A DNA stretch of 64,000 bases from Diplonema papillatum (Eukaryota; Euglenozoa; Diplonemea; Diplonemida; Diplonemidae). The notes beneath the pieces were generated by a model. It worked only from the letters and a program-made list of their open reading frames with translations. It made no database searches and was not told where the DNA came from. Shown piece by piece: positions 1 through 64,000 of the stretch. The DNA lies in contig JAPJBO010000473.1 of the NCBI GenBank assembly GCA_030068145.1, positions 108,505-172,504 on the forward strand, written 5' to 3'. The position numbers and the translations under genes were made by a program. The number at the start of each line of letters is the position of its first letter. Position 1 is the first letter of the stretch.

Positions 1-43
1 CGGCCCACGTTCCTCCCGTCACACCTTTGACTTATTCGCTCGC

Positions 44-93
44 TCTCTCTCTCTCCCTCTCTCTCTCTCTCTCTGGTTGTATTCATTTTCTAG
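44..93 (+). promoter_or_regulatory. Pyrimidine tract and splice acceptor
   Basis: A long CT-dinucleotide tract runs into TTCATTTTCTAG, a textbook polypyrimidine tract plus 3' splice site. The AG at 92-93 lies directly before an open frame that has no stop until 1449. This suggests that the first coding block in the window is an internal exon and that the gene begins to the left of the window. The CT tract could also be just a microsatellite in a 5' leader. Confidence 0.5.
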
Positions 94-129
94 GCGGTGG
101 AAGCTGTGATTACACTTTTTCGCCGCAAT

Positions 130-1449
130 ATGTCGGAGTCAGGTCTGAGCCTGCTGTCGTCGTTCGATGACGGGGGTCCTTTGGAGGACGCACCCCGGCA
201 AGTCAACGAGCCGCCGTTGCTGACGAAAGAAGAAAGGAAGCGGATAGAAGCTTGGATCGCGGAGGTGGCGAAATGCCGCGCGAGGGCAAAAGCGCTGAGA
301 CCCGACGAAGGCGGCGCCGGCTTGCGGGGCCTGCCACCGAAGGAAGCGTTCGCGGCGCAGGGCATCCCGTCCCGCGGCAGAGGGGCGGCCAAGCGCCGCC
401 GGCTACTCGAAGCGGACATCCGGTACCGCGAGAAGCAGCGCAGGCTCGCCATCCAAACCCCCGGAAGCTCTTCGGCGGGGAACACGGACCCAACCTCCGT
501 CCGCAGCACGCCCCCCGCATTCCTGACGGAACCCTGCCCGGCCCCGTACACCCGGAAGCGAGTCCTCGACCGCCGTCTCCTCGCAAACCAGCCGGCCCCA
601 CAACCCCACCCACCCCGCCCACCGCACGGCCTCGCAGACCAGCTCCGCATAGCCTCCCAACAGAGGGCGCTCACCCGTGAACTGTCCCCCGAATTAACCC
701 GGCCGGTGAACGCTCCGCGGGCAGCAGACCCCGGCTCGGGTTCCGCGAAGGTTGGCCAGCCCCAGCAGCCGCCGGGTGGTTTCGGCCAGTATACGTTCGG
801 GTACCCGCCTTCGGTGATGCGCGGCGCAGCGAGGGAGCAGGAGCCCGGCGGAGGCAGCGGGAGGGTGTCGCAGCATTCGGCGAGGGGAAGCAGGGCGCAG
901 CAACCTTCGTCGTTCGACTACTTGTCGACGCGGGCGCGGGGGTCGGACAGGGTGCAAGCCGACGTGCTGCCGCAAGACGTGCCGCCGGGCGGCGGAGACC
1001 GCGGCGGAGGCGGCAGCTTCTTCTCGCTGGGCGACCCGCCGCTGCCGTGGACCTACGACACCGCCGACTACCACGCGGCGGTCGACGCGGCCAGCCAGAA
1101 GAGGCAGCGCCGCCGGCAGCGCGACCGGCCGTACGTCGACTGCAACCGGCCCTTCGACGCCGAGAAGCTCTTCGACGACGAAATACTGCTGCCGCCCAAC
1201 TCGAGCGTTCCGTTCGCCACCAGCGGCAGTCCGTGGCCCCGCCCAGCCGACCGAGCCGCCGAGGGCTTCGACGACGCGTCCGCAATGCCGCCGTCGTTTC
1301 TGCTCGACAATTCGCCTCCAAGTGTGGACCGTGGAAGCTCCCAGCGCATGCAGCTCGTTGACGCTGGTGCATTGCCGAGCATGTACCCCACCACACCGCC
1401 CATGAGCCGCCCCGCCTATCCGGCTGTCTCGTCAGTACGTTGGATTTGA
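130..1449 (+). CDS. Unrecognised basic, Pro/Gly-rich protein (exon 1 of window)
   Basis: I do not recognise this protein. The frame is open from 94 and the first ATG is at 130 (MSESGLSLLSSF). It has an acidic N-terminus, a Lys/Arg-rich helical stretch (KEERKRIEAW, RGAAKRRRLLEADIRYREKQ) compatible with a nuclear signal, a long Pro/Gly/Ser-rich disordered middle, and a more ordered C-terminal part (PLPWTYDTADYHAAVDAA, then CNRPFDAEKLFDDEILLPP). A good splice donor (GTACGT) at 1435 would end the exon in phase 0, fifteen bases before the stop, so the written stop may not be used. GC is high like the blocks at 2400 and 4079, which may be further exons. The real product could be a chromatin or transcription-associated protein, but that is a guess from composition only. 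Confidence 0.5.
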   Translation: MSESGLSLLSSFDDGGPLEDAPRQVNEPPLLTKEERKRIEAWIAEVAKCRARAKALRPDEGGAGLRGLPPKEAFAAQGIPSRGRGAAKRRRLLEADIRYREKQRRLAIQTPGSSSAGNTDPTSVRSTPPAFLTEPCPAPYTRKRVLDRRLLANQPAPQPHPPRPPHGLADQLRIASQQRALTRELSPELTRPVNAPRAADPGSGSAKVGQPQQPPGGFGQYTFGYPPSVMRGAAREQEPGGGSGRVSQHSARGSRAQQPSSFDYLSTRARGSDRVQADVLPQDVPPGGGDRGGGGSFFSLGDPPLPWTYDTADYHAAVDAASQKRQRRRQRDRPYVDCNRPFDAEKLFDDEILLPPNSSVPFATSGSPWPRPADRAAEGFDDASAMPPSFLLDNSPPSVDRGSSQRMQLVDAGALPSMYPTTPPMSRPAYPAVSSVRWI

Positions 1450-2399
1450 GTGCTTGTTCACACAGAAAACACACCCAGCCCGACCAGAGGCCCATTGTTC
1501 TTGTTCGAGAACCCCATTCCAAGTGTTGGACCGTGCAGATTCCAGCGCATGCAGCTCGTTGATGCCGGTGCCTGGCACGAGCAAGTGGCATGACGCAACC
1601 GCACGACACATCCGTGGTTCTTTTGTTTACAGGACAAAAAACACAAGTGCAGCAAGAAGCCGATGACGTGGCAGTTGTGTCGAGGAGTTCAAGCACACGT
1701 ATCTACAACCCGCTTCCTCAACAGGCAAACAAACTATTTCCCCCACACCGCGCGTGCGATTACTGAGTACGCACCAAAATCTTTCATCCAAAGAAGTTCT
1801 GCTGCCGCCGATTTCTGCTGCCTCTTCCTTCTCGTTCCGCTGCTCGCTTCAAAAGCAGGAGGAAGCTACGCCGGACGAGAGGGGGGCGGCACGGTGTCGG
1901 TGGCCCGAGATTCTTGTTCCCTTTCCCTCTCTCACCTGGTCTATTCTTTTCGCGGGTGCCGTTGCCTTTTTTCAGCCTTTGCCTCCACTTCGAGCTCAGC
2001 GAGAGACGCTTGAAATAGCGTAGAGGCCGCAGAACCTGGCAAGTCTTCAAGTCTTCAGGCCGTCAACAAAAGAATTCGCAGAGGCAGACTGGCCCACCCA
2101 CGGCGAGACGAGGCAACTTCTGAAGATGTAGGGAGCGTGTCGTTGAGCACAGTCTGGCAATTGGCGGCAGGCGTTGTTGTGACCCCCTTTCTGGTCGCTA
2201 TACGTTGCACGTCTGCGCTGGACACTGCGACGAGCACGCAGTTTGCACCCGTGGTTTGGGTCGATGGGGCTCCAATTAGAGACGTGTCCTTTACATGTGG
2301 TCAACGAGACTTTAGGTGGGAAACCGTGCGCGTTGGCAGAAACCGGCGAAGGAGATCCATCGTCAGATTTCTACTTTCAATGATTGCACGAACTCGGTC
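1450..2399. other. Probable intron/spacer with partial copy of exon end
   Basis: No convincing gene. Bases 1519-1583 are a diverged copy of 1319-1383, which is the coding end of the previous exon; the best shared core is CCAGCGCATGCAGCTCGTTG. If the three flanking blocks form one gene, this stretch is its first intron. Confidence 0.45.
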
Positions 2400-3779
2400 A
2401 TGGCACGCACTGCATCGAGAAGAATCACAAAGGAAAAGGAACCACTGCCAAGGTGGGCAACACGGGGCTTCTGCATGAATGATGAGGAAGAGCCTTTGGT
2501 GCAAAAGCAGCGAGCGCTGACGAGCGGGAGCTTGCCGGGTGGCCCCCCATCAGCGGCAGCTGACAACGTTGAAGGGAAGGTTCCGGAGGCGAGTCAACGT
2601 GCTGCGGAACAACATTCGGCCCACGTCGATGGCGCCGAAAGTGATGCTGACCGGGAAACAACACCAGCCAACAAAGAGCTGCAAGCCAGCGGGGACGCCA
2701 ACGAGGTATCAATCACGTTGGAGGCCGGGTTTGCTCCCACCGGGCAAGAGAGCATTTCCGCCGCCGCCGGGATTCGCACCCAGGAGGACCGAGAGGAAGG
2801 GTTCCACGCAGCCGAGAGGACAGTGGGCTCGGAAGCAGTTTTGAGCACACACGGAGACGACGATGGAGACGTCGAAAACAGCGCCGAGAGAGGCTACGGC
2901 GACAGAAATGGAGAAGACGAAGCGGACGGCACGTTTGGGACAATACCCGACAACACCAGTGCTTCTGACAACGCTGGCGACAGAATTGAGATGAAGGAAC
3001 AAGGCCCGCAGGCGGATGATCCGGACTGCGGGGCCACTGAGAAGAATGAAGATGCACCGGGGAACTGTGACACTTTCGGAAGTGAAGATGTTGACGACGA
3101 CCGACCGGAGACGAAGGCGACCGCCGGCACCGCTGATGAGACGCGGGGGGGGCGAGCCTCCGAAAAGGTTGAGGTGGCAGCGGGCAGCCCCTCCCGCGTC
3201 GGGCCTCGCGGTAGAACCAAAGCAGTTGGGAGCCCTGCCGCCGCCGCCGCTGCCGCGGCGAAGAACACAACGAAGGTGACCTTCCAACCTTGTTCCCCGC
3301 AGCGAGGCCTCGCGGGAACGAGGGACGAGAACCGAGGCGAGGATGGTCCGGAAGCCGAAGGGGGGATATCCTTGGCAATCCCTGGCCGTGGGGACCCGGA
3401 CGTAGAGCAGCGGGCAGCCGGAGTGCTGCTGAGCGTTTCCGAAGCGGGCGGCGGCGGCGAAAAAAGGGCGAAGCCGGCGGCCTCGAACCCCGCCCCGGCC
3501 AAGAAGCCGAGAGATCGCCAGGCCGGCATCAACGGCGGCAGCGGCGGCAAGAGCGGCGCCGGGAGGACGAGGCGTCCGTCGGCGGCCGGGCTCAAACCCG
3601 CACTGTCGGCAGCGCCTGTCAACGGCAAGCTGCGAGCCGTCCGGGGGAAGATGATGCCGCCCCTGCTGCGGCGCGGGCTGGTTGCACACTTCGGGCTCAG
3701 GGAAAAAGGTCTGCCGTTCGGAGTTTTTAGTTCTAACAATCTTGCCCGGGTTGCCCTTCAATGTATTGTGCAGGCTTAA
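2400..3779 (+). CDS. Hypothetical acidic, low-complexity protein
   Basis: A 459-codon frame from the ATG at 2400 (MARTASRRITKEKEPLPRW); the frame stays open upstream to 2316. The sequence is Glu/Asp/Gly/Ala-rich and predicted to be disordered, with an Ala8 run near the middle and basic patches toward the end (KKPRDRQ, GRTRRPS). I recognise no domain. Opposite-strand frames of similar length exist here because of the high GC, so coding status rests mainly on biased composition. It may be an internal exon of the same gene as 130-1449 and 4079-4843; no strong donor near its end decides this. Confidence 0.4.
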   Translation: MARTASRRITKEKEPLPRWATRGFCMNDEEEPLVQKQRALTSGSLPGGPPSAAADNVEGKVPEASQRAAEQHSAHVDGAESDADRETTPANKELQASGDANEVSITLEAGFAPTGQESISAAAGIRTQEDREEGFHAAERTVGSEAVLSTHGDDDGDVENSAERGYGDRNGEDEADGTFGTIPDNTSASDNAGDRIEMKEQGPQADDPDCGATEKNEDAPGNCDTFGSEDVDDDRPETKATAGTADETRGGRASEKVEVAAGSPSRVGPRGRTKAVGSPAAAAAAAAKNTTKVTFQPCSPQRGLAGTRDENRGEDGPEAEGGISLAIPGRGDPDVEQRAAGVLLSVSEAGGGGEKRAKPAASNPAPAKKPRDRQAGINGGSGGKSGAGRTRRPSAAGLKPALSAAPVNGKLRAVRGKMMPPLLRRGLVAHFGLREKGLPFGVFSSNNLARVALQCIVQA

Positions 3780-4078
3780 AAAGACGTAGGCAGCATGTTT
3801 TGGTGGTTGATCAGAATTCCAAACCTGAATATACACAGGGTAAATACAAATGGGAAAACGATCACCCGGCACGCACAAACAAAACGAAGCGCCTGTCTTT
3901 GTTGATCGGACCGCAGAACAGGGCGTCCAGCATGCGCTTGAATCTTCCGCGGGCTACTCTTAGCCAGGAAGAACAAACGATGCTGAGACGTCGTTGACGA
4001 CATGGCCATCCGCTAAAAATCCTCAAGCAAACGTGATCTCTCTTTACATTCAACCATGACTTCCCCCCGACAGGCGCG

Positions 4079-4843
4079 ATGACGACAGACGAGGAGTACT
4101 GGCTGTCGAAGCCCCAGCGGCCGTTCAACTTGAACAGCGCCATCTACGACACGCGGCGGATCCCTACCTCCACCGACGTCGAAGGGTGCATCCTGAGGCT
4201 GACGGCCGTGCACGCCCCCGCCGCGACAGCCGCGAACCCTGCGGCCGCAGGTGCAAACGGCTCCGGCAGCGACCGGCTGCCGAAGTCGCTGGGCGACTTG
4301 CTGGCCTTCTCCAGGGCGAAGCTCGGGCGCCACACCGAGCTGCTGCCGCAGCAGGCCTCCGCCGGGCGCCTGGCGCCGTCTTCTTCGCCCTGCTCGCAGC
4401 GCTGCGCCGGCGGCTCGCGCCCGCTGGCGGCAGACGTGGCCCGGATGCGCCGAACGGCCGACAGAGCCGCCGGCAGACCCCGCCAGGGCCGCACGCCTCC
4501 CCCCGAAGCAGCCGCAGCAGCCCCGGCGACACCCCCCCCGCAGCCGCGGGATATGGCCGAGATGACCGTGCCGGAGCTTGTGCAGCACGCCCGGGAGTAC
4601 CGCGTCGAGGCGGCAGCAGCCGCCGCCGCCGCCGGGCGGGGGGCGGCCCGACACAAGGCGCTGGTGTCGCGTGAGGCTGCGAAGGCGGTGCCGGGTGCCA
4701 TTCTGGCCGTTGCGCCGGGCATGCAGCGCGCCCCGGTGGCCATGCCCATGCCTTCGGCCGCAGCTTCCAGCAAGCCGCGCACGCCCGCCCCGCTGTTTGA
4801 GTTGCCGGAGCCCCTTCAATACGCGAGACTCGCGGTCTCTTAA
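4079..4843 (+). CDS. Unrecognised Ala-rich protein/exon with conserved-looking N-terminus
   Basis: A 254-codon frame from the ATG at 4079 (MTTDEEYWLSKPQRPFNLN). A pyrimidine-rich stretch ending in CCCCCCGACAG at 4073 is a plausible acceptor just before it, so this may be an exon rather than a first exon. The first 45 residues look structured (PFNLNSAIYDTRRIPTSTDV). The rest is Ala/Pro-rich with an Ala8 run, followed by a segment rich in Met, Pro and Ala. The part from about 4430 on is repeated twice more downstream, where a TAA stop at 4841 becomes GAA in the next copy. I cannot assign a function. Confidence 0.5.
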   Translation: MTTDEEYWLSKPQRPFNLNSAIYDTRRIPTSTDVEGCILRLTAVHAPAATAANPAAAGANGSGSDRLPKSLGDLLAFSRAKLGRHTELLPQQASAGRLAPSSSPCSQRCAGGSRPLAADVARMRRTADRAAGRPRQGRTPPPEAAAAAPATPPPQPRDMAEMTVPELVQHAREYRVEAAAAAAAAGRGAARHKALVSREAAKAVPGAILAVAPGMQRAPVAMPMPSAAASSKPRTPAPLFELPEPLQYARLAVS

Positions 4844-6140
4844 CCCTCAACCAATGAGCTCGTCTTCGCGAGTTCGACGGTTCAGTGGTGGACTACGTGT
4901 TTGCCATGGGAAAAGTGGACTCTCAGGATTCAGATTTTGAGGCCGTCGGTAGGTATTTGCGCACGGCCACACCTGTTCCCCCAGCAAGCCACGCCTGCCC
5001 TCGTTAAGTGGACTCGTCTTGTCACGGGGGTCCCATTGCTTGCCGCACTGCGCCTTGGTTCCCGCCCGCAGGCGGCAGACGTGGCCCGGGTGCACCGAAC
5101 AGCCGACAGAGCCGCCAAGGCCGCACGACTCCCCCCGAAGCAGCCGCAGCAGCCCCGGCGACACCCCCCCCGCAGCCGCGGGATATGGCCGAGATGACCG
5201 TGCCGGAGCTTGTGCAGCACACCCGGGAGTACCGCGTCGAGGCGGCAGCAGCCGCCGCCGCCGCCGGGCGGGGGGCGGCCCGACACAAGGCGCTGGTGTC
5301 GCGCGAGGCTGCGAAGGCGGTGCCGGGTACCATTCTGGCCGTTGCGCCGGGCATGCAGCGCGCCCCGGTGGCCATGCCCATGCCTTCGGCCGCAGCTTCC
5401 AGCAAGCCGCGCACGCCCGCCCCGCTGTTTGAGTTGCCGGAGCCCCTTCAATACGCGAGACTCGCGGTCTCTGAACCCTCGCAACCAATGAACTCGTCTT
5501 CGCGAGTTCTACGGTTCAGTGGTGGTGAACTACGAGTTTGCCATGGGAAAAGTGGACTCTCAGGATTCAGATTTTGAGGCCGCCGGTAGGTATGCGCACG
5601 GCAACGCACCTGTTCCCCTAGCAAGCTACGCCTGCCCTCATTAAGTGGACTCGTCTTGTGCGAGGGGTCCCATTGCTTGCCGCACTGCACCTTTGGTTCC
5701 CGCCCGCAGGCGGCAGACGTGGCCCGGGTGCACCGAACAGCCGACAGAGCCGCCAAGGCCGCACGACTCCCCCCGAAGCAGCCGCAGCAGCCCCGGCGAC
5801 ACCCCCCCCGCAGCCGCGGGATATGGCCGAGATGACCGTGCCGGAGCTTGTGCAGCACACCCGGGAGTACCGCGTCGAGGCGGCAGCAGCCGCCGCCGCC
5901 GCCGGGCGGGGGGCGGCCCGACACAAGGCGCTGGTGTCGCGTGAGGCTGCGAAGGCGGTGCCGGGTGCCATTCTGGCCGTTGCGCCGGGCATGCACCAAG
6001 GCCGCACGCCTCCCCCCGCCGCCGCGGGATATGGCCGAGATGACCGTGCGGGAGCTTGTGCAGCACGCCCGGGAGAAGCGGCTGCCGCCTCCGCCGCCGC
6101 CGCCGCCTTGCGGGGGGCGGCCCGACACAGACGCTGAAAC
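4430..6140 (+). repeat. Tandem triplication of an exon-plus-intron unit (about 640 bp)
   Basis: Three copies start at about 4430, 5072 and 5711 (GCGGCAGACGTGGCCCGG), spaced 642 and 639 bp, and a short fourth fragment follows from about 5994 to 6100. Each full unit contains the Ala-rich coding segment, then a spacer with a donor-like GGTAGGTA (4948, 5586) and an acceptor-like CCCGCCCGCAG before the next copy. Copies 2 and 3 carry a 13-base deletion relative to copy 1 (near 5118 and 5757), which changes the frame entering the Ala-rich part. Copy 2 loses the stop of copy 1 and reads on to 5577. The high identity means the duplication is recent. Confidence 0.9.
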
Positions 6141-6712
6141 GAATCAGATTTGAAGCCGCGCTTACATACGTAGAATGAGCGCATGCACTGCCCACTCCCC
6201 TGGCAGAATACCCTAGCCTGCCCCGCTGCTTTGGCAAGTTCTATGTGTTTATGAAAAAGTCGATTCCTGGGGATTAAATTCCGAGGCCGCCTATTGGTAA
6301 TTTCCGCTCGGACACACCCGGTGTCCTCAAAACAATCACTGGTCGGCCACCGTTTTACGCCACCTGACACCAGACTCAACGTCGCCATTGTGTCTGCAGG
6401 GATAACACAGGTTGAAGCTCAGACCATTCCAATCACGTTCTTGCTTCCGCCCCCGTCCTTCGTTCAAAGGAGAGAGCAGCACGTTGCCATTGCCATGGTC
6501 AACTCTGCGTGATCTCCCTCTCACCGCCGCGTTGAAAACGCGTTTGTTTTCTTTCAGCGGCCCGCTGCAGAAATCAGTTTCTGTTTTCCCCATCACGCCG
6601 CCGAAGGCCGCGCAGCAGCCCAGCAACGACGGCGATCCCCGTGCGACAGATTCACGAGCCGCTGTCGCCAACGAAACGACTTCCGGTGGCCGTAGTAGTA
6701 CGGGGAGAGAGG
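6141..6712. other. Spacer without recognisable gene
   Basis: Short frames on both strands show no domain or codon bias. The stretch separates the triplicated exon from the inverted-repeat element. Confidence 0.6.
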
Positions 6713-6744
6713 AAGTACGTGCGCTCGGCTTAAGGCCGGCGGGG

Positions 6745-7344
6745 CGAGACTGGAGGCAGCAGCAAGTTCGGGCGAAGCTAAGTTCTCTGGTGAAGCAAAG
6801 TTCGGGCGCAGCTGAGTTCGGGCGAAGCAAAGTTCGCACGAAGCTCACTGCTCAGTTCTGGTGAGATGATGCAAAGTTTGGGCGAAGCTAAGTTCTGGTG
6901 AAGCAAAGTTCGGGCGCAGCTGAGTTCGGGCGAAGCAAAGTTCGCACGAAGCTCACTGCTCAGTTCTGGTGAGATGATGCAAAGTTTGGGCGAAGCTAAG
7001 TTCTGGTGAAGCAAAGTTCGGGCGAAGCTGAGTTCGGGCGCAGCAAAGTTCGGGAGTAGCTAAGTTCTGGTGAAGCAAAGTTCGGGTTCTGGTGATGCTG
7101 AGTTCGGCGTGTAGCAAGTTTGGCCTGTCATGGCAAGTTCGGCGCCAATACCCGGGGAGACCCCCCCCGGACCCCCGACTCAGTTTCCCGTGGTGACCCA
7201 AATACCGCAAGATACTGAGAAACTCCGCAAGAAACGCAAATTTCGGGCGCATTAGACCCCGAAACCCAACAAACCTCGAAAACAATCTGGGTTGGCTCGA
7301 ATAGAGGTTATTCACATTGTATGTTCATAGGACCTCCAGTCTCG
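6745..7344 (-). mobile_element. 600-bp element with 12-bp terminal inverted repeats and satellite core
   Basis: The element begins with CGAGACTGGAGG (6745-6756) and ends with its reverse complement (7333-7344). Read on the minus strand it has the same order as the larger element at 51144-52384: an end segment with the TATTCGAGCC and TATGAACAT words, a middle with GCGTTTCTTGCGGAG-type sequence, and a core of 16-bp repeats. Homology with the larger element also continues about 25 bp outside the 6745 end (to about 6720). It encodes no protein, so it is a non-autonomous element or decayed copy. No clear target duplication is visible. Confidence 0.75.
6764..7090. repeat. 16-bp tandem repeat with ~109-bp higher-order unit
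   Basis: Variants of AAGTTCGGGCGAAGC recur every 16 bp. A longer unit of about 109 bp is present twice almost perfectly (about 6786-6894 and 6896-7003). The same 16-bp family, in reverse orientation, fills 51770-52360. Confidence 0.85.
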
Positions 7345-7728
7345 AACTATTAGTTAGGAAACCGGAAACTCCCGGTCTATGAAGCTCTCGCTACGATTGC
7401 AACGACGTGTGGAAGCATCGCAAGTTCGATGTTGAAAACTTCCTCCTGCCAGTCATCTCTCTTTATTTCACGAGCCCATACTGAGACAACCAACTGACAC
7501 CGAAACCCCCATCGCGCCTGAACCGTGATTTTTTGGTGATGGGAACAGCTTTGGCCTTGCGCCGGGACAACGAGGTACAGAGAAGAAATTAAAACAAGTA
7601 TCGCCTCACAAAACCCCACCGGCACTGCGTTCTTACGGTCATCGCTACCGCGTTGCTGCCAGCCCTTTGATGTTCCTGCACAGAACACCCACACGCAGAG
7701 AATTCAAGAAGAGAGCAACTCAGCAAAT

Positions 7729-9190
7729 ATGGGAGTCCAGAAGCAGACGATCACGCCCGGCGACGGCGTGACGTTCCCGAAGGCGGGTGACAAGCTCACC
7801 ATGCACTACACCGGCACGCTGACGTCGGTATGCGGGTCACTTGGACGAGAAGGTGAGACTACAGGCATCGGTTCGCTCTGTCAAAAGTCGTAAATTTGTT
7901 GCATTGGTGTGATTGTCAGGCCTTCGACTACCCTGAGCAACGCACTATGCACACTCCGTGTCTACGTCACAGCAGATGGAACGCGTCTGTTACGTCGCCG
8001 CGGAGGCGGCCTACGAGCGGGTGTCATTGTGGCCTCCCGGCCGGAGCCATCGTTGGATGACCCTTCGCTCGTTTCTTCGCGTTTGCGTCGGTTCGCGCGT
8101 CGGATGGACGCAGCCGGGGGCTGCGCATTGGGCGGCGCTCGTCGGGCGGGGGTGTTGGCCCGGAGTCAAAAGTCAATAACGAATGGCAAAGGAAAGTAAT
8201 CACCACCCGAAACATAAGCAGTAAATCTGGGTTCAGCGCCAGAGTGTCAGCGTTCAACAAATACTGCTGCACCGAAGAGAACTTTCCTGCAACGGCTGGA
8301 CATGAAAAGGTCAAACAAAACCAACCGAAAAGTGCTAAACCAGTAGAAAAACCGACTTGTTTCCTTCCCGTACACGCGAAGAACAAGAATCTTTCACCGT
8401 ATCATCTCACCATGATTTTCAGTTGGTGTTATGCGGTTGTTTCCTTTTTTAGAGGAAGACCTCAACTCTGGATTTGATGCCTAATAGGTGAGACCTGCAA
8501 TGGGAACCGAGAAGTGAAAATCAAGTGGAACCCGTCGGCACATAACGCTTTAACATGAAACACAGAACGGTTCCAAGTTTGACTCGAGCGTCGACAAGGG
8601 CAGGCCGTTCTCGTTCACGATTGGCGTTGGGCAGGTCATCAAGGGTTGGGACGAGGGCGTCATCCAGATGAGCGTCGGCGAGAAGGCGAAGCTTCTTATC
8701 ACCTCTGACTACGGCTACGGTACGACTTCCAATTTCTTTGTGGTGCGGAAAGGTCAAGAATGGTAGTGAACTTGATCAATGTTGGTTAATGCATCACGAT
8801 GCTGACACCCACAGCAGTCGGTCACGTTCACCGAGCTCTGCTGTGTAGCGTGGGACGGTGCGTCGAGAGTGCTAGCCATGAGTGTTGCCTATAGACGGTT
8901 TGCACTCTGCGAGGCACCCCTCCTATTTTTCCGCTAGCACAAACAAAAGAAAGCGCCATACTAATTAATAATTTTGGCTTCTTTGGATTTGTTCAAGATT
9001 GAATCTGGTTTGAATCTGGCAAGGTACCGATATTGGTGTTCAGGCCTGACCCGAAAAACGGAAGTTCGATGACTGGAGACCAAAAGGGTAAATCAATACA
9101 CTCCAATGAACAGGTGCCCGCGGTGCCGGTGGCGTGATCCCGCCGAACGCTGACCTCACGTTCGAAGTCGAGCTTCTGCAGATCAACTAA
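7729..9190 (+). CDS. FKBP1A-like: FKBP12-type peptidyl-prolyl cis-trans isomerase
   Basis: Exons 7729-7827, 8566-8719 and 9114-9190 join in phase to give 109 residues, the size of FKBP12. The start [13 protein letters not shown], the FKBP hallmarks [27 protein letters not shown] and the ending FEVELLQIN are all present, including the core tryptophan and the tyrosines of the drug-binding pocket. The protein isomerises Xaa-Pro bonds in the cytosol. In other eukaryotes it binds FK506/rapamycin and modulates calcineurin or TOR; that role is inferred here. Intron 1 (7828-8565) carries an insert of about 275 bp. Both introns are GT-AG, and the splice sites are supported by reading-frame continuity and family length. 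Confidence 0.95.
7890..8164 (+). mobile_element. Insertion in FKBP12 intron 1, flanked by 10-bp direct repeats
   Basis: The 10-mer GTCAAAAGTC occurs at 7880-7889 and 8165-8174, bracketing 275 bp that look like an insertion with a target-site duplication. The left ~100 bp of the insert (from TTTGTTGCATTGGTGTG) is nearly identical to 14599-14696 in an XPB intron. The rest is GC-rich. No poly-A tail or clear terminal inverted repeat is seen. Confidence 0.65.
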
Positions 9191-10360
9191 GCGGAGGAGC
9201 GAAAGACGTAACAAAATATGTAAGGAAAGCCTTCGTGACTCGCCTTGGCGAGGCACTTTTCCTTCTTCTGTCCTTATTATTTTCTTTTCTTTTCGGTTTA
9301 CCAAACATGCATTGTTGAGGGCTCGGCACCGGCAAAAGCGGCGTCTTGTTTGCGTCCTGAGTCCACGTTTAAACGGTCAGCCAGGCAGGAGAACACCACC
9401 CCTCTTTTTTGTGTTGACAATGCATTGTTGGTACCAGTTAACAGCGTACTACATGAAACTTACCGAAGCAGTGAGTTCCGCTAGTGCGCACCCTTTAGCA
9501 AGCACCTGCTTTGCGGGAAGTACTATGGAGGCATTTGTTGCAATTTGCAAAGGAGAACATGCGCACCTTTGGGTGCCAGACCGTCCTATTGAAAAGAGAC
9601 GAAGCTGTATTGTTCTCCTCTCTACTCTACGGAGCCTCCTTTGGAACCAGTTAACCAGGCGCCTGCCGAGTATTTCCCGCACAAAGTCGCCACCTCCCGG
9701 CTGGGCCGCCTGCTCCCCACCCCGGCACGAAAGAGCTTTTCCGGGTGGCTTCAACCCGAAGAGACTCTGGCGTGTTTTGCGTGGAACGTCTTGTCGGGGT
9801 GGCCCGGTAAAGACCTGGTGGTAGACCACACAGAATGTCGTTACTGGCCAGCCCGATCTAGTCTTTCCTTCTTCTTCGTTTTTTTTGTTGTTTGCAAGAA
9901 CGGGAGTTCCGGCCTGCGGGTGTTCTGGACCACTGTGTTTCGGGCGTCAACCGGGCGAATTGGACAACATGACGAGACTACCGATGCCAGTCACACTTCT
10001 TCTTGGCACCCCTTTTGCTGTTTACTTCGTCTTGTATGTTGTGCGAGTATTTCTTCATTGCTTCTCCTTTCTTTTTCCCCTTTTTAACAACAACAGCGCT
10101 CAGCGGTCAAGTTGTCTTCTAGTCTGTTGTGCTAGAGACGATTCCGGACTGTTGGTTAATAAGGGCGGATTCACGCGCTGTAAACAGAGCTTGGAATGTG
10201 CTGCCAAAGCATCTGACTTATCGAACCCGTAGCTAGCATGTTCAGGTAGTTGGTTTAAATACAAGCTTGCGATTACTGCCCGGACGAGAGACGGAGGGGT
10301 TACCGGGCCCACTGGTATTCGAACTTACCGACGCCAAATGGTCGGTTGCAGGTGGAGTTA
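9191..10360. other. Intergenic, no recognisable gene
   Basis: Frames of up to about 170 codons occur on both strands but show no known domain, no shared splice logic and no consistent codon bias. Nothing else stands out. Confidence 0.6.
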
Positions 10361-10827
10361 TCAGGTCAGAGGTAGTAGTAGTCGGCGACCCGTACTCCAC
10401 TCCACAGTTCTGATTACCTGAACGATACCAAACAAGATGAGCACAGCAGCACCAAACACGACGGATGCAGGCAGCCGCAGACCGGACGTGACTTGCGAAG
10501 ACCACTCTGTCATGGTGAACCAAGCGAGTACTGCTGTCCAAAAGCTAGCTACTATCACGACAACAATGAGGGCAACACGTTCAGCAGTCCACTCTTCGAT
10601 GCCCGCAGCTTCATTGCCAGACGTTTGAATCCCCACAACCGCTTTCAGCTGCGCATCCATAGTTGCGACGACCTGTTGGCTGCATTCCACCATCAGATTT
10701 GTCCACCCTGTTGCCACCACGTTGATGCAACGGTCAAACAACGGTCCACACCCACGGAGCCGTTGGATCATGGGGGCTTCAAACTTCTCCGGGTACGTCT
10801 CGTATGCCTTGCAGAGGTTTGGCTGAC
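10361..10827 (-). CDS. Terminal exon of an unrecognised two-helix membrane protein
   Basis: Minus-strand frame entered through an acceptor-like CAG at about 10828 and ending at a TGA at 10361-10363. It encodes about 155 residues: a Cys-containing start (QPNLCKAYETYPEKFEAP), an amphipathic stretch, then two hydrophobic segments (ALIVVVIVASFWTAVLAWF and ASVVFGAAVLILFGIVQVI) separated by about 12 residues, and a short basic tail. The two helices with a tight turn suggest a hairpin membrane anchor. Upstream exons would lie in the repeat-rich 10.9-11.2 kb stretch or beyond and were not found, so the gene may be broken. I do not recognise the family. Confidence 0.45.
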
Positions 10828-10899
10828 CTGTACTTTAGCCACAGCGTTGCGTTGAGGGTATCCTTGTGCACGGGCTCGGTCGTGCTAGCGATGCACCGC

Positions 10900-11180
10900 T
10901 GCATGCTGTACTGCTAGTACGTGCTGCTGCTACGTGCACCTACTACGTGTAGAGGATGGTAGCGTGGTGTCAGCATACATACGCATACGTGCTACTGCTA
11001 CGTACACCACTCCGTGTAGAGGATACAGTATACTGCTACGTGCTGTGGATGCTACGCTGCATGCTACGCTGCTGCTGATGCACTACGCCATGTAGAGGAT
11101 GCAGTGCTGCTGCTGTGTTGCTGTGTGGTGTGTGTATGCATACATACGCATACATGCTACTGCTACGTACACCCACGCTA
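10900..11180. repeat. Imperfect minisatellite of CTGCTACGTGC / GTGTAGAGGAT words
   Basis: Three imperfect units of roughly 70-90 bp each contain GTGTAGAGGAT (or CATGTAGAGGAT) and TACGCATAC/CTACTGCTACGTACACC words. No coding potential is seen. Confidence 0.6.
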
Positions 11181-11333
11181 GACTTCTTTGCCAGACCTCA
11201 AGGAGCGCCGGCAGAGTTGCCGCAAGAACTCTTCTCAACCGGACAAGGGAGCACCTTTCTAGGCCGAATCACATCCCTCGCCCGGCATAGGCCGGGCGAT
11301 TGCCAAGAAGAGGAGAGCCCACGACACACAAGA

Positions 11334-11587
11334 TGTCAGCGCTCGCCCGCCAGGCGGTCTCGCCTGCCGGCCAGAACGCCTCTGGCTGCGCCATCAACGA
11401 CGTGATCATCCTCTATGACAGGGCAGCGGCTAGCACCGCGCCTACGACGCAACGACTTACGCCCGCCGTAGTAGTACGCGCGGCAGTCCGGCGTCGCAAG
11501 CCGCCCACTATTGTTCAGTCCGGTGCTGATATTCCCAGGTCCTCGATCGAGAAGGGCCGAAGTGCGCACCTCCTTCAACCAATCTAG
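11334..11587 (+). CDS. Short open frame upstream of XPB, uncertain
   Basis: An ATG at 11334 (MSALARQAVSPAGQNASG) opens a frame of 84 codons to 11587. It could be a 5' exon of the XPB gene or noise; I see no similarity to known XPB N-termini and no decisive donor. Kept at low confidence because the ATG is well placed, 340 bp before the first recognised XPB exon. Confidence 0.15.
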
Positions 11588-11672
11588 ACATTAAGCATGT
11601 GTTCTTGTACCTTGCTCGACACAACAGCTGGGTGGCGGGGAAGGGCGGCGAGGGGGGGTCACCCCCTGGCTG

Positions 11673-14600
11673 ATGCCAAAGACGGTGCAGCAAGATGCGG
11701 ACAAGCCATTGTGGACATCGATAAACCGCACTGAGAAGGATGACGGGAGTGTAGACGAGGTTGTAACGCTGGTGGTGGAGGCGTTCCACCCCCGATTCAA
11801 GGCTGCCCAGGACCTGATGGAAATGATAGCGGAGCCCGCCAGCCGCACGCAGCGACTGCACATATTCAAGCTGACCGACGACTCGCTATACACTGCTGTC
11901 ACGCTCGGTAGGACGGGTGCCGAAGTCGTCAAAGAGGTGGCGGCGCTCTCCAAGAACCCGCCTTCGCCCGACGTGGAAGCGTACATTCTGTCCCGTGCGA
12001 ACAAAGCCGGCAAGGTCCGCTTGGTGTTGGACACGAAGCGGGAACTGACCGAAGGCGACGAGGGAAAGCGGCTCGTCGGGGGTAGGTATGCCGCATCCCC
12101 CAAAAACCGAGTTTCTTTCTCTACGCGAGATTACTGTTCCCGCTGAGCTTGCCTTAGGACACCTGCGTTAATGTGTAGCAGACGTGCCGCCCCTGCCAAA
12201 CTCCCCACCTGACTGGTGTCTCCAAACGAGGATTCGCGAGCCGAAGCCTGTTTGTCGCTGGAAACGGATAAGCTACGGATCCGAAGCCCGAACCCCACAA
12301 GGGAGCAGCTGCACGGTCTTGCACGGGGAAGTCCAGCCTCTCCCCCCAAGCTGGAGTTGAAAGATGGAGTGGAGAAAGCGGGTGTCACACCCGATTTTCG
12401 GGTGTGGATTAATACGAGTTTTGGTTGTGTCAGACCCGCTTTGCGCGTGTGACTCGGACACACCCTCTTTAACTCCAGCTTCTGAGGCACCTCACTGTGT
12501 GGTTGTGGTTACTTGTTGTTCAGCCCGTGAGCCAAAGCGACGACTGAGAGGCTACCTCCTACTCCACTGGGCGGATTTTGCGAAGCGGGAAACACACGTG
12601 TAACAGCCAGTCTTTTTTGTGGTCGGGTACGGAATACCGGCCAGCACAGCTGCTGGTGTTCCTTTCTCTGCCGTGATTCCGCTGTCAGCCGGCATTCACG
12701 CATTATCTGCAGAAAGCGGATGACAGCCAACACTACAAATAGGTACGCAGTTGTGCGCACATGGAGGACGAAGTACACTTTGACTAGTTTCGTCGAGATG
12801 GACGCCGACGTGGAAAAGCTGGTGCTGAATGACCCATTGGTGAAAACGAAGTACCTGCTTCCGGATACAATTGAAACGAGGATCATCGGCGATGATCAGC
12901 AAGTCGTCAAGTTCGAAGTGTCGCCAGCAGCGTCGCTCATCGACATGAAGCGAGATTTCAAAGAACGGATGAGGCTGCCACTCGACTCGGTGTACTCTTT
13001 CAGTACCGATTACAATACTCCAGACGTGAAGCTCCGTCTGAAGTCGACTGCGCGCCTTCGCCCATATCAATCGTTGACATTGAGTAAAACACTGGGCAAC
13101 GGCCGAGCGCGCAGCGGCCTCATCGTGTTGCCATGCGGCGCAGGTAAGACGTTGGTCGGTGTCGCCACCGCCGCTCTTCTTGGTTTGGCTTCTTTCTTTT
13201 GCTTTTTGCAAACCTTTGCATCAGTCGATATCGTTGCCATTTACTCCTCAGTTTACCTCCGTCGACAATTTTCTCCCACCTTGCAGTCCAAAAACCGAAA
13301 CTTCGCAACGGGAAACGGGAGACTCCCGAGTCGACGAACATACAAACTACAGGGAAAGCCACAATTGTCGTTTGTCTGAACTCCCTGACGGTCATGCAGT
13401 GGTGGCAGCAGTTCCGACTGTGGACGGACGTCCACCACAAGACGTTATCTGTGTTCACGGCGGAGAAGAAGGAGGCTCCGGGTGACATCGTCATCACCAC
13501 ATACTCCATGCTGGGGTTCCCAGACGATAGGCGCGCTGAAGGCAGCCCCGAGCTTATTGAAGCGTTGCGATCAAAGGAATGGGGTCTCATGCTCATGGAT
13601 GAAGTACACGTAGCTCCTGCTGATACATTCAGAATGATCCTCAACCGAGTGCGCGCTCACTGCATCATCGGGCTCACCGCGACATTGCTCCGTGAGGACG
13701 ACAAGATTTCGAATTTGCAGTATCTTATCGGCCCCAAACTCTACGAAGCCAACTGGAAAGAGCTGTGTGATGCTGGGTATGTCCCTCTTCTTTTGTTTTG
13801 TCGGTCTCTGTTGTTGTGTGCGTGATTGACTCACTCCAGTGATTAGTTTTCTTGCCTAAAGACTACCAGTCTTTTTCATTTGCAAATCTTTGATATCATT
13901 TCATGCTTGACCTATGAAGGTAGTGGTCTAGAAGTCCATTTCCTGTATTTGGGCACTACCCCCTTTTCCCGAACTGGGGGGCCCTGCAAACGATAAGCGA
14001 ATGCGACTGATGTCGACGTGGGTAAATGCGAGAATATTGACAGCTCGGACTTTTCTGTGCGTCAAGGGTCACCCACACTGGCAGCCACTTGCACTGCAAT
14101 TTGTTGCATTAGTGTGTGTGGGCCTTTGAAGCGTGGATGATGCCTCTCGCGCTGCTCCCCTTGAGGTTCCTGGCTCATGCCAAAGCGCCGCCGCCCGGGT
14201 TAAGGGGTTGCGGCATCAGGGCCAGGGAGACTGTTCGGAGGGGTCACCACCCACCGTTCGCGGGCTTCGTTACTTCACTGCCCCCGGCTCTCCCCGGCCT
14301 TCGTCATCCCGGGGGAGGGTTTCACGGCCATCCCCCCCCGCGTGGGGAATGGACTGGTGCTGTGCCGCGGGTCCTTCCGTGCGTCCTCGCGACGTCGCCG
14401 CTGTCGATGTCGCTGCCGCTGTTGCTGCCGCTGCAGCCGCTGTCGGGCGGTTGGTTGACGATCCCGGTCTGCACCCCGCCCGTTGCGCGTCGGCTTTCTT
14501 CTTCTTGGCGTTCGCTAGGACGTCCCAAAGGTGGCGGCTGCCGCCGCCGCGTGCGCGGCGGTGCGTCGCCCGGTCGTGTCTTGCCCGTGCCTTCCACTAT

Positions 14601-16051
14601 TTGTTGCATTAGTGTGATTGTCAGGCCTTCGACTACCCTGAGCAACGCATTATGCACACTCCGTGTCTACGTTACAGCAGATGGAACGCGTTTGTTGCGC
14701 CACTTGCATAAATTTGCGATTCGTACCGTTTGCACATTGCAGGTACCTTGCCGATGTAAAGTGTATTGAAGTGTTGTGTCCCGTGCGAGGCGTGTTCTTC
14801 GACGCGTACCTGCGGGAAAGTTTGATAGGGGGCGGCCGGCGAGCTACAGACATGCTGCAGATCATGAACCCCACTAAGATTCATGTCACGGAAGCGCTGA
14901 TCCACTACCACCGGCATCGCGGCGACAAGATCCTGCTCTTCTCGGATGCGATCAAGGTCGTCGACTTCTACGCGAAGCTGTTCCACATCCCGCAGATCGT
15001 CGGGCTCGTCGGCGAGAAGGAGCGGTACAGCATCATCAACCATTTCAAGAATGACTCCACTCTCTACGCGGTCGTCCTATCCGCTGCTGCCGAGACCGGT
15101 ACCGACATCCCGGACGCCAACGTCATCATCCAAATCTCAGGTATGCCTCATCTTGTCCTAACCTACTACCCCGCGCTGTGCGGCGGCTTGTGTTCAGCGC
15201 GGGCAATATGCCGTGCTCTTCTTTCCGTTGTAGAAAATGCTTGAGGAGGCTGCCAGTTGCGAAATCTCAAAGGAGATTTTGCAACGTAGAAAATAGTGTG
15301 GTACTCATCGGAATGCGATGACTCCCCACTCGCAACAATATTCCAATCTCCAAGGAGGAAAAAGTGCTGTAGCACCACGTAAAACTGGCGGGCGTAAGCG
15401 GTCATCAAAAGAGACCCACTTCGTATTTGTGTTGTTTCTAGCCTCCTTCGAAGTACGGACAAGGCAGCCCCTTGAATGATTTGCACGCTGCGGTTGACCA
15501 CCAGGTCGTAATTCTCCTTCTCCTTCTTTGTGAAAGTGTGGCGAACAGACTTCTTGAGTTTGCGCTGCTCAAGAAGACGATTCGAATCCACCAATTCCTA
15601 GGCCCAAAGAAGAATGTTTCTCCTTTTCCCCCGACAAGATGTTGTTGTTAGACACGGGACGCGAGAGTTTGGGAAGCCTGACCCAGTTGTGGCAGCAAAA
15701 AACCTCAATTCTTGCGCAGGAAACTTCGGCTCTCAACGTCAGGAAACACAGCGTCTGGGGCGTATTTTGCGACCGAAGCACGGCGGGCAAGGGAACTGCG
15801 GGTGGTATTACTCCCTCGTGTCGAAGGACACCAGGGAGCCGGGCGACCATGCCAGGCGGCGCCGGTTTCTGCTTGAGCAGGGCTATTCGTTCAAAGTCGT
15901 CGACGCCGACGAAGTCATCGGGCACTACACGGCTCAGGGCCTTCCGCTGTCCGTGTCCACGGAGGAAGAAGAGCTGTCGCTGCTGGACAGCATATCGACC
16001 ACAAGGCACACCGAGGACGGCGGGCCCCCCAAAAAGCGGGCACGACGGTAG
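11673..16051 (+). CDS. ERCC3: TFIIH DNA helicase/translocase XPB (ERCC3/RAD25)
   Basis: Five exons, 11673-12085, 12743-13182, 13353-13776, 14743-15140 and 15720-16051, join without a frame break to 668 residues (human XPB is 782). Exon 1 carries the XPB N-terminal damage-recognition-like region (VEAFHPRFKAAQDLMEMIAEP). Exons 2-3 hold the Walker A motif LPCGAGKT, the DEVH box and TATLLREDD with the RED motif. Exons 4-5 hold the second RecA lobe (GDKILLFSD, motif V region and QRQETQRLGRILRP for motif VI) and the C-terminal QGYSFKVV. The protein is the 3'-5' translocase of TFIIH, acting in promoter opening and nucleotide excision repair. The human C-terminal Ser-rich tail is mostly absent; the last residues are KKRARR. 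The exon 1 start is the first suitable ATG; an earlier exon is possible, and the exon 1/2 junction has one alternative (12081/12751). Confidence 0.93.
12348..12481. mobile_element. Miniature inverted-repeat element in XPB intron 1
   Basis: AAGCTGGAGTT at 12348-12358 is matched by its exact reverse complement at 12471-12481, and the next five bases are nearly complementary. The 134-bp interior contains smaller hairpins around GGTGTCACACCC. It resembles a MITE; no target duplication is evident. Confidence 0.6.
14084..14708 (+). mobile_element. Insertion in XPB intron 3, flanked by 10-bp direct repeats
   Basis: GCCACTTGCA occurs at 14084-14093 and 14699-14708, enclosing 605 bp. Both the start of the insert (14098) and a point 100 bp from its end (14599) show TTTGTTGCATTAGTGTG. 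The last ~100 bp match the start of the FKBP12 intron insert at about 95%. The middle is GC-rich and non-coding. The insert stops 34 bp before the exon 4 acceptor. Confidence 0.65.
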
Positions 16052-16786
16052 CCGCGGGACCCCCCCACGAAAGCAGACCAACTTTTTGGACCAGGGCGCG
16101 GAAAGCCACCCAACGCAAGTGGTAGGGATTCCGCGACCTTCGTAGGTAAGGCACGTATATCTTCCTCGCAGTAGTACCTGTGTCGTAGCCAAGGGCAGTC
16201 ACTACTTGGGGATTGTGTTGCGTATCCGTTTCTAGCTTGTTCGGCCCTGGTACTTCCATCGGCCAAGTTCTGCGGAGTTGTAGTCTCGCGGAGATCATAG
16301 GTTGCTCGCTCAGTACACGTACCGATCTTCGGTGGGTACCTCCCAGTCTCAACGTTTCCGTCTTTCTCATTTATTGGTCGTATACAAAACGCGAGAAGCT
16401 CTGGGCAAACGTCGACAAGGCGAGCAGCCTCGTTCTGGTACAACCACAGAGACTACAGGAGCAGTAGGCAACCCCTAGAGCCGGATGTTCTAGACTTCTT
16501 CTGAATGCCAGCGGGTAGATTTGTCAGAAACAGAGGTCAGAAACAGAGAAGACAGCACAAGTGACACGCTTCAGTACGAAGCAGCAATGTTCTGGAGTCC
16601 CGCGGATCTGGGAATTCTCAAGTAGTCCTTGGCACTCGGAATCAGTTGAATCCAGCACGCACATGGCGTTGTAGTAATGCACGATGCTGGGCCAAATGTG
16701 CCCCTTCAGAAAATATGCTCGCTGGATAACTGAGAGTCAGCTCGGTCCAGCGAGCCTCGTCTAACCCGCGAATGCACGGGACGTTC
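16052..16786. other. Intergenic, no recognisable gene
   Basis: Downstream of XPB. Short frames only; no repeat structure that I can define. Confidence 0.6.
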
Positions 16787-17359
16787 AGGTACAAAAGAAG
16801 TACATTACTGGGGGGGGGTCGAATACAAGAGGTACCTCTTTTATTCGGCGTGCCGATCCTGCAATTTTCCCGAAAAAGAAATGGAAGAAAGTACCGCAAA
16901 CCCGGAAACCGCGGGAACTCCCTTCTTCTTGAAAGACGCACGCAATTTGTGGTCCCCGGGTCTATTTTTCACGGTTCTCTTCATCGGAGCTGAACGCGAG
17001 CACAAATTCGCCGAAAAAGGTCTGCTACACGGGCCAGCAAAGAAATGTCACCAACCAGTGGGTCGATTCCCGTCCTTTCCATTGAAACCCTGTGGGTTCC
17101 ACGCCCGGTGCCCCGCATCTGGTAAAGACCCACGAACCACGCACATAAATCTTGGTCCCCACGTCTATTTTTCACGGTTCTCTTCATCGGAGCTCATCGC
17201 GATCAGAAAACCGTCGAAAAAGGTCTGTTTTGCGGACCAAGAAAAATCCAGCTTTTTTCCAGATTTCCACAATGCCTCTTGTATTCAAGGTACCTCTTCT
17301 TTTCAAGGTACCTCCTGTATTCGACCCCCCCCAGTAAAGTGGTGAAGTAGTTGGTACCT
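16787..17359. mobile_element. 573-bp element with long imperfect terminal inverted repeats
   Basis: The left arm (about 16787-16838) and right arm (about 17304-17359) are inverted copies. The best-matching part contains ACTGGGGGGGG, TCGAATACA and GAGGTACCT, with about 32 of 34 bases identical, and the outer AGGTAC words also correspond. Inside are two direct repeats of about 95 bp (16949-17043 and 17152-17249) sharing CTATTTTTCACGGTTCTCTT. A related fragment lies inverted near 20460-20530. No open frame spans it, so it is non-autonomous. Confidence 0.7.
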
Positions 17360-18229
17360 GGAAAAACATTTGAAGGGAGCGACTCCCCGGAGACCCGCTG
17401 GTTCAGGTGTGGTGGGGTAGGGAAGGGTGGTGCGCCCCTAATACAGAAGGCCACATCCCCAAAGTGCTCTTGTGTCTGGCTTGGTTTTGGCTGGGCGCTT
17501 TGGTCGCCAATGGTGGTGAGCAGCCATCAAGCGCGCATGAGGCGAAAAGCTGGTCTGAGGTCTACTCCGCTGCCGCTTGTGCTTGCCTCGAGCTTTATGG
17601 TGCTGTATATGGTGGTAGTGTCCCAGCGGTTGCAGAGCCTCCGTCGGACAACGCTGGTTGCCGGTAGTACCGTTGATGTCGTCAAGGTCTGCGTCCCTCT
17701 CGTTTTCCATATTCCTGCTACACACCACCGTCGCCGCGTTTGCCACTCACTGGACCACAGGTGCAATGCTTGCTTTGTCATGCCAACCAAACTCCGGAGC
17801 CCGGCGTGTGTGCCGTTTACGGGATACATGTCGGCTTCCTACTCATGGGGGACCAAGGTAGGCACTCTCACACCTCAAAACCGGACCAACCACCAACGCA
17901 ACAAGAAGACGCATAGATGAGAGAAGACGTTGCGTCGTAATAAAAGAAAGTCCAGTTGCCGAGGGCTTCAAGACTCTGGATTAATCGAACTTTCTGTTCT
18001 AAAAAAGAGGGCTCCGAACTGGAGTTTGGCAGCTTCGATGAATGAAGGTAAAAGCTGGGTTTCCAAAAAAATCCGCAGTTCAATCCCCAGGGGTTGACGC
18101 GTCTGTTTGAATAAAATCGAACACGAGGTGTATCAGGCTTTATCGGCATTTGTGCTCGCACGAGTTTCCTACGAGTGCGTGTCTTTCTGAAGTGTCCCGG
18201 CCTCGCAATAAAAAAAATCTCAATCGTAG
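17360..18229. other. Spacer upstream of metallophosphatase; first exon(s) not resolved
   Basis: The next gene lacks an N-terminus, so this stretch probably holds its 5' exon(s). A hydrophobic signal-like frame (KVLLCLAWFWLGALVANGG, about 17458-17514) with a donor-like GTAGTA at 17664 is a candidate, but it has no in-frame ATG close by. Confidence 0.35.
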
Positions 18230-19553
18230 GTCGGCGTTGTATCAGACCTGCAGTACGCCGATCGAGAAGACGGTTGGGACCACACCGGTGTGTATCGAAG
18301 GCGATACCGAGGGTCGCTTGGCACTCTGCAAAATGCAGTCGAGTCTTGGAGCCGAGATCCTCTCATCGCTGCTGCACTGAACTTGGGTGACCTGCTTGAC
18401 GGCTGGAACAACCAAAACGGCCGCAATCCGGCTGCAGCTCTGCAGACTGTGCAAACAGTCATGCACCGACCGGCACTCACATGGTTCAGCGCTGTAGGTA
18501 ATCACGAGCTCTACAACTTCGATCGGTATGTTTTGCTGAAATCAAAGGACAGTGGCCGAACTGCCATGTCATGCGGCTGCACAACCCAATTTACCGGAAA
18601 ATATTTCCCAAGCAGCGGGGGCACGGACAATGGATAAGCCTGTACAAATCTCCCTGGACTTGGTATGGTAGTATTTCTGAGAATCCACCAGAAGGATCGC
18701 GTTGAGACAGTTTTAGGGTAGAGAGAAAACCATGTTTGTCAGGAGACGGAAATCTTCGGTACATCGTTTGGGAACGATGCACGATGTGGCCTGGGGTGCA
18801 ATCAAAGTAGTATTCCATCTCTTGTCTTACAGAGCGTCGCTGCCTCAGCTGCCACTTTCTACGAAGATGAGTCGGAGGTGGCGACTGCTGGTGCTGGATT
18901 CGTATGCGTACAACGCCATTCAGAGCCCGACGTACTCGGGTGTCCCGAGGGAGGCAGAAGATGTTGCTGCAGAATTGTTGTCAGACGGGAGCCTGGCGGG
19001 TACGGAGCATGACACTGGCAACTACGCGGCTGCCCGAAGGCTTCTCATGGAGAAGAACCCGAACTTGAAAGCTGGGAATATGACCCCTGGGGCCGCTGTT
19101 TGGCTGGATGGGTTGCAGGGCGAGAACCGGAAGTTTACACCCCTCAACGGCGGCATCGGCAGGCTCCAGTTGCGGTGGCTGACAGACGAACTAATAGCCG
19201 CCAAGAGGAGAGACGAGTGGGTTGTCGTCGCATCGCATGTCCCAATTCACCCCTCCTCAGCAGCTTCCGAAAACATCATCTGGGACTCTGCACCGGTAAT
19301 GCGAGCCCTGTCCATGTACGGCGCTGGGGTTGTGGCCCTCGTTCTTTCGGGGCATGATCACTCCGGCGGTTTCGCTGTTGGCGATTTTCCTTTGGCAGTG
19401 CCGTTCTTGACGCTGCCTTCTCCTTTGGAATCAGTTTCCGCCTCCACCTGCTTCACAACGATCACCCTCGAGGCCCACGCATCCTACGCCTCCGTTCATA
19501 TAGAAGGAGAGAACAAAGCCAGCGGCTCGTCATTTCGTGTTGAGAGATTGTGA
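18230..19553 (+). CDS. ADPRM-like: Calcineurin-like metallophosphatase, ADPRibase-Mn (ADPRM) type
   Basis: Two exons, 18230-18525 and 18833-19553, join in phase to 338 residues; the true start is upstream. The metallophosphatase motifs appear in order: VSDLQYADRED (metal Asp), NLGDLLDG, GNHELYNF, ASHVPIHP and GHDHSGG. The DLQYAD, YNF and LLVLDSYAYN words are typical of the Mn-dependent ADP-ribose/CDP-alcohol diphosphatase branch, which hydrolyses ADP-ribose and CDP-choline-like compounds. Compared with the animal enzyme about 40 residues between GNHE and LLVLD are missing, so a small exon in 18526-18832 may have been overlooked or lost. Substrate is inferred from family only. Confidence 0.82.
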
Positions 19554-21470
19554 CCAACGCCACTGTACCAATGCGCGCTGGTAGGTACAAGCCACCTGAG
19601 CTAAAGCGTAGTGGTACACGCATTGGTACATTCGCACCACATCCCTGAGGAGCACGCACCGTTCTTCGCAGTGGAGAAAATAGCCCTGCTGCTACCACCG
19701 AACAGGTATTCAGCCGACAATCAAAAAGCTGCCGCGAAGAAGCGGTCTAATGTTCTCAAAGTGGTGGTTGAGTCACCACACACTTTCATTCTTGCTTACC
19801 GTGCACACACGCCCGATGCCAGGCCACCAAGGCCCGCACAGCGCGTGCCCAGCTCGTGAGGCAATAAATAGTTTGTTGGTGTGTTATTTCATGTTTGCGT
19901 CAATCATGTGACCTCTGAGCGAGAAGGTGCACTCAAAATTCGGCTTCTGCGTCGGTTGTTCCCCTCTTGCTTGTGGAACGTCTTAGAAGCCCAGCTTGTA
20001 GCACGGAGCCATCCAAAAGTCTTCAACGGCCTGCGCCTAGCCAAGGCAGATAGTGGCCCGGTGACTGAGTCGGGTTAAATGCGGCACTTGATTTCCATCA
20101 AGTATCCCGACAGCCCTTGCCAGGTCAAGCGTTAACTGGTTTGGAACATGTGGCAACGAAAGAAACTGGAAATATCTCTCCCTTTTGTCGCCAATTCTAA
20201 ACGACGAAAGACGGCAGCGCACGTTGTGCATAATATGATGGACACTGTGCCACCATTTTCCTAGGAAGCCAGATCGTCCTCCATGCGTGGGGTAGTGGAC
20301 GCGGCTGGTCGAAAACAGCAGCAAGTGTGTTAGCTTTATGTTCGTTGCAAACAAGAAAAGGTTTAGGTGTTAGGAAGCGTCGTGACCGAGATCGACCCTC
20401 GGCCTGCACTTCCTCCGCAACAGGACTGGGCCTGATTCTGGCTCCTGGCGGTTCACAGTTCCGGACCTTTTTTGACGAGTTTTTGCTCGAGATCAGCTCC
20501 GATGAAAAGATCTGCGAAAGATGGACTCAAGGACGAAATAATTTGAACGTGGCAGTGTTCGGGACGTGGGACACACGTGGAAATGGAAATCGTGGAAACG
20601 GAAATAAAAATTCGAGAATCGAAAATTTCACCAGAGTCAATTCCCGCAGGTGGGGGTTTTCTCCGGGTTTTCTCCAGAGTCAATGCCCGCAGGACCGGTT
20701 TTTCACCGTTTACATCAGACAAGGGACATAATTGCGCCGGGCTAATTCCCATTCTAGAACTGTTTTTAACTTTTTTGCCATATTATATGGCACTAGTCCC
20801 GTTGCCTGAAGAAGAGAAGAAGATCCACGAAAAGTAGCTGTCGCCGGCGGTTACTGATAGAGCCTCCGTAATTCGCTGTGACCCTCGAGACAGAGCCCCA
20901 CCAGGTGGGGATGAGGTCTGCGTCTGCCGCACTTTCTCAGCATGCAAAAACACATACACAAGCACCACTACCGCACATACGTGTTAAAGGAACCTTTACG
21001 ACAAATTGTCGTCACCCGGGACTCTCCTAGATCTGTAGGCGAACTTACACTCTAAAAACGCTGTCGACTGAAACCCACGAAACCCCGCAAAAGGATCAGC
21101 GAGTTCCAGCTGTCCTGAGGTCTGTTGGGGCCGTCCGAGGCCGAGAATACCCAAACTATTCTCAACACGGACTGCGGAATACACCAAAGAATGGGTGTGG
21201 AGAACTCAGATCATACATGGCCGTTTATTCAAGGGCTCTTTTGTGTCGGCCGTAAATGACACAAGTAGCCACAACGTGTACCCAATAAGCAGCCCAAACT
21301 AGTTTGTGTTTTCAGTGAGTTCAGATACGGCTGTGATGCTTGCTCTTGCCACGGCTGTGATGCTTGCTCCTGCCGGATGCTAGCTTTTTGTAGATTGTGC
21401 AGTGTGTGTTTCTGACCATTTCATCGTTCCAGGTTTTTGTGAGAACAGAACTGCAGAAAAGAAAGCGAAG
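19554..21470. other. Intergenic with dispersed repeat fragments
   Basis: No gene recognised. About 20460-20530 is an inverted, diverged copy of the internal repeat of the 16787-17359 element. About 20630-20690 holds a short tandem duplication (CAGAGTCAAT...CCGCAGG). Bases 21327-21374 duplicate ACGGCTGTGATGCTTGCTC. A word around 21045 (ACTCTAAAAAC) recurs near 23535. Confidence 0.55.
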
Positions 21471-22733
21471 ATGTCCCTCTCGAAGATCGGGCAGCGCCTG
21501 CTGGACTTTCCGAACCCTGAGTTCTTCCCCATTTACGTTGCAGGTCTCTCCCGCGAGAACGTCGTAAATATGTGCCTGGCCGAGAACCGTCTCACTGTGG
21601 GCATGGTCGAAGACAAGTTTAAGGAGATCGGCACGATGACCAACGGGGCCCTCACGTACTCTGACTTTGCAGGAGAGCCCACTCTGCGCAAGACTATGGC
21701 AGAGTTTCTCAACAAACACTTCAAAGGTTGTTGTGATAGCGACGACATTGTGATCGTCAGCGGGGCTAGTTCGGGCTTGGCGCTGCTGGGGGTGGTTCTG
21801 TGCGATGCTCTCAGCACTGTCGCCATTCCAGCCCCGTTCTACTTCGCATTCGAGAAGGACTTCGGTGCGTTAACGCCAGTCAACTTGCATGCTATGCACG
21901 GTGCCGAGGCATTATCACCGGCAAGCTTGCAAACCGCGTACGAGACTTGCGAGTCCGAGGGAAGGCGGATGAGCATAATAGTTATCACGAACCCTGACAA
22001 CCCAACGGGCAAAGTCATCCCGGGTGAAACTATTCGGAAAGCAGCGGAATGGGCTGCCAGAAATGGAGCGCACATCATTCTCGACGAAATGTACAGTCTC
22101 ACTGTTTTTCGAGAAGGCGAGACGTTCCAGTCCGGTCTGGAGATCTGGGGGAAGGAGGGTCTCCCGGATAACGTGCACATGGTGTGGGGCATGAGCAAGG
22201 ACTTTTGCAGCTCTGGAGTCCGTTGCGCCGCGATAATCACGAAAAATAAACAAGTGCGCGACGCAGCGTTGTCGATTGGCCACTTCTTCATGAGCGGGCG
22301 CCCGTTGCAATTGCAGGTTGCCGCGCTGCTGTCTGACCACGAGTGGATCGACAAGTATCTGATCCGCCTCAGGTCAGACCTGCTGCAAGCATGCTGCTTG
22401 ATGGAGCGCCTCCTCGACGAGCGGAACATTCCTCACGCATCCCCCCAAGGCGCCTTCTTCATGTGGTGCGACTTATCGAAGTGGGCTGCCATCGCTGGCG
22501 GTGAACTCGCCTTCATGGATCGTCTGTCGAAGCTGCCTGAGGGTCCAGTTCTCATCTGCTCCGGCACTGCGTGCAAAGCGCCAAAGGAAGGCTGGTTCCG
22601 CCTATGCTTTGCTGCTTGCTCCAACGAGCTGCTGACCGTATGCCTCTTCCTCACAACTTCGATGCTCTCAGCATCTTGCACTGAGACTCGGAGCAGAGAA
22701 TTACGTCAGGATCTTTACTGGTTGCCCTCTTGA
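21471..22733 (+). CDS. Class I/II PLP aminotransferase, ACC-synthase-like
   Basis: A single uninterrupted exon of 420 codons from the ATG at 21471 (MSLSKIGQRLLDF), preceded by AAG at -3. Fold-type I landmarks: GLSRENVVNMCLAENRL and LTYSDFAGEPTLRKTMAEFL (substrate entry region), NPDNPTGKV at residues 174-182, the DEMY aspartate, and the Schiff-base lysine K243 in GMSKDFCSSGVR, then GWFRLCFA near the end. The SKDF...GxR spacing is that of ACC synthase and related alanine/aspartate-type aminotransferases. The reaction (ACC formation, transamination or beta-elimination) cannot be decided. The last 27 residues after NELLT look unlike the family, and a GTATGC at 22639 could be an unrecognised donor. 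Confidence 0.9.
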   Translation: MSLSKIGQRLLDFPNPEFFPIYVAGLSRENVVNMCLAENRLTVGMVEDKFKEIGTMTNGALTYSDFAGEPTLRKTMAEFLNKHFKGCCDSDDIVIVSGASSGLALLGVVLCDALSTVAIPAPFYFAFEKDFGALTPVNLHAMHGAEALSPASLQTAYETCESEGRRMSIIVITNPDNPTGKVIPGETIRKAAEWAARNGAHIILDEMYSLTVFREGETFQSGLEIWGKEGLPDNVHMVWGMSKDFCSSGVRCAAIITKNKQVRDAALSIGHFFMSGRPLQLQVAALLSDHEWIDKYLIRLRSDLLQACCLMERLLDERNIPHASPQGAFFMWCDLSKWAAIAGGELAFMDRLSKLPEGPVLICSGTACKAPKEGWFRLCFAACSNELLTVCLFLTTSMLSASCTETRSRELRQDLYWLPS

Positions 22734-24944
22734 TCGAATGCGTTTTGCCGCCCTTGGTGCAGTAAACGCTTAGTCAACGTTTACTCAACGTTTACTCCAA
22801 AATGAGGGATCGTCAGCGTGTAGAAGCGGCACACGTTTACCGTTTACCTGAAACACTGCCCAGGGCCCTCCTACTTATCTCGCCTTCCAGTTTAGTGTTC
22901 CTGAGAACCTACCAACAACCAAACAGGAGGGCGTCCGCCGGATTTGCTGTCTGCTGGACAGGTTGGAGAGTGAAGCCAAGGCATGATAGTGATGGTAGAA
23001 GAGCAATTTCACGTATACAACTTCGTGCACCTCATTTCTAGCCTCGAGCTCGACAATGGTCGCGCAAGCACATCGGAGTAGTGCAAGTGCTCTGCAAACT
23101 TGTGGACTAAGTCATAATCGTTTCTACCGTTGGCAAGCACATGTACACGGGGCTAGGACACACCTTTTGCGAGTCTCCGTGTTGCTAGGCCGGCGTTTGT
23201 GCGACCGAACCTTTTTGCTCAGCCCGGCGTTTGCGCGAGCGGCCCTTGATCAATTTTCCTTATGCTGTGTGATGAAGCACCGTTGTGCCTTCATTTGATG
23301 CTCAGGCGCCGTGATGGGGTTCGCCCGCGCGAGTTGAATTTCGAACGAGCATCAAATAAACGCTGCACGGGCACAAAAAAAGTGTCGGTGGGGCTTGACC
23401 CGCCGATTATAAAAAGTGTCCTGCCGGCGGGATCTGAATCCAGGACCCTGAGGTCAAGAGTGTCAAGCACTGGCGACTGCGCTATACCGCGCGGAGCTTA
23501 AAACACAAAAACCCTGGATTTCTAAGTGAACTTGCACTCTAAAAACCTATCACCAATCTGAAAGCTATTTGTATAAAAAGAAATGCAAAGCAGTGTACAC
23601 GAAAGAAGCCAGGCATGCCCCAACTCCCTAACACGTATGTGCTTTAAAAGAGAGAACCTATCCGATGAAGGTCGCCCGGAGACTCCATAAAAGAGAGAAC
23701 CTATCTGATGAAGATCGCCCGGAGACTCCAAAGTCCCGGATTCTCAAGCGGACTTTTAACCCTGAAAAACGTGACACAGAAAGGTCCTGGACATATGGCT
23801 TTCCCCAGCAAAGCGGTGTGGTTTGCTAGAGCTAAATTCGAGAATTCCGCCGCTGCTCTGATACAGATAAACCTGCTGAAAGAGTCAGAGGGCAGAGCGG
23901 AAAGAGGACCAGTACGCTGTTTTATCCGTATCCATACTACAACGCTCTTGCCCCCGAAACGAAGAAGTTCCGCTTCCTCTTCTTCCAGCTGACGGGATAT
24001 TTCCAAGCACAATACGATTTTCATTTCTGTGGGTGATCGGCCGCCTTTTGCCTCCACGCGATGGAGACGGTCGGCACTTGAATATCTCTCGTGTCTTCCC
24101 TAGTATAGTACAAGAAGGGATGCTGAGAATCTGTGTGTGGGAACCCGACTGGCTTTGTGAAAAGATCGGTCCGAAATATGCAAAGTCAATTTAACCTAAG
24201 GGCCCTGGGGAAATATCCTACAAGGCCGTACCTCTGTCCGTTGAAAAGCTGTGTAGGCTGTCCGCGAGTGGTAAACTCCAGGCGTGTTGCTAGCGCATGG
24301 CGGACTGCTGAAAGGCCACCTGCGGAGCAAACGCATCGTTTGTCGTGTAGCGGGGCTTTACTGCAGTACGCGATGGTCAGGTAGTGTCGTTGTTGAACGG
24401 CATGTCACATGAGTAGTTTAACGATCTTTGTATTACGCGTCCTCAGTTTGAGCATGTTAAGCATTGAGTTCTGTAAAGCGCAAGTGCCATCAAGGCAAGC
24501 GAGCACAGATCATGTTAAGCAGTTTGTTAGCTCCACTCGCCTCTCCCGTGGCACCTGCACATGTGCGGCGCTAATATTGACGTCTAACCCATTGGCGAAA
24601 AGTAGCTAGAAAACGTGCCCTTTATTCGTTGCTTTTTCCGATCGAGGGGTTGTATTTTCTACGACAAAAAAAGATTTCACCGAAAACAACAAAGCGGTGT
24701 GCACCCCCAAGGAGCCACCACGAAACTACGATCCTTGGCTCTGGTGAGAGAGTCATTCCGATCTGACGATTTTCCACACCCAACTATTACCCAGGTTTCC
24801 CCCCCCAGTAGAACAGAAGAAGTGGGACGAAGACGAACAGCAAAGGCAAAGGTTAGTGTCATTGTGGTATTCGCTCTCGAAACATAACGATGCATTCCAA
24901 TGTTCATGATGTGAGCGGCGTAAGAAAGACATTTCCATGGCACC
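22734..24944. other. Intergenic with small repeats
   Basis: No gene recognised. Bases 22776-22799 contain two direct copies of CAACGTTTACTC. Bases 23645-23686 and 23690-23731 are a 45-bp tandem duplication (AGAGAGAACCTATC, GTCGCCCGGAGACTCC/ATCGCCCGGAGACTCC). A tRNA-like sequence lies on the minus strand at about 23421-23491. Confidence 0.6.
23411..23491 (-). repeat. tRNA-like (SINE-type) sequence ending in oligo-T
   Basis: Read on the minus strand it contains TAGCGCAGTCGCC, a good A-box, and GGATTCAGATCC, a degenerate B-box, 40 bp apart, followed by GGACACTTTTT, a Pol III-type terminator. Cloverleaf pairing is poor, so it is more likely a tRNA-derived repeat or pseudogene than a working tRNA. 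The GACACTTTT tail also occurs in the tRNA-like cassette at 52564. Confidence 0.5.
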
Positions 24945-25346
24945 ATGCAGTCCAGAAATACCGTGGAAACGAAAGAAGATACCGTAACCAGCGAAGGTAT
25001 CGGCAACGAAAAGTATGAGAATGAAACAGAGTTACGCAGCTCCCTACTGCCAAATCCACTGAGCCCTCGAAAAGATTATGACGGTCTTGGCTCATGTGAC
25101 ACTGTCTGTGAGCCCTTGCATCGACCTCTTTCAAAACACTGTCCGAAAGATGCCGACCGCCCTTCCGTTTGCTCGACAATTCCAGAGGAAGTGGCATGCC
25201 CGCCAGCCACATCTATCTCTGATGAACTGAAACCTAGAACTTCAACGAAATCAATAGAACGGCCACCCGCGACCGGAACGTCACCACAACCTACACCAGC
25301 TCTGCAGAATTTCACCAGAAGCCTTCATCTCAGGCTAGCTTATTGA
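24945..25346 (+). CDS. Hypothetical small hydrophilic protein
   Basis: A 133-codon ATG frame (MQSRNTVETKEDTVTSEG), hydrophilic with Ser/Thr/Pro-rich C-terminal half and six scattered Cys. No domain is recognised, and there is no support beyond length and composition. Confidence 0.25.
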   Translation: MQSRNTVETKEDTVTSEGIGNEKYENETELRSSLLPNPLSPRKDYDGLGSCDTVCEPLHRPLSKHCPKDADRPSVCSTIPEEVACPPATSISDELKPRTSTKSIERPPATGTSPQPTPALQNFTRSLHLRLAY

Positions 25347-25659
25347 TCTGTGAAGGTGACTAGCAAGGCTCTTCCGAAGCGTTCTGTCACCAGCTCTCAG
25401 ACCGAAACGAGGGCTAATGCGCTGAAGAGTGGACACAGACGTCGTCAAACGACGGCTAGCTGTCGTAGATTTTACTGACAGACATCACGGAGAAGACAGT
25501 GCCGCTCATGAGCGATCACCGTGCTCTCTCCAAGTTGCCCTTGTTGCTTCGAGCCCAACAGACTCTGATCTTTTTTGGAGGGACAGAACTCGTGTGTAAA
25601 TTCTCCACACAGGTTTACTAAAACGAAGACCGGAAACGAGAAAATCCCTACAAGTTGAA

Positions 25660-27942
25660 ATGCTCGCTCGCGGCACATGGTTTGCGCTCTTGGCGACAGC
25701 AACGGGGCTTGTTCTCCTTCGGGATGAGCAGACCGTTTACAACAATTCTGCCGTGACGTGCACGAAACACTCGTTGTCCCCGCTGCTGGAAGGTGGGTAC
25801 ATCGTGGCATGGCTGGAAGAGAGTGGGGGCGTGAAGGAAGTGAAGGGAAGGCGATTCAACAACAACGGGCTGGAGCTGGACACGACACCGCTGACCCTCG
25901 CGTCCGGGACTGACCCAGACACTCTCTGCGTGCGGGGAACACAGGCGAATTTTATTGGGATCGTGACAACAAACGATACGGACATCACATCCATACGGCT
26001 CACTTCGGATGGTGACCTCGGAGACACTCCAAAAGTCGAGTCGTTTCCGGTTGGAACACTCGGTATTGCGGACCCAGCTTGCTCGGCTGTTTTTGGTCCC
26101 AGTAGTTTATCGGTCTTGTTCCCGCAGTCCCCCAGCGGCCTGAGCGCCTTTGTCCAGATATCGTTTTTGCCTTCCGTGTCCGAGACTGTTGACACTAACA
26201 CCCTCTACCAATCACTGGCGGTATGTCCTTCTTTTCGGCTTATTTGCAACAAAGCAAACTTCCTTGTATACGGTGGCTGACACTGTCGGGGGGGACCGTA
26301 TTCATACATTGTTTGCCTTGCCATGTGTCCTTCACCAGGGTACCGTTCTGTGTAGGTAAGCATGATCGATTGGCAATGGCTGCCGGAACGCAGTTGGGGG
26401 GATGGTGGGTGGTGGAAAATAGAAGAAGAAACAGAAGACCTGCAAGTACGATGTTCAACGGTCTGCTTTGACCAGAATCAGCCATTACTCGTCCACCGTG
26501 GATAGGGTAGGTTGCTGGCGGATCGCAAGCACGCAAATTGATGTGCGTCCTGGCACTGCTCCGGATGGACACATGCCCCTACTTCCCCTGTACCAAACTG
26601 CCGCTTTCTATCTGTGAAGCCCATGTTTAAGGTATTTACTTCACAACAGACGGAGCGCAACCAAGCAACCGGCTCATATGTGATGGCGTACTCATCCACG
26701 GGTGAAGGTTTGGTCATTCGGAAGCAGAACGTGGTTGATCCTGGCCCCCCTGAGACGATGAACATGGGAGGCTTCAGCGGTGATGTGCGGCTGGCAACGT
26801 TGGCAGATGCGGGAAGAACGGTGCGTGTAGCCGCCCTTGTTGACGAAGGCGTGGCGTACGCACAGGTTTTTCCGACACTGACACCCTTCGAACTGCTTGT
26901 CTCGGACACAACCGCCACGAACCCTACAATCGCGTGTTCGGCGGACACTACGTGCTTGTACTCTTTTGAGCTCGCGACTGGAGAAATTGTGGGCTTGTTT
27001 GACGCTGCAGACACTGGTCTGACAGAACAAGTTACCATCGCGGCCACTGGCACAGGTAGTATCGAGTTGGGGCCTAAGTCGACAATGATCAACAGCGACG
27101 ACATGCTTGTTGTGTGGAACCATGCAGGCGACGGAAATAGCTGCGACCTTCGCTCACGCATTGTAAACTACGTCCCGCCTACCTCAGCACCACCCACGAA
27201 TGCGCCTCCAACCAGCAGCCCTCCTACCTCAGCACCACCCACTGATGCGCCTCCAACCAGCAGCCCTCCTACCTCAGCACCACCCACTGATGCGCCTCCA
27301 ACCAGCAGCCCTCCTACCTCAGCACCACCCACTGATGCGCCTCCAACCAGCAGCCCTCCTACCTCAGCACCACCCACTGATGCGCCTCCAACCAGCAGCC
27401 CTCCTACCTCAGCACCACCCACTGATGCGCCTCCAACCAGCAGCCCTCCTACCTCAGCACCACCTACGGACGGACCTCCAAGCAGCAGCCCACCTACCCT
27501 CGCACCTTCAACCACAGCGCCTGCAACTGAGGTACCTCGCACTGTCGCACCAGAAACCCAGGTGCCGAGCAGTGCTCCACCGACGACTACACCATCGCAA
27601 GCTCCGGCTACAGATATTCCGTCGCAAGCACCTCCCACGTTGGTACCGACCGATGCACCCCCCACTGCCGCACCTCCCACCTTGGCACCCACCGATGCAC
27701 CACCCACCTTTGCACCCACCGATGTACCTCCCACCTTCGCACCGACCAATGCACCAACCTCGATACCTACCGACGTTGTTGGTGCAGGTGCAGGTGATGA
27801 TGACGACCAAATGGGCAATGTTGGCAGAGGACTGCTTACAGGAGCAGCAGCGATTGCCTTGATTCTTCTCGGTGTTGGCTTTTTTGTGTACCAGGGTCGG
27901 GGCAGCCCAACACAAGCCACCAACGAGCCAGCTGCACCGTAG
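25660..27942 (+). CDS. Type I membrane protein with Pro/Thr-rich stalk
   Basis: Exons 25660-26220 and 26650-27942 join in phase 0 (donor GTATGTCC, acceptor TTCACAACAG) to 617 residues. Residues 1-20 are a signal peptide (MLARGTWFALLATATGLVLL). The ectodomain contains strands of a type seen in surface beta-propeller-like repeats (GGYIVAWLEESGG, KGRRFNNNGLELD, later GSYVMAYSSTGEG and MLVVWNHAGDG). Residues from about 360 form a mucin-like stalk: seven 15-residue repeats built from PPTSAPPTDAPPTSS, then looser PPT repeats. A transmembrane helix (AAIALILLGVGFFVY) and a 17-residue tail end it. The likely role is a cell-surface or wall-facing protein, the stalk probably O-glycosylated (inference). 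A middle exon in 26221-26649 cannot be excluded. Confidence 0.8.
27177..27491 (+). repeat. 45-bp coding tandem repeat (7 copies)
   Basis: Seven tandem 45-bp units encode 15 residues each (PPTSAPPTDAPPTSS). The central five are almost identical at the DNA level; the first and last are variant. All three plus-strand frames and one minus-strand frame stay open through the array, which makes shadow reading frames here. Confidence 0.95.
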
Positions 27943-30908
27943 GCAAAAGCTGCGCACACATCATGCCGGCCAGTACCACTAGGCAGCAGTCGAGCTCCTG
28001 CAGCTTGCGCTCGAATCGTCCGGTTACACGGTGGTCGTACTAGGGCCCACCACCCGTTGTCCCGGGTGCAGACGTGAGGTAGAGCCATCGCGTGCACGTG
28101 CTGATACTGAGGCTGTGCTCCTCTCCCCTTGCGCGCTTACCCTACTGCTCGTTACCCCGAGCCCTTGTGACCAGTGCGTGGGCCCTGAGTTTGAACGTCG
28201 AACAGTGGGCAAAACGACATGTTTCGACTCTCATGTGAGAGGACCCGCCTGTGTGGTTCGGTTCTGACCAGCCGGCCTCTGCGGTCAAACTCAACTCCTG
28301 CAGCTGTTGCAGGTTATCACAGCCTCAAACATTTCCACCTACAATGCGGTGCTGTTTGTTGAACGCTTACGACTTTATTTCTTATTTCTTCTCGACCACC
28401 ACACCCATTCTACCTTAGCGTGAAACTAAGGGTTTTCCCCTGCTTCATCTCCCACCTATTTCCCCTAATTTTTCATCTGAACTGTGAACTGCCGCCTGAG
28501 GCGAGTAGTATTGTGACAATAGCTTGGCCCCCCAAAACTCGCCAGGGGCGTTGGGGGGCTCCACCAGATAACAACTTGGGTGCTCTGCTTGACAGTGTTG
28601 TTTCGAACCCCTCTGTTTCGAACGCACCGTCCAGTACTACACCCGGACGGTCACTTGCAGCAGATTGCATTTCCTGGAGAAATCCTTTCAGCAATAGTCA
28701 AAGTCATATTCTAACACTACAGTCCCAATCGATTCGCGCCGTTCTGGTGCCTTTGACCGTAGTAAGTTCCTCTTTTTTTGGTCTCCTTACCTTCAGATGC
28801 CCTTGTTTGTTTTTCCACTCTGCCTCTTTGCTAAGGATGGCAGAACGACACCGAGCTTAGGACTGGAGGTTGTGCGATTTTGGTCCCGGCGCTAACTTAT
28901 CCAGCTGAGTGGTACGCCAGCTACTGTATGTCACGTAACTGAAAGTAGACGAAAGTAGGTGGAAAGGTCTAGCAGCCGTAGAATCTTGTAGTGTTGCTTG
29001 TTTGGCTGAAGCAACAACCACTTTTGCAACAACCTTCTCTCCTGAACCTTGCTAGCCAAGTCTGTTACCATCCTCTGGTTCTCGTGCAGTAAGTTCTTCA
29101 TAAACCAACCTGAGTGTGCACAAAGTTCCTACCCCTCCTTCTCTTCTTTGCTTTCAAGCTTGTTCCTTGCTTTGGGTCACGGCAAGTCTCAGTCGTTGCT
29201 TCTTCGTAAGAAGACCTCGCCCGGATATTCATAAGTACTCGATCCTGACAACGCAATGGTAGGTGAAAAAAGTAGCCTGGCCAAGTGTGTACCCTTTTTG
29301 GCACCTGCGTTTGTTAGCTCTCATTACTTTTCAGTTTCGAAGTGGTTTTAACACATCTATGCAATACGTTGTCGACAAGGATCAAGTAAAGAACTAAGCT
29401 TGTATTTCCTTTTGAATTTTCTTCTTTTTTTCATCAAAAACAAAGAAGGGAAGATCTCGCAAATGATATCAGGAGGATTTCAGGGTTGCCGTGTCATTGC
29501 ATTTTTGCGAAAAAGCTGCATTCAACGTTTTGAGCAATCGGCTCCGTCCAGATTGCAAGATATAAGAAGACTCTACTGGAAACCCCTGGAAAACCCCCTG
29601 GAGAACTATCCCCGCGAGTTTGATCCCCGATCACTTCTCCCTTCCTTCTCAAATCCTTCCTCCCGTGCTAAAGGCGTTTGAGCTCCAAATGCCGCTTGCC
29701 AACTACAACGGGTTTGTCCCAACGACACCTTCACAGAAACAGTCAGATCTGTCGTCCCAAATATAGGCTCATAGCCAAGAAGGCATTTGTGCTGCCCTTC
29801 CTGAAAAAAAGAAACGACAGTAAACCCCCAACTGTTCAACGTTTCGATGCCCCGAATAACAAAAACAAGGGACAGCGACCAAGTGTCACCCGGGACTAAA
29901 ACCCCGGAGCTTCATATCTATAGAATATTCCAAGCAAAAGTACGAAACCTGCCCGTCAAACGAAATGTGGAAGACACAAACAGATATAGAACTTTCGATG
30001 CCACACGACGAATACCTATTGATGCTGTTTCTTCTGAACCCCTTCCCCCTTTCCCTTCTTCCCCATGAAATAACCGAATAGGTCCAAAGTTCAGCCTGAA
30101 ACGTGTGGTTTTCCGACTTCCCATTTTCTGTGCGCATTTCAATCACGGGAAGCAAGGACCAGCGTGTATTGACTGAGGAGGCTTGACTGGGGAGGCCGCA
30201 GCTGTATCAGAGACACAGCGTGTACATGCACTGCAGCTGTTTTTGACTGGGCGAAAAGAAAAAGACTGGGTTGGGCTATCGAACACCAGGGTATTCTGCT
30301 GCATACTTCAGTGCCGCGTATCAGCTGGCTATGCGAGGCACGATTGAGTCACGAAGCAGTTGATTGATTCTCAAAATGCGGAGGTGAGGTGCTTCCTGTT
30401 GCTATGAACTCGCGCAACTGATGGGGCACGGTGTTGTCCTGCATAAGCATCGCAAACTTCAGTCTGACTTTGAACTGTTGGCTGCGTAGCGTCTGAACGT
30501 CGTGTTGGGATTCTGCGCAGCAACGGCTTCCGGTTCCGCCTCTGGTAGCCTCTGGTAGTGCCTCTCACGACCACCGGTTCCAGGAATGCGTTTATCGTGC
30601 ATGGAGAAGTCGGCGGCGGCAAAGGACTCCATGGCCAGCAGACCAACAAACTTCGGCTTCTCTAATATGATTCTCGTTGTTTGGATTGATTGACATGTTG
30701 TGACCATCGTCGCTTTTGAGGGGGGAAAGGCGTAACCGATACAAAAGCCAACGTCAACAACCGAAAACTCTCCGGCGTCCCTGCACTCCATGTCGTCTCT
30801 CTCTCTCGATTTTTGTATGGTCAATCCACACTTGACCATGGAATAGGCCGGCGGGGAAGAGGAGGAAAAAGCCGATGGGAAGGGTTCAGCTACTGAAAAG
30901 CTGATGCG
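27943..30908. other. Intergenic, ~3 kb without recognisable gene
   Basis: Only short frames. One inverted repeat at about 28523-28562 (GGCCCCCCAA ... TTGGGGGGCT, about 10-bp stem, about 15-nt loop) is the only structured item seen. Confidence 0.6.
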
Positions 30909-33671
30909 ATGCGGATGGCAACGGCAGCGTGGATTGTACTCTCGGCGCAAGTCGCCGCGATTGTAGTGTTTTTCTCCGGTTTTATTCTTCCGCGCAGCGT
31001 TTGCAAAGATGTAGCCACAGGGTCGAGCGATGCACAGGAAATGAAGACTTGGTACAACCGTCAGGATGCGAAGATCCTCGTCTTCATCATTGACGCTCTG
31101 AGGTATCAACTTCGTTATACATCTTGATAAGGTAGTCTTCTATCTGCAGCTTGCATTGGGACCGACACGGCCTGTGTGGTGATACTCGCAAATCGTTAGG
31201 TAGCTGTTGCATCCACAAGCGGTCAAAAAAAATGCAGGTACGACATGGTTGTCGGACAGGACGCGTTGTTTCCATCTTTGAAAGCGAAAGGGTGGCTGCT
31301 AAAAGCAGAGGCCCCAACCACGACAAGTCAGCGACTAAAGGCAATGACAACAGGAGGGATACCAGCATTCATCGAGGTAGCGAAGGCATTCGACAGTGAC
31401 GAGGTTTTACAAGACAATCTCCTGAAACAACTGCTGAGCAATGGGAAATCCGCTGCAGTGCTTGGGGATGATACATGGCTGGCCCTGTACCCAGAAAAGT
31501 ATTGGGACTACGTCGCTGTTTTTCCTTCGTTTAACGTTTGGGATCTGGATACCGTAGATCGTGGAATTGAAGCAAGTATCGATGCCATATTTGACAATAC
31601 AGGGGGCCTGCAGCATGATTTCACGGTAGTGCACTTCTTGGGTGTGGACCACGCTGGTCATAGGTATGGACCACGGCATCCGGAGATGAAGAGGAAGGGG
31701 AAGGAAGTCAACGCTGTGATCGACAGAGTGACAGATACTTTGAGAAAACGAGAATGTGCCACCGAGTTGTGTCCAGGTGCCCATTTTTTTGTCTTGGGTG
31801 ACCACGGCATGACCGATGATGGGCAGCATGGCGGTGGCACAGAGCTCGAAGTCACTTCGATACTGCATTACGAGCTTGTCTCGCCTTTCGCCGATGGTGA
31901 TGTAGACGAAACGTTCCGCGAGAGGTTCGAGGTCATCGATCAAAAGGATCTGACCCCATTGTGGGCAGTGCTGCTTGGTGTTCCGATACCACACGGCAAT
32001 CTGGGAATTGTAAACCGGCACATTCTGAATAAAACCTGCGGTGGTGACTGCTGGGGGAAGGACACCAATGAGCGCATCAGGTACATTACGTCACTCAGTC
32101 ACAATGTGAGGCAGATGCTTCAGGGGCTTTCTGGATCCCCTGAGATTGATGTCCGGCATTTAGCCAACGACTTCAACATGATGCAGGGGAAGATCAGCAG
32201 ATACAAAAGGCATGCACTTAGTGCAGGCGTTCGATGGGCTGAGCCTTCAGCCAAGGATCTGTCCGATGCAACAGCAGGGAACCGTACCCTGGATAAGTTG
32301 TCGCAAGTCACTCTTCGTCTGACTGGTGAGTCTTTGATACAGGAGTTAGAACGACTGGCGTTCACCATCAGAAGCGAATCGCAAAAGCAGTGGTCTCGAA
32401 TGGTACCCGAGAGGCTGTATTGTGGTGCCTTCCTCTCCTTTTGTGCCGTCGTTGTGGCAGGTTACGATGCACATCGAGCGGCGAAGGCTATCACACGGTA
32501 TTCAACATCTGCTCCTTCGGTGCAAGTGGATGTGTTGGGCCCTTTTCTTGTAGTTGTCCACGCAATGGCGCTCTTCTCGAATAGCTACGTTGTCGCTGAG
32601 GAGTCCGTGGTCCGCTTCTTGTTTGCATCGCTGCTGCTGTTTCATGCCGCTCGACAACGATCCTTTCGGTTAATTGTTGTGTGCTGTATAAGCCGATGCC
32701 TGTTGCAGCTTCTAGACAGGCGTCCGAAGAGACAATTTGGCAGCCACGTTCTGTTGCCTCCACTTGGAGACACAATCCCTGTGCACGACTTGGCAACTGT
32801 TCCAGACTTCGTGTTTCTCGTAGGATTACCGCTAGCGCTGATGGCAGCAGGTTCTTTTCTCATGTCGGGCTCTCGTGCTCGAACCGAGGGTGTAGGGTGT
32901 GTATCCGGGTTAAACAGCTCTGCCATTCAGCTTGGGCACTGCCCCACACCACAGGGAATAATACTCTTGATTGTGGCAGCTGACGGCTTTTTCAAAGCTG
33001 TCACACCTCGAAGCATTTCTCAATGGGTCGCTTTGGTGTGTGTTTCGGCGTGCATACTTCTCCTTCTGAAAGCGCGATCGGTTGGCAATGCCCGGCTTTG
33101 TTTATGGGCGCTCGCCTGTCTTTTAACGGGTCCAAGGGCCACATGGCTGTGGGTTTTGGTGTTTGCTGGCATCCAATCTATCGATATGGAAGGTATCCAT
33201 GATCGCTCTCCCCAGGCAGAAAGGCGGACGTGTGAGTTGCGTTTCAGTTCGACTGAGCATGCAGTGGCTATGTCGCTGTTTGCATGGTTGGTGTTTTTTG
33301 CGTCAGGGCACCAAACAGTCCTGTCTGGTGTCGACTTCGAAAGTGCGTTTGTTGGGTTTGATGTCCTCCACCACATGGTGCAAGGCGTTTTGATGGTTGG
33401 TTTTAATACGTTCGCAGCTTTCATTATACCCGCCGGGCGCCCAAGGGGCACACTCATTTGCTTCGCAGTGCTGCTGACCGCCGCTTTGTTTAGCACAGCT
33501 TTGCACCGAGAGCACCTGATGGTGTGGGAAGTGTTTGCTCCTCGGATGCTATTCGCTTGTGTCATTACACTAGTGTCCACCACCGCAGTCCTTATAGCCG
33601 ACCTAGTAGAGTGCTCAAAGAATAGACGACTTGTCATGAATGACCTTCGCAGTCGAGCACCTTCCCTGTAG
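30909..33671 (+). CDS. PIGO: GPI ethanolamine phosphate transferase 3 (PIG-O)
   Basis: Exons 30909-31102 and 31238-33671 join in phase 2 at the invariant IIDALR|Y to give 875 residues. N-terminal signal anchor, then an alkaline-phosphatase-fold lumenal domain: Asp62 in IIDALR, the Thr of PTTT (91-94), the PSFNVWDLDTVD block, GVDHAGH (metal D202/H206), GDHGM (D253/H254) and QHGG (H262). The remaining ~450 residues are a polytopic membrane domain. The PTTTSQRLKAMTTGGIP block and the PSFNVWDLDTVD words distinguish PIG-O from PIG-G and PIG-N. It transfers phosphoethanolamine to the third mannose of the GPI precursor in the ER, the group that later links to protein. It is shorter than animal PIG-O (about 1,090). 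A second ATG two codons in is equally possible. Confidence 0.94.
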
Positions 33672-34490
33672 CCAGGAGTTGACTAACAGCCTGTGGAGTC
33701 TTGGCTGTCCTGTTCCCATGCTTCAGTCGTGCATCCTCTTTCTTTGCGTCGTGCATGAGAACCTGACTGCGAAACTACGCATACTCAATAGGATGTCGCT
33801 GCAATGCACTCACCACGTTCAGGTCATCACCTTCAGGTGTTCAGCCTGAATATCTAGGCTAGTATTATCGTGGTGTTCCGAGCTCTCCTTAAAAGAAAAG
33901 CGATTCTGACATGATGCAGTCAGAGGAATTCCGATGCATTAATGGCATCGGCCCACCACTGGGAGTATCCTAGTGTGAGCAGCAAATGACCGGTTTCACC
34001 CTCTGTTGCTTTGGCTCATGCACCAGCATAAGAGCATACAGCATCAGGAATGAGGAGGCAGAGACCACCACCGCTCAGCTACATAACGGCAATCTTCACC
34101 CCATTTCCATATTTCTGTGACGGCTCCTCATAGAAGTCTCAGAGTCCAAACGCAGGTGAGACAGTTGTTTCCAATTGTTGATCTTCTACTGTATTCCATA
34201 AACACTCGGACTCTTGTTGCGTAAGTAGTATGGTCCTTTGACAGAGTGGGCCAATGCCTCTCATCTCATCTTAAAATACAGCTGTGCCACGCATGTTGTT
34301 GTCACGTTCTTGTTGTGTTAGTGGGCAGTCATTTGCATGCCAATCAGTACCAAACTATAAACACACACAGTGGATGTCTCTCGTGCAGGAAGGCACTAAC
34401 TAAATACTAAAAACGGGTCAACACACACGCACCTCCGGGGTCCACACATACATCAACGTAGAAGTGCAATTTCGCTCATCCCTGAAGGAC
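33672..34490. other. Intergenic, no recognisable gene
   Basis: About 820 bp between PIG-O and the ubiquitin ligase; presumably a 3' UTR plus promoter. Nothing specific seen. Confidence 0.65.
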
Positions 34491-36191
34491 ATGCCACGAG
34501 GTCAGCGGCAATGCCCTCTGTGCTGGAAACTATTCGATGCGTCGCAGATTGAAGTACACGCCGACCAGTGTCCGGGTGTAGTAGAGGACGGCAAACAGCC
34601 GACGATGCTGTCACCATCTCTGTCACGCTCGCCGCCTTCCGCCCGTGCAAAGCGGGGCACCCGCAAGAGAAAGTCGGATGTAGCAGTCATTTCTCTATCG
34701 CCTGAGCGCCTGTCGCAACCAGATGCATTTTCGTGTACGAGCTGCAGAAGCCGGTTGGGAAACGATAGTGTATACGGGTCGGATTGCGGGCATTTCCTTT
34801 GTGCAACTTGCGCACGGCAGTCTATTGAACAAGCAGCTACACAAGAAACGGCAATGGCCCATACTATCCCTTGCCCTTCCTGTCCGTGCAACTCTTCTGC
34901 AGTCCTCCCTACTGTCGATGTCCGGAGGCTAGCACTGGACACCACCCTCAAAACCCTTGACCGCCACGAAACCCACTCCAGCACCCACCTCGTCAAGTGT
35001 CCCCAATGCCCTTTCACCTTTGAACCAGCACTGCCCCCTCAACCCGCAAAAAAGCCGTCGCCACCAGCTAAAAAGGGCCGCAAGAAGAAGCAAAAGGTTG
35101 CACCGCCGGGCCCTGATGTCGTAATCAACGGCAAAAGCATCTCTAGTACAGCTGCGGCACACCGGGAGACATACAGACACCGGTGTCCTGCGTGTTCTGC
35201 AGAGTTCTGTTCAACTTGCGGACTCACCCCGTACCATCTGGGGTACACGTGTGAAGGGTATGTCGACCACAAGTCTCGCCCTTTATGTCGATACTGCGAC
35301 ATGGATTTACCCAAGAAACGTTCGAAAAACGCCGTTCAGCCGACACACTGCAAGCAAGCAGATTGTGTGTCACGCTCGAAGAGGCAGTGCAGCGCAACAC
35401 TGGTTTGCGGGCACCCCTGCAATGGATGTGACGGAGAGGCGACACATTTGGCGTGTATGAAGGAAGACTGTGCGTCCGCAAATCCTGCCAAACCATCTGA
35501 AGACGAGCTTTGCAATGTTTGTTATGTCGAGGAGCTGAAGGCCGCTCCATGTGTGTCGTTGAAGTGCGGGCATGTTTTCCATTTCCACTGCCTCGAAAAG
35601 AAGATTTCTCGGAAGTGGGTCACTGATTACATCTCCTTCAGCTTTCTGAATTGCCCATTGTGCAATGCTCTGATGGAAAGTGATGTTCTCACCGCGCTCA
35701 TGCAGCCACACCTTGACTACCAAGCGAATGTGGTACGCCTACGACGCGAGCGAATGACTGCCGAAGGAATCGAGACAGAGCAGAAGGCAGCAAGAGTGAT
35801 GAGCTACTACCCGTGTTTCAAGTGCGGGGTACCATACTACGGAGGCCGCCGGGAATGCAACGCCAACAACGATCAGGAGCTGGAAGGAAAGGTGCAGAAG
35901 GAGGACATGGTCTGCCCTTCGTGTTCGCAAGGTGCAGGGGTCGAGTCGTGTCCCACACACGGAACAACATACATCGAGCACAAATGCAGGTACTGTTGCT
36001 CGGTCGCGTCGTTCTTCTGCTGGGGTACGACACACTTCTGCGCTATTTGCCATGAGACACGCCGCTCAGCCACAAAGGCCTGCGGGGGTAAGCGTGTTTG
36101 CCCGTTGGGTGTCGACCACCCACCACATGGCACCGAGTACCCCCTTGGCTGCGGGCTATGTAGAGCCCACTCAAGGGACAGTGCCGTGTGA
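34491..36191 (+). CDS. RING-IBR plus RING/tandem-cysteine (RCR, MYCBP2/PHR-type) E3 ubiquitin ligase
   Basis: Single exon, 566 residues from ATG 34491. Order: a C2H2-like zinc finger (CPLCWKLF...HADQC, 8-27), basic linker, a RING with DCGHFLCATC (C82-about 129), an IBR-like domain with its last ligands in CPACSAEFCSTC and HLGYTC (170-254, split by a Lys-rich insert), a Cys-rich linker with CGHPCNGC, a RING-H2 (C341-C391, CGHVFHFHC), a helical linker, and a C-terminal tandem-cysteine domain. The latter part matches the catalytic module of human MYCBP2, known to esterify ubiquitin to threonine by cysteine relay. Cys456 (GGRREC) and Cys510 (FFCWGTTHF) occupy the positions of relay cysteines C4520 and C4572, with the following HFC..CH conserved. 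So the chemistry is probably RING-cysteine-relay. The giant RCC1/PHR parts of animal homologues are absent, and the RING-IBR pair is not part of animal PHR proteins as I know them. Confidence 0.9.
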   Translation: MPRGQRQCPLCWKLFDASQIEVHADQCPGVVEDGKQPTMLSPSLSRSPPSARAKRGTRKRKSDVAVISLSPERLSQPDAFSCTSCRSRLGNDSVYGSDCGHFLCATCARQSIEQAATQETAMAHTIPCPSCPCNSSAVLPTVDVRRLALDTTLKTLDRHETHSSTHLVKCPQCPFTFEPALPPQPAKKPSPPAKKGRKKKQKVAPPGPDVVINGKSISSTAAAHRETYRHRCPACSAEFCSTCGLTPYHLGYTCEGYVDHKSRPLCRYCDMDLPKKRSKNAVQPTHCKQADCVSRSKRQCSATLVCGHPCNGCDGEATHLACMKEDCASANPAKPSEDELCNVCYVEELKAAPCVSLKCGHVFHFHCLEKKISRKWVTDYISFSFLNCPLCNALMESDVLTALMQPHLDYQANVVRLRRERMTAEGIETEQKAARVMSYYPCFKCGVPYYGGRRECNANNDQELEGKVQKEDMVCPSCSQGAGVESCPTHGTTYIEHKCRYCCSVASFFCWGTTHFCAICHETRRSATKACGGKRVCPLGVDHPPHGTEYPLGCGLCRAHSRDSAV

Positions 36192-37084
36192 CATGGGATG
36201 TTTCACGAGCCTGTTCCACCGATCGGGGACTTTGTGCACAATTTCTTTGTCGACAAACAATCCACCCCTTCCGACTGTCTTGTAGAGCAAAAAGCTCTGT
36301 TCCCGGTACTCACACACGGCATTGAATACCTCCGTTGCCGTTGTAGGTACAACAGGAGCACTGTTGTGTGACATGTATTTTGCCCAAGTTTGCGCCGCTT
36401 GCTACTTTTTGTCACATGTGTTTGTCACTTTAAGAAGCTCGCTCACAAAGCGCCATGAACTACTAGGTTCGGCATTCTTGATCGGTGCTTACAAAGTCAC
36501 TCAGTTCAGCTTTCTCAGTTGATGCCCGGCCTTACTGTGCTCATGCAGCTATGGGGTCACACACCTTGGAGCTTGGTGCTCACCACAAGCATGTGCACCT
36601 TAGTTCCCTGCAGAGCGCTCAGCGCTGTGGCGCTGAGCGGACTTCGCTCTCAAACTCCCGATTGCGTGCGGTTGACCATGCTCTTGGTTTTTTGTTGTGC
36701 ACAGTGTCTGAGTGAAGGAAGTAGCCATTAGAGGCCTAAAGGGAGCGATAACAAACTCTTTCCTGTCTAGAGGAGGTCTCTCTTGAAGAGGCCTGGGACC
36801 TGAGAGAGAGAGAGGACACCAAACTGGAGCTGAGCCTCAGATGATACCAATCCGGTGGCGCTCCTGAACTAGCCTGGACCGACAGGATCAAAGACTGTCG
36901 GTCACACTTTCCTCGACTTCTTTCCGTCCCGGGTTTACACAACCCCTGAATCAAAGACCGAAGCCAGTAGTAGCCGGGCGATGATTCTTACACCCAAAGA
37001 GAGTTCCTTCACCAAGCGGCCATTATACTCCTCCACAAGATTTGCCGACCAAGCCCGTACAGCTGTGCCGCTGGGGGAACTCAC
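36192..37084. other. Intergenic, with a perfect 10-bp hairpin
   Basis: No gene recognised. Bases 36616-36639 form CGCTCAGCGC-TGTG-GCGCTGAGCG, a perfect 10-bp stem with a four-base loop. Confidence 0.6.
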
Positions 37085-37676
37085 CAGGCGTAGAGTCGTT
37101 AGTCGGAGGAACGTCTGCACCTGCACAGACTGAAGCGAAGTGGGCTCCCGCAGTGTCAGCCTTTACTTTGTACACAATGCACCTGGAAAAGTCAGCTGCC
37201 GCCGTCGTCAGGTATTCCATTTTGGCATCCGCAATGAGGCCATCAAGCCTGTCTTGCGCTTCAACAATGCTCTGGTTCATCAATGCAATCGGGAGACCTC
37301 GGGGCTTCAGGCCGGCACGCTCCGCCCACATTGCGTCTCCAGCTTCCATGGTCTCTCTCACATCCGTGCTGCGTACGGAGGAAATATGTGGAAGTGGTGT
37401 TGCACAGTGGCTTGAGGGTGTTGTTGCACGCGGTTGAGTCGAGGAGCGGATACGTGTCCACACGTTGCGAAGGGTTGACCGTATGAGCTGGAACGATGTG
37501 AGCGCGCGGTTATGTCGTGTTTGAGGGCCTGGGTGAGGGTGGACATCGCCACATAGGAGGAGCAATGCGAGTTGCCAGACACTGCCCACAACAGAAAACT
37601 GGAACACCCCCAACAGGCAGCACAAAATAAACACCCCCTCCCTTCTCCACCCCCCGGGTCCCCCCTCCCAACTCAA
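37085..37676 (-). CDS. Minus-strand frame with 2A-like / LINE N-terminus-like motif
   Basis: An open minus-strand frame without an ATG at its start. It encodes a hydrophobic segment directly followed by LLLLCGDVHPHPGP (motif at 37524-37553), then a basic region and a helical C-terminal part (EAQDRLDGLIADAKMEYL). A strong donor (CTG|GTGAGT) would end it at 37085. The hydrophobic run plus GDVxPxPGP is what one sees at the N-terminus of many CR1-like non-LTR elements and 2A-like peptides. The usual NPGP is HPGP here, which should weaken or abolish ribosomal skipping. No endonuclease or reverse transcriptase follows. It lies head to head with the gene starting at 37685, so it may be a relic overlapping that promoter. 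Confidence 0.35.
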
Positions 37677-37684
37677 GCAACAAG

Positions 37685-45473
<7,789 letters not shown>

Positions 45474-46550
45474 TCCCAACCTTTCGCTCTTTTTTGTGGC
45501 CTGCTGCCCGGACGAGATCGGTTTGGCCGGCCTTGTGTCTTGGGCCTAGGTCGTTTGTCGTGAGTCGGGTCTTTCTGTCGTGCCTTGTGCCTTGGTTCTG
45601 TCTTCCATGGCCTTGAGTCTTATCGTGAGCCTTAGTCGTTGGTCGGGCTTGTGCATTTGTCGTGCCGGCCGGGTTAGGTTCGCACCGTCTGAGAATGGCC
45701 GATGCCGTGTCTGATGAAGAGGGCTAGCTGGGGTCATTTCGAAGTCTCGAGGAGACTGTGCCGCTAACGGGTCGCCCGCTTTGGGCGTTGTTGTTGATCG
45801 CAGCATCCTTTGTGGGCCCCTCTGCAGGACCACCAAGTGAAGTTAGCATTGACATGGCTGGCCTTCACACATGGCTGTCCCCTGAGTATTTCTGAGTATT
45901 TTTGAACAGACCCCGAGGTGTTCCCCTCTCGAAGACTAACCTCGTTCCCGCCGTCCGGAGCAGCAACGCCAGGGGGGTTCTCCCCCCAAGCCTGCTGGGA
46001 AAAGAAAGCCCGCAAACCCAGGGGGACCACTTACTTGCATCCTGTGCCACTGCAGCAACGCCCAGTAGGGTAAGTAAAAGCACTCAGACACACAACATGT
46101 AACCCCTGTTGCAGACTCAAAACAGGTACCGCCTGCTAACGAGTCCGTAGTTTAAAGAACCGAAGCTCAAAACGCTACATGGGTAACACAAATACAAGAA
46201 AAAGTCCCACAAAGCTAGTTTGTCACTACAGACACGGCTAACAAAGGCCCGCCCTAGCCAGGGAAGTTACTCGGTGACTCAAAAAGACCGGCCGAACAGA
46301 TCCCTGCAACTAAGAAGAGGGTTTGTCTAACACGACGCCTCCTCCCCGTTGGGGTTCTCTTCTTATGCAAGCCGGGCAGCAGTAAGAGGTAGAGGACTCT
46401 TTACTGGTCTTGTGGCAAAGAGCCCTGACAGCTGAATCACGCCACCTCCCCTAGCTAGCACTCGGATCGACCCGCGTCTGATGTATTTGTTATATTGACT
46501 ACCTGCATACGGCTTGCCCAGAGGTGCTTGAAGAGCGGACAGCACTACTA
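45474..46550. other. Intergenic, no recognisable gene
   Basis: Downstream of the TPR gene. A GTCGT/GTCTT-rich stretch just after the stop may be 3' UTR. Nothing else is recognised. Confidence 0.6.
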
Positions 46551-46663
46551 CCCGCAAACCCGCACTAGCAAGTCCCCTCGTTGAAAGGAGGCGGCCGTCT
46601 TGGGGCCTCTCATCTATGGAGGCCCGACTCCAGCAAGAAGAAGTTGAACCCATTAAAAATGAA
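46551..46663 (+). repeat. Header module copy (diverged)
   Basis: Starts with CCCGCAAACCCGCACT and contains a hairpin GGGCCTC...GAGGCCC followed by CGACTC, the layout shared with modules at 47396, 52812, 56808, 60640 and 63622. Confidence 0.7.
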
Positions 46664-46957
46664 ATGTGGGCCAACTTTTCTGAAGGGACTGACCTTTAGA
46701 AGCCTTGATATGGGCCAACTTTTCTGAAGGGACTGACCTTTAGAAGCCTTGATGTGGGCCAACTTTTCTGAAGGGACTGACCTTTAGAAGCCTTGATGTG
46801 GGCCAACTTTTTTCAAGGGACAGACCTTTAGAAGCCTTGATGTGGGACAACTTTTCTGAAGGGACTGACCTTTAGAAGCCTTGATGTGGGCCAACTTTTC
46901 TGAAGGGACTGACCTTTAGAAGCCTTGATGTGGGCCAACTTTTCTGAAGGGACTGAC
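46664..46957 (+). repeat. 44-bp minisatellite, ~6.7 copies
   Basis: Unit: TGGGCCAACTTTTCTGAAGG, GACTGACCTTTAGAAGCC, then TTGATG. Copies are nearly identical except for one variant around 46810-46850. Confidence 0.95.
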
Positions 46958-46999
46958 GAAACACTGACGGTGGCGGCTCGCGACCTTCTCCCCCCCCAA

Positions 47000-47030
<31 letters not shown>

Positions 47031-47285
47031 AAATGCATGACGCACGACCACAAGCCGGGCCAAGGTTTGCACTTCTCTTTTGTCACCCCCCCCTCACCAT
47101 GCAACCAGCAAAAACACAAACAGGCCTCAACAGAGAAAATGAAAAAAGAAACAAAGATGCGAGGTGGCTTGCCACCGCGGATCGAAGAGGGCAGGTGGTC
47201 CGCCACCCAAACTTTTTTTTTTTTTTTTTTTTTTTTGGTAACTGAGGGGGGAAATGCATGACGCACGACCACAAGCCGGACCAAA
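46958..47285. repeat. Mosaic of transposon fragments with A-run and T-run
   Basis: Bases 46958-46990 are a 33-bp exact match to 55684-55716 inside the 54748-55959 reading frame. An A-run of about 26 (46997-47022) follows. Bases 47058-47213 match 56419-56583 closely. A T-run of about 24 (47213-47236) then follows. A segment of about 30 bp with AAATGCATGACGCACGACC occurs directly at about 47030 and again at about 47248, bracketing this block. Confidence 0.8.
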
Positions 47286-47395
47286 CTTGTGAGTGTGGGA
47301 CTGTCCGTTTTTCCGTCGGGACTTACCCACTAAAAACCCTAACTCAGAGATTCGAGAGATGCAGAGGGTGCTACCCACGGTTCTCACCGTGTAAC

Positions 47396-48110
47396 CCCGC
47401 AAACCCGCACTCGGTGGCCCTAGCGGGCCCCCTCGTGAATCCCGAACCTTTGAAAGAAGGCGGCCGTCTTGTCCAGGAAAGGGGGCCTCTCATCTATGGG
47501 AGGCCCGACTCGAGCAAGAAGAAGTTGAAACCATTCAAATTGAAACGACAAAAAAGGTAATAAAAACAACTGGAAGAACATGACACCAAAATAAAAGATG
47601 GCGGGGTGACGAGGTTCAATGCCGGTTGTTTTGGCGCCCACCGGAAACAATGAAGTATGCCATTCTTTTTGCGATTAAGTGAACAAGTGCAGAGAGCGGT
47701 GTGCGTGCTCAAATTGATGATGGTTTTGACCGATGCATCTGAAGAAACCCTCACAGGAATTCGAAGTACAGACGAACGACGTTCTTTCGAAGATCGGAAC
47801 TTCTTCCCCATTTCGACATCAGGGGCGCTCATCGCATTGTTGAGAGCTCCTTTGGCAAGGTGGCCCTGTGAACTGCAGGAAACTCTTCAAAGGGATCAAG
47901 AGTCACACAAAGGATATTCCTCATCATCCTCCGCTTCGAAGTCCAGACGATGGCTCATTGCTTGTTTTTGACATGAGGGACAAAAATCTGACCTGCACCT
48001 CCTCGTGGTGTTCCTCGGAAACGCGCTGCAAGCGCGGCCGACGCAGGCAGTCTTTGTTGTTTATCCAACTGTCTTTGCCTGATGATTGATCAGGATTCTT
48101 TGACAGGTTT
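47396..48110 (+). repeat. Header module plus body, diverged copy
   Basis: Header with CCCGCAAACCCGCACTCGGT and hairpin GGGCCTC/GAGGCCC (47483-47506) followed by GACTCGA. The body near 47730-47810 shares CTCACAGGAATTCGAAG and ACGAACGACGTTCTTTCGA with the modules at 53-61 kb, and about 47965-48060 shares GACCTGCACCTCCTCGTGG. Confidence 0.75.
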
Positions 48111-48164
48111 GGACAGTTTCCTGTTCAGCCAAACGATACCATTCACGTGTCACGCTGTTCGTTA

Positions 48165-49640
48165 ATTCTGGTGCCGCTTGCTGGTCATTCATTGGCTGTC
48201 ATTCTTGGGACGATCTCTGGCGATTGGCAGTCGTTCTGGTGCCAATCCTTGGCCATTGGCTGTCAATCTGGCACCGTTCTGCAGTCATTTGCCGTCCTTC
48301 AAACAAAGGTGCTTTGGACATTTGCAGTCGCTCTAGTACCGCTTTGGCGGTTCGCTGTCATTCAGGCGCGGCTCTTTGGGCATTTGTGGTCATTCTAGCT
48401 CCGTTCTTTGGTCGTCGGCAGTCATTCTGGTGCCGCTTGCTGGTCATTTGCCGTCCCTCAAGCAAGGTGATTTAGACATTTGCAGTCGTTCTCGTACCAC
48501 TCTGTGGCTGTTCACTGTCATTCTGGTGCCGCTCTTTGGTCATTGGCTGTCATTCCTGGGCGGTCTCCAGCCTGTTGCAGCGTTCTCGCGCCGCAGTTTG
48601 GCCATTTTCAGTCATGCTGGCGCTGCTCTTGGGCAATTTGCAGTCGTTCAAGCGCCGTTCTTTGGACATTTGCATTTGGCCGACCGCCGTCATTCAGGCT
48701 CTATGGGCATTTGTAGTCGTTCTAGCGGCATTCTTTGGTCATTGAGAGTCGTTCTGGCGCCGCTCCTTGGCCATTTGCTGGCATTCTGGCACAGTCGTTC
48801 TGGTACCGCTCTATGGCCGTTCACTGTCATTCTGGTACCGCTCGTTGGTCATTGGCTGTCCTTCCTGGGCGATCTCCGGCCAGTTGCAGTCGTTCTCGTT
48901 CCGCAGTTTGGCCATTGCAGTCGTTTTAGCGCCGCTCTTGGTCCGTCATTCAGGTGTGGCTCATGGGCATTTGTGGTCATTTTAGCGCCGTTTGTTGGTC
49001 ATAGGCAGTCATTCTAGTGCCGCTTGCTGGTCATTGGCTGGGCGATCTCTGGCAATCTGCAGTCGTTCTGGCGCATTCGCTGGCATTCTGGCACAGTCGT
49101 TCTGGTACCGCTCTATGGCCGTTCGCTGTCATTCTGGTGCCGCTTGCTGGTCATTGGCTGTCCTTCCTGGGCGATCTCCGGCCAGTTGCAGTCGTTCTCG
49201 TTCTGTAGTTTGGCCATTGCAGTCGTTCTAGCGCCGCTCTTTGCCCGTTCACTGTCATTCAGGCGTGGCTCATGGGCATTTGTGTAATTCTAACGCTGTT
49301 CATTGGTCATTGGCTGTCATTCTTGGGGCAGTCTCTGGCAATCTGCAGTCGTTCTGGTGCCGCTCCTTGGACATTGGCTGTCATTCTGGTACCGTTCTGC
49401 GGTCATCTGCTGTCCTTGAAGGAAAAAAAGACAGGTGTTATGGACATTTGCAGTCGTTCTCGTACCGCACTTTGGCCGTTTGCTGTCAGTCGGGCATGGC
49501 TCTTTGGACATTTGTGGTCTAGCTCCGTTCATCTGTCATCTGTCATTGCCGCCCACAGTTGCAGTCGTTCTTGCGCCGCTGTTTGATTATCGGCCAATTT
49601 GCAGTCGTTCTTGGGCCGCTCTTTATCATTCAGACGCGAC
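48165..49640 (+). repeat. 1.5-kb degenerate tandem array (GTCATTCTGGTGCCGCT words)
   Basis: Irregular repeats of TTGGTCATTGGCTGTCATT, CTGGTGCCGCT, CAGTCGTTCT and GGCGATCTC words. Several plus-strand frames stay open for 60-210 codons only because the unit lacks stops. Larger blocks (for example around 48780-48930 and 49080-49230) are near-duplicates. Confidence 0.8.
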
Positions 49641-49679
49641 TCTTTGGGAATTTGAGGTCTTGCTATCGAGCCGTAGCGT

Positions 49680-50760
49680 GATGAGCAGCAGACAGGAGGA
49701 GCAGCAGCTAGAAGATAAAACAGCTAGAGGGGCAGCAGATAGAGGAGGAGCAGCAAGAGGAAGAAGCAAGAGGAGCAGCAGCTAGATGATAGAACTGCTA
49801 GAAGGGCAGCAGGTAGAGGAGCAGAAGCAGGAGGAAGAGCTACAGCAAGAGGGGGAGAAGGAAGACGAGCCGGAGCAAGATGAGCAGCAGCTCGAGGAGC
49901 AGCAGCAAGAGGAAAGAAGCAAGATGAGCAGCAGCTAGAGGCAAGAAAGGAGCAGCTAGAGGAGCAGCAGATGGAGGAGCAGAAGCAGAGGAAAAGCTAC
50001 AGCAAGAGGGGAAGAAGGAAGATGAGCAGGAACAAGATGAGCAGCAGCTCGAGGAGCAGCAGCAAGAGGAAAGAAGCAAGATGAGCAGCAGCTAGAGGAT
50101 AGAACAGCTAGAGGGGCAGCAGATAGAGGAGCAGAAGCAGGAGGAAGAGCTGCAGCAAAAAGAGAGAAAGAAGTAAGATGAGCAGCAGCTAGAGGATAGA
50201 ACAGCTAGAGGGGCAGCAGATAGAGGAGCAGAAGCAGGAGGAAGAGCTACAGCAAGAGGGAAGAAGGAAGATGAGCAGCAGCAAGATGAGGAGCAGCTCG
50301 AGGAGCAGCAAAGAGGGAAGAAGCAAGATGAGTAGCAGCTAGAGGAGCAGCAGCTAGGATAAAACAGCTAGAGGGGCAACAGAAAGAGGAGCAGAAGCAG
50401 GAGGAAGAGCTACAGCAAGAGGGAAGAAGGAAGATGAGCAGCAGCTCGAGGAGCAGCAGCAAGAAGGAAGCAAGATGAGCAACCACTGGAGGCAAGACAG
50501 GAGCAGCTAGAGGAGCAGCAGCTAGAGGAGCCGCAAAGAGGGACGAAGCAAGATGAGTGCAGCTGGAGGAGCAGCAGCTAGAGGGGCAGCAGATAGAGGA
50601 GCAGCAGCAGCTGCATCAACAGGGGAATAAGCAAGATGAGCATCAGCTAGGAGGGGCAGCCAGGGTAACAGCTGGCAGCAGCAGGGGCAGCAGATAGAGA
50701 ATCAGAAGATGAGGGGGGAGCGTCAGCAGGAGTCAGGAAGCAGAAACAAACACATACCAT
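49680..50760. repeat. Purine-rich degenerate AGCAGC/GAGGAGCAG array
   Basis: About 1 kb almost without pyrimidine runs, built from GAGGAGCAGCAG, CTAGAGG and GAAGAAGGAAGATGAG words, with longer units of about 130 bp recurring. Frames are broken by TAG within CTAGAGG on the plus strand. The strand asymmetry could allow triplex or R-loop structures (inference). Confidence 0.85.
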
Positions 50761-50773
50761 TGCCCAAGTTTAA

Positions 50774-51010
50774 CAACAGCACCAACAGCACCAACAGCAC
50801 CAACAGCACCAACAGCACCAACAGCACCAACAGCACCAACAGCACCAACAGCACCAACAGCACCAACAGCACCAACAGCACCAACAGCACCAACAGCACC
50901 AACAGCACCTACAGCACCTACAGCACCTACAGCAGCAACAGCAGCAACAGCAGCAACAGCATCAACAGCATCAACAGCATCAACAGCATCAACAGCATCA
51001 ACAGCACCTA
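50774..51010 (+). repeat. 9-bp minisatellite AACAGCACC with variant blocks
   Basis: About 15 AACAGCACC units, followed by blocks of TACAGCACC, AGCAGCAAC-type and AGCATCAAC-type units. The block order suggests stepwise local expansion. Confidence 0.95.
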
Positions 51011-51294
51011 CAACAAACAGTGGCAGAACGAAAGGTGTGTTGTTTGCATTGCACTTAGGGTCCAGCTTGCTGCACAAGAAGTCAACAAAGAGTGCAAAGC
51101 ATTAGATGAAACGGATTTCTGTAGGGGACCCTATTGAATTTTTCGAGACTGGAGGTCCTATGAACATGCAATGTGAATAGCCTCTATTCGAGCCAACCCC
51201 ACTTTTCTCTACACTAAAAAGTGTATTGTTTTTGAACTAGATAATAGTTCGGAGCTGGCTTTTTCCGTTTTTCGGATTTCATGCCTGTATGGTC

Positions 51295-51363
51295 CACTTC
51301 AACAGTGCGACGGTCTCCGGACCCACAGGTCCGCGGTTCGATCCCCGCGCGAAGTGTTTTTTT
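51295..51363 (+). repeat. tRNA-like cassette with T7 terminator
   Basis: CACTTC (51295-51300) pairs with GAAGTG (51351-51356) like an acceptor stem. GGTTCGATCCCC is a perfect B-box with a T-arm (CGCGG/CCGCG). A hairpin GGACC/GGTCC sits at the anticodon arm, and seven T residues follow. The A-box is poor, and the T loop would be 8 nt. It is tRNA-derived but not a canonical tRNA. Confidence 0.6.
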
Positions 51364-51769
51364 CGGTTTGAAGTTTTTGAGAATTTTTGCTGTCTTCGGT
51401 GGGTCACTCGGCGCCCCAAAGGGGCGCCGGTTGAGGGGGGGGGCGGTGCGGCCCCGGGAGGGGCCGGCGGAGGGGGTGTGGGCGGCCCCGGGAGGGGCCG
51501 GGCCCCGGGAGGGGCCGGGCCCCGGGAGGGGGAGGGGAAAGGCCGCCCCAGAGGGGCGGCGGGGGGGTCCGGGGGGGGCGGCCCCCCCCGGGTACGAGCG
51601 CAGAACTTAGCTTCACTTGCCGAACTTCACCACATTCGATGGGTCGATAGATGCCCCGGAGGGCGCCCCCCCCTCGGCGGGCCCCCTCCTGGGATCCCCT
51701 CCCGGGCCCCCGTCCGGAGGCCCCCGTCCGGGCCCCGCCCCACCCGAGGGGCCCCGAAGGCATCCGAAC

Positions 51770-52360
51770 TTAGCTTGACCCGAACTTTGCTTCGCCCGAA
51801 CTTTGCTTCACCAGAACTTAGCTTCGCCCGAACTTTGCTTCGCCCGAACTTTGCTTCCCCCAGAACTTTGTTTCGCCCGAACTTTGCTTCACCAGAACTT
51901 TGCTTCATCCGAACTTAGCTTCGCCCAGAACTTTGCTTCGCCCGAACTTTGTTTCGCCCGAACTTTGTTTCGCCCGAACTTAGCTTCACCAGAACTTTGC
52001 TTCACCCGAACTTAGCTTCGCCCGAACTTTGCTTCACCAGAACTTAGCTTCGCCCGAACTTTGCTTCACCCGAACTTAGCTTCGCCGAACTTTGTTTCGC
52101 CCGATCTTAGCTTCACCAGAACGTCCGAACTTTGCTTCACCCAGAACTTAGCTTCGCCCGGACTTTGTTTCGCCCGAACTTAGCTTCACCTTCGCCCGAA
52201 CTTTGCTTCACCAGAACTTTGCTCACCCGAACTTAGCTTCGCCCGAACTTTGCTTCGCCCGAACTTTGTTTCGCCCGAACTTAGCTTCACCCGAACTTTG
52301 CTTCACCAGAACTTAGCATTGCCCGAACTTAGCTTCGCCCGAACTTTGCTGTTCCCCGAA
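51770..52360 (-). repeat. 16-bp tandem repeats (CGAACTTTGCTTCGCC)
   Basis: About 36 units with G/A and T/A alternations. Same family as 6764-7090, reverse orientation. Multiple short frames (NLASPELCFARTLL-like) arise from the repeat. Confidence 0.95.
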
Positions 52361-52434
52361 CTTTAACTGCTGCCTCCAGTCTCGCCACGCGCCGGCCTTA
52401 GCCGAGCGCACTTAATTTTTTTTTGAGTTTTATT

Positions 52435-52810
52435 CGAGACTGGAGGTCCTATGAACATGCAATGTGAATAGCCTCTATTCGAGCCAACCCCACTTTTAAA
52501 AGTGTATTGTTTTTGAACTAGATAATAGCGCGGAGCTGGCTTTTTCTCCCCCTGGGAAAATGTATATGGGTGGCAGAGTGAGCGGGTGTCGGCCTTCAGG
52601 CCGGTGTGTCCGGGTTCACACCCCGCCCATGACACTTTTCCGGTCGAAGATTATTTCGAGGTTTGCTGTCGTTTCGGGGCCTGATGTGCCCGAAATTTGC
52701 GTTTTTTGCGGAGTTTCTCAGCCCCCCGGAGAAATACCGGAGGGGGGGGCGGCGGGAAAAGGCTGCCCCAGGGCGGCCCCCCCCCGTGCTGGGCCCCGGG
52801 TACGAGGCCA
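52435..52810 (+). mobile_element. Truncated second copy of the inverted-repeat element
   Basis: Begins with the left terminal CGAGACTGGAGG, repeats the same left segment and GCGGAGCTGGCTTTTTC, then a different tRNA-like cassette, then a region (CCCGAAATTTGCGTTTTTTG, CGGAGTTTCTCAG) that matches 7205-7270 on the minus strand. The satellite core and right end are missing; it abuts a header module at 52812. Confidence 0.75.
52564..52639 (+). repeat. tRNA-like cassette with oligo-T
   Basis: TGGCAGAGTGAGCGG fits an A-box and GGGTTCACACCCC a B-box, 40 bp apart. ATGGG (52566-52570) pairs with CCCAT as an acceptor stem. CGGCC/GGCCG forms the central hairpin. GACACTTTT follows, as in the minus-strand cassette at 23411. 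Confidence 0.6.
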
Positions 52811-52811
52811 A

Positions 52812-53640
52812 ACTCCCCGCAAACCCGCACTCGGTTGCCCTGCGGGCCCCCTCGTGTATTGGATTGATTCTCAGTGTGTTTCAGCCTTCCTTCTAGAAAC
52901 AGCCTCTTTGTGAAGAGGCCGACTCGAAAGAGAGCGAAAAACGCAACAAAAACAGGAAAATTTAGTACCAAAAAACAAGTTCACAATGTATAGCGACAAT
53001 GTCGGACGAATTTGGTGATCCGAAAAGCTGGTCTTTGAAGTTTCGCGCGAAACCAACCAAGGTATGCCCACTTGCGAGTCATCGAAGAGGTTCTGGGAGA
53101 GCTATGGGTACCCGTTTTCTCGAATTTTTGACCAATTCATCCAAAGAAACCCTCACAGGAATTCGTAGCTCATACGAACAGTGTTCTTTCGCCGGTCGGA
53201 ACTTCGGAGTACAAGCCCCCCCCCTTTTGAAAGGGAGAAGGTCTCTTATCATGCGTTTCTTTACATGAGGGACAAGAATCTGACCTGCACCTCCTTGTGG
53301 TGTCCCTCGGAAACGTGCTGAACGCGCGGCCGACGCAGGCAGTCTTTGATATTGTTTCCCCAGTTGGTTGGTCAACAATGACCGTGTGTTTGGTTGATTG
53401 GAAAAGCTCGTCTTGCGGAAACCGTCAAAGCATGCGAATTGCGAGTCATTCAAGAGGTTCTGACAGTGCTATGGGTACTCATGTTCTTCAATTCTTGACC
53501 GCTAAGACGAACCATGTTCTTTCGAGGGTCGGAACTGCGGAGAACAAGTGCAGGAGACTGGCCTCGGGAAGCCCAGGTGATGTCAATGAGTGGTTTTGCG
53601 GGTCTAATCAAATTATTCGAGTTTGCGGGTCATTGAAGAG
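52812..53640 (+). repeat. Header module with reading-frame body, copy at 52.8 kb
   Basis: Header CCCGCAAACCCGCACTCGGT, a hairpin ending AAGAGGCCGACTCGAAAG, then an ATG at 52999 opening 89 codons (MSDEFGDPKSWSLKFRAKPT) with TLTGIRSSYEQCSFAGRNFG. It then continues with GACCTGCACCTCC blocks and a second, diverged body copy from about 53430. Frames break between copies, so it is probably a decayed repeat rather than a gene. Confidence 0.7.
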
Positions 53641-54620
53641 GTTCTGAGAGAGCTGCGGGTACCCGTTTTTGTGTATTCATTACCGATTCATTCAAAGAAG
53701 CCCTCGCAGGAATCCGAAGCTCAGATGAACGACATTGAAATGAAAAGGCTCACCTCCCTGAAGTTGTGGCCTTCAAAGAAAGTCTCAGTAGTTAGTAGTG
53801 GAAGCTTCGACTTCACACGAGGGTTTCTTTCGAAGCATTGTTCTTCCAAGTTTGGAAGCCACACAAGGATACAGCAAGAAATGATAAAGAAGTCCCACCA
53901 GTGCTGACATGGCAGGCCCCTTTTGGCCGAAAAACAGGTTGCCACTATTGTCAGCACGTGGGGTTTTCACCCCTTTGCCTTTTCCAGCAGAAACAGCAGC
54001 AAGAGCAGCAGAGCAGCAGCAAGAGCAGCAGCAAGAGCAGCAGCAAGAGCAGCAGCAAGAGCAGCAGCAAGAGCAGCAGCAAGAACAGCAGCAAGAGCAG
54101 CAGCAAGAGCAGGAGAAGAACAGCAGCAGCAGCATCAGCAGAACCAAACTAGGAACCAAAAACATTGGGAGGGGGGAAGGGGGAAGGGGAAAATGGCTAT
54201 TGGTTGTCTCTTGTGTTTGTGCTTTGTCCCATCTTTGAAGGGTTGAAAGGAAGCTGCACTTTGCAACACGGGAGTACCTGTCGAGCCAGTCAGCAAGATC
54301 AACCTGTGCCACTATGCCAGCATTTTGGATCAGAAGCGAGCCCCTCCATAGGCTTTGTTGGGCGTCCTTGACGTCATGCTTTGGGCAACTCCTGCAGGCA
54401 GTTCCTCACAACCGGCCGAAAAAACTTTGTCTCACAACATTGTATGTGGCCAACTGTAGTGGAAACAAAACAGGGGGAAGCAAACCTTTCGAGGTCTGTG
54501 TGTTCAAAGTTCTGATGGTCCTTAATCGGTGGAAGTTTTGGGCAGATTAGAGACAGACAAAGCACATGCATAGCAACAATCTTTGGCATGGGATGTGATT
54601 CTTGAACTTTCCTCCTCAAA
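53641..54620. repeat. Segmental duplication, copy 1
   Basis: About 53641-54245 recurs at 59680-60285 with over 90% identity (apart from a short insert and a shorter CAG tract), and 53910-54600 recurs with gaps at 62290-62940. The three copies share the CAG-type tract, the AACATTGGGAGG motif and a GAAGCTGCACTTTGCAAC end. A minus-strand frame (CLSLICPKLPPI..HQN) is open in both 54.4-54.6 and 62.7-62.9 kb copies, but the changes are mostly non-synonymous. Confidence 0.85.
53989..54130 (+). repeat. 12-bp repeat AGCAGCAGCAAG
   Basis: About ten units; glutamine/serine/alanine runs in the three frames are by-products. Confidence 0.95.
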
Positions 54621-54747
54621 GCGGGGGGGAAAAAAAAAAAAAAAGGTGAAATTTTTGCTTGGAGTTTTTCATTGTGACACACGGACAGATTCTTAACCCG
54701 CATATTTGTATAGTAACCCGCCCGCAAACCCGCAAACCCGCACTGCG

Positions 54748-55959
54748 ATGAGAAGCCCCGCAGACATGGTGGCAGGGCCGGCAGAGGCAACGGCCAGCGA
54801 AGGCCACAGCCCTGTCGTGACCGCGCCAAAGGCCACAACGCAGAGCACACCCCAACGCACGAGCGAGACCGAGGATGGGCACGGGCCAGCGAACAGTGGG
54901 ACCAACAACGAGGGGCCGAGCTCCGAGGAGTTCCTTGCAAGGTTCGAAGAAGCAACAAGGAGATTGGCGGCGGGCAGAGCCCCGCAGGAGGGGAAGCTCG
55001 AAGCTGAGGCCGCCGGGGACGACGAAAAGGACTCGTTGAGCTCAGAGTCAGACGAGCCCAACTCCCTATCGACAGGCCCGAGGACTGTCACAGCGGCATG
55101 GGGCATGGGAGTAGGGGAAGGACAGGGAGGGCAGGCCTTTCACGTGACACCCCCCGACACACCCCGGACTCCTGAACCCGAAACGGCGCAAGAGTCGGCG
55201 GCGAGGCCAGGCACCTCGGGGCCGGATGGCCAGGCCGGCGACCCAGGAGCGGAGCTGTTCCCTGCGAGGGGAGTTCCTGACATGGATGCAGAGGAGGGCA
55301 TTGCTTTCCGGCTTGCGGGCGTGCGGAGGAAGAGAGACGCGGACTCGGCATGCGATGAGGGAGGCGAGGACGAGCCCCCAGGGCCAACCCGGGGAATAAC
55401 AAAGAAGGCCAGGGGACCGAAGTACGCATGGGACGTGGTGACACCCCCGGAGCTAGAGGACAGGTTCCCAATCTCGCTACACAGGAAGGCGGGACAGGGG
55501 AGGGTGGCGGACGAGTGGGGATGGGCGGCCCTTAACTGGCTGGCAGTCGCACACGGGCGGCGGAGGGTGCTATTCGCCGAGGTGTTCAGGATCCAGATGT
55601 GGCTAGCATGGGAGCGCCGCAGGTCCTCGGACTTCGAGACTCCCATAGACGAGCAGCTCGCACTGCGAGGGAGGTGTACAGCGGAAACACTGACGGTGGC
55701 GGCTCGCGACCTTCTCGGCATCATCCTCCTCAGGGGGAAACCGCCTCGAAAGCACCCCCCGGGGAGGTGGTCTGCCCTCCTGGGGACCTTGCAAGACGGG
55801 GAGGAGGGCCAATGGAAGTTTGCCAGGGCACACCCGAAAGGGAAGGGGATCCTGTTCATGGACACCGAGGCAGGAGAAAGCCGCCAGGACCCCGCATGGC
55901 ACGAGCTCGACGCGGTCTACACGACTTTGTACGCCCAGGTCCCGCTGCCGCTAAAATGA
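54748..55959 (+). CDS. Intact 403-residue ORF, probably transposon-encoded (ORF1-like)
   Basis: ATG at 54748 (MRSPADMVAGPAEATASEGH). The first ~220 residues are Glu/Pro/Ser/Gly-rich and disordered with an SSEEFLARFEEATRRLAAGR helix. A basic patch (GVRRKRDADS, TKKARGPKYAWDV) follows, and a better-structured C-terminal half (RVADEWGWAALNWLAVAHG, EVFRIQMWLAWERR, LTVAARDLLGIILLRGKPP, WHELDAVYTTLYAQVP). It lies among repeats, starts next to an octamer repeat typical of the header modules, and a 33-bp piece of its 3' half occurs verbatim at 46958-46990. That makes it multicopy and argues for an element-encoded nucleic-acid-binding protein. I recognise no zinc knuckle, RRM or transposase motif. Confidence 0.55.
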   Translation: MRSPADMVAGPAEATASEGHSPVVTAPKATTQSTPQRTSETEDGHGPANSGTNNEGPSSEEFLARFEEATRRLAAGRAPQEGKLEAEAAGDDEKDSLSSESDEPNSLSTGPRTVTAAWGMGVGEGQGGQAFHVTPPDTPRTPEPETAQESAARPGTSGPDGQAGDPGAELFPARGVPDMDAEEGIAFRLAGVRRKRDADSACDEGGEDEPPGPTRGITKKARGPKYAWDVVTPPELEDRFPISLHRKAGQGRVADEWGWAALNWLAVAHGRRRVLFAEVFRIQMWLAWERRRSSDFETPIDEQLALRGRCTAETLTVAARDLLGIILLRGKPPRKHPPGRWSALLGTLQDGEEGQWKFARAHPKGKGILFMDTEAGESRQDPAWHELDAVYTTLYAQVPLPLK

Positions 55960-56154
55960 GGCACGAGCCCCTGAACCAACGGGGGGAGCCCAATGGCCCA
56001 CCCCCACCCCCAAACCTGGCGCACTCCCCTCCCCATCCCTCGACCCCAAACCCCCCCCGCTCCCTCTCCCACAAACACAAAACCCAACCCCCCCACCTCC
56101 CCACCCCCACCCTACCCCTCACTCTCCCCCGCACTCGCCCTTGTCTCTCTCACC

Positions 56155-56265
56155 CACTCCACCGCACTCTCTCTCTCACTCTCTCTCTCTCTCTCTCTCA
56201 CGATCACCCTCTCACCCACACTGTCTCTCACTCTCTCTCTCGTTCTCTCTCTCGTTCTTTTGTTT
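56155..56265 (+). repeat. CT-rich tract
   Basis: Interrupted (CT)n, continuing a C-rich stretch from about 55990. Three-frame Pro/Ser/Leu-rich readings result. Confidence 0.9.
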
Positions 56266-56418
56266 TACCGTTCACCCTTCCCACCCCCACCCGTTTCCTT
56301 TCAGTTCTTTGTTTCTTCCCTTTCATCCTCCTCATTATGGTATGCCCTTTCTTGTTTTGTCACAGGGTATGCTGTTTCTTTTTTTTTAGGGCGGCTCGAG
56401 AGGGTGCAGGTCCGGTCC

Positions 56419-56583
56419 GGCCAAGGTTTGCACTTCTCTTTTGTCACCCCCCCCTCACCATGCAACCAGCAAAAACACAAACAGGCCTCAACAGAGAAAA
56501 TGAAGAAAAAAGAAAAAAAAAACAAAGATGCGAGGTGGCTTGCCACCGCGCATCGAAGAGGGCAGGTGGTCCGCCACCAAAAC
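56419..56583 (+). repeat. Dispersed repeat, second copy of 47058-47213
   Basis: Shares CCAAGGTTTGCACTTCTC, ACACAAACAGGCCTCAACAG, GATGCGAGGTGGCTTGCC and AGAGGGCAGGTGGTCCGCC in the same order; differs mainly in an A-run length. Confidence 0.92.
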
Positions 56584-56778
56584 TGAACCAGCCCTGATAA
56601 AATAGATTAAAATGGCCATGCTTATGTGTTTTTGTGGTGAATCTTTTGTCTCTTTCTGTTTTTCTTTGGTCTCTTTTGGTCCCCCGTTATTACAAAGGAA
56701 AAAAAAATCTCCCCATCGGTGCTGGCGTGGAGGCCCCTTTCGCAGCAAGGCCAAAGACAGGAACCACAGATGCCAGCA

Positions 56779-56807
<29 letters not shown>

Positions 56808-56811
<4 letters not shown>

Positions 56812-57445
56812 CACTCGGTTGCCCTGCGGGCCCCCTTGTGGATTGGATTGATTCTCAGTGTTTTTAGCCTTCCTTCTAGATACGGCCTCTTTGTGAAGAG
56901 GCCGACTCGAAAGAGAGCGAAAAACGCAACAAAAACAGGAATAATTAGCACCAAAGAACAAGTTCACAATGAATGGCGACGATGTCGGACGAATTTGGTG
57001 ATCGAAAAGCTGGTCTTTGAGGTTTCGCGCGACACCAACCAAGGTATGCCCACTTGCGAGTCATTGAAGAGGTTCTGGGAGAGCTATGGGTACCCGTTTT
57101 CTCGATTTTTTGACCGATTCATCCAAAGAAACCCTCACAGGAATTCGAGCTCATACGAACAGTGTTCTTTCGCCGGTCGGAACTTCGGCAGTACAAGCCC
57201 CCCGTTTTGAAAAGGGAGAAGGTCTCTTATCATGCGTTTCTTTACATGAGGGACAAGAATCTGACCTGCACCTCCTCGTGGTGTCCCTCGGAAACGTGCT
57301 CAACGCGCGGCCGACGCAGGCAGTCTTTGATATTGTTTCCCCAGTTGGTTGGTCAACAATGACCGTGTGTTTGGTTGATTGGAAAAGCTCTTCTTGGGGA
57401 AACAGTCAAAGCATGCGAATTTGCGAGTCATTCAAGCGGTTCTGA
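56808..57445 (+). repeat. Header module with reading-frame body, copy at 56.8 kb
   Basis: Follows an A-run (about 56780-56810). Hairpin CGGCCTCTT-TGTG-AAGAGGCCG at about 56882-56903, then GACTCGAAAG. The body is about 95% identical to 52990-53420, but a deleted C near 57000 shifts the frame relative to that copy. Confidence 0.85.
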
Positions 57446-59640
57446 CAGAGCTATGGGTACTCATTTTCTTGGATTTTTGATCGATTCATCCAAAGAAGCC
57501 CTCACAGGAATTCGAAGCTCAGACGAACGACGTTCTTTCGAGGGTCGGAACTTCGGGGAACGCCCCACCCAATTCGACATCAGGGGATGGTCGCATATTA
57601 AATTGTTTGGCGTTCCTTCAGCAAGGTGGCCACTAAAGACCGTGAAGTGGAGGAGACTGGCCTCCGGAGGCCCAGGGGTTATCGATGAGTGGTTCTGCGG
57701 GTCTCGTGTGGAAACAATCAGGGTATGCGGATTTGCGAGTCATTGAAGAGGTTTTGGGAGAGCTATGGGTACCCGTTTTCTTCCGTTTTTGACCGATTCA
57801 TCCAAAGAAGCCCTCACAGGAATTCGAAGCTCAGACTAACGTCATTCTTTGAAGGGCCGGAACTTCGGGGAAAACGCTCCCCCCAAATTCGACAACAGGA
57901 GAAGGTCGCAGATTGCCGTTTTTGACGTTCCTTGAACAAGATGGCCCCTAAAGACCAGGAAGTGAAGAAGACTGGCCTCCGGAGGCCCAGGGGTTATCAA
58001 TGAGTGGTTCTGCGGGTCTCGTGTGGAAGGTATGCGGATATGCGAGTCATTGAAGAAGTTGTGAGAGAGCTATGGGTACCCGTTTTCTTCCATTTTTGAC
58101 CGATGCATTCAAAGAAGCCCTCACAGGAATTCTAAGCTCAGACAAACGTCATTCTTTTAAGGTCGGAACTTCGGGGAATTCGACATCAGGAGAAGGTCGC
58201 GTATTGCCGTTTTTGACGTTCCTTGAACAAGATGGCCCCTAAAGACCAGGAAGTGAAGAAGACTGGCCTCCGGAGGCCCAGGGGTTATCGATGAGTGGTT
58301 CTGCGGGTCTCGTGTGGAAGGTATGCGGATATGCGAGTCATTGAAGAAGTTGTGAGAGAGCTATGGGTACCCGTTTTCTTCCATTTTTGACCGATGCATC
58401 CAAAGAAGCCCTCACAGGAATTCTAAGCTCAGACAAACGTCATTCTTTTAAGGTCGGAACTTCGGGGAATTCGACATCAGGAGAAGGTCGCGTATTGCCG
58501 TTTTTGAGAAGAAGACTGGCCTCCGGAGGCCCAGGGGTTATCGATGAGTGGTTCTGCGGGTCTCGTGTGGAAACAATCAGGGTATGCGGATTTTCTAGTC
58601 ATTGAAGAGGTTGTGAGAGTACCCATCTTCTTCCATTTTTGACCGATTCATCCAAAGAAGCCCTCACAGGAATTCGAAGCTTAGACAAACATCATTCTTT
58701 TAAGGGTCGGAACTTCGGGGAACAAGCCCCTCCGAATTCGACAACAGGCGAAGGTCGCGTATTGCCGTTTTTGACGTTCCTTGAACAAGATGACCTAAAG
58801 TCGAGGAAGTGAAGAAGACTGGCCTCTGGGGCCCAAGGGTTATCGATGAGTGGTTCTGCGGGTCTTGTGTGGAAACTATCAGGGTATGTGGATTTGTGAG
58901 TCATTGAAGAGGTTGTGAGAGAGCTATGGGTACCCGTTTTCTTCCATTTCGGACCGATGCATCCAAAGAAACCCCCACAGGAATTCGATGCTCATATCGA
59001 ACAGTGTTATTTCGATGGTCAGAACTTCGGAAGTACAAGCCCCCCTTTTTGAAAGCGAGAAGGTCTCATATCTCGTGTTTCTTTACATGAGGGACAAGAA
59101 TCTGACCTGCACCTCCTCGTGGTGTCCCTCGGAAACGTGCTCAACGCGCGGCCGACGCAGGCAGTCTTAGATGTTGTTTCCCCAATTGGTTGGTCATCAA
59201 TGACCGTGTGTTTGGTTGATTGGAAAAGCTCGTCTTGCGGAAACTGTCAAAGCATGCGAATTGCGAGTCATTCAAGAGGTTCTGACAGTGCTATGGGTAC
59301 TCATGTTCTTCAATTCTTGACCGCTAAGACGAACCATGTTCTTTCGAGGGTCGGAACTTCGGGAACAAGGCCCCTCGAGTTCGACGTCAGGAGAAGGTCG
59401 CGTATTGCCGTTTTTGACGTTCCTTGAACAAGATGGCCCCCAAAGACCAGGAAGTGAAAAAGACTGGCCTCACATTATTCCCAAGGATTCTTTCGACGGG
59501 GTTTCGAAGATACATCAGGAGAAGGCGCGTGCGTTTTATGACGTTCCTTCAGCAATATGGCCCCTGTAGAGCATGAAGTGAAGGAGACTGGCTTTGGGAG
59601 GCCCAGGGGTTCTCAATGAGTGGTTTTGCGGGTCTCTTGC
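57446..59640 (+). repeat. Tandem array of ~300-bp body units (about seven)
   Basis: Units marked by GAGCTATGGGTAC(C/T)C begin near 57452, 57763, 58071, 58361, 58612 (degenerate), 58925 and 59294, so spacing is 251-369 bp. Each carries CTCACAGGAATTC, a CATTCTTTTAAGGTCGGAAC-type word, GAAGAAGACTGGCCTCCGG and GTGGTTCTGCGGGTCTCGTG. A GTATGCGGAT word that could act as a donor ends most units. The encoded GTxFLxFLTDSSKEALTGIR segment is partly open in several units. Confidence 0.85.
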
Positions 59641-60310
59641 GGAAACAATAAAAGCATCCGAATTTGCGGGTCAATGAAGAGGTTCTGAGAGAGGTGCGGG
59701 TACCCGTTTTTGTGTATTCATTACCGATTCATTCAAAGAAGCCCTCGCAGGAATCCGAAGCTCAGATGAACAACATTGAAATGAAAAGGCTCACCTCCCT
59801 GAAGTTGTGGCCTTCAAAGAAAGTCTCAGTAGTTAGTAGTGGAAGCTTCGACTTCACACGAGGGTTTCTTTCGAAGCATTGTTCTTCCAAGTTTGGAAGC
59901 CACACAAGGATACAGCCACTTAAGGCTGTTCATGCACACTTTTCTCCATCTTTATAAAGAAATGATAAAGAAGTCCCACCAGTGCTGACATGGCAGGCCC
60001 CTTTTGGCCGAAAAACAGGTTGCCACTATTGTCAGCACGTGGGGTTTTCACCCCTTTGCCTTTTCCAGCAGAAACAGCAGCAAGAGCAGCAGAGCAGCAG
60101 CAGAGCAGCCAAGAGCAGCAGCAAGAGCAGCAGCAAGAACAGCAGCAAGAACAGCAGCAGCAGCATCAGCAGAACCAAACTAGGAACCAAAAACATTGGG
60201 AGGGGGGAAGGGGGAAGGGGAAAATGGCTATTGGTTGTCTCTTGTGTTTGTGCTTTGTCCCATCTTTGAAGGGTTGAAAGGAAGCTGTGGATGTGATTCT
60301 TGAACTTTCC
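59641..60310. repeat. Segmental duplication, copy 2
   Basis: Copy of 53600-54245 with a 47-bp insertion near 59915-59960 and a shorter CAG-type tract (60070-60160). It ends where the 54.25-kb copy continues with the GCACTTTGC segment. Confidence 0.88.
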
Positions 60311-60624
60311 TCCTCAAATTTGCTATTTTTGGAAACTTTTTGAAATAGCCAGGAAAGCGAAAGCAAAAAGCAGCCAAAATCAGCAGCAGAGACCAGCAGC
60401 AGCTCCGAGAGGGCCCCAGCAAGACCAAGAGAATGCCTTGACAGGATTCCTTGGTTGAAGAAAGAGAATGTAGACACACAGGACTCCAACACTATCCATT
60501 TGCTTCCCGTTCTGCGCCGTTCCTTCTGGAGCCCTGTGTTTGCCCCATCTGAAATTGCAAAAGTGGGATGCCAAGCCCAAAAAAGCAGAAGCCAAAGGTT
60601 TAAGGAAAAGAGGGTTGGAGTGAA

Positions 60625-60680
60625 CCCCCCGCAAACCCGCAAACCCGCAAACCCGCAAACCCGCAAACCCGCAAACCCGC
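60625..60680 (+). repeat. Octamer repeat (CCCGCAAA)n, ~6 copies
   Basis: Perfect 8-bp tandem repeat leading into the header module. Shorter versions (one or two units) occur at 46551, 47396, 52815, 54722 and 63622. Confidence 0.95.
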
Positions 60681-61225
60681 ACTCGGTGGCCCTGCGGGCC
60701 CCCTCGTGCATTTGATGGATTCTTAGTGCTTCGATGTGGGCCTTCTTGTCCAGGTTCGGCCTCTTGTGTGAAGAGGCCGACTCGAAAGAAAACAGGATTC
60801 AGCACACACAACGCAAACAGGAACTAGAAGAAGAAAAGAAATTCACAAGATGGTTCGGGTCAGAGTTGTGCTTGAAAAATCTGGTGTTCGAGAGTTCGTG
60901 TGGAAGCAGTCAAGGTATGTGAAGTTCCGAGTCAGCGAAAAGGTTCTGACAGAGCTATGGGTACATCTTTTTGTTGATATTTTGACTGATGCATCCAACG
61001 AAACCGTCACAGGAATTCGAAGCTCCTACGAACGACGTTCTTTCAAGGGTCGCAACTTCGGGAGAACGTGCCCCCCCATTTCGACATGCAACAGTTGCCT
61101 ATCACGTTTTCGGTGTTCCTTCAGCAAAGTGCTCCTGAGAGGTCGTGAAGTCCAAGAAGCTGGCCATCAAAGGCCCCGGAATTCTCAATGGGTGGTCTTG
61201 GGGTTGGGGGACAAAATCTGACTTG
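60640..61225 (+). repeat. Header module with longest intact body frame
   Basis: Header, hairpin CGGCCTCTT-GTGTG-AAGAGGCCG (about 60765-60787), then an ATG at 60850 opening 123 codons (MVRVRVVLEKSGVREFVW...). The frame includes FRVSEKVLTELWVHLFVDIL and VTGIRSSYERRSFKGRNFG. The copy at 63810 has an 11-bp deletion in the same frame, and others differ by a one-base indel. It may encode a short element protein, but no domain is recognised. Confidence 0.6.
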
Positions 61226-61374
61226 CCACCTCCTCGCGGTGTCCCCTGGAAACGTGTTTTTCGAAACGCGGCCAAGGCAAGCAGTTCCTTTGCTGTGGGT
61301 GAAAGCCCCTAACTTCGTATCTGGCCTCCGAGCTGTGCACCTACTCTTCCCAGGCGTAAAAAAAAGGTCGGCAA

Positions 61375-61650
61375 GAAAGCAGCAGCAGCAGCAAGGCAGC
61401 AGCAGCAAGGCAGGCAGCAGTAGAAGCAAGGCAGCAGCAGCAAGGCAGCAGCAGCAAGGCAGCAGCAGCAAGGCAGCCACGGCAAGGCAGCCGCGGCAAG
61501 GCAGCAACGGCAATGCAGCAGCAGAAGCAAGACAGCAGCGGCAAGGCAGCAGCAGCAAGGCAAGACAGCAGCGGCAAGGCAGGAGCGGCAGCAGGACAGC
61601 AGCAGCAAGGCAGCAGCAGCAAGGCAGCCAGAGCAAGACAGCAGCGGTTA
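61375..61650 (+). repeat. GCAAGGCAGCAGCA-type array
   Basis: Degenerate repeats of AAGGCAGCAGCAGC with GGCAAGGCAGC variants; similar material continues at 61855-61935 and 62095-62185. Confidence 0.9.
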
Positions 61651-62249
61651 ATCAGCAGGAGGAAGAGCACCAACAGAAGGCAGCAGACAGGATAGGAGCT
61701 TTGAATTCAAATAAACATAAACAGAAAATCAAAACACAGACGAAGTTTGTTTGAAGCGCTTAAGAAGGAAATCGGAGCTTGCAATGAAAGCAGTCTTTGC
61801 AAGCGAAGGTCCTTGACTGCAGTGTTTGGTTTTGCGAGAATTCCACAGCTTCGGAGAAAGGCAGCAGAGCAGCAGGAGCAAGAGTAGCAGCAAGAACAGC
61901 AGCAAGAGGAGGAGCAAGGCAGCAGCAAGGCAGACAGCAACTTTCGTTTCAAAGAAACCTAAACAGGAAATTAAAACACAGACGAAGTTTGCGAATCGGG
62001 GCTTCGATGAAAAATGCAAGCCTTTCCATTTCGAAGGGGGAGGGTCGTTTACTGCAGCGTTTGGTTTTGAGAGAGTTTCACAGCTTCGATGAAAGGCAAC
62101 AAGAGAAGCAGGAGCAAGAGCAGCACAAGCACCAAACACAGGAACAACAGGAGCAGCTAGATGAGCAGCAGCAAGGCAGCAAAAACCCCATCGAAGTCAA
62201 GAGAAGGTTGCTTTAAGCCTTTTGCCCACACTTTTCTTCTTATTTTAAA

Positions 62250-62945
62250 GAAATGAATGTAAAGAAATGAAAAGATGTCCCAGTGCTGGCATGGCAGGCC
62301 CCTTTTGGCCCAAAGAACAGGTAGCCACCGTTGTCAGCACATGGGGTTTCCACTCATTCGCATTTTTTTTTGTAGCAGCAGAAACATCAACAAGACTGAA
62401 GCACCAGCAGGGGGAGAAGGAGCAGAAGCAGCAGCAGCAGCAGCAGCAGAAGTAGCAGCAGAAGCAGCACAGCATCAGCAGAACCAAACCAGGAACCCAA
62501 AACATTGGGAGGAAGGATGGGGGAGGGGAAAATGGCTATTGGTTGTCTCTTGTGTGCGTGCTTTGTCCTATCTTTGAAGGGTTGAAAGGAAGCTGCACTT
62601 TGCAACGCGGGAGTACCTGTCGAGCCAGTCAGCAAGATCAACCCGTGTCACTATGCCAGCATTTTGGATCAGATGCGAGCCCCTCCATAGGCTTTGTTGA
62701 GCGTCCTTGACGTTCATGCTTTGAGCAACTCCTGCAGGCAGTTCCTCGCAACTGGCCGAAAAAACTTTGTCTCACGACATTGTATGTGGCTAACCGCAGT
62801 GGAAACAAAACAGGAGGAAGCAAACCTTTCGAGGTCTGCGTGTTCATAGTTCTGATGATCCCTAATCGGTGGAAGTTTTGGGCAGATTAGAGACAGACAA
62901 AGCACACGCATAGCAACAATCTTTGGCACGGGGACTGTGATACTT
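62250..62945. repeat. Segmental duplication, copy 3
   Basis: Matches 53880-54600 in order with about 90% identity but a different CAG/GCA-rich interior (62370-62470). Confidence 0.85.
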
Positions 62946-62999
62946 GGGTATATTTTTCGAATTTTCAAGTTTTGGAAAAAAATATTATGAGCACCAGGC

Positions 63000-63285
63000 A
63001 GCACCAGCAGGAGGCACACACCAGCCAGAACCAGCAGCAGGCAGCACCAACGGCAGGCAGCACCAACGGCAGGCAGCACACGCAGGCACCAGCAGGAAGC
63101 ACATAGCAGGCAGCGCAGTACCAGCAGACACCCACCCAGGCCAGCACCCAGCAAGTCAGCACCAGCAAGTCAGCACCAGCAAGGCAGCACCAGCAAGTCA
63201 GCACCAGCAAGTCAGCACCAGCAAGTCAGCACCAGCAAGTCAGCACCAGCAAGTCAGCACCAGCAAGTCAGCCAACAAAAAGCCT
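63000..63285 (+). repeat. CAGCACCAGCAAGT 14-bp array and related GCAGGCAGCACC units
   Basis: Nine or so near-perfect 14-bp units (63150-63275) preceded by looser CAGGCAGCACCAACGG units. Confidence 0.92.
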
Positions 63286-63621
63286 TGAGTGAGAGACACA
63301 CACAGGACTCCCACCACTCATCCTTTTGCTTCCCATTCTGCGCGTTCTTTGGGGGTCCTGTGTTGCCAAGCCTGATTGGAAGAGATAGAGGGGGGCACAC
63401 CTCCTGCAAACCCGGGCAAACCTGACCTGTGGAATTGGATGCTGCCAAAAAATGGCTGGTTTGCGGGTCTGGTTCATAGGAAAACCAATAGAAACTGGAT
63501 TCTGAATTTTGAGTTTTTCAGAATTTTTTTTTGACAAAGGTGAAATTTTTGCTTGGAATTTTTCATTGTGACGAACAGACAGACAGACGGACAAGCCACA
63601 TAATTATATAGTAACCCCCCC

Positions 63622-64000
63622 CGCAAACCCGCAAACCCGCACTCGGTGGCCCTGCGGGCCCCCTCGTGCATTTGATGGATTCTTAGTGCTTCGATGTGGG
63701 CCTTCTTGTCCAGGTTCGGCCTCTTGTGTGAAGAGGCCGACTCGAAAGAAAACAGGATTCAGCACACACAACGCAAACAGGAACTAGAAGAAGAAAAGAA
63801 ATTCACAAGATGGTTCGGGTCGGAGAAATCTGGTGTTCGAGAGTTCGTGTGGAAGCAGTCAAGGTATGTGAAGTTACGAGTCAGCGATAAGGTTCTGACA
63901 GAGCTATGGGTACATATTTTTGTTGATATTTTGACCGATGCATCCAACGAAACCGTCACAGGAATTCGAAGCTCCTACGAACGACGTTCTTTCAAGGGTC
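63622..64000 (+). repeat. Header module, cut by window end
   Basis: Nearly identical to 60658-61050 (header, hairpin, ATGGTTCGGGTC start) apart from an 11-bp deletion near 63820 and scattered substitutions. It runs off the window. Confidence 0.92.

Follow-up and report, generated by a model that had tools for sequence, protein, structure and literature searches.

Does the two-cysteine relay chemistry of the ubiquitin ligase MYCBP2 depend on its giant scaffold, or can it be carried by a small protein with a front end of another kind? This question is raised by a locus on contig C473 of Diplonema papillatum, which lies in the 64-kb stretch of DNA analysed here (hereafter, the window); searches of the genome covered 271 Mb in 2,910 contigs. 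Positions 34491-36191 of the window (+ strand) form a single frame of 566 codons with no internal stop. The closest in-frame upstream stop is a TAA at 34401-34403, 30 codons 5' of the ATG, and translation of the interval between the two yields no further in-frame ATG, the whole stop-free span being 595 codons. Read from its N-terminus, the 566-aa product contains a UBZ-like finger, a RING1-like finger, an IBR-like half-RING, a Cys/His cluster, a RING, and a tandem-cysteine (TC) domain.

The C-terminal part of the product is homologous to the RING-Cys-relay (RCR) module of MYCBP2. Residues 330-559 retrieved the MYCBP2 RCR constructs from the PDB (phmmer; 5o6c, E 5.1e-46, and 6t7f, E 9.1e-46), the next PDB match being an APC11 chain at E 0.0055, and a profile of the three members found in this genome matched the human MYCBP2 RCR at E 1e-88. 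The Smith-Waterman score of the window copy against the human RCR is 472, while 500 full shuffles reached at most 62 and 500 shuffles with every Cys and His held fixed reached at most 170, so the similarity amounts to more than a cysteine pattern. With 40.6% identity over 219 aligned residues, the window copy lies furthest from the human RCR, the other two members reaching 45.6% and 49.8%. Counted as positions and not as zinc ligands, 28 of the 33 Cys/His positions of the human fragment are kept in the window copy, those lost being C4417, H4446, H4477, H4599, and H4617 in human numbering; the corresponding counts are 28/33 for the paralog on contig C509, 30/33 for that on contig C973, and 27/33 for positions common to all three.

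Within this module, the RING-H2 runs from C341 to C391 (35511-35663, + strand), aligns with that of MYCBP2, and provides the sole Pfam match above cut-off in the 566 aa (zf-RING_2, 27.6 bits against a cut-off of 27.3). The TC zinc domain occupies residues 439-557 (35805-36161, + strand), as placed by the PDB match, the profile, and the alignment. All three methods (phmmer, profile, and alignment) agree that a TC domain homologous to that of MYCBP2 comes after the RING, which is one feature of the RCR E3 class, and the RCR-type RING and TC that the original prediction had placed at the C-terminus are borne out by both E-values and by the shuffle control.

In the passages on MYCBP2 in PMC9527308 and PMC6769291, ubiquitin moves from a RING-bound E2 to a first cysteine, which sits on a flexible mediator loop, and then to a second cysteine that esterifies threonine, aided by a histidine acting as base and by a pocket of three phenylalanines; a passage in PMC12664034 gives MYCBP2 C4520S as an inactive mutant. 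When the window copy was aligned with the human RCR, C4520 fell on C456 (codon 35856-35858, + strand), the upstream relay cysteine, and C4572 on C510 (36018-36020, + strand), the predicted downstream esterifying cysteine. Both cysteines had been matched beforehand to the relay cysteines of MYCBP2 by their local motifs, GGxxxC for C456 and FFCxGTTHF for C510, and these motifs read in the sequence as claimed. The same alignment places H4583, the general base, on H521 (36051-36053, + strand) and E4534 on D472 (35904-35906, + strand). Here we take E4534, C4572, F4573, F4578, H4583, and F4586 to be the relay and pocket residues of MYCBP2, and we assume that residue numbers in MYCBP2 are shifted by 4377 relative to those of the 5o6c chain. 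The two primary papers on the RCR are Pao 2018 and Mabbitt 2020.

C456, C510, and H521 are invariant in all three genome members, and the position of E4534 is Asp in the window copy and in C973 and Glu in C509. In the pocket, F4573 is replaced by W511 and F4586 by R524, F4578 corresponds to F516, and one phenylalanine of three is thus kept. Because the relay residues of MYCBP2 are present except for two pocket residues and the Glu-to-Asp change, we infer that the same relay operates here. The three-phenylalanine pocket is a specificity feature and not the relay itself, and since two of its three phenylalanines are changed, the acceptor preference of the window protein may differ from that of MYCBP2. 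Taken with the Asp at the E4534 position, the substitutions by W511 and R524 mean that the chemistry, too, could differ.

Searching the genome with the 566-residue query gave eight matches, which include the query itself, the C509 and C973 paralogs, a fragment beside C509, and an N-terminal fragment on contig C664; on contigs C341, C611, and C1823 the matches are confined to the RING and its surroundings. The human RCR query gave seven: the complete module in each of the three members, the fragment beside C509, and again the RING matches on C341, C611, and C1823. No fourth full RCR was found with it in the 271-Mb genome. The C509 paralog (C509:30829-32346) is a 499-codon frame that starts inside RING1, and inspection of three frames of the flanking DNA did not reveal the absent beginning. 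The core of the C973 paralog (C973:57882-58760) lies within a 1,887-codon frame, and this paralog, unlike the window copy, has a long additional region that contains more Cys-rich stretches. The order of IBR-like part, Cys/His cluster, RING, and TC is common to all three members. When the C509 front end alone was used as the query, at least four matches were obtained at E up to 0.1, all of them within the three RCR members, so the front end and the RCR travel together in this genome.

Some further details of these paralogous loci were recorded. The full C509 gene is followed immediately on its downstream side by a C-terminal TC fragment, C509:30492-30803 (L005). This fragment is a partial duplication in place, and it reads GTTRF at the GTTHF motif of the full gene. 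The 1,887-codon frame on C973 (L009:2362-8022, - strand) comprises, by eye, a long low-complexity region and Cys-rich stretches in addition to the IBR-RCR core.

Upstream of the RCR module, the window copy has a full C3HC4 set from C82 to C131 (34734-34883, + strand). A profile for the RING1/IBR-like front (A3) matched RNF144A RING1 in the PDB (1wim, E 7.9e-4; 6l99, E 8.8e-4), then RNF4 (0.0071). This RING1-like finger corresponds to the other of the two RINGs in the original prediction. One ligand position of this finger is missing from each paralog in the alignment, C104 being Ser in C509 and H101 being Leu in C973.

The next part, from C170 to C254 (34998-35252, + strand), is an IBR-like half-RING with a lysine-rich insertion, identified by a sub-cut-off Pfam match, hhalign, and alignment. 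Pfam IBR_1 scored 15.1 bits against a cut-off of 27 (E 0.021) and 16.6 bits in a second scan (E 0.0073), and the PDB chain that this half matched best in profile A3 was 5obz (E 0.0071), a 'putative transcription factor' and not an IBR. In the same part of C509 and C973, the Pfam scan gave no IBR family, C509 having a TFIIH C1-like match there (E 0.1). Alignment of A3 by hhalign with three RBR-type proteins from the same genome covered RING1 and then IBR, with a probability of 95.5% and a score of 61.9; a fourth RBR-type locus (L016) was left out of these three, and the RING1 of L015 is partial. Two sets of 100 permuted controls reached at most 23.7 and 24.7, the Cys/His columns being kept in the latter. 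The 4-member RCR profile (A2) scored 44.0 against the same three proteins (probability 80.7), a caution that part of the similarity between A3 and the RBR proteins is general RING resemblance. Additionally, IBR_1 matches the RING2 region of the Ariadne protein of Diplonema papillatum, and the IBR-like part may therefore stem from a RING2. No second half-RING was assigned after it in the Pfam scan. The IBR assignment is the weakest of the domain calls, and the IBR of the original prediction stands only in part: an IBR-like set (170-254) does lie upstream of the RCR, but Pfam IBR_1 remains below cut-off and 5obz is a rival match.

Between the IBR-like part and the RCR module lies a Cys/His cluster from C266 to C327 (35286-35471, + strand; CRYC...CxxxxC...CGHPC...C), which is mostly invariant in the alignment of the three members and has no Pfam match over 35310-35484. 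This cluster and a finger at the N-terminus are parts that had not been predicted previously. The finger, at residues 5-27 (34503-34571, + strand; CPLC...H...C), is a UBZ4-like C2HC finger. A phmmer search of the PDB with these residues, which returned 14 sequences at E up to 10, matched the WRNIP1 UBZ (3vhs, E 0.0024) and RAP80 (E 0.0056), and also ZBTB20 zinc fingers at E 0.005. It has the CPxC...H...C spacing of the UBZ4 fingers of WRNIP1 and RAP80, but unlike them it falls below the Pfam cut-off (zf-C2HC_2 and zf-WRNIP1_ubi), and its ubiquitin binding is putative. Pfam scans of C509 and C973 gave no UBZ match. A basic stretch further on, KRGTRKRK (residues 54-61; 34650-34673, + strand), was read from the translation as a possible nuclear localisation signal.

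The UBZ-like finger and its linker form part of a duplicated segment. A 170-bp stretch of the window (34480-34649, + strand) has a second copy, 96% identical, at C664:44172-44341 (L018), and a DNA search of the genome with this piece found these two places only. The duplicate has sharp edges, and the ATG of the window frame is GTG there.

Several other features were recorded in the window. A frame at 31245-33671 contains a phosphodiesterase domain over the Pfam cut-off and PIGO_PIGG just below its cut-off, and probably encodes a portion of a GPI ethanolamine phosphate transferase. On the - strand, 12100-12197 is a fragment that matches eukaryotic LSU rRNA (53.5 bits against a cut-off of 50), apparently a stray rDNA piece. 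This fragment, the genome's size, and its genes are those of a eukaryote; an exon of ribosomal protein L3, compared with the PDB, pointed to no single lineage. Downstream of the ligase frame, a frame at 37026-37676 (- strand) carries LLLLCGDVHPHPGP, which we take to resemble the 2A-like motif with which some LINE elements start, and has no Pfam match; a 354-aa open frame at 37685-38749 has no Pfam match at E up to 0.01. The frame at 41479-42573 encodes a reverse transcriptase (RVT_1, E 4.4e-20) and is probably a non-LTR retroelement, and the frame that follows it (42534-43439) has no Pfam match.

We consider it likely that the window protein is a compact RCR-type ubiquitin E3 whose front end has no catalytic role and serves to bind ubiquitin or substrate. 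A charged E2 would dock on the RING (341-391), ubiquitin would pass to C456 and then to C510, and C510, together with H521 and D472, would transfer it to the hydroxyl group of threonine or serine, or perhaps to a different hydroxyl. The non-catalytic front end would be made up of the Cys/His cluster together with the UBZ4-like finger and the RING1/IBR-like pair; through binding ubiquitin or substrate it would position or restrain the relay, a task that falls to the large scaffold in MYCBP2. The sequences themselves show the homology, the matching residues, the domain order, and the recurrence of the core order in two paralogs, whereas enzyme activity, the ester chemistry, the choice of acceptor, and what the front end does are predictions.

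The same sequence could instead be that of a plain RING ligase in which the TC domain is retained for its role in the fold, the relay is dead, and ubiquitin passes directly from the E2 to lysine. Such an enzyme would accommodate D472 and the altered pocket residues, as well as a RING that alone exceeds its Pfam cut-off. However, a dead relay sits poorly with the fact that neither the two relay cysteines nor the base histidine vary among the three members. Many RING E3s have a linchpin arginine right after the last RING cysteine, and the residue found there across the three members is Asn, Ser, or Gln, which also argues against a plain RING ligase. We therefore regard this explanation as unlikely.

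A double-mechanism ligase, as raised in the original prediction, would use RING1 to dock a second E2, alone or with a cryptic RING2, beside the RCR relay. The RING1 of the window copy does have a full C3HC4 set and does resemble that of RNF144A, and the CxHxC stretch in the unassigned cluster at 266-327 might conceivably represent a divergent RING2. Nevertheless, inspection of the alignment by eye found no cysteine, in any of the three members, among the ten residues that precede the second-half CxxC of the IBR-like part, the place expected for an RBR catalytic cysteine, and this, together with the RING1 ligand position lost in each of the two paralogs, leaves the double mechanism unsupported; the cluster, moreover, is without a Pfam match. 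We judge a double mechanism to be very improbable. Almost negligible, in our estimation, is the chance that two adjacent genes, a RING1-IBR gene and then a separate RCR gene, have been misread as one. The one-gene reading does come from the genomic frame, but the window copy is one unbroken frame, C509 keeps the IBR-like part, cluster, and RCR in one frame of 499 codons beginning within RING1, and C973 keeps them inside one frame of 1,887 codons. The dead relay, the double mechanism, and the two-gene artefact were each rejected on these points.

The compact RCR-type ligase that we favour suggests that a rare two-cysteine relay chemistry is not tied to the giant animal scaffold. If the reading is right, the relay can be detached from the neuronal scaffold and joined to a front end of RBR-like type, and a natural version of 566 residues with intact relay residues would be a small, tractable enzyme for studies of ester-linked ubiquitylation. 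The differing residues at the F4586 position in the three paralogs make acceptor selectivity directly testable. A broader scenario can be put forward only tentatively, as one that we rather doubt: the RCR may form a separate class of eukaryotic E3s that predates the giant PHR scaffold and does not depend on it, in which an RBR front end lost its RING2 and gave control to the relay module, and in which a reshaped pocket esterifies a non-threonine acceptor.

With respect to the scaffold, Pfam scans of the three members gave no match to RCC1, PHR, or DOC, in agreement with the earlier claim that the 566-aa protein has no detectable RCC1/PHR scaffold. Elsewhere in the genome there are 41 matches to RCC1 repeats, none of them on C473, C509, or C973; the PHR domain had no match in the genome, a weak result since 14 prokaryotic control genomes also gave none. 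No NCBIfam family was assigned to any of the three members. In viral contigs and bacterial and archaeal genomes, searches with a 3-member profile (A1) and with A2 gave, in that order, 6, 67, 71, and 92 pattern stretches and no confirmed relatives, which, given the nature of these collections, says little about eukaryotes. Among the literature matches listed (titles and the beginnings of abstracts, with partial coverage), none described a protein that joins an IBR to an RCR, or any RCR ligase that is not a PHR protein. IBR-RCR proteins may be common in eukaryotes and simply unannotated.

Membership in two known groups was considered. By architecture the window protein is not a PHR protein, that is, an orthologue of MYCBP2, Highwire, or RPM-1, as RCC1/PHR repeats were not found in it; nor is it an RBR E3, the RING2 catalytic cysteine being missing in all three members. 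Similar to MYCBP2 and the other PHR proteins, it has the RING, the TC domain, the two relay cysteines, the base histidine, and the GTTHF motif. MYCBP2, however, exceeds 4,600 aa, whereas the window protein has 566 aa, carries RING1/IBR-like and UBZ-like parts upstream, and gives no RCC1/PHR match. Figure legends for RPM-1 show a B-box before the RING (PMC9073554, PMC2627918). With the RBR ligases (ARIH1, RNF144A, and parkin), in which the IBR helps to position the ubiquitin of the E2 according to a passage in PMC12773759, the window protein shares a RING1-like finger followed by an IBR-like half-RING. The portion of a human E3 catalogue that addresses these enzymes describes the RING1-IBR-RING2 triad as invariably linked (PMC13061254). 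Against that human picture, it would be unusual for RING1 and IBR to lack RING2 and to be joined to an RCR module. In the window protein no catalytic RING2 cysteine was found, and the RCR module takes the place that RING2 has in the RBR ligases.
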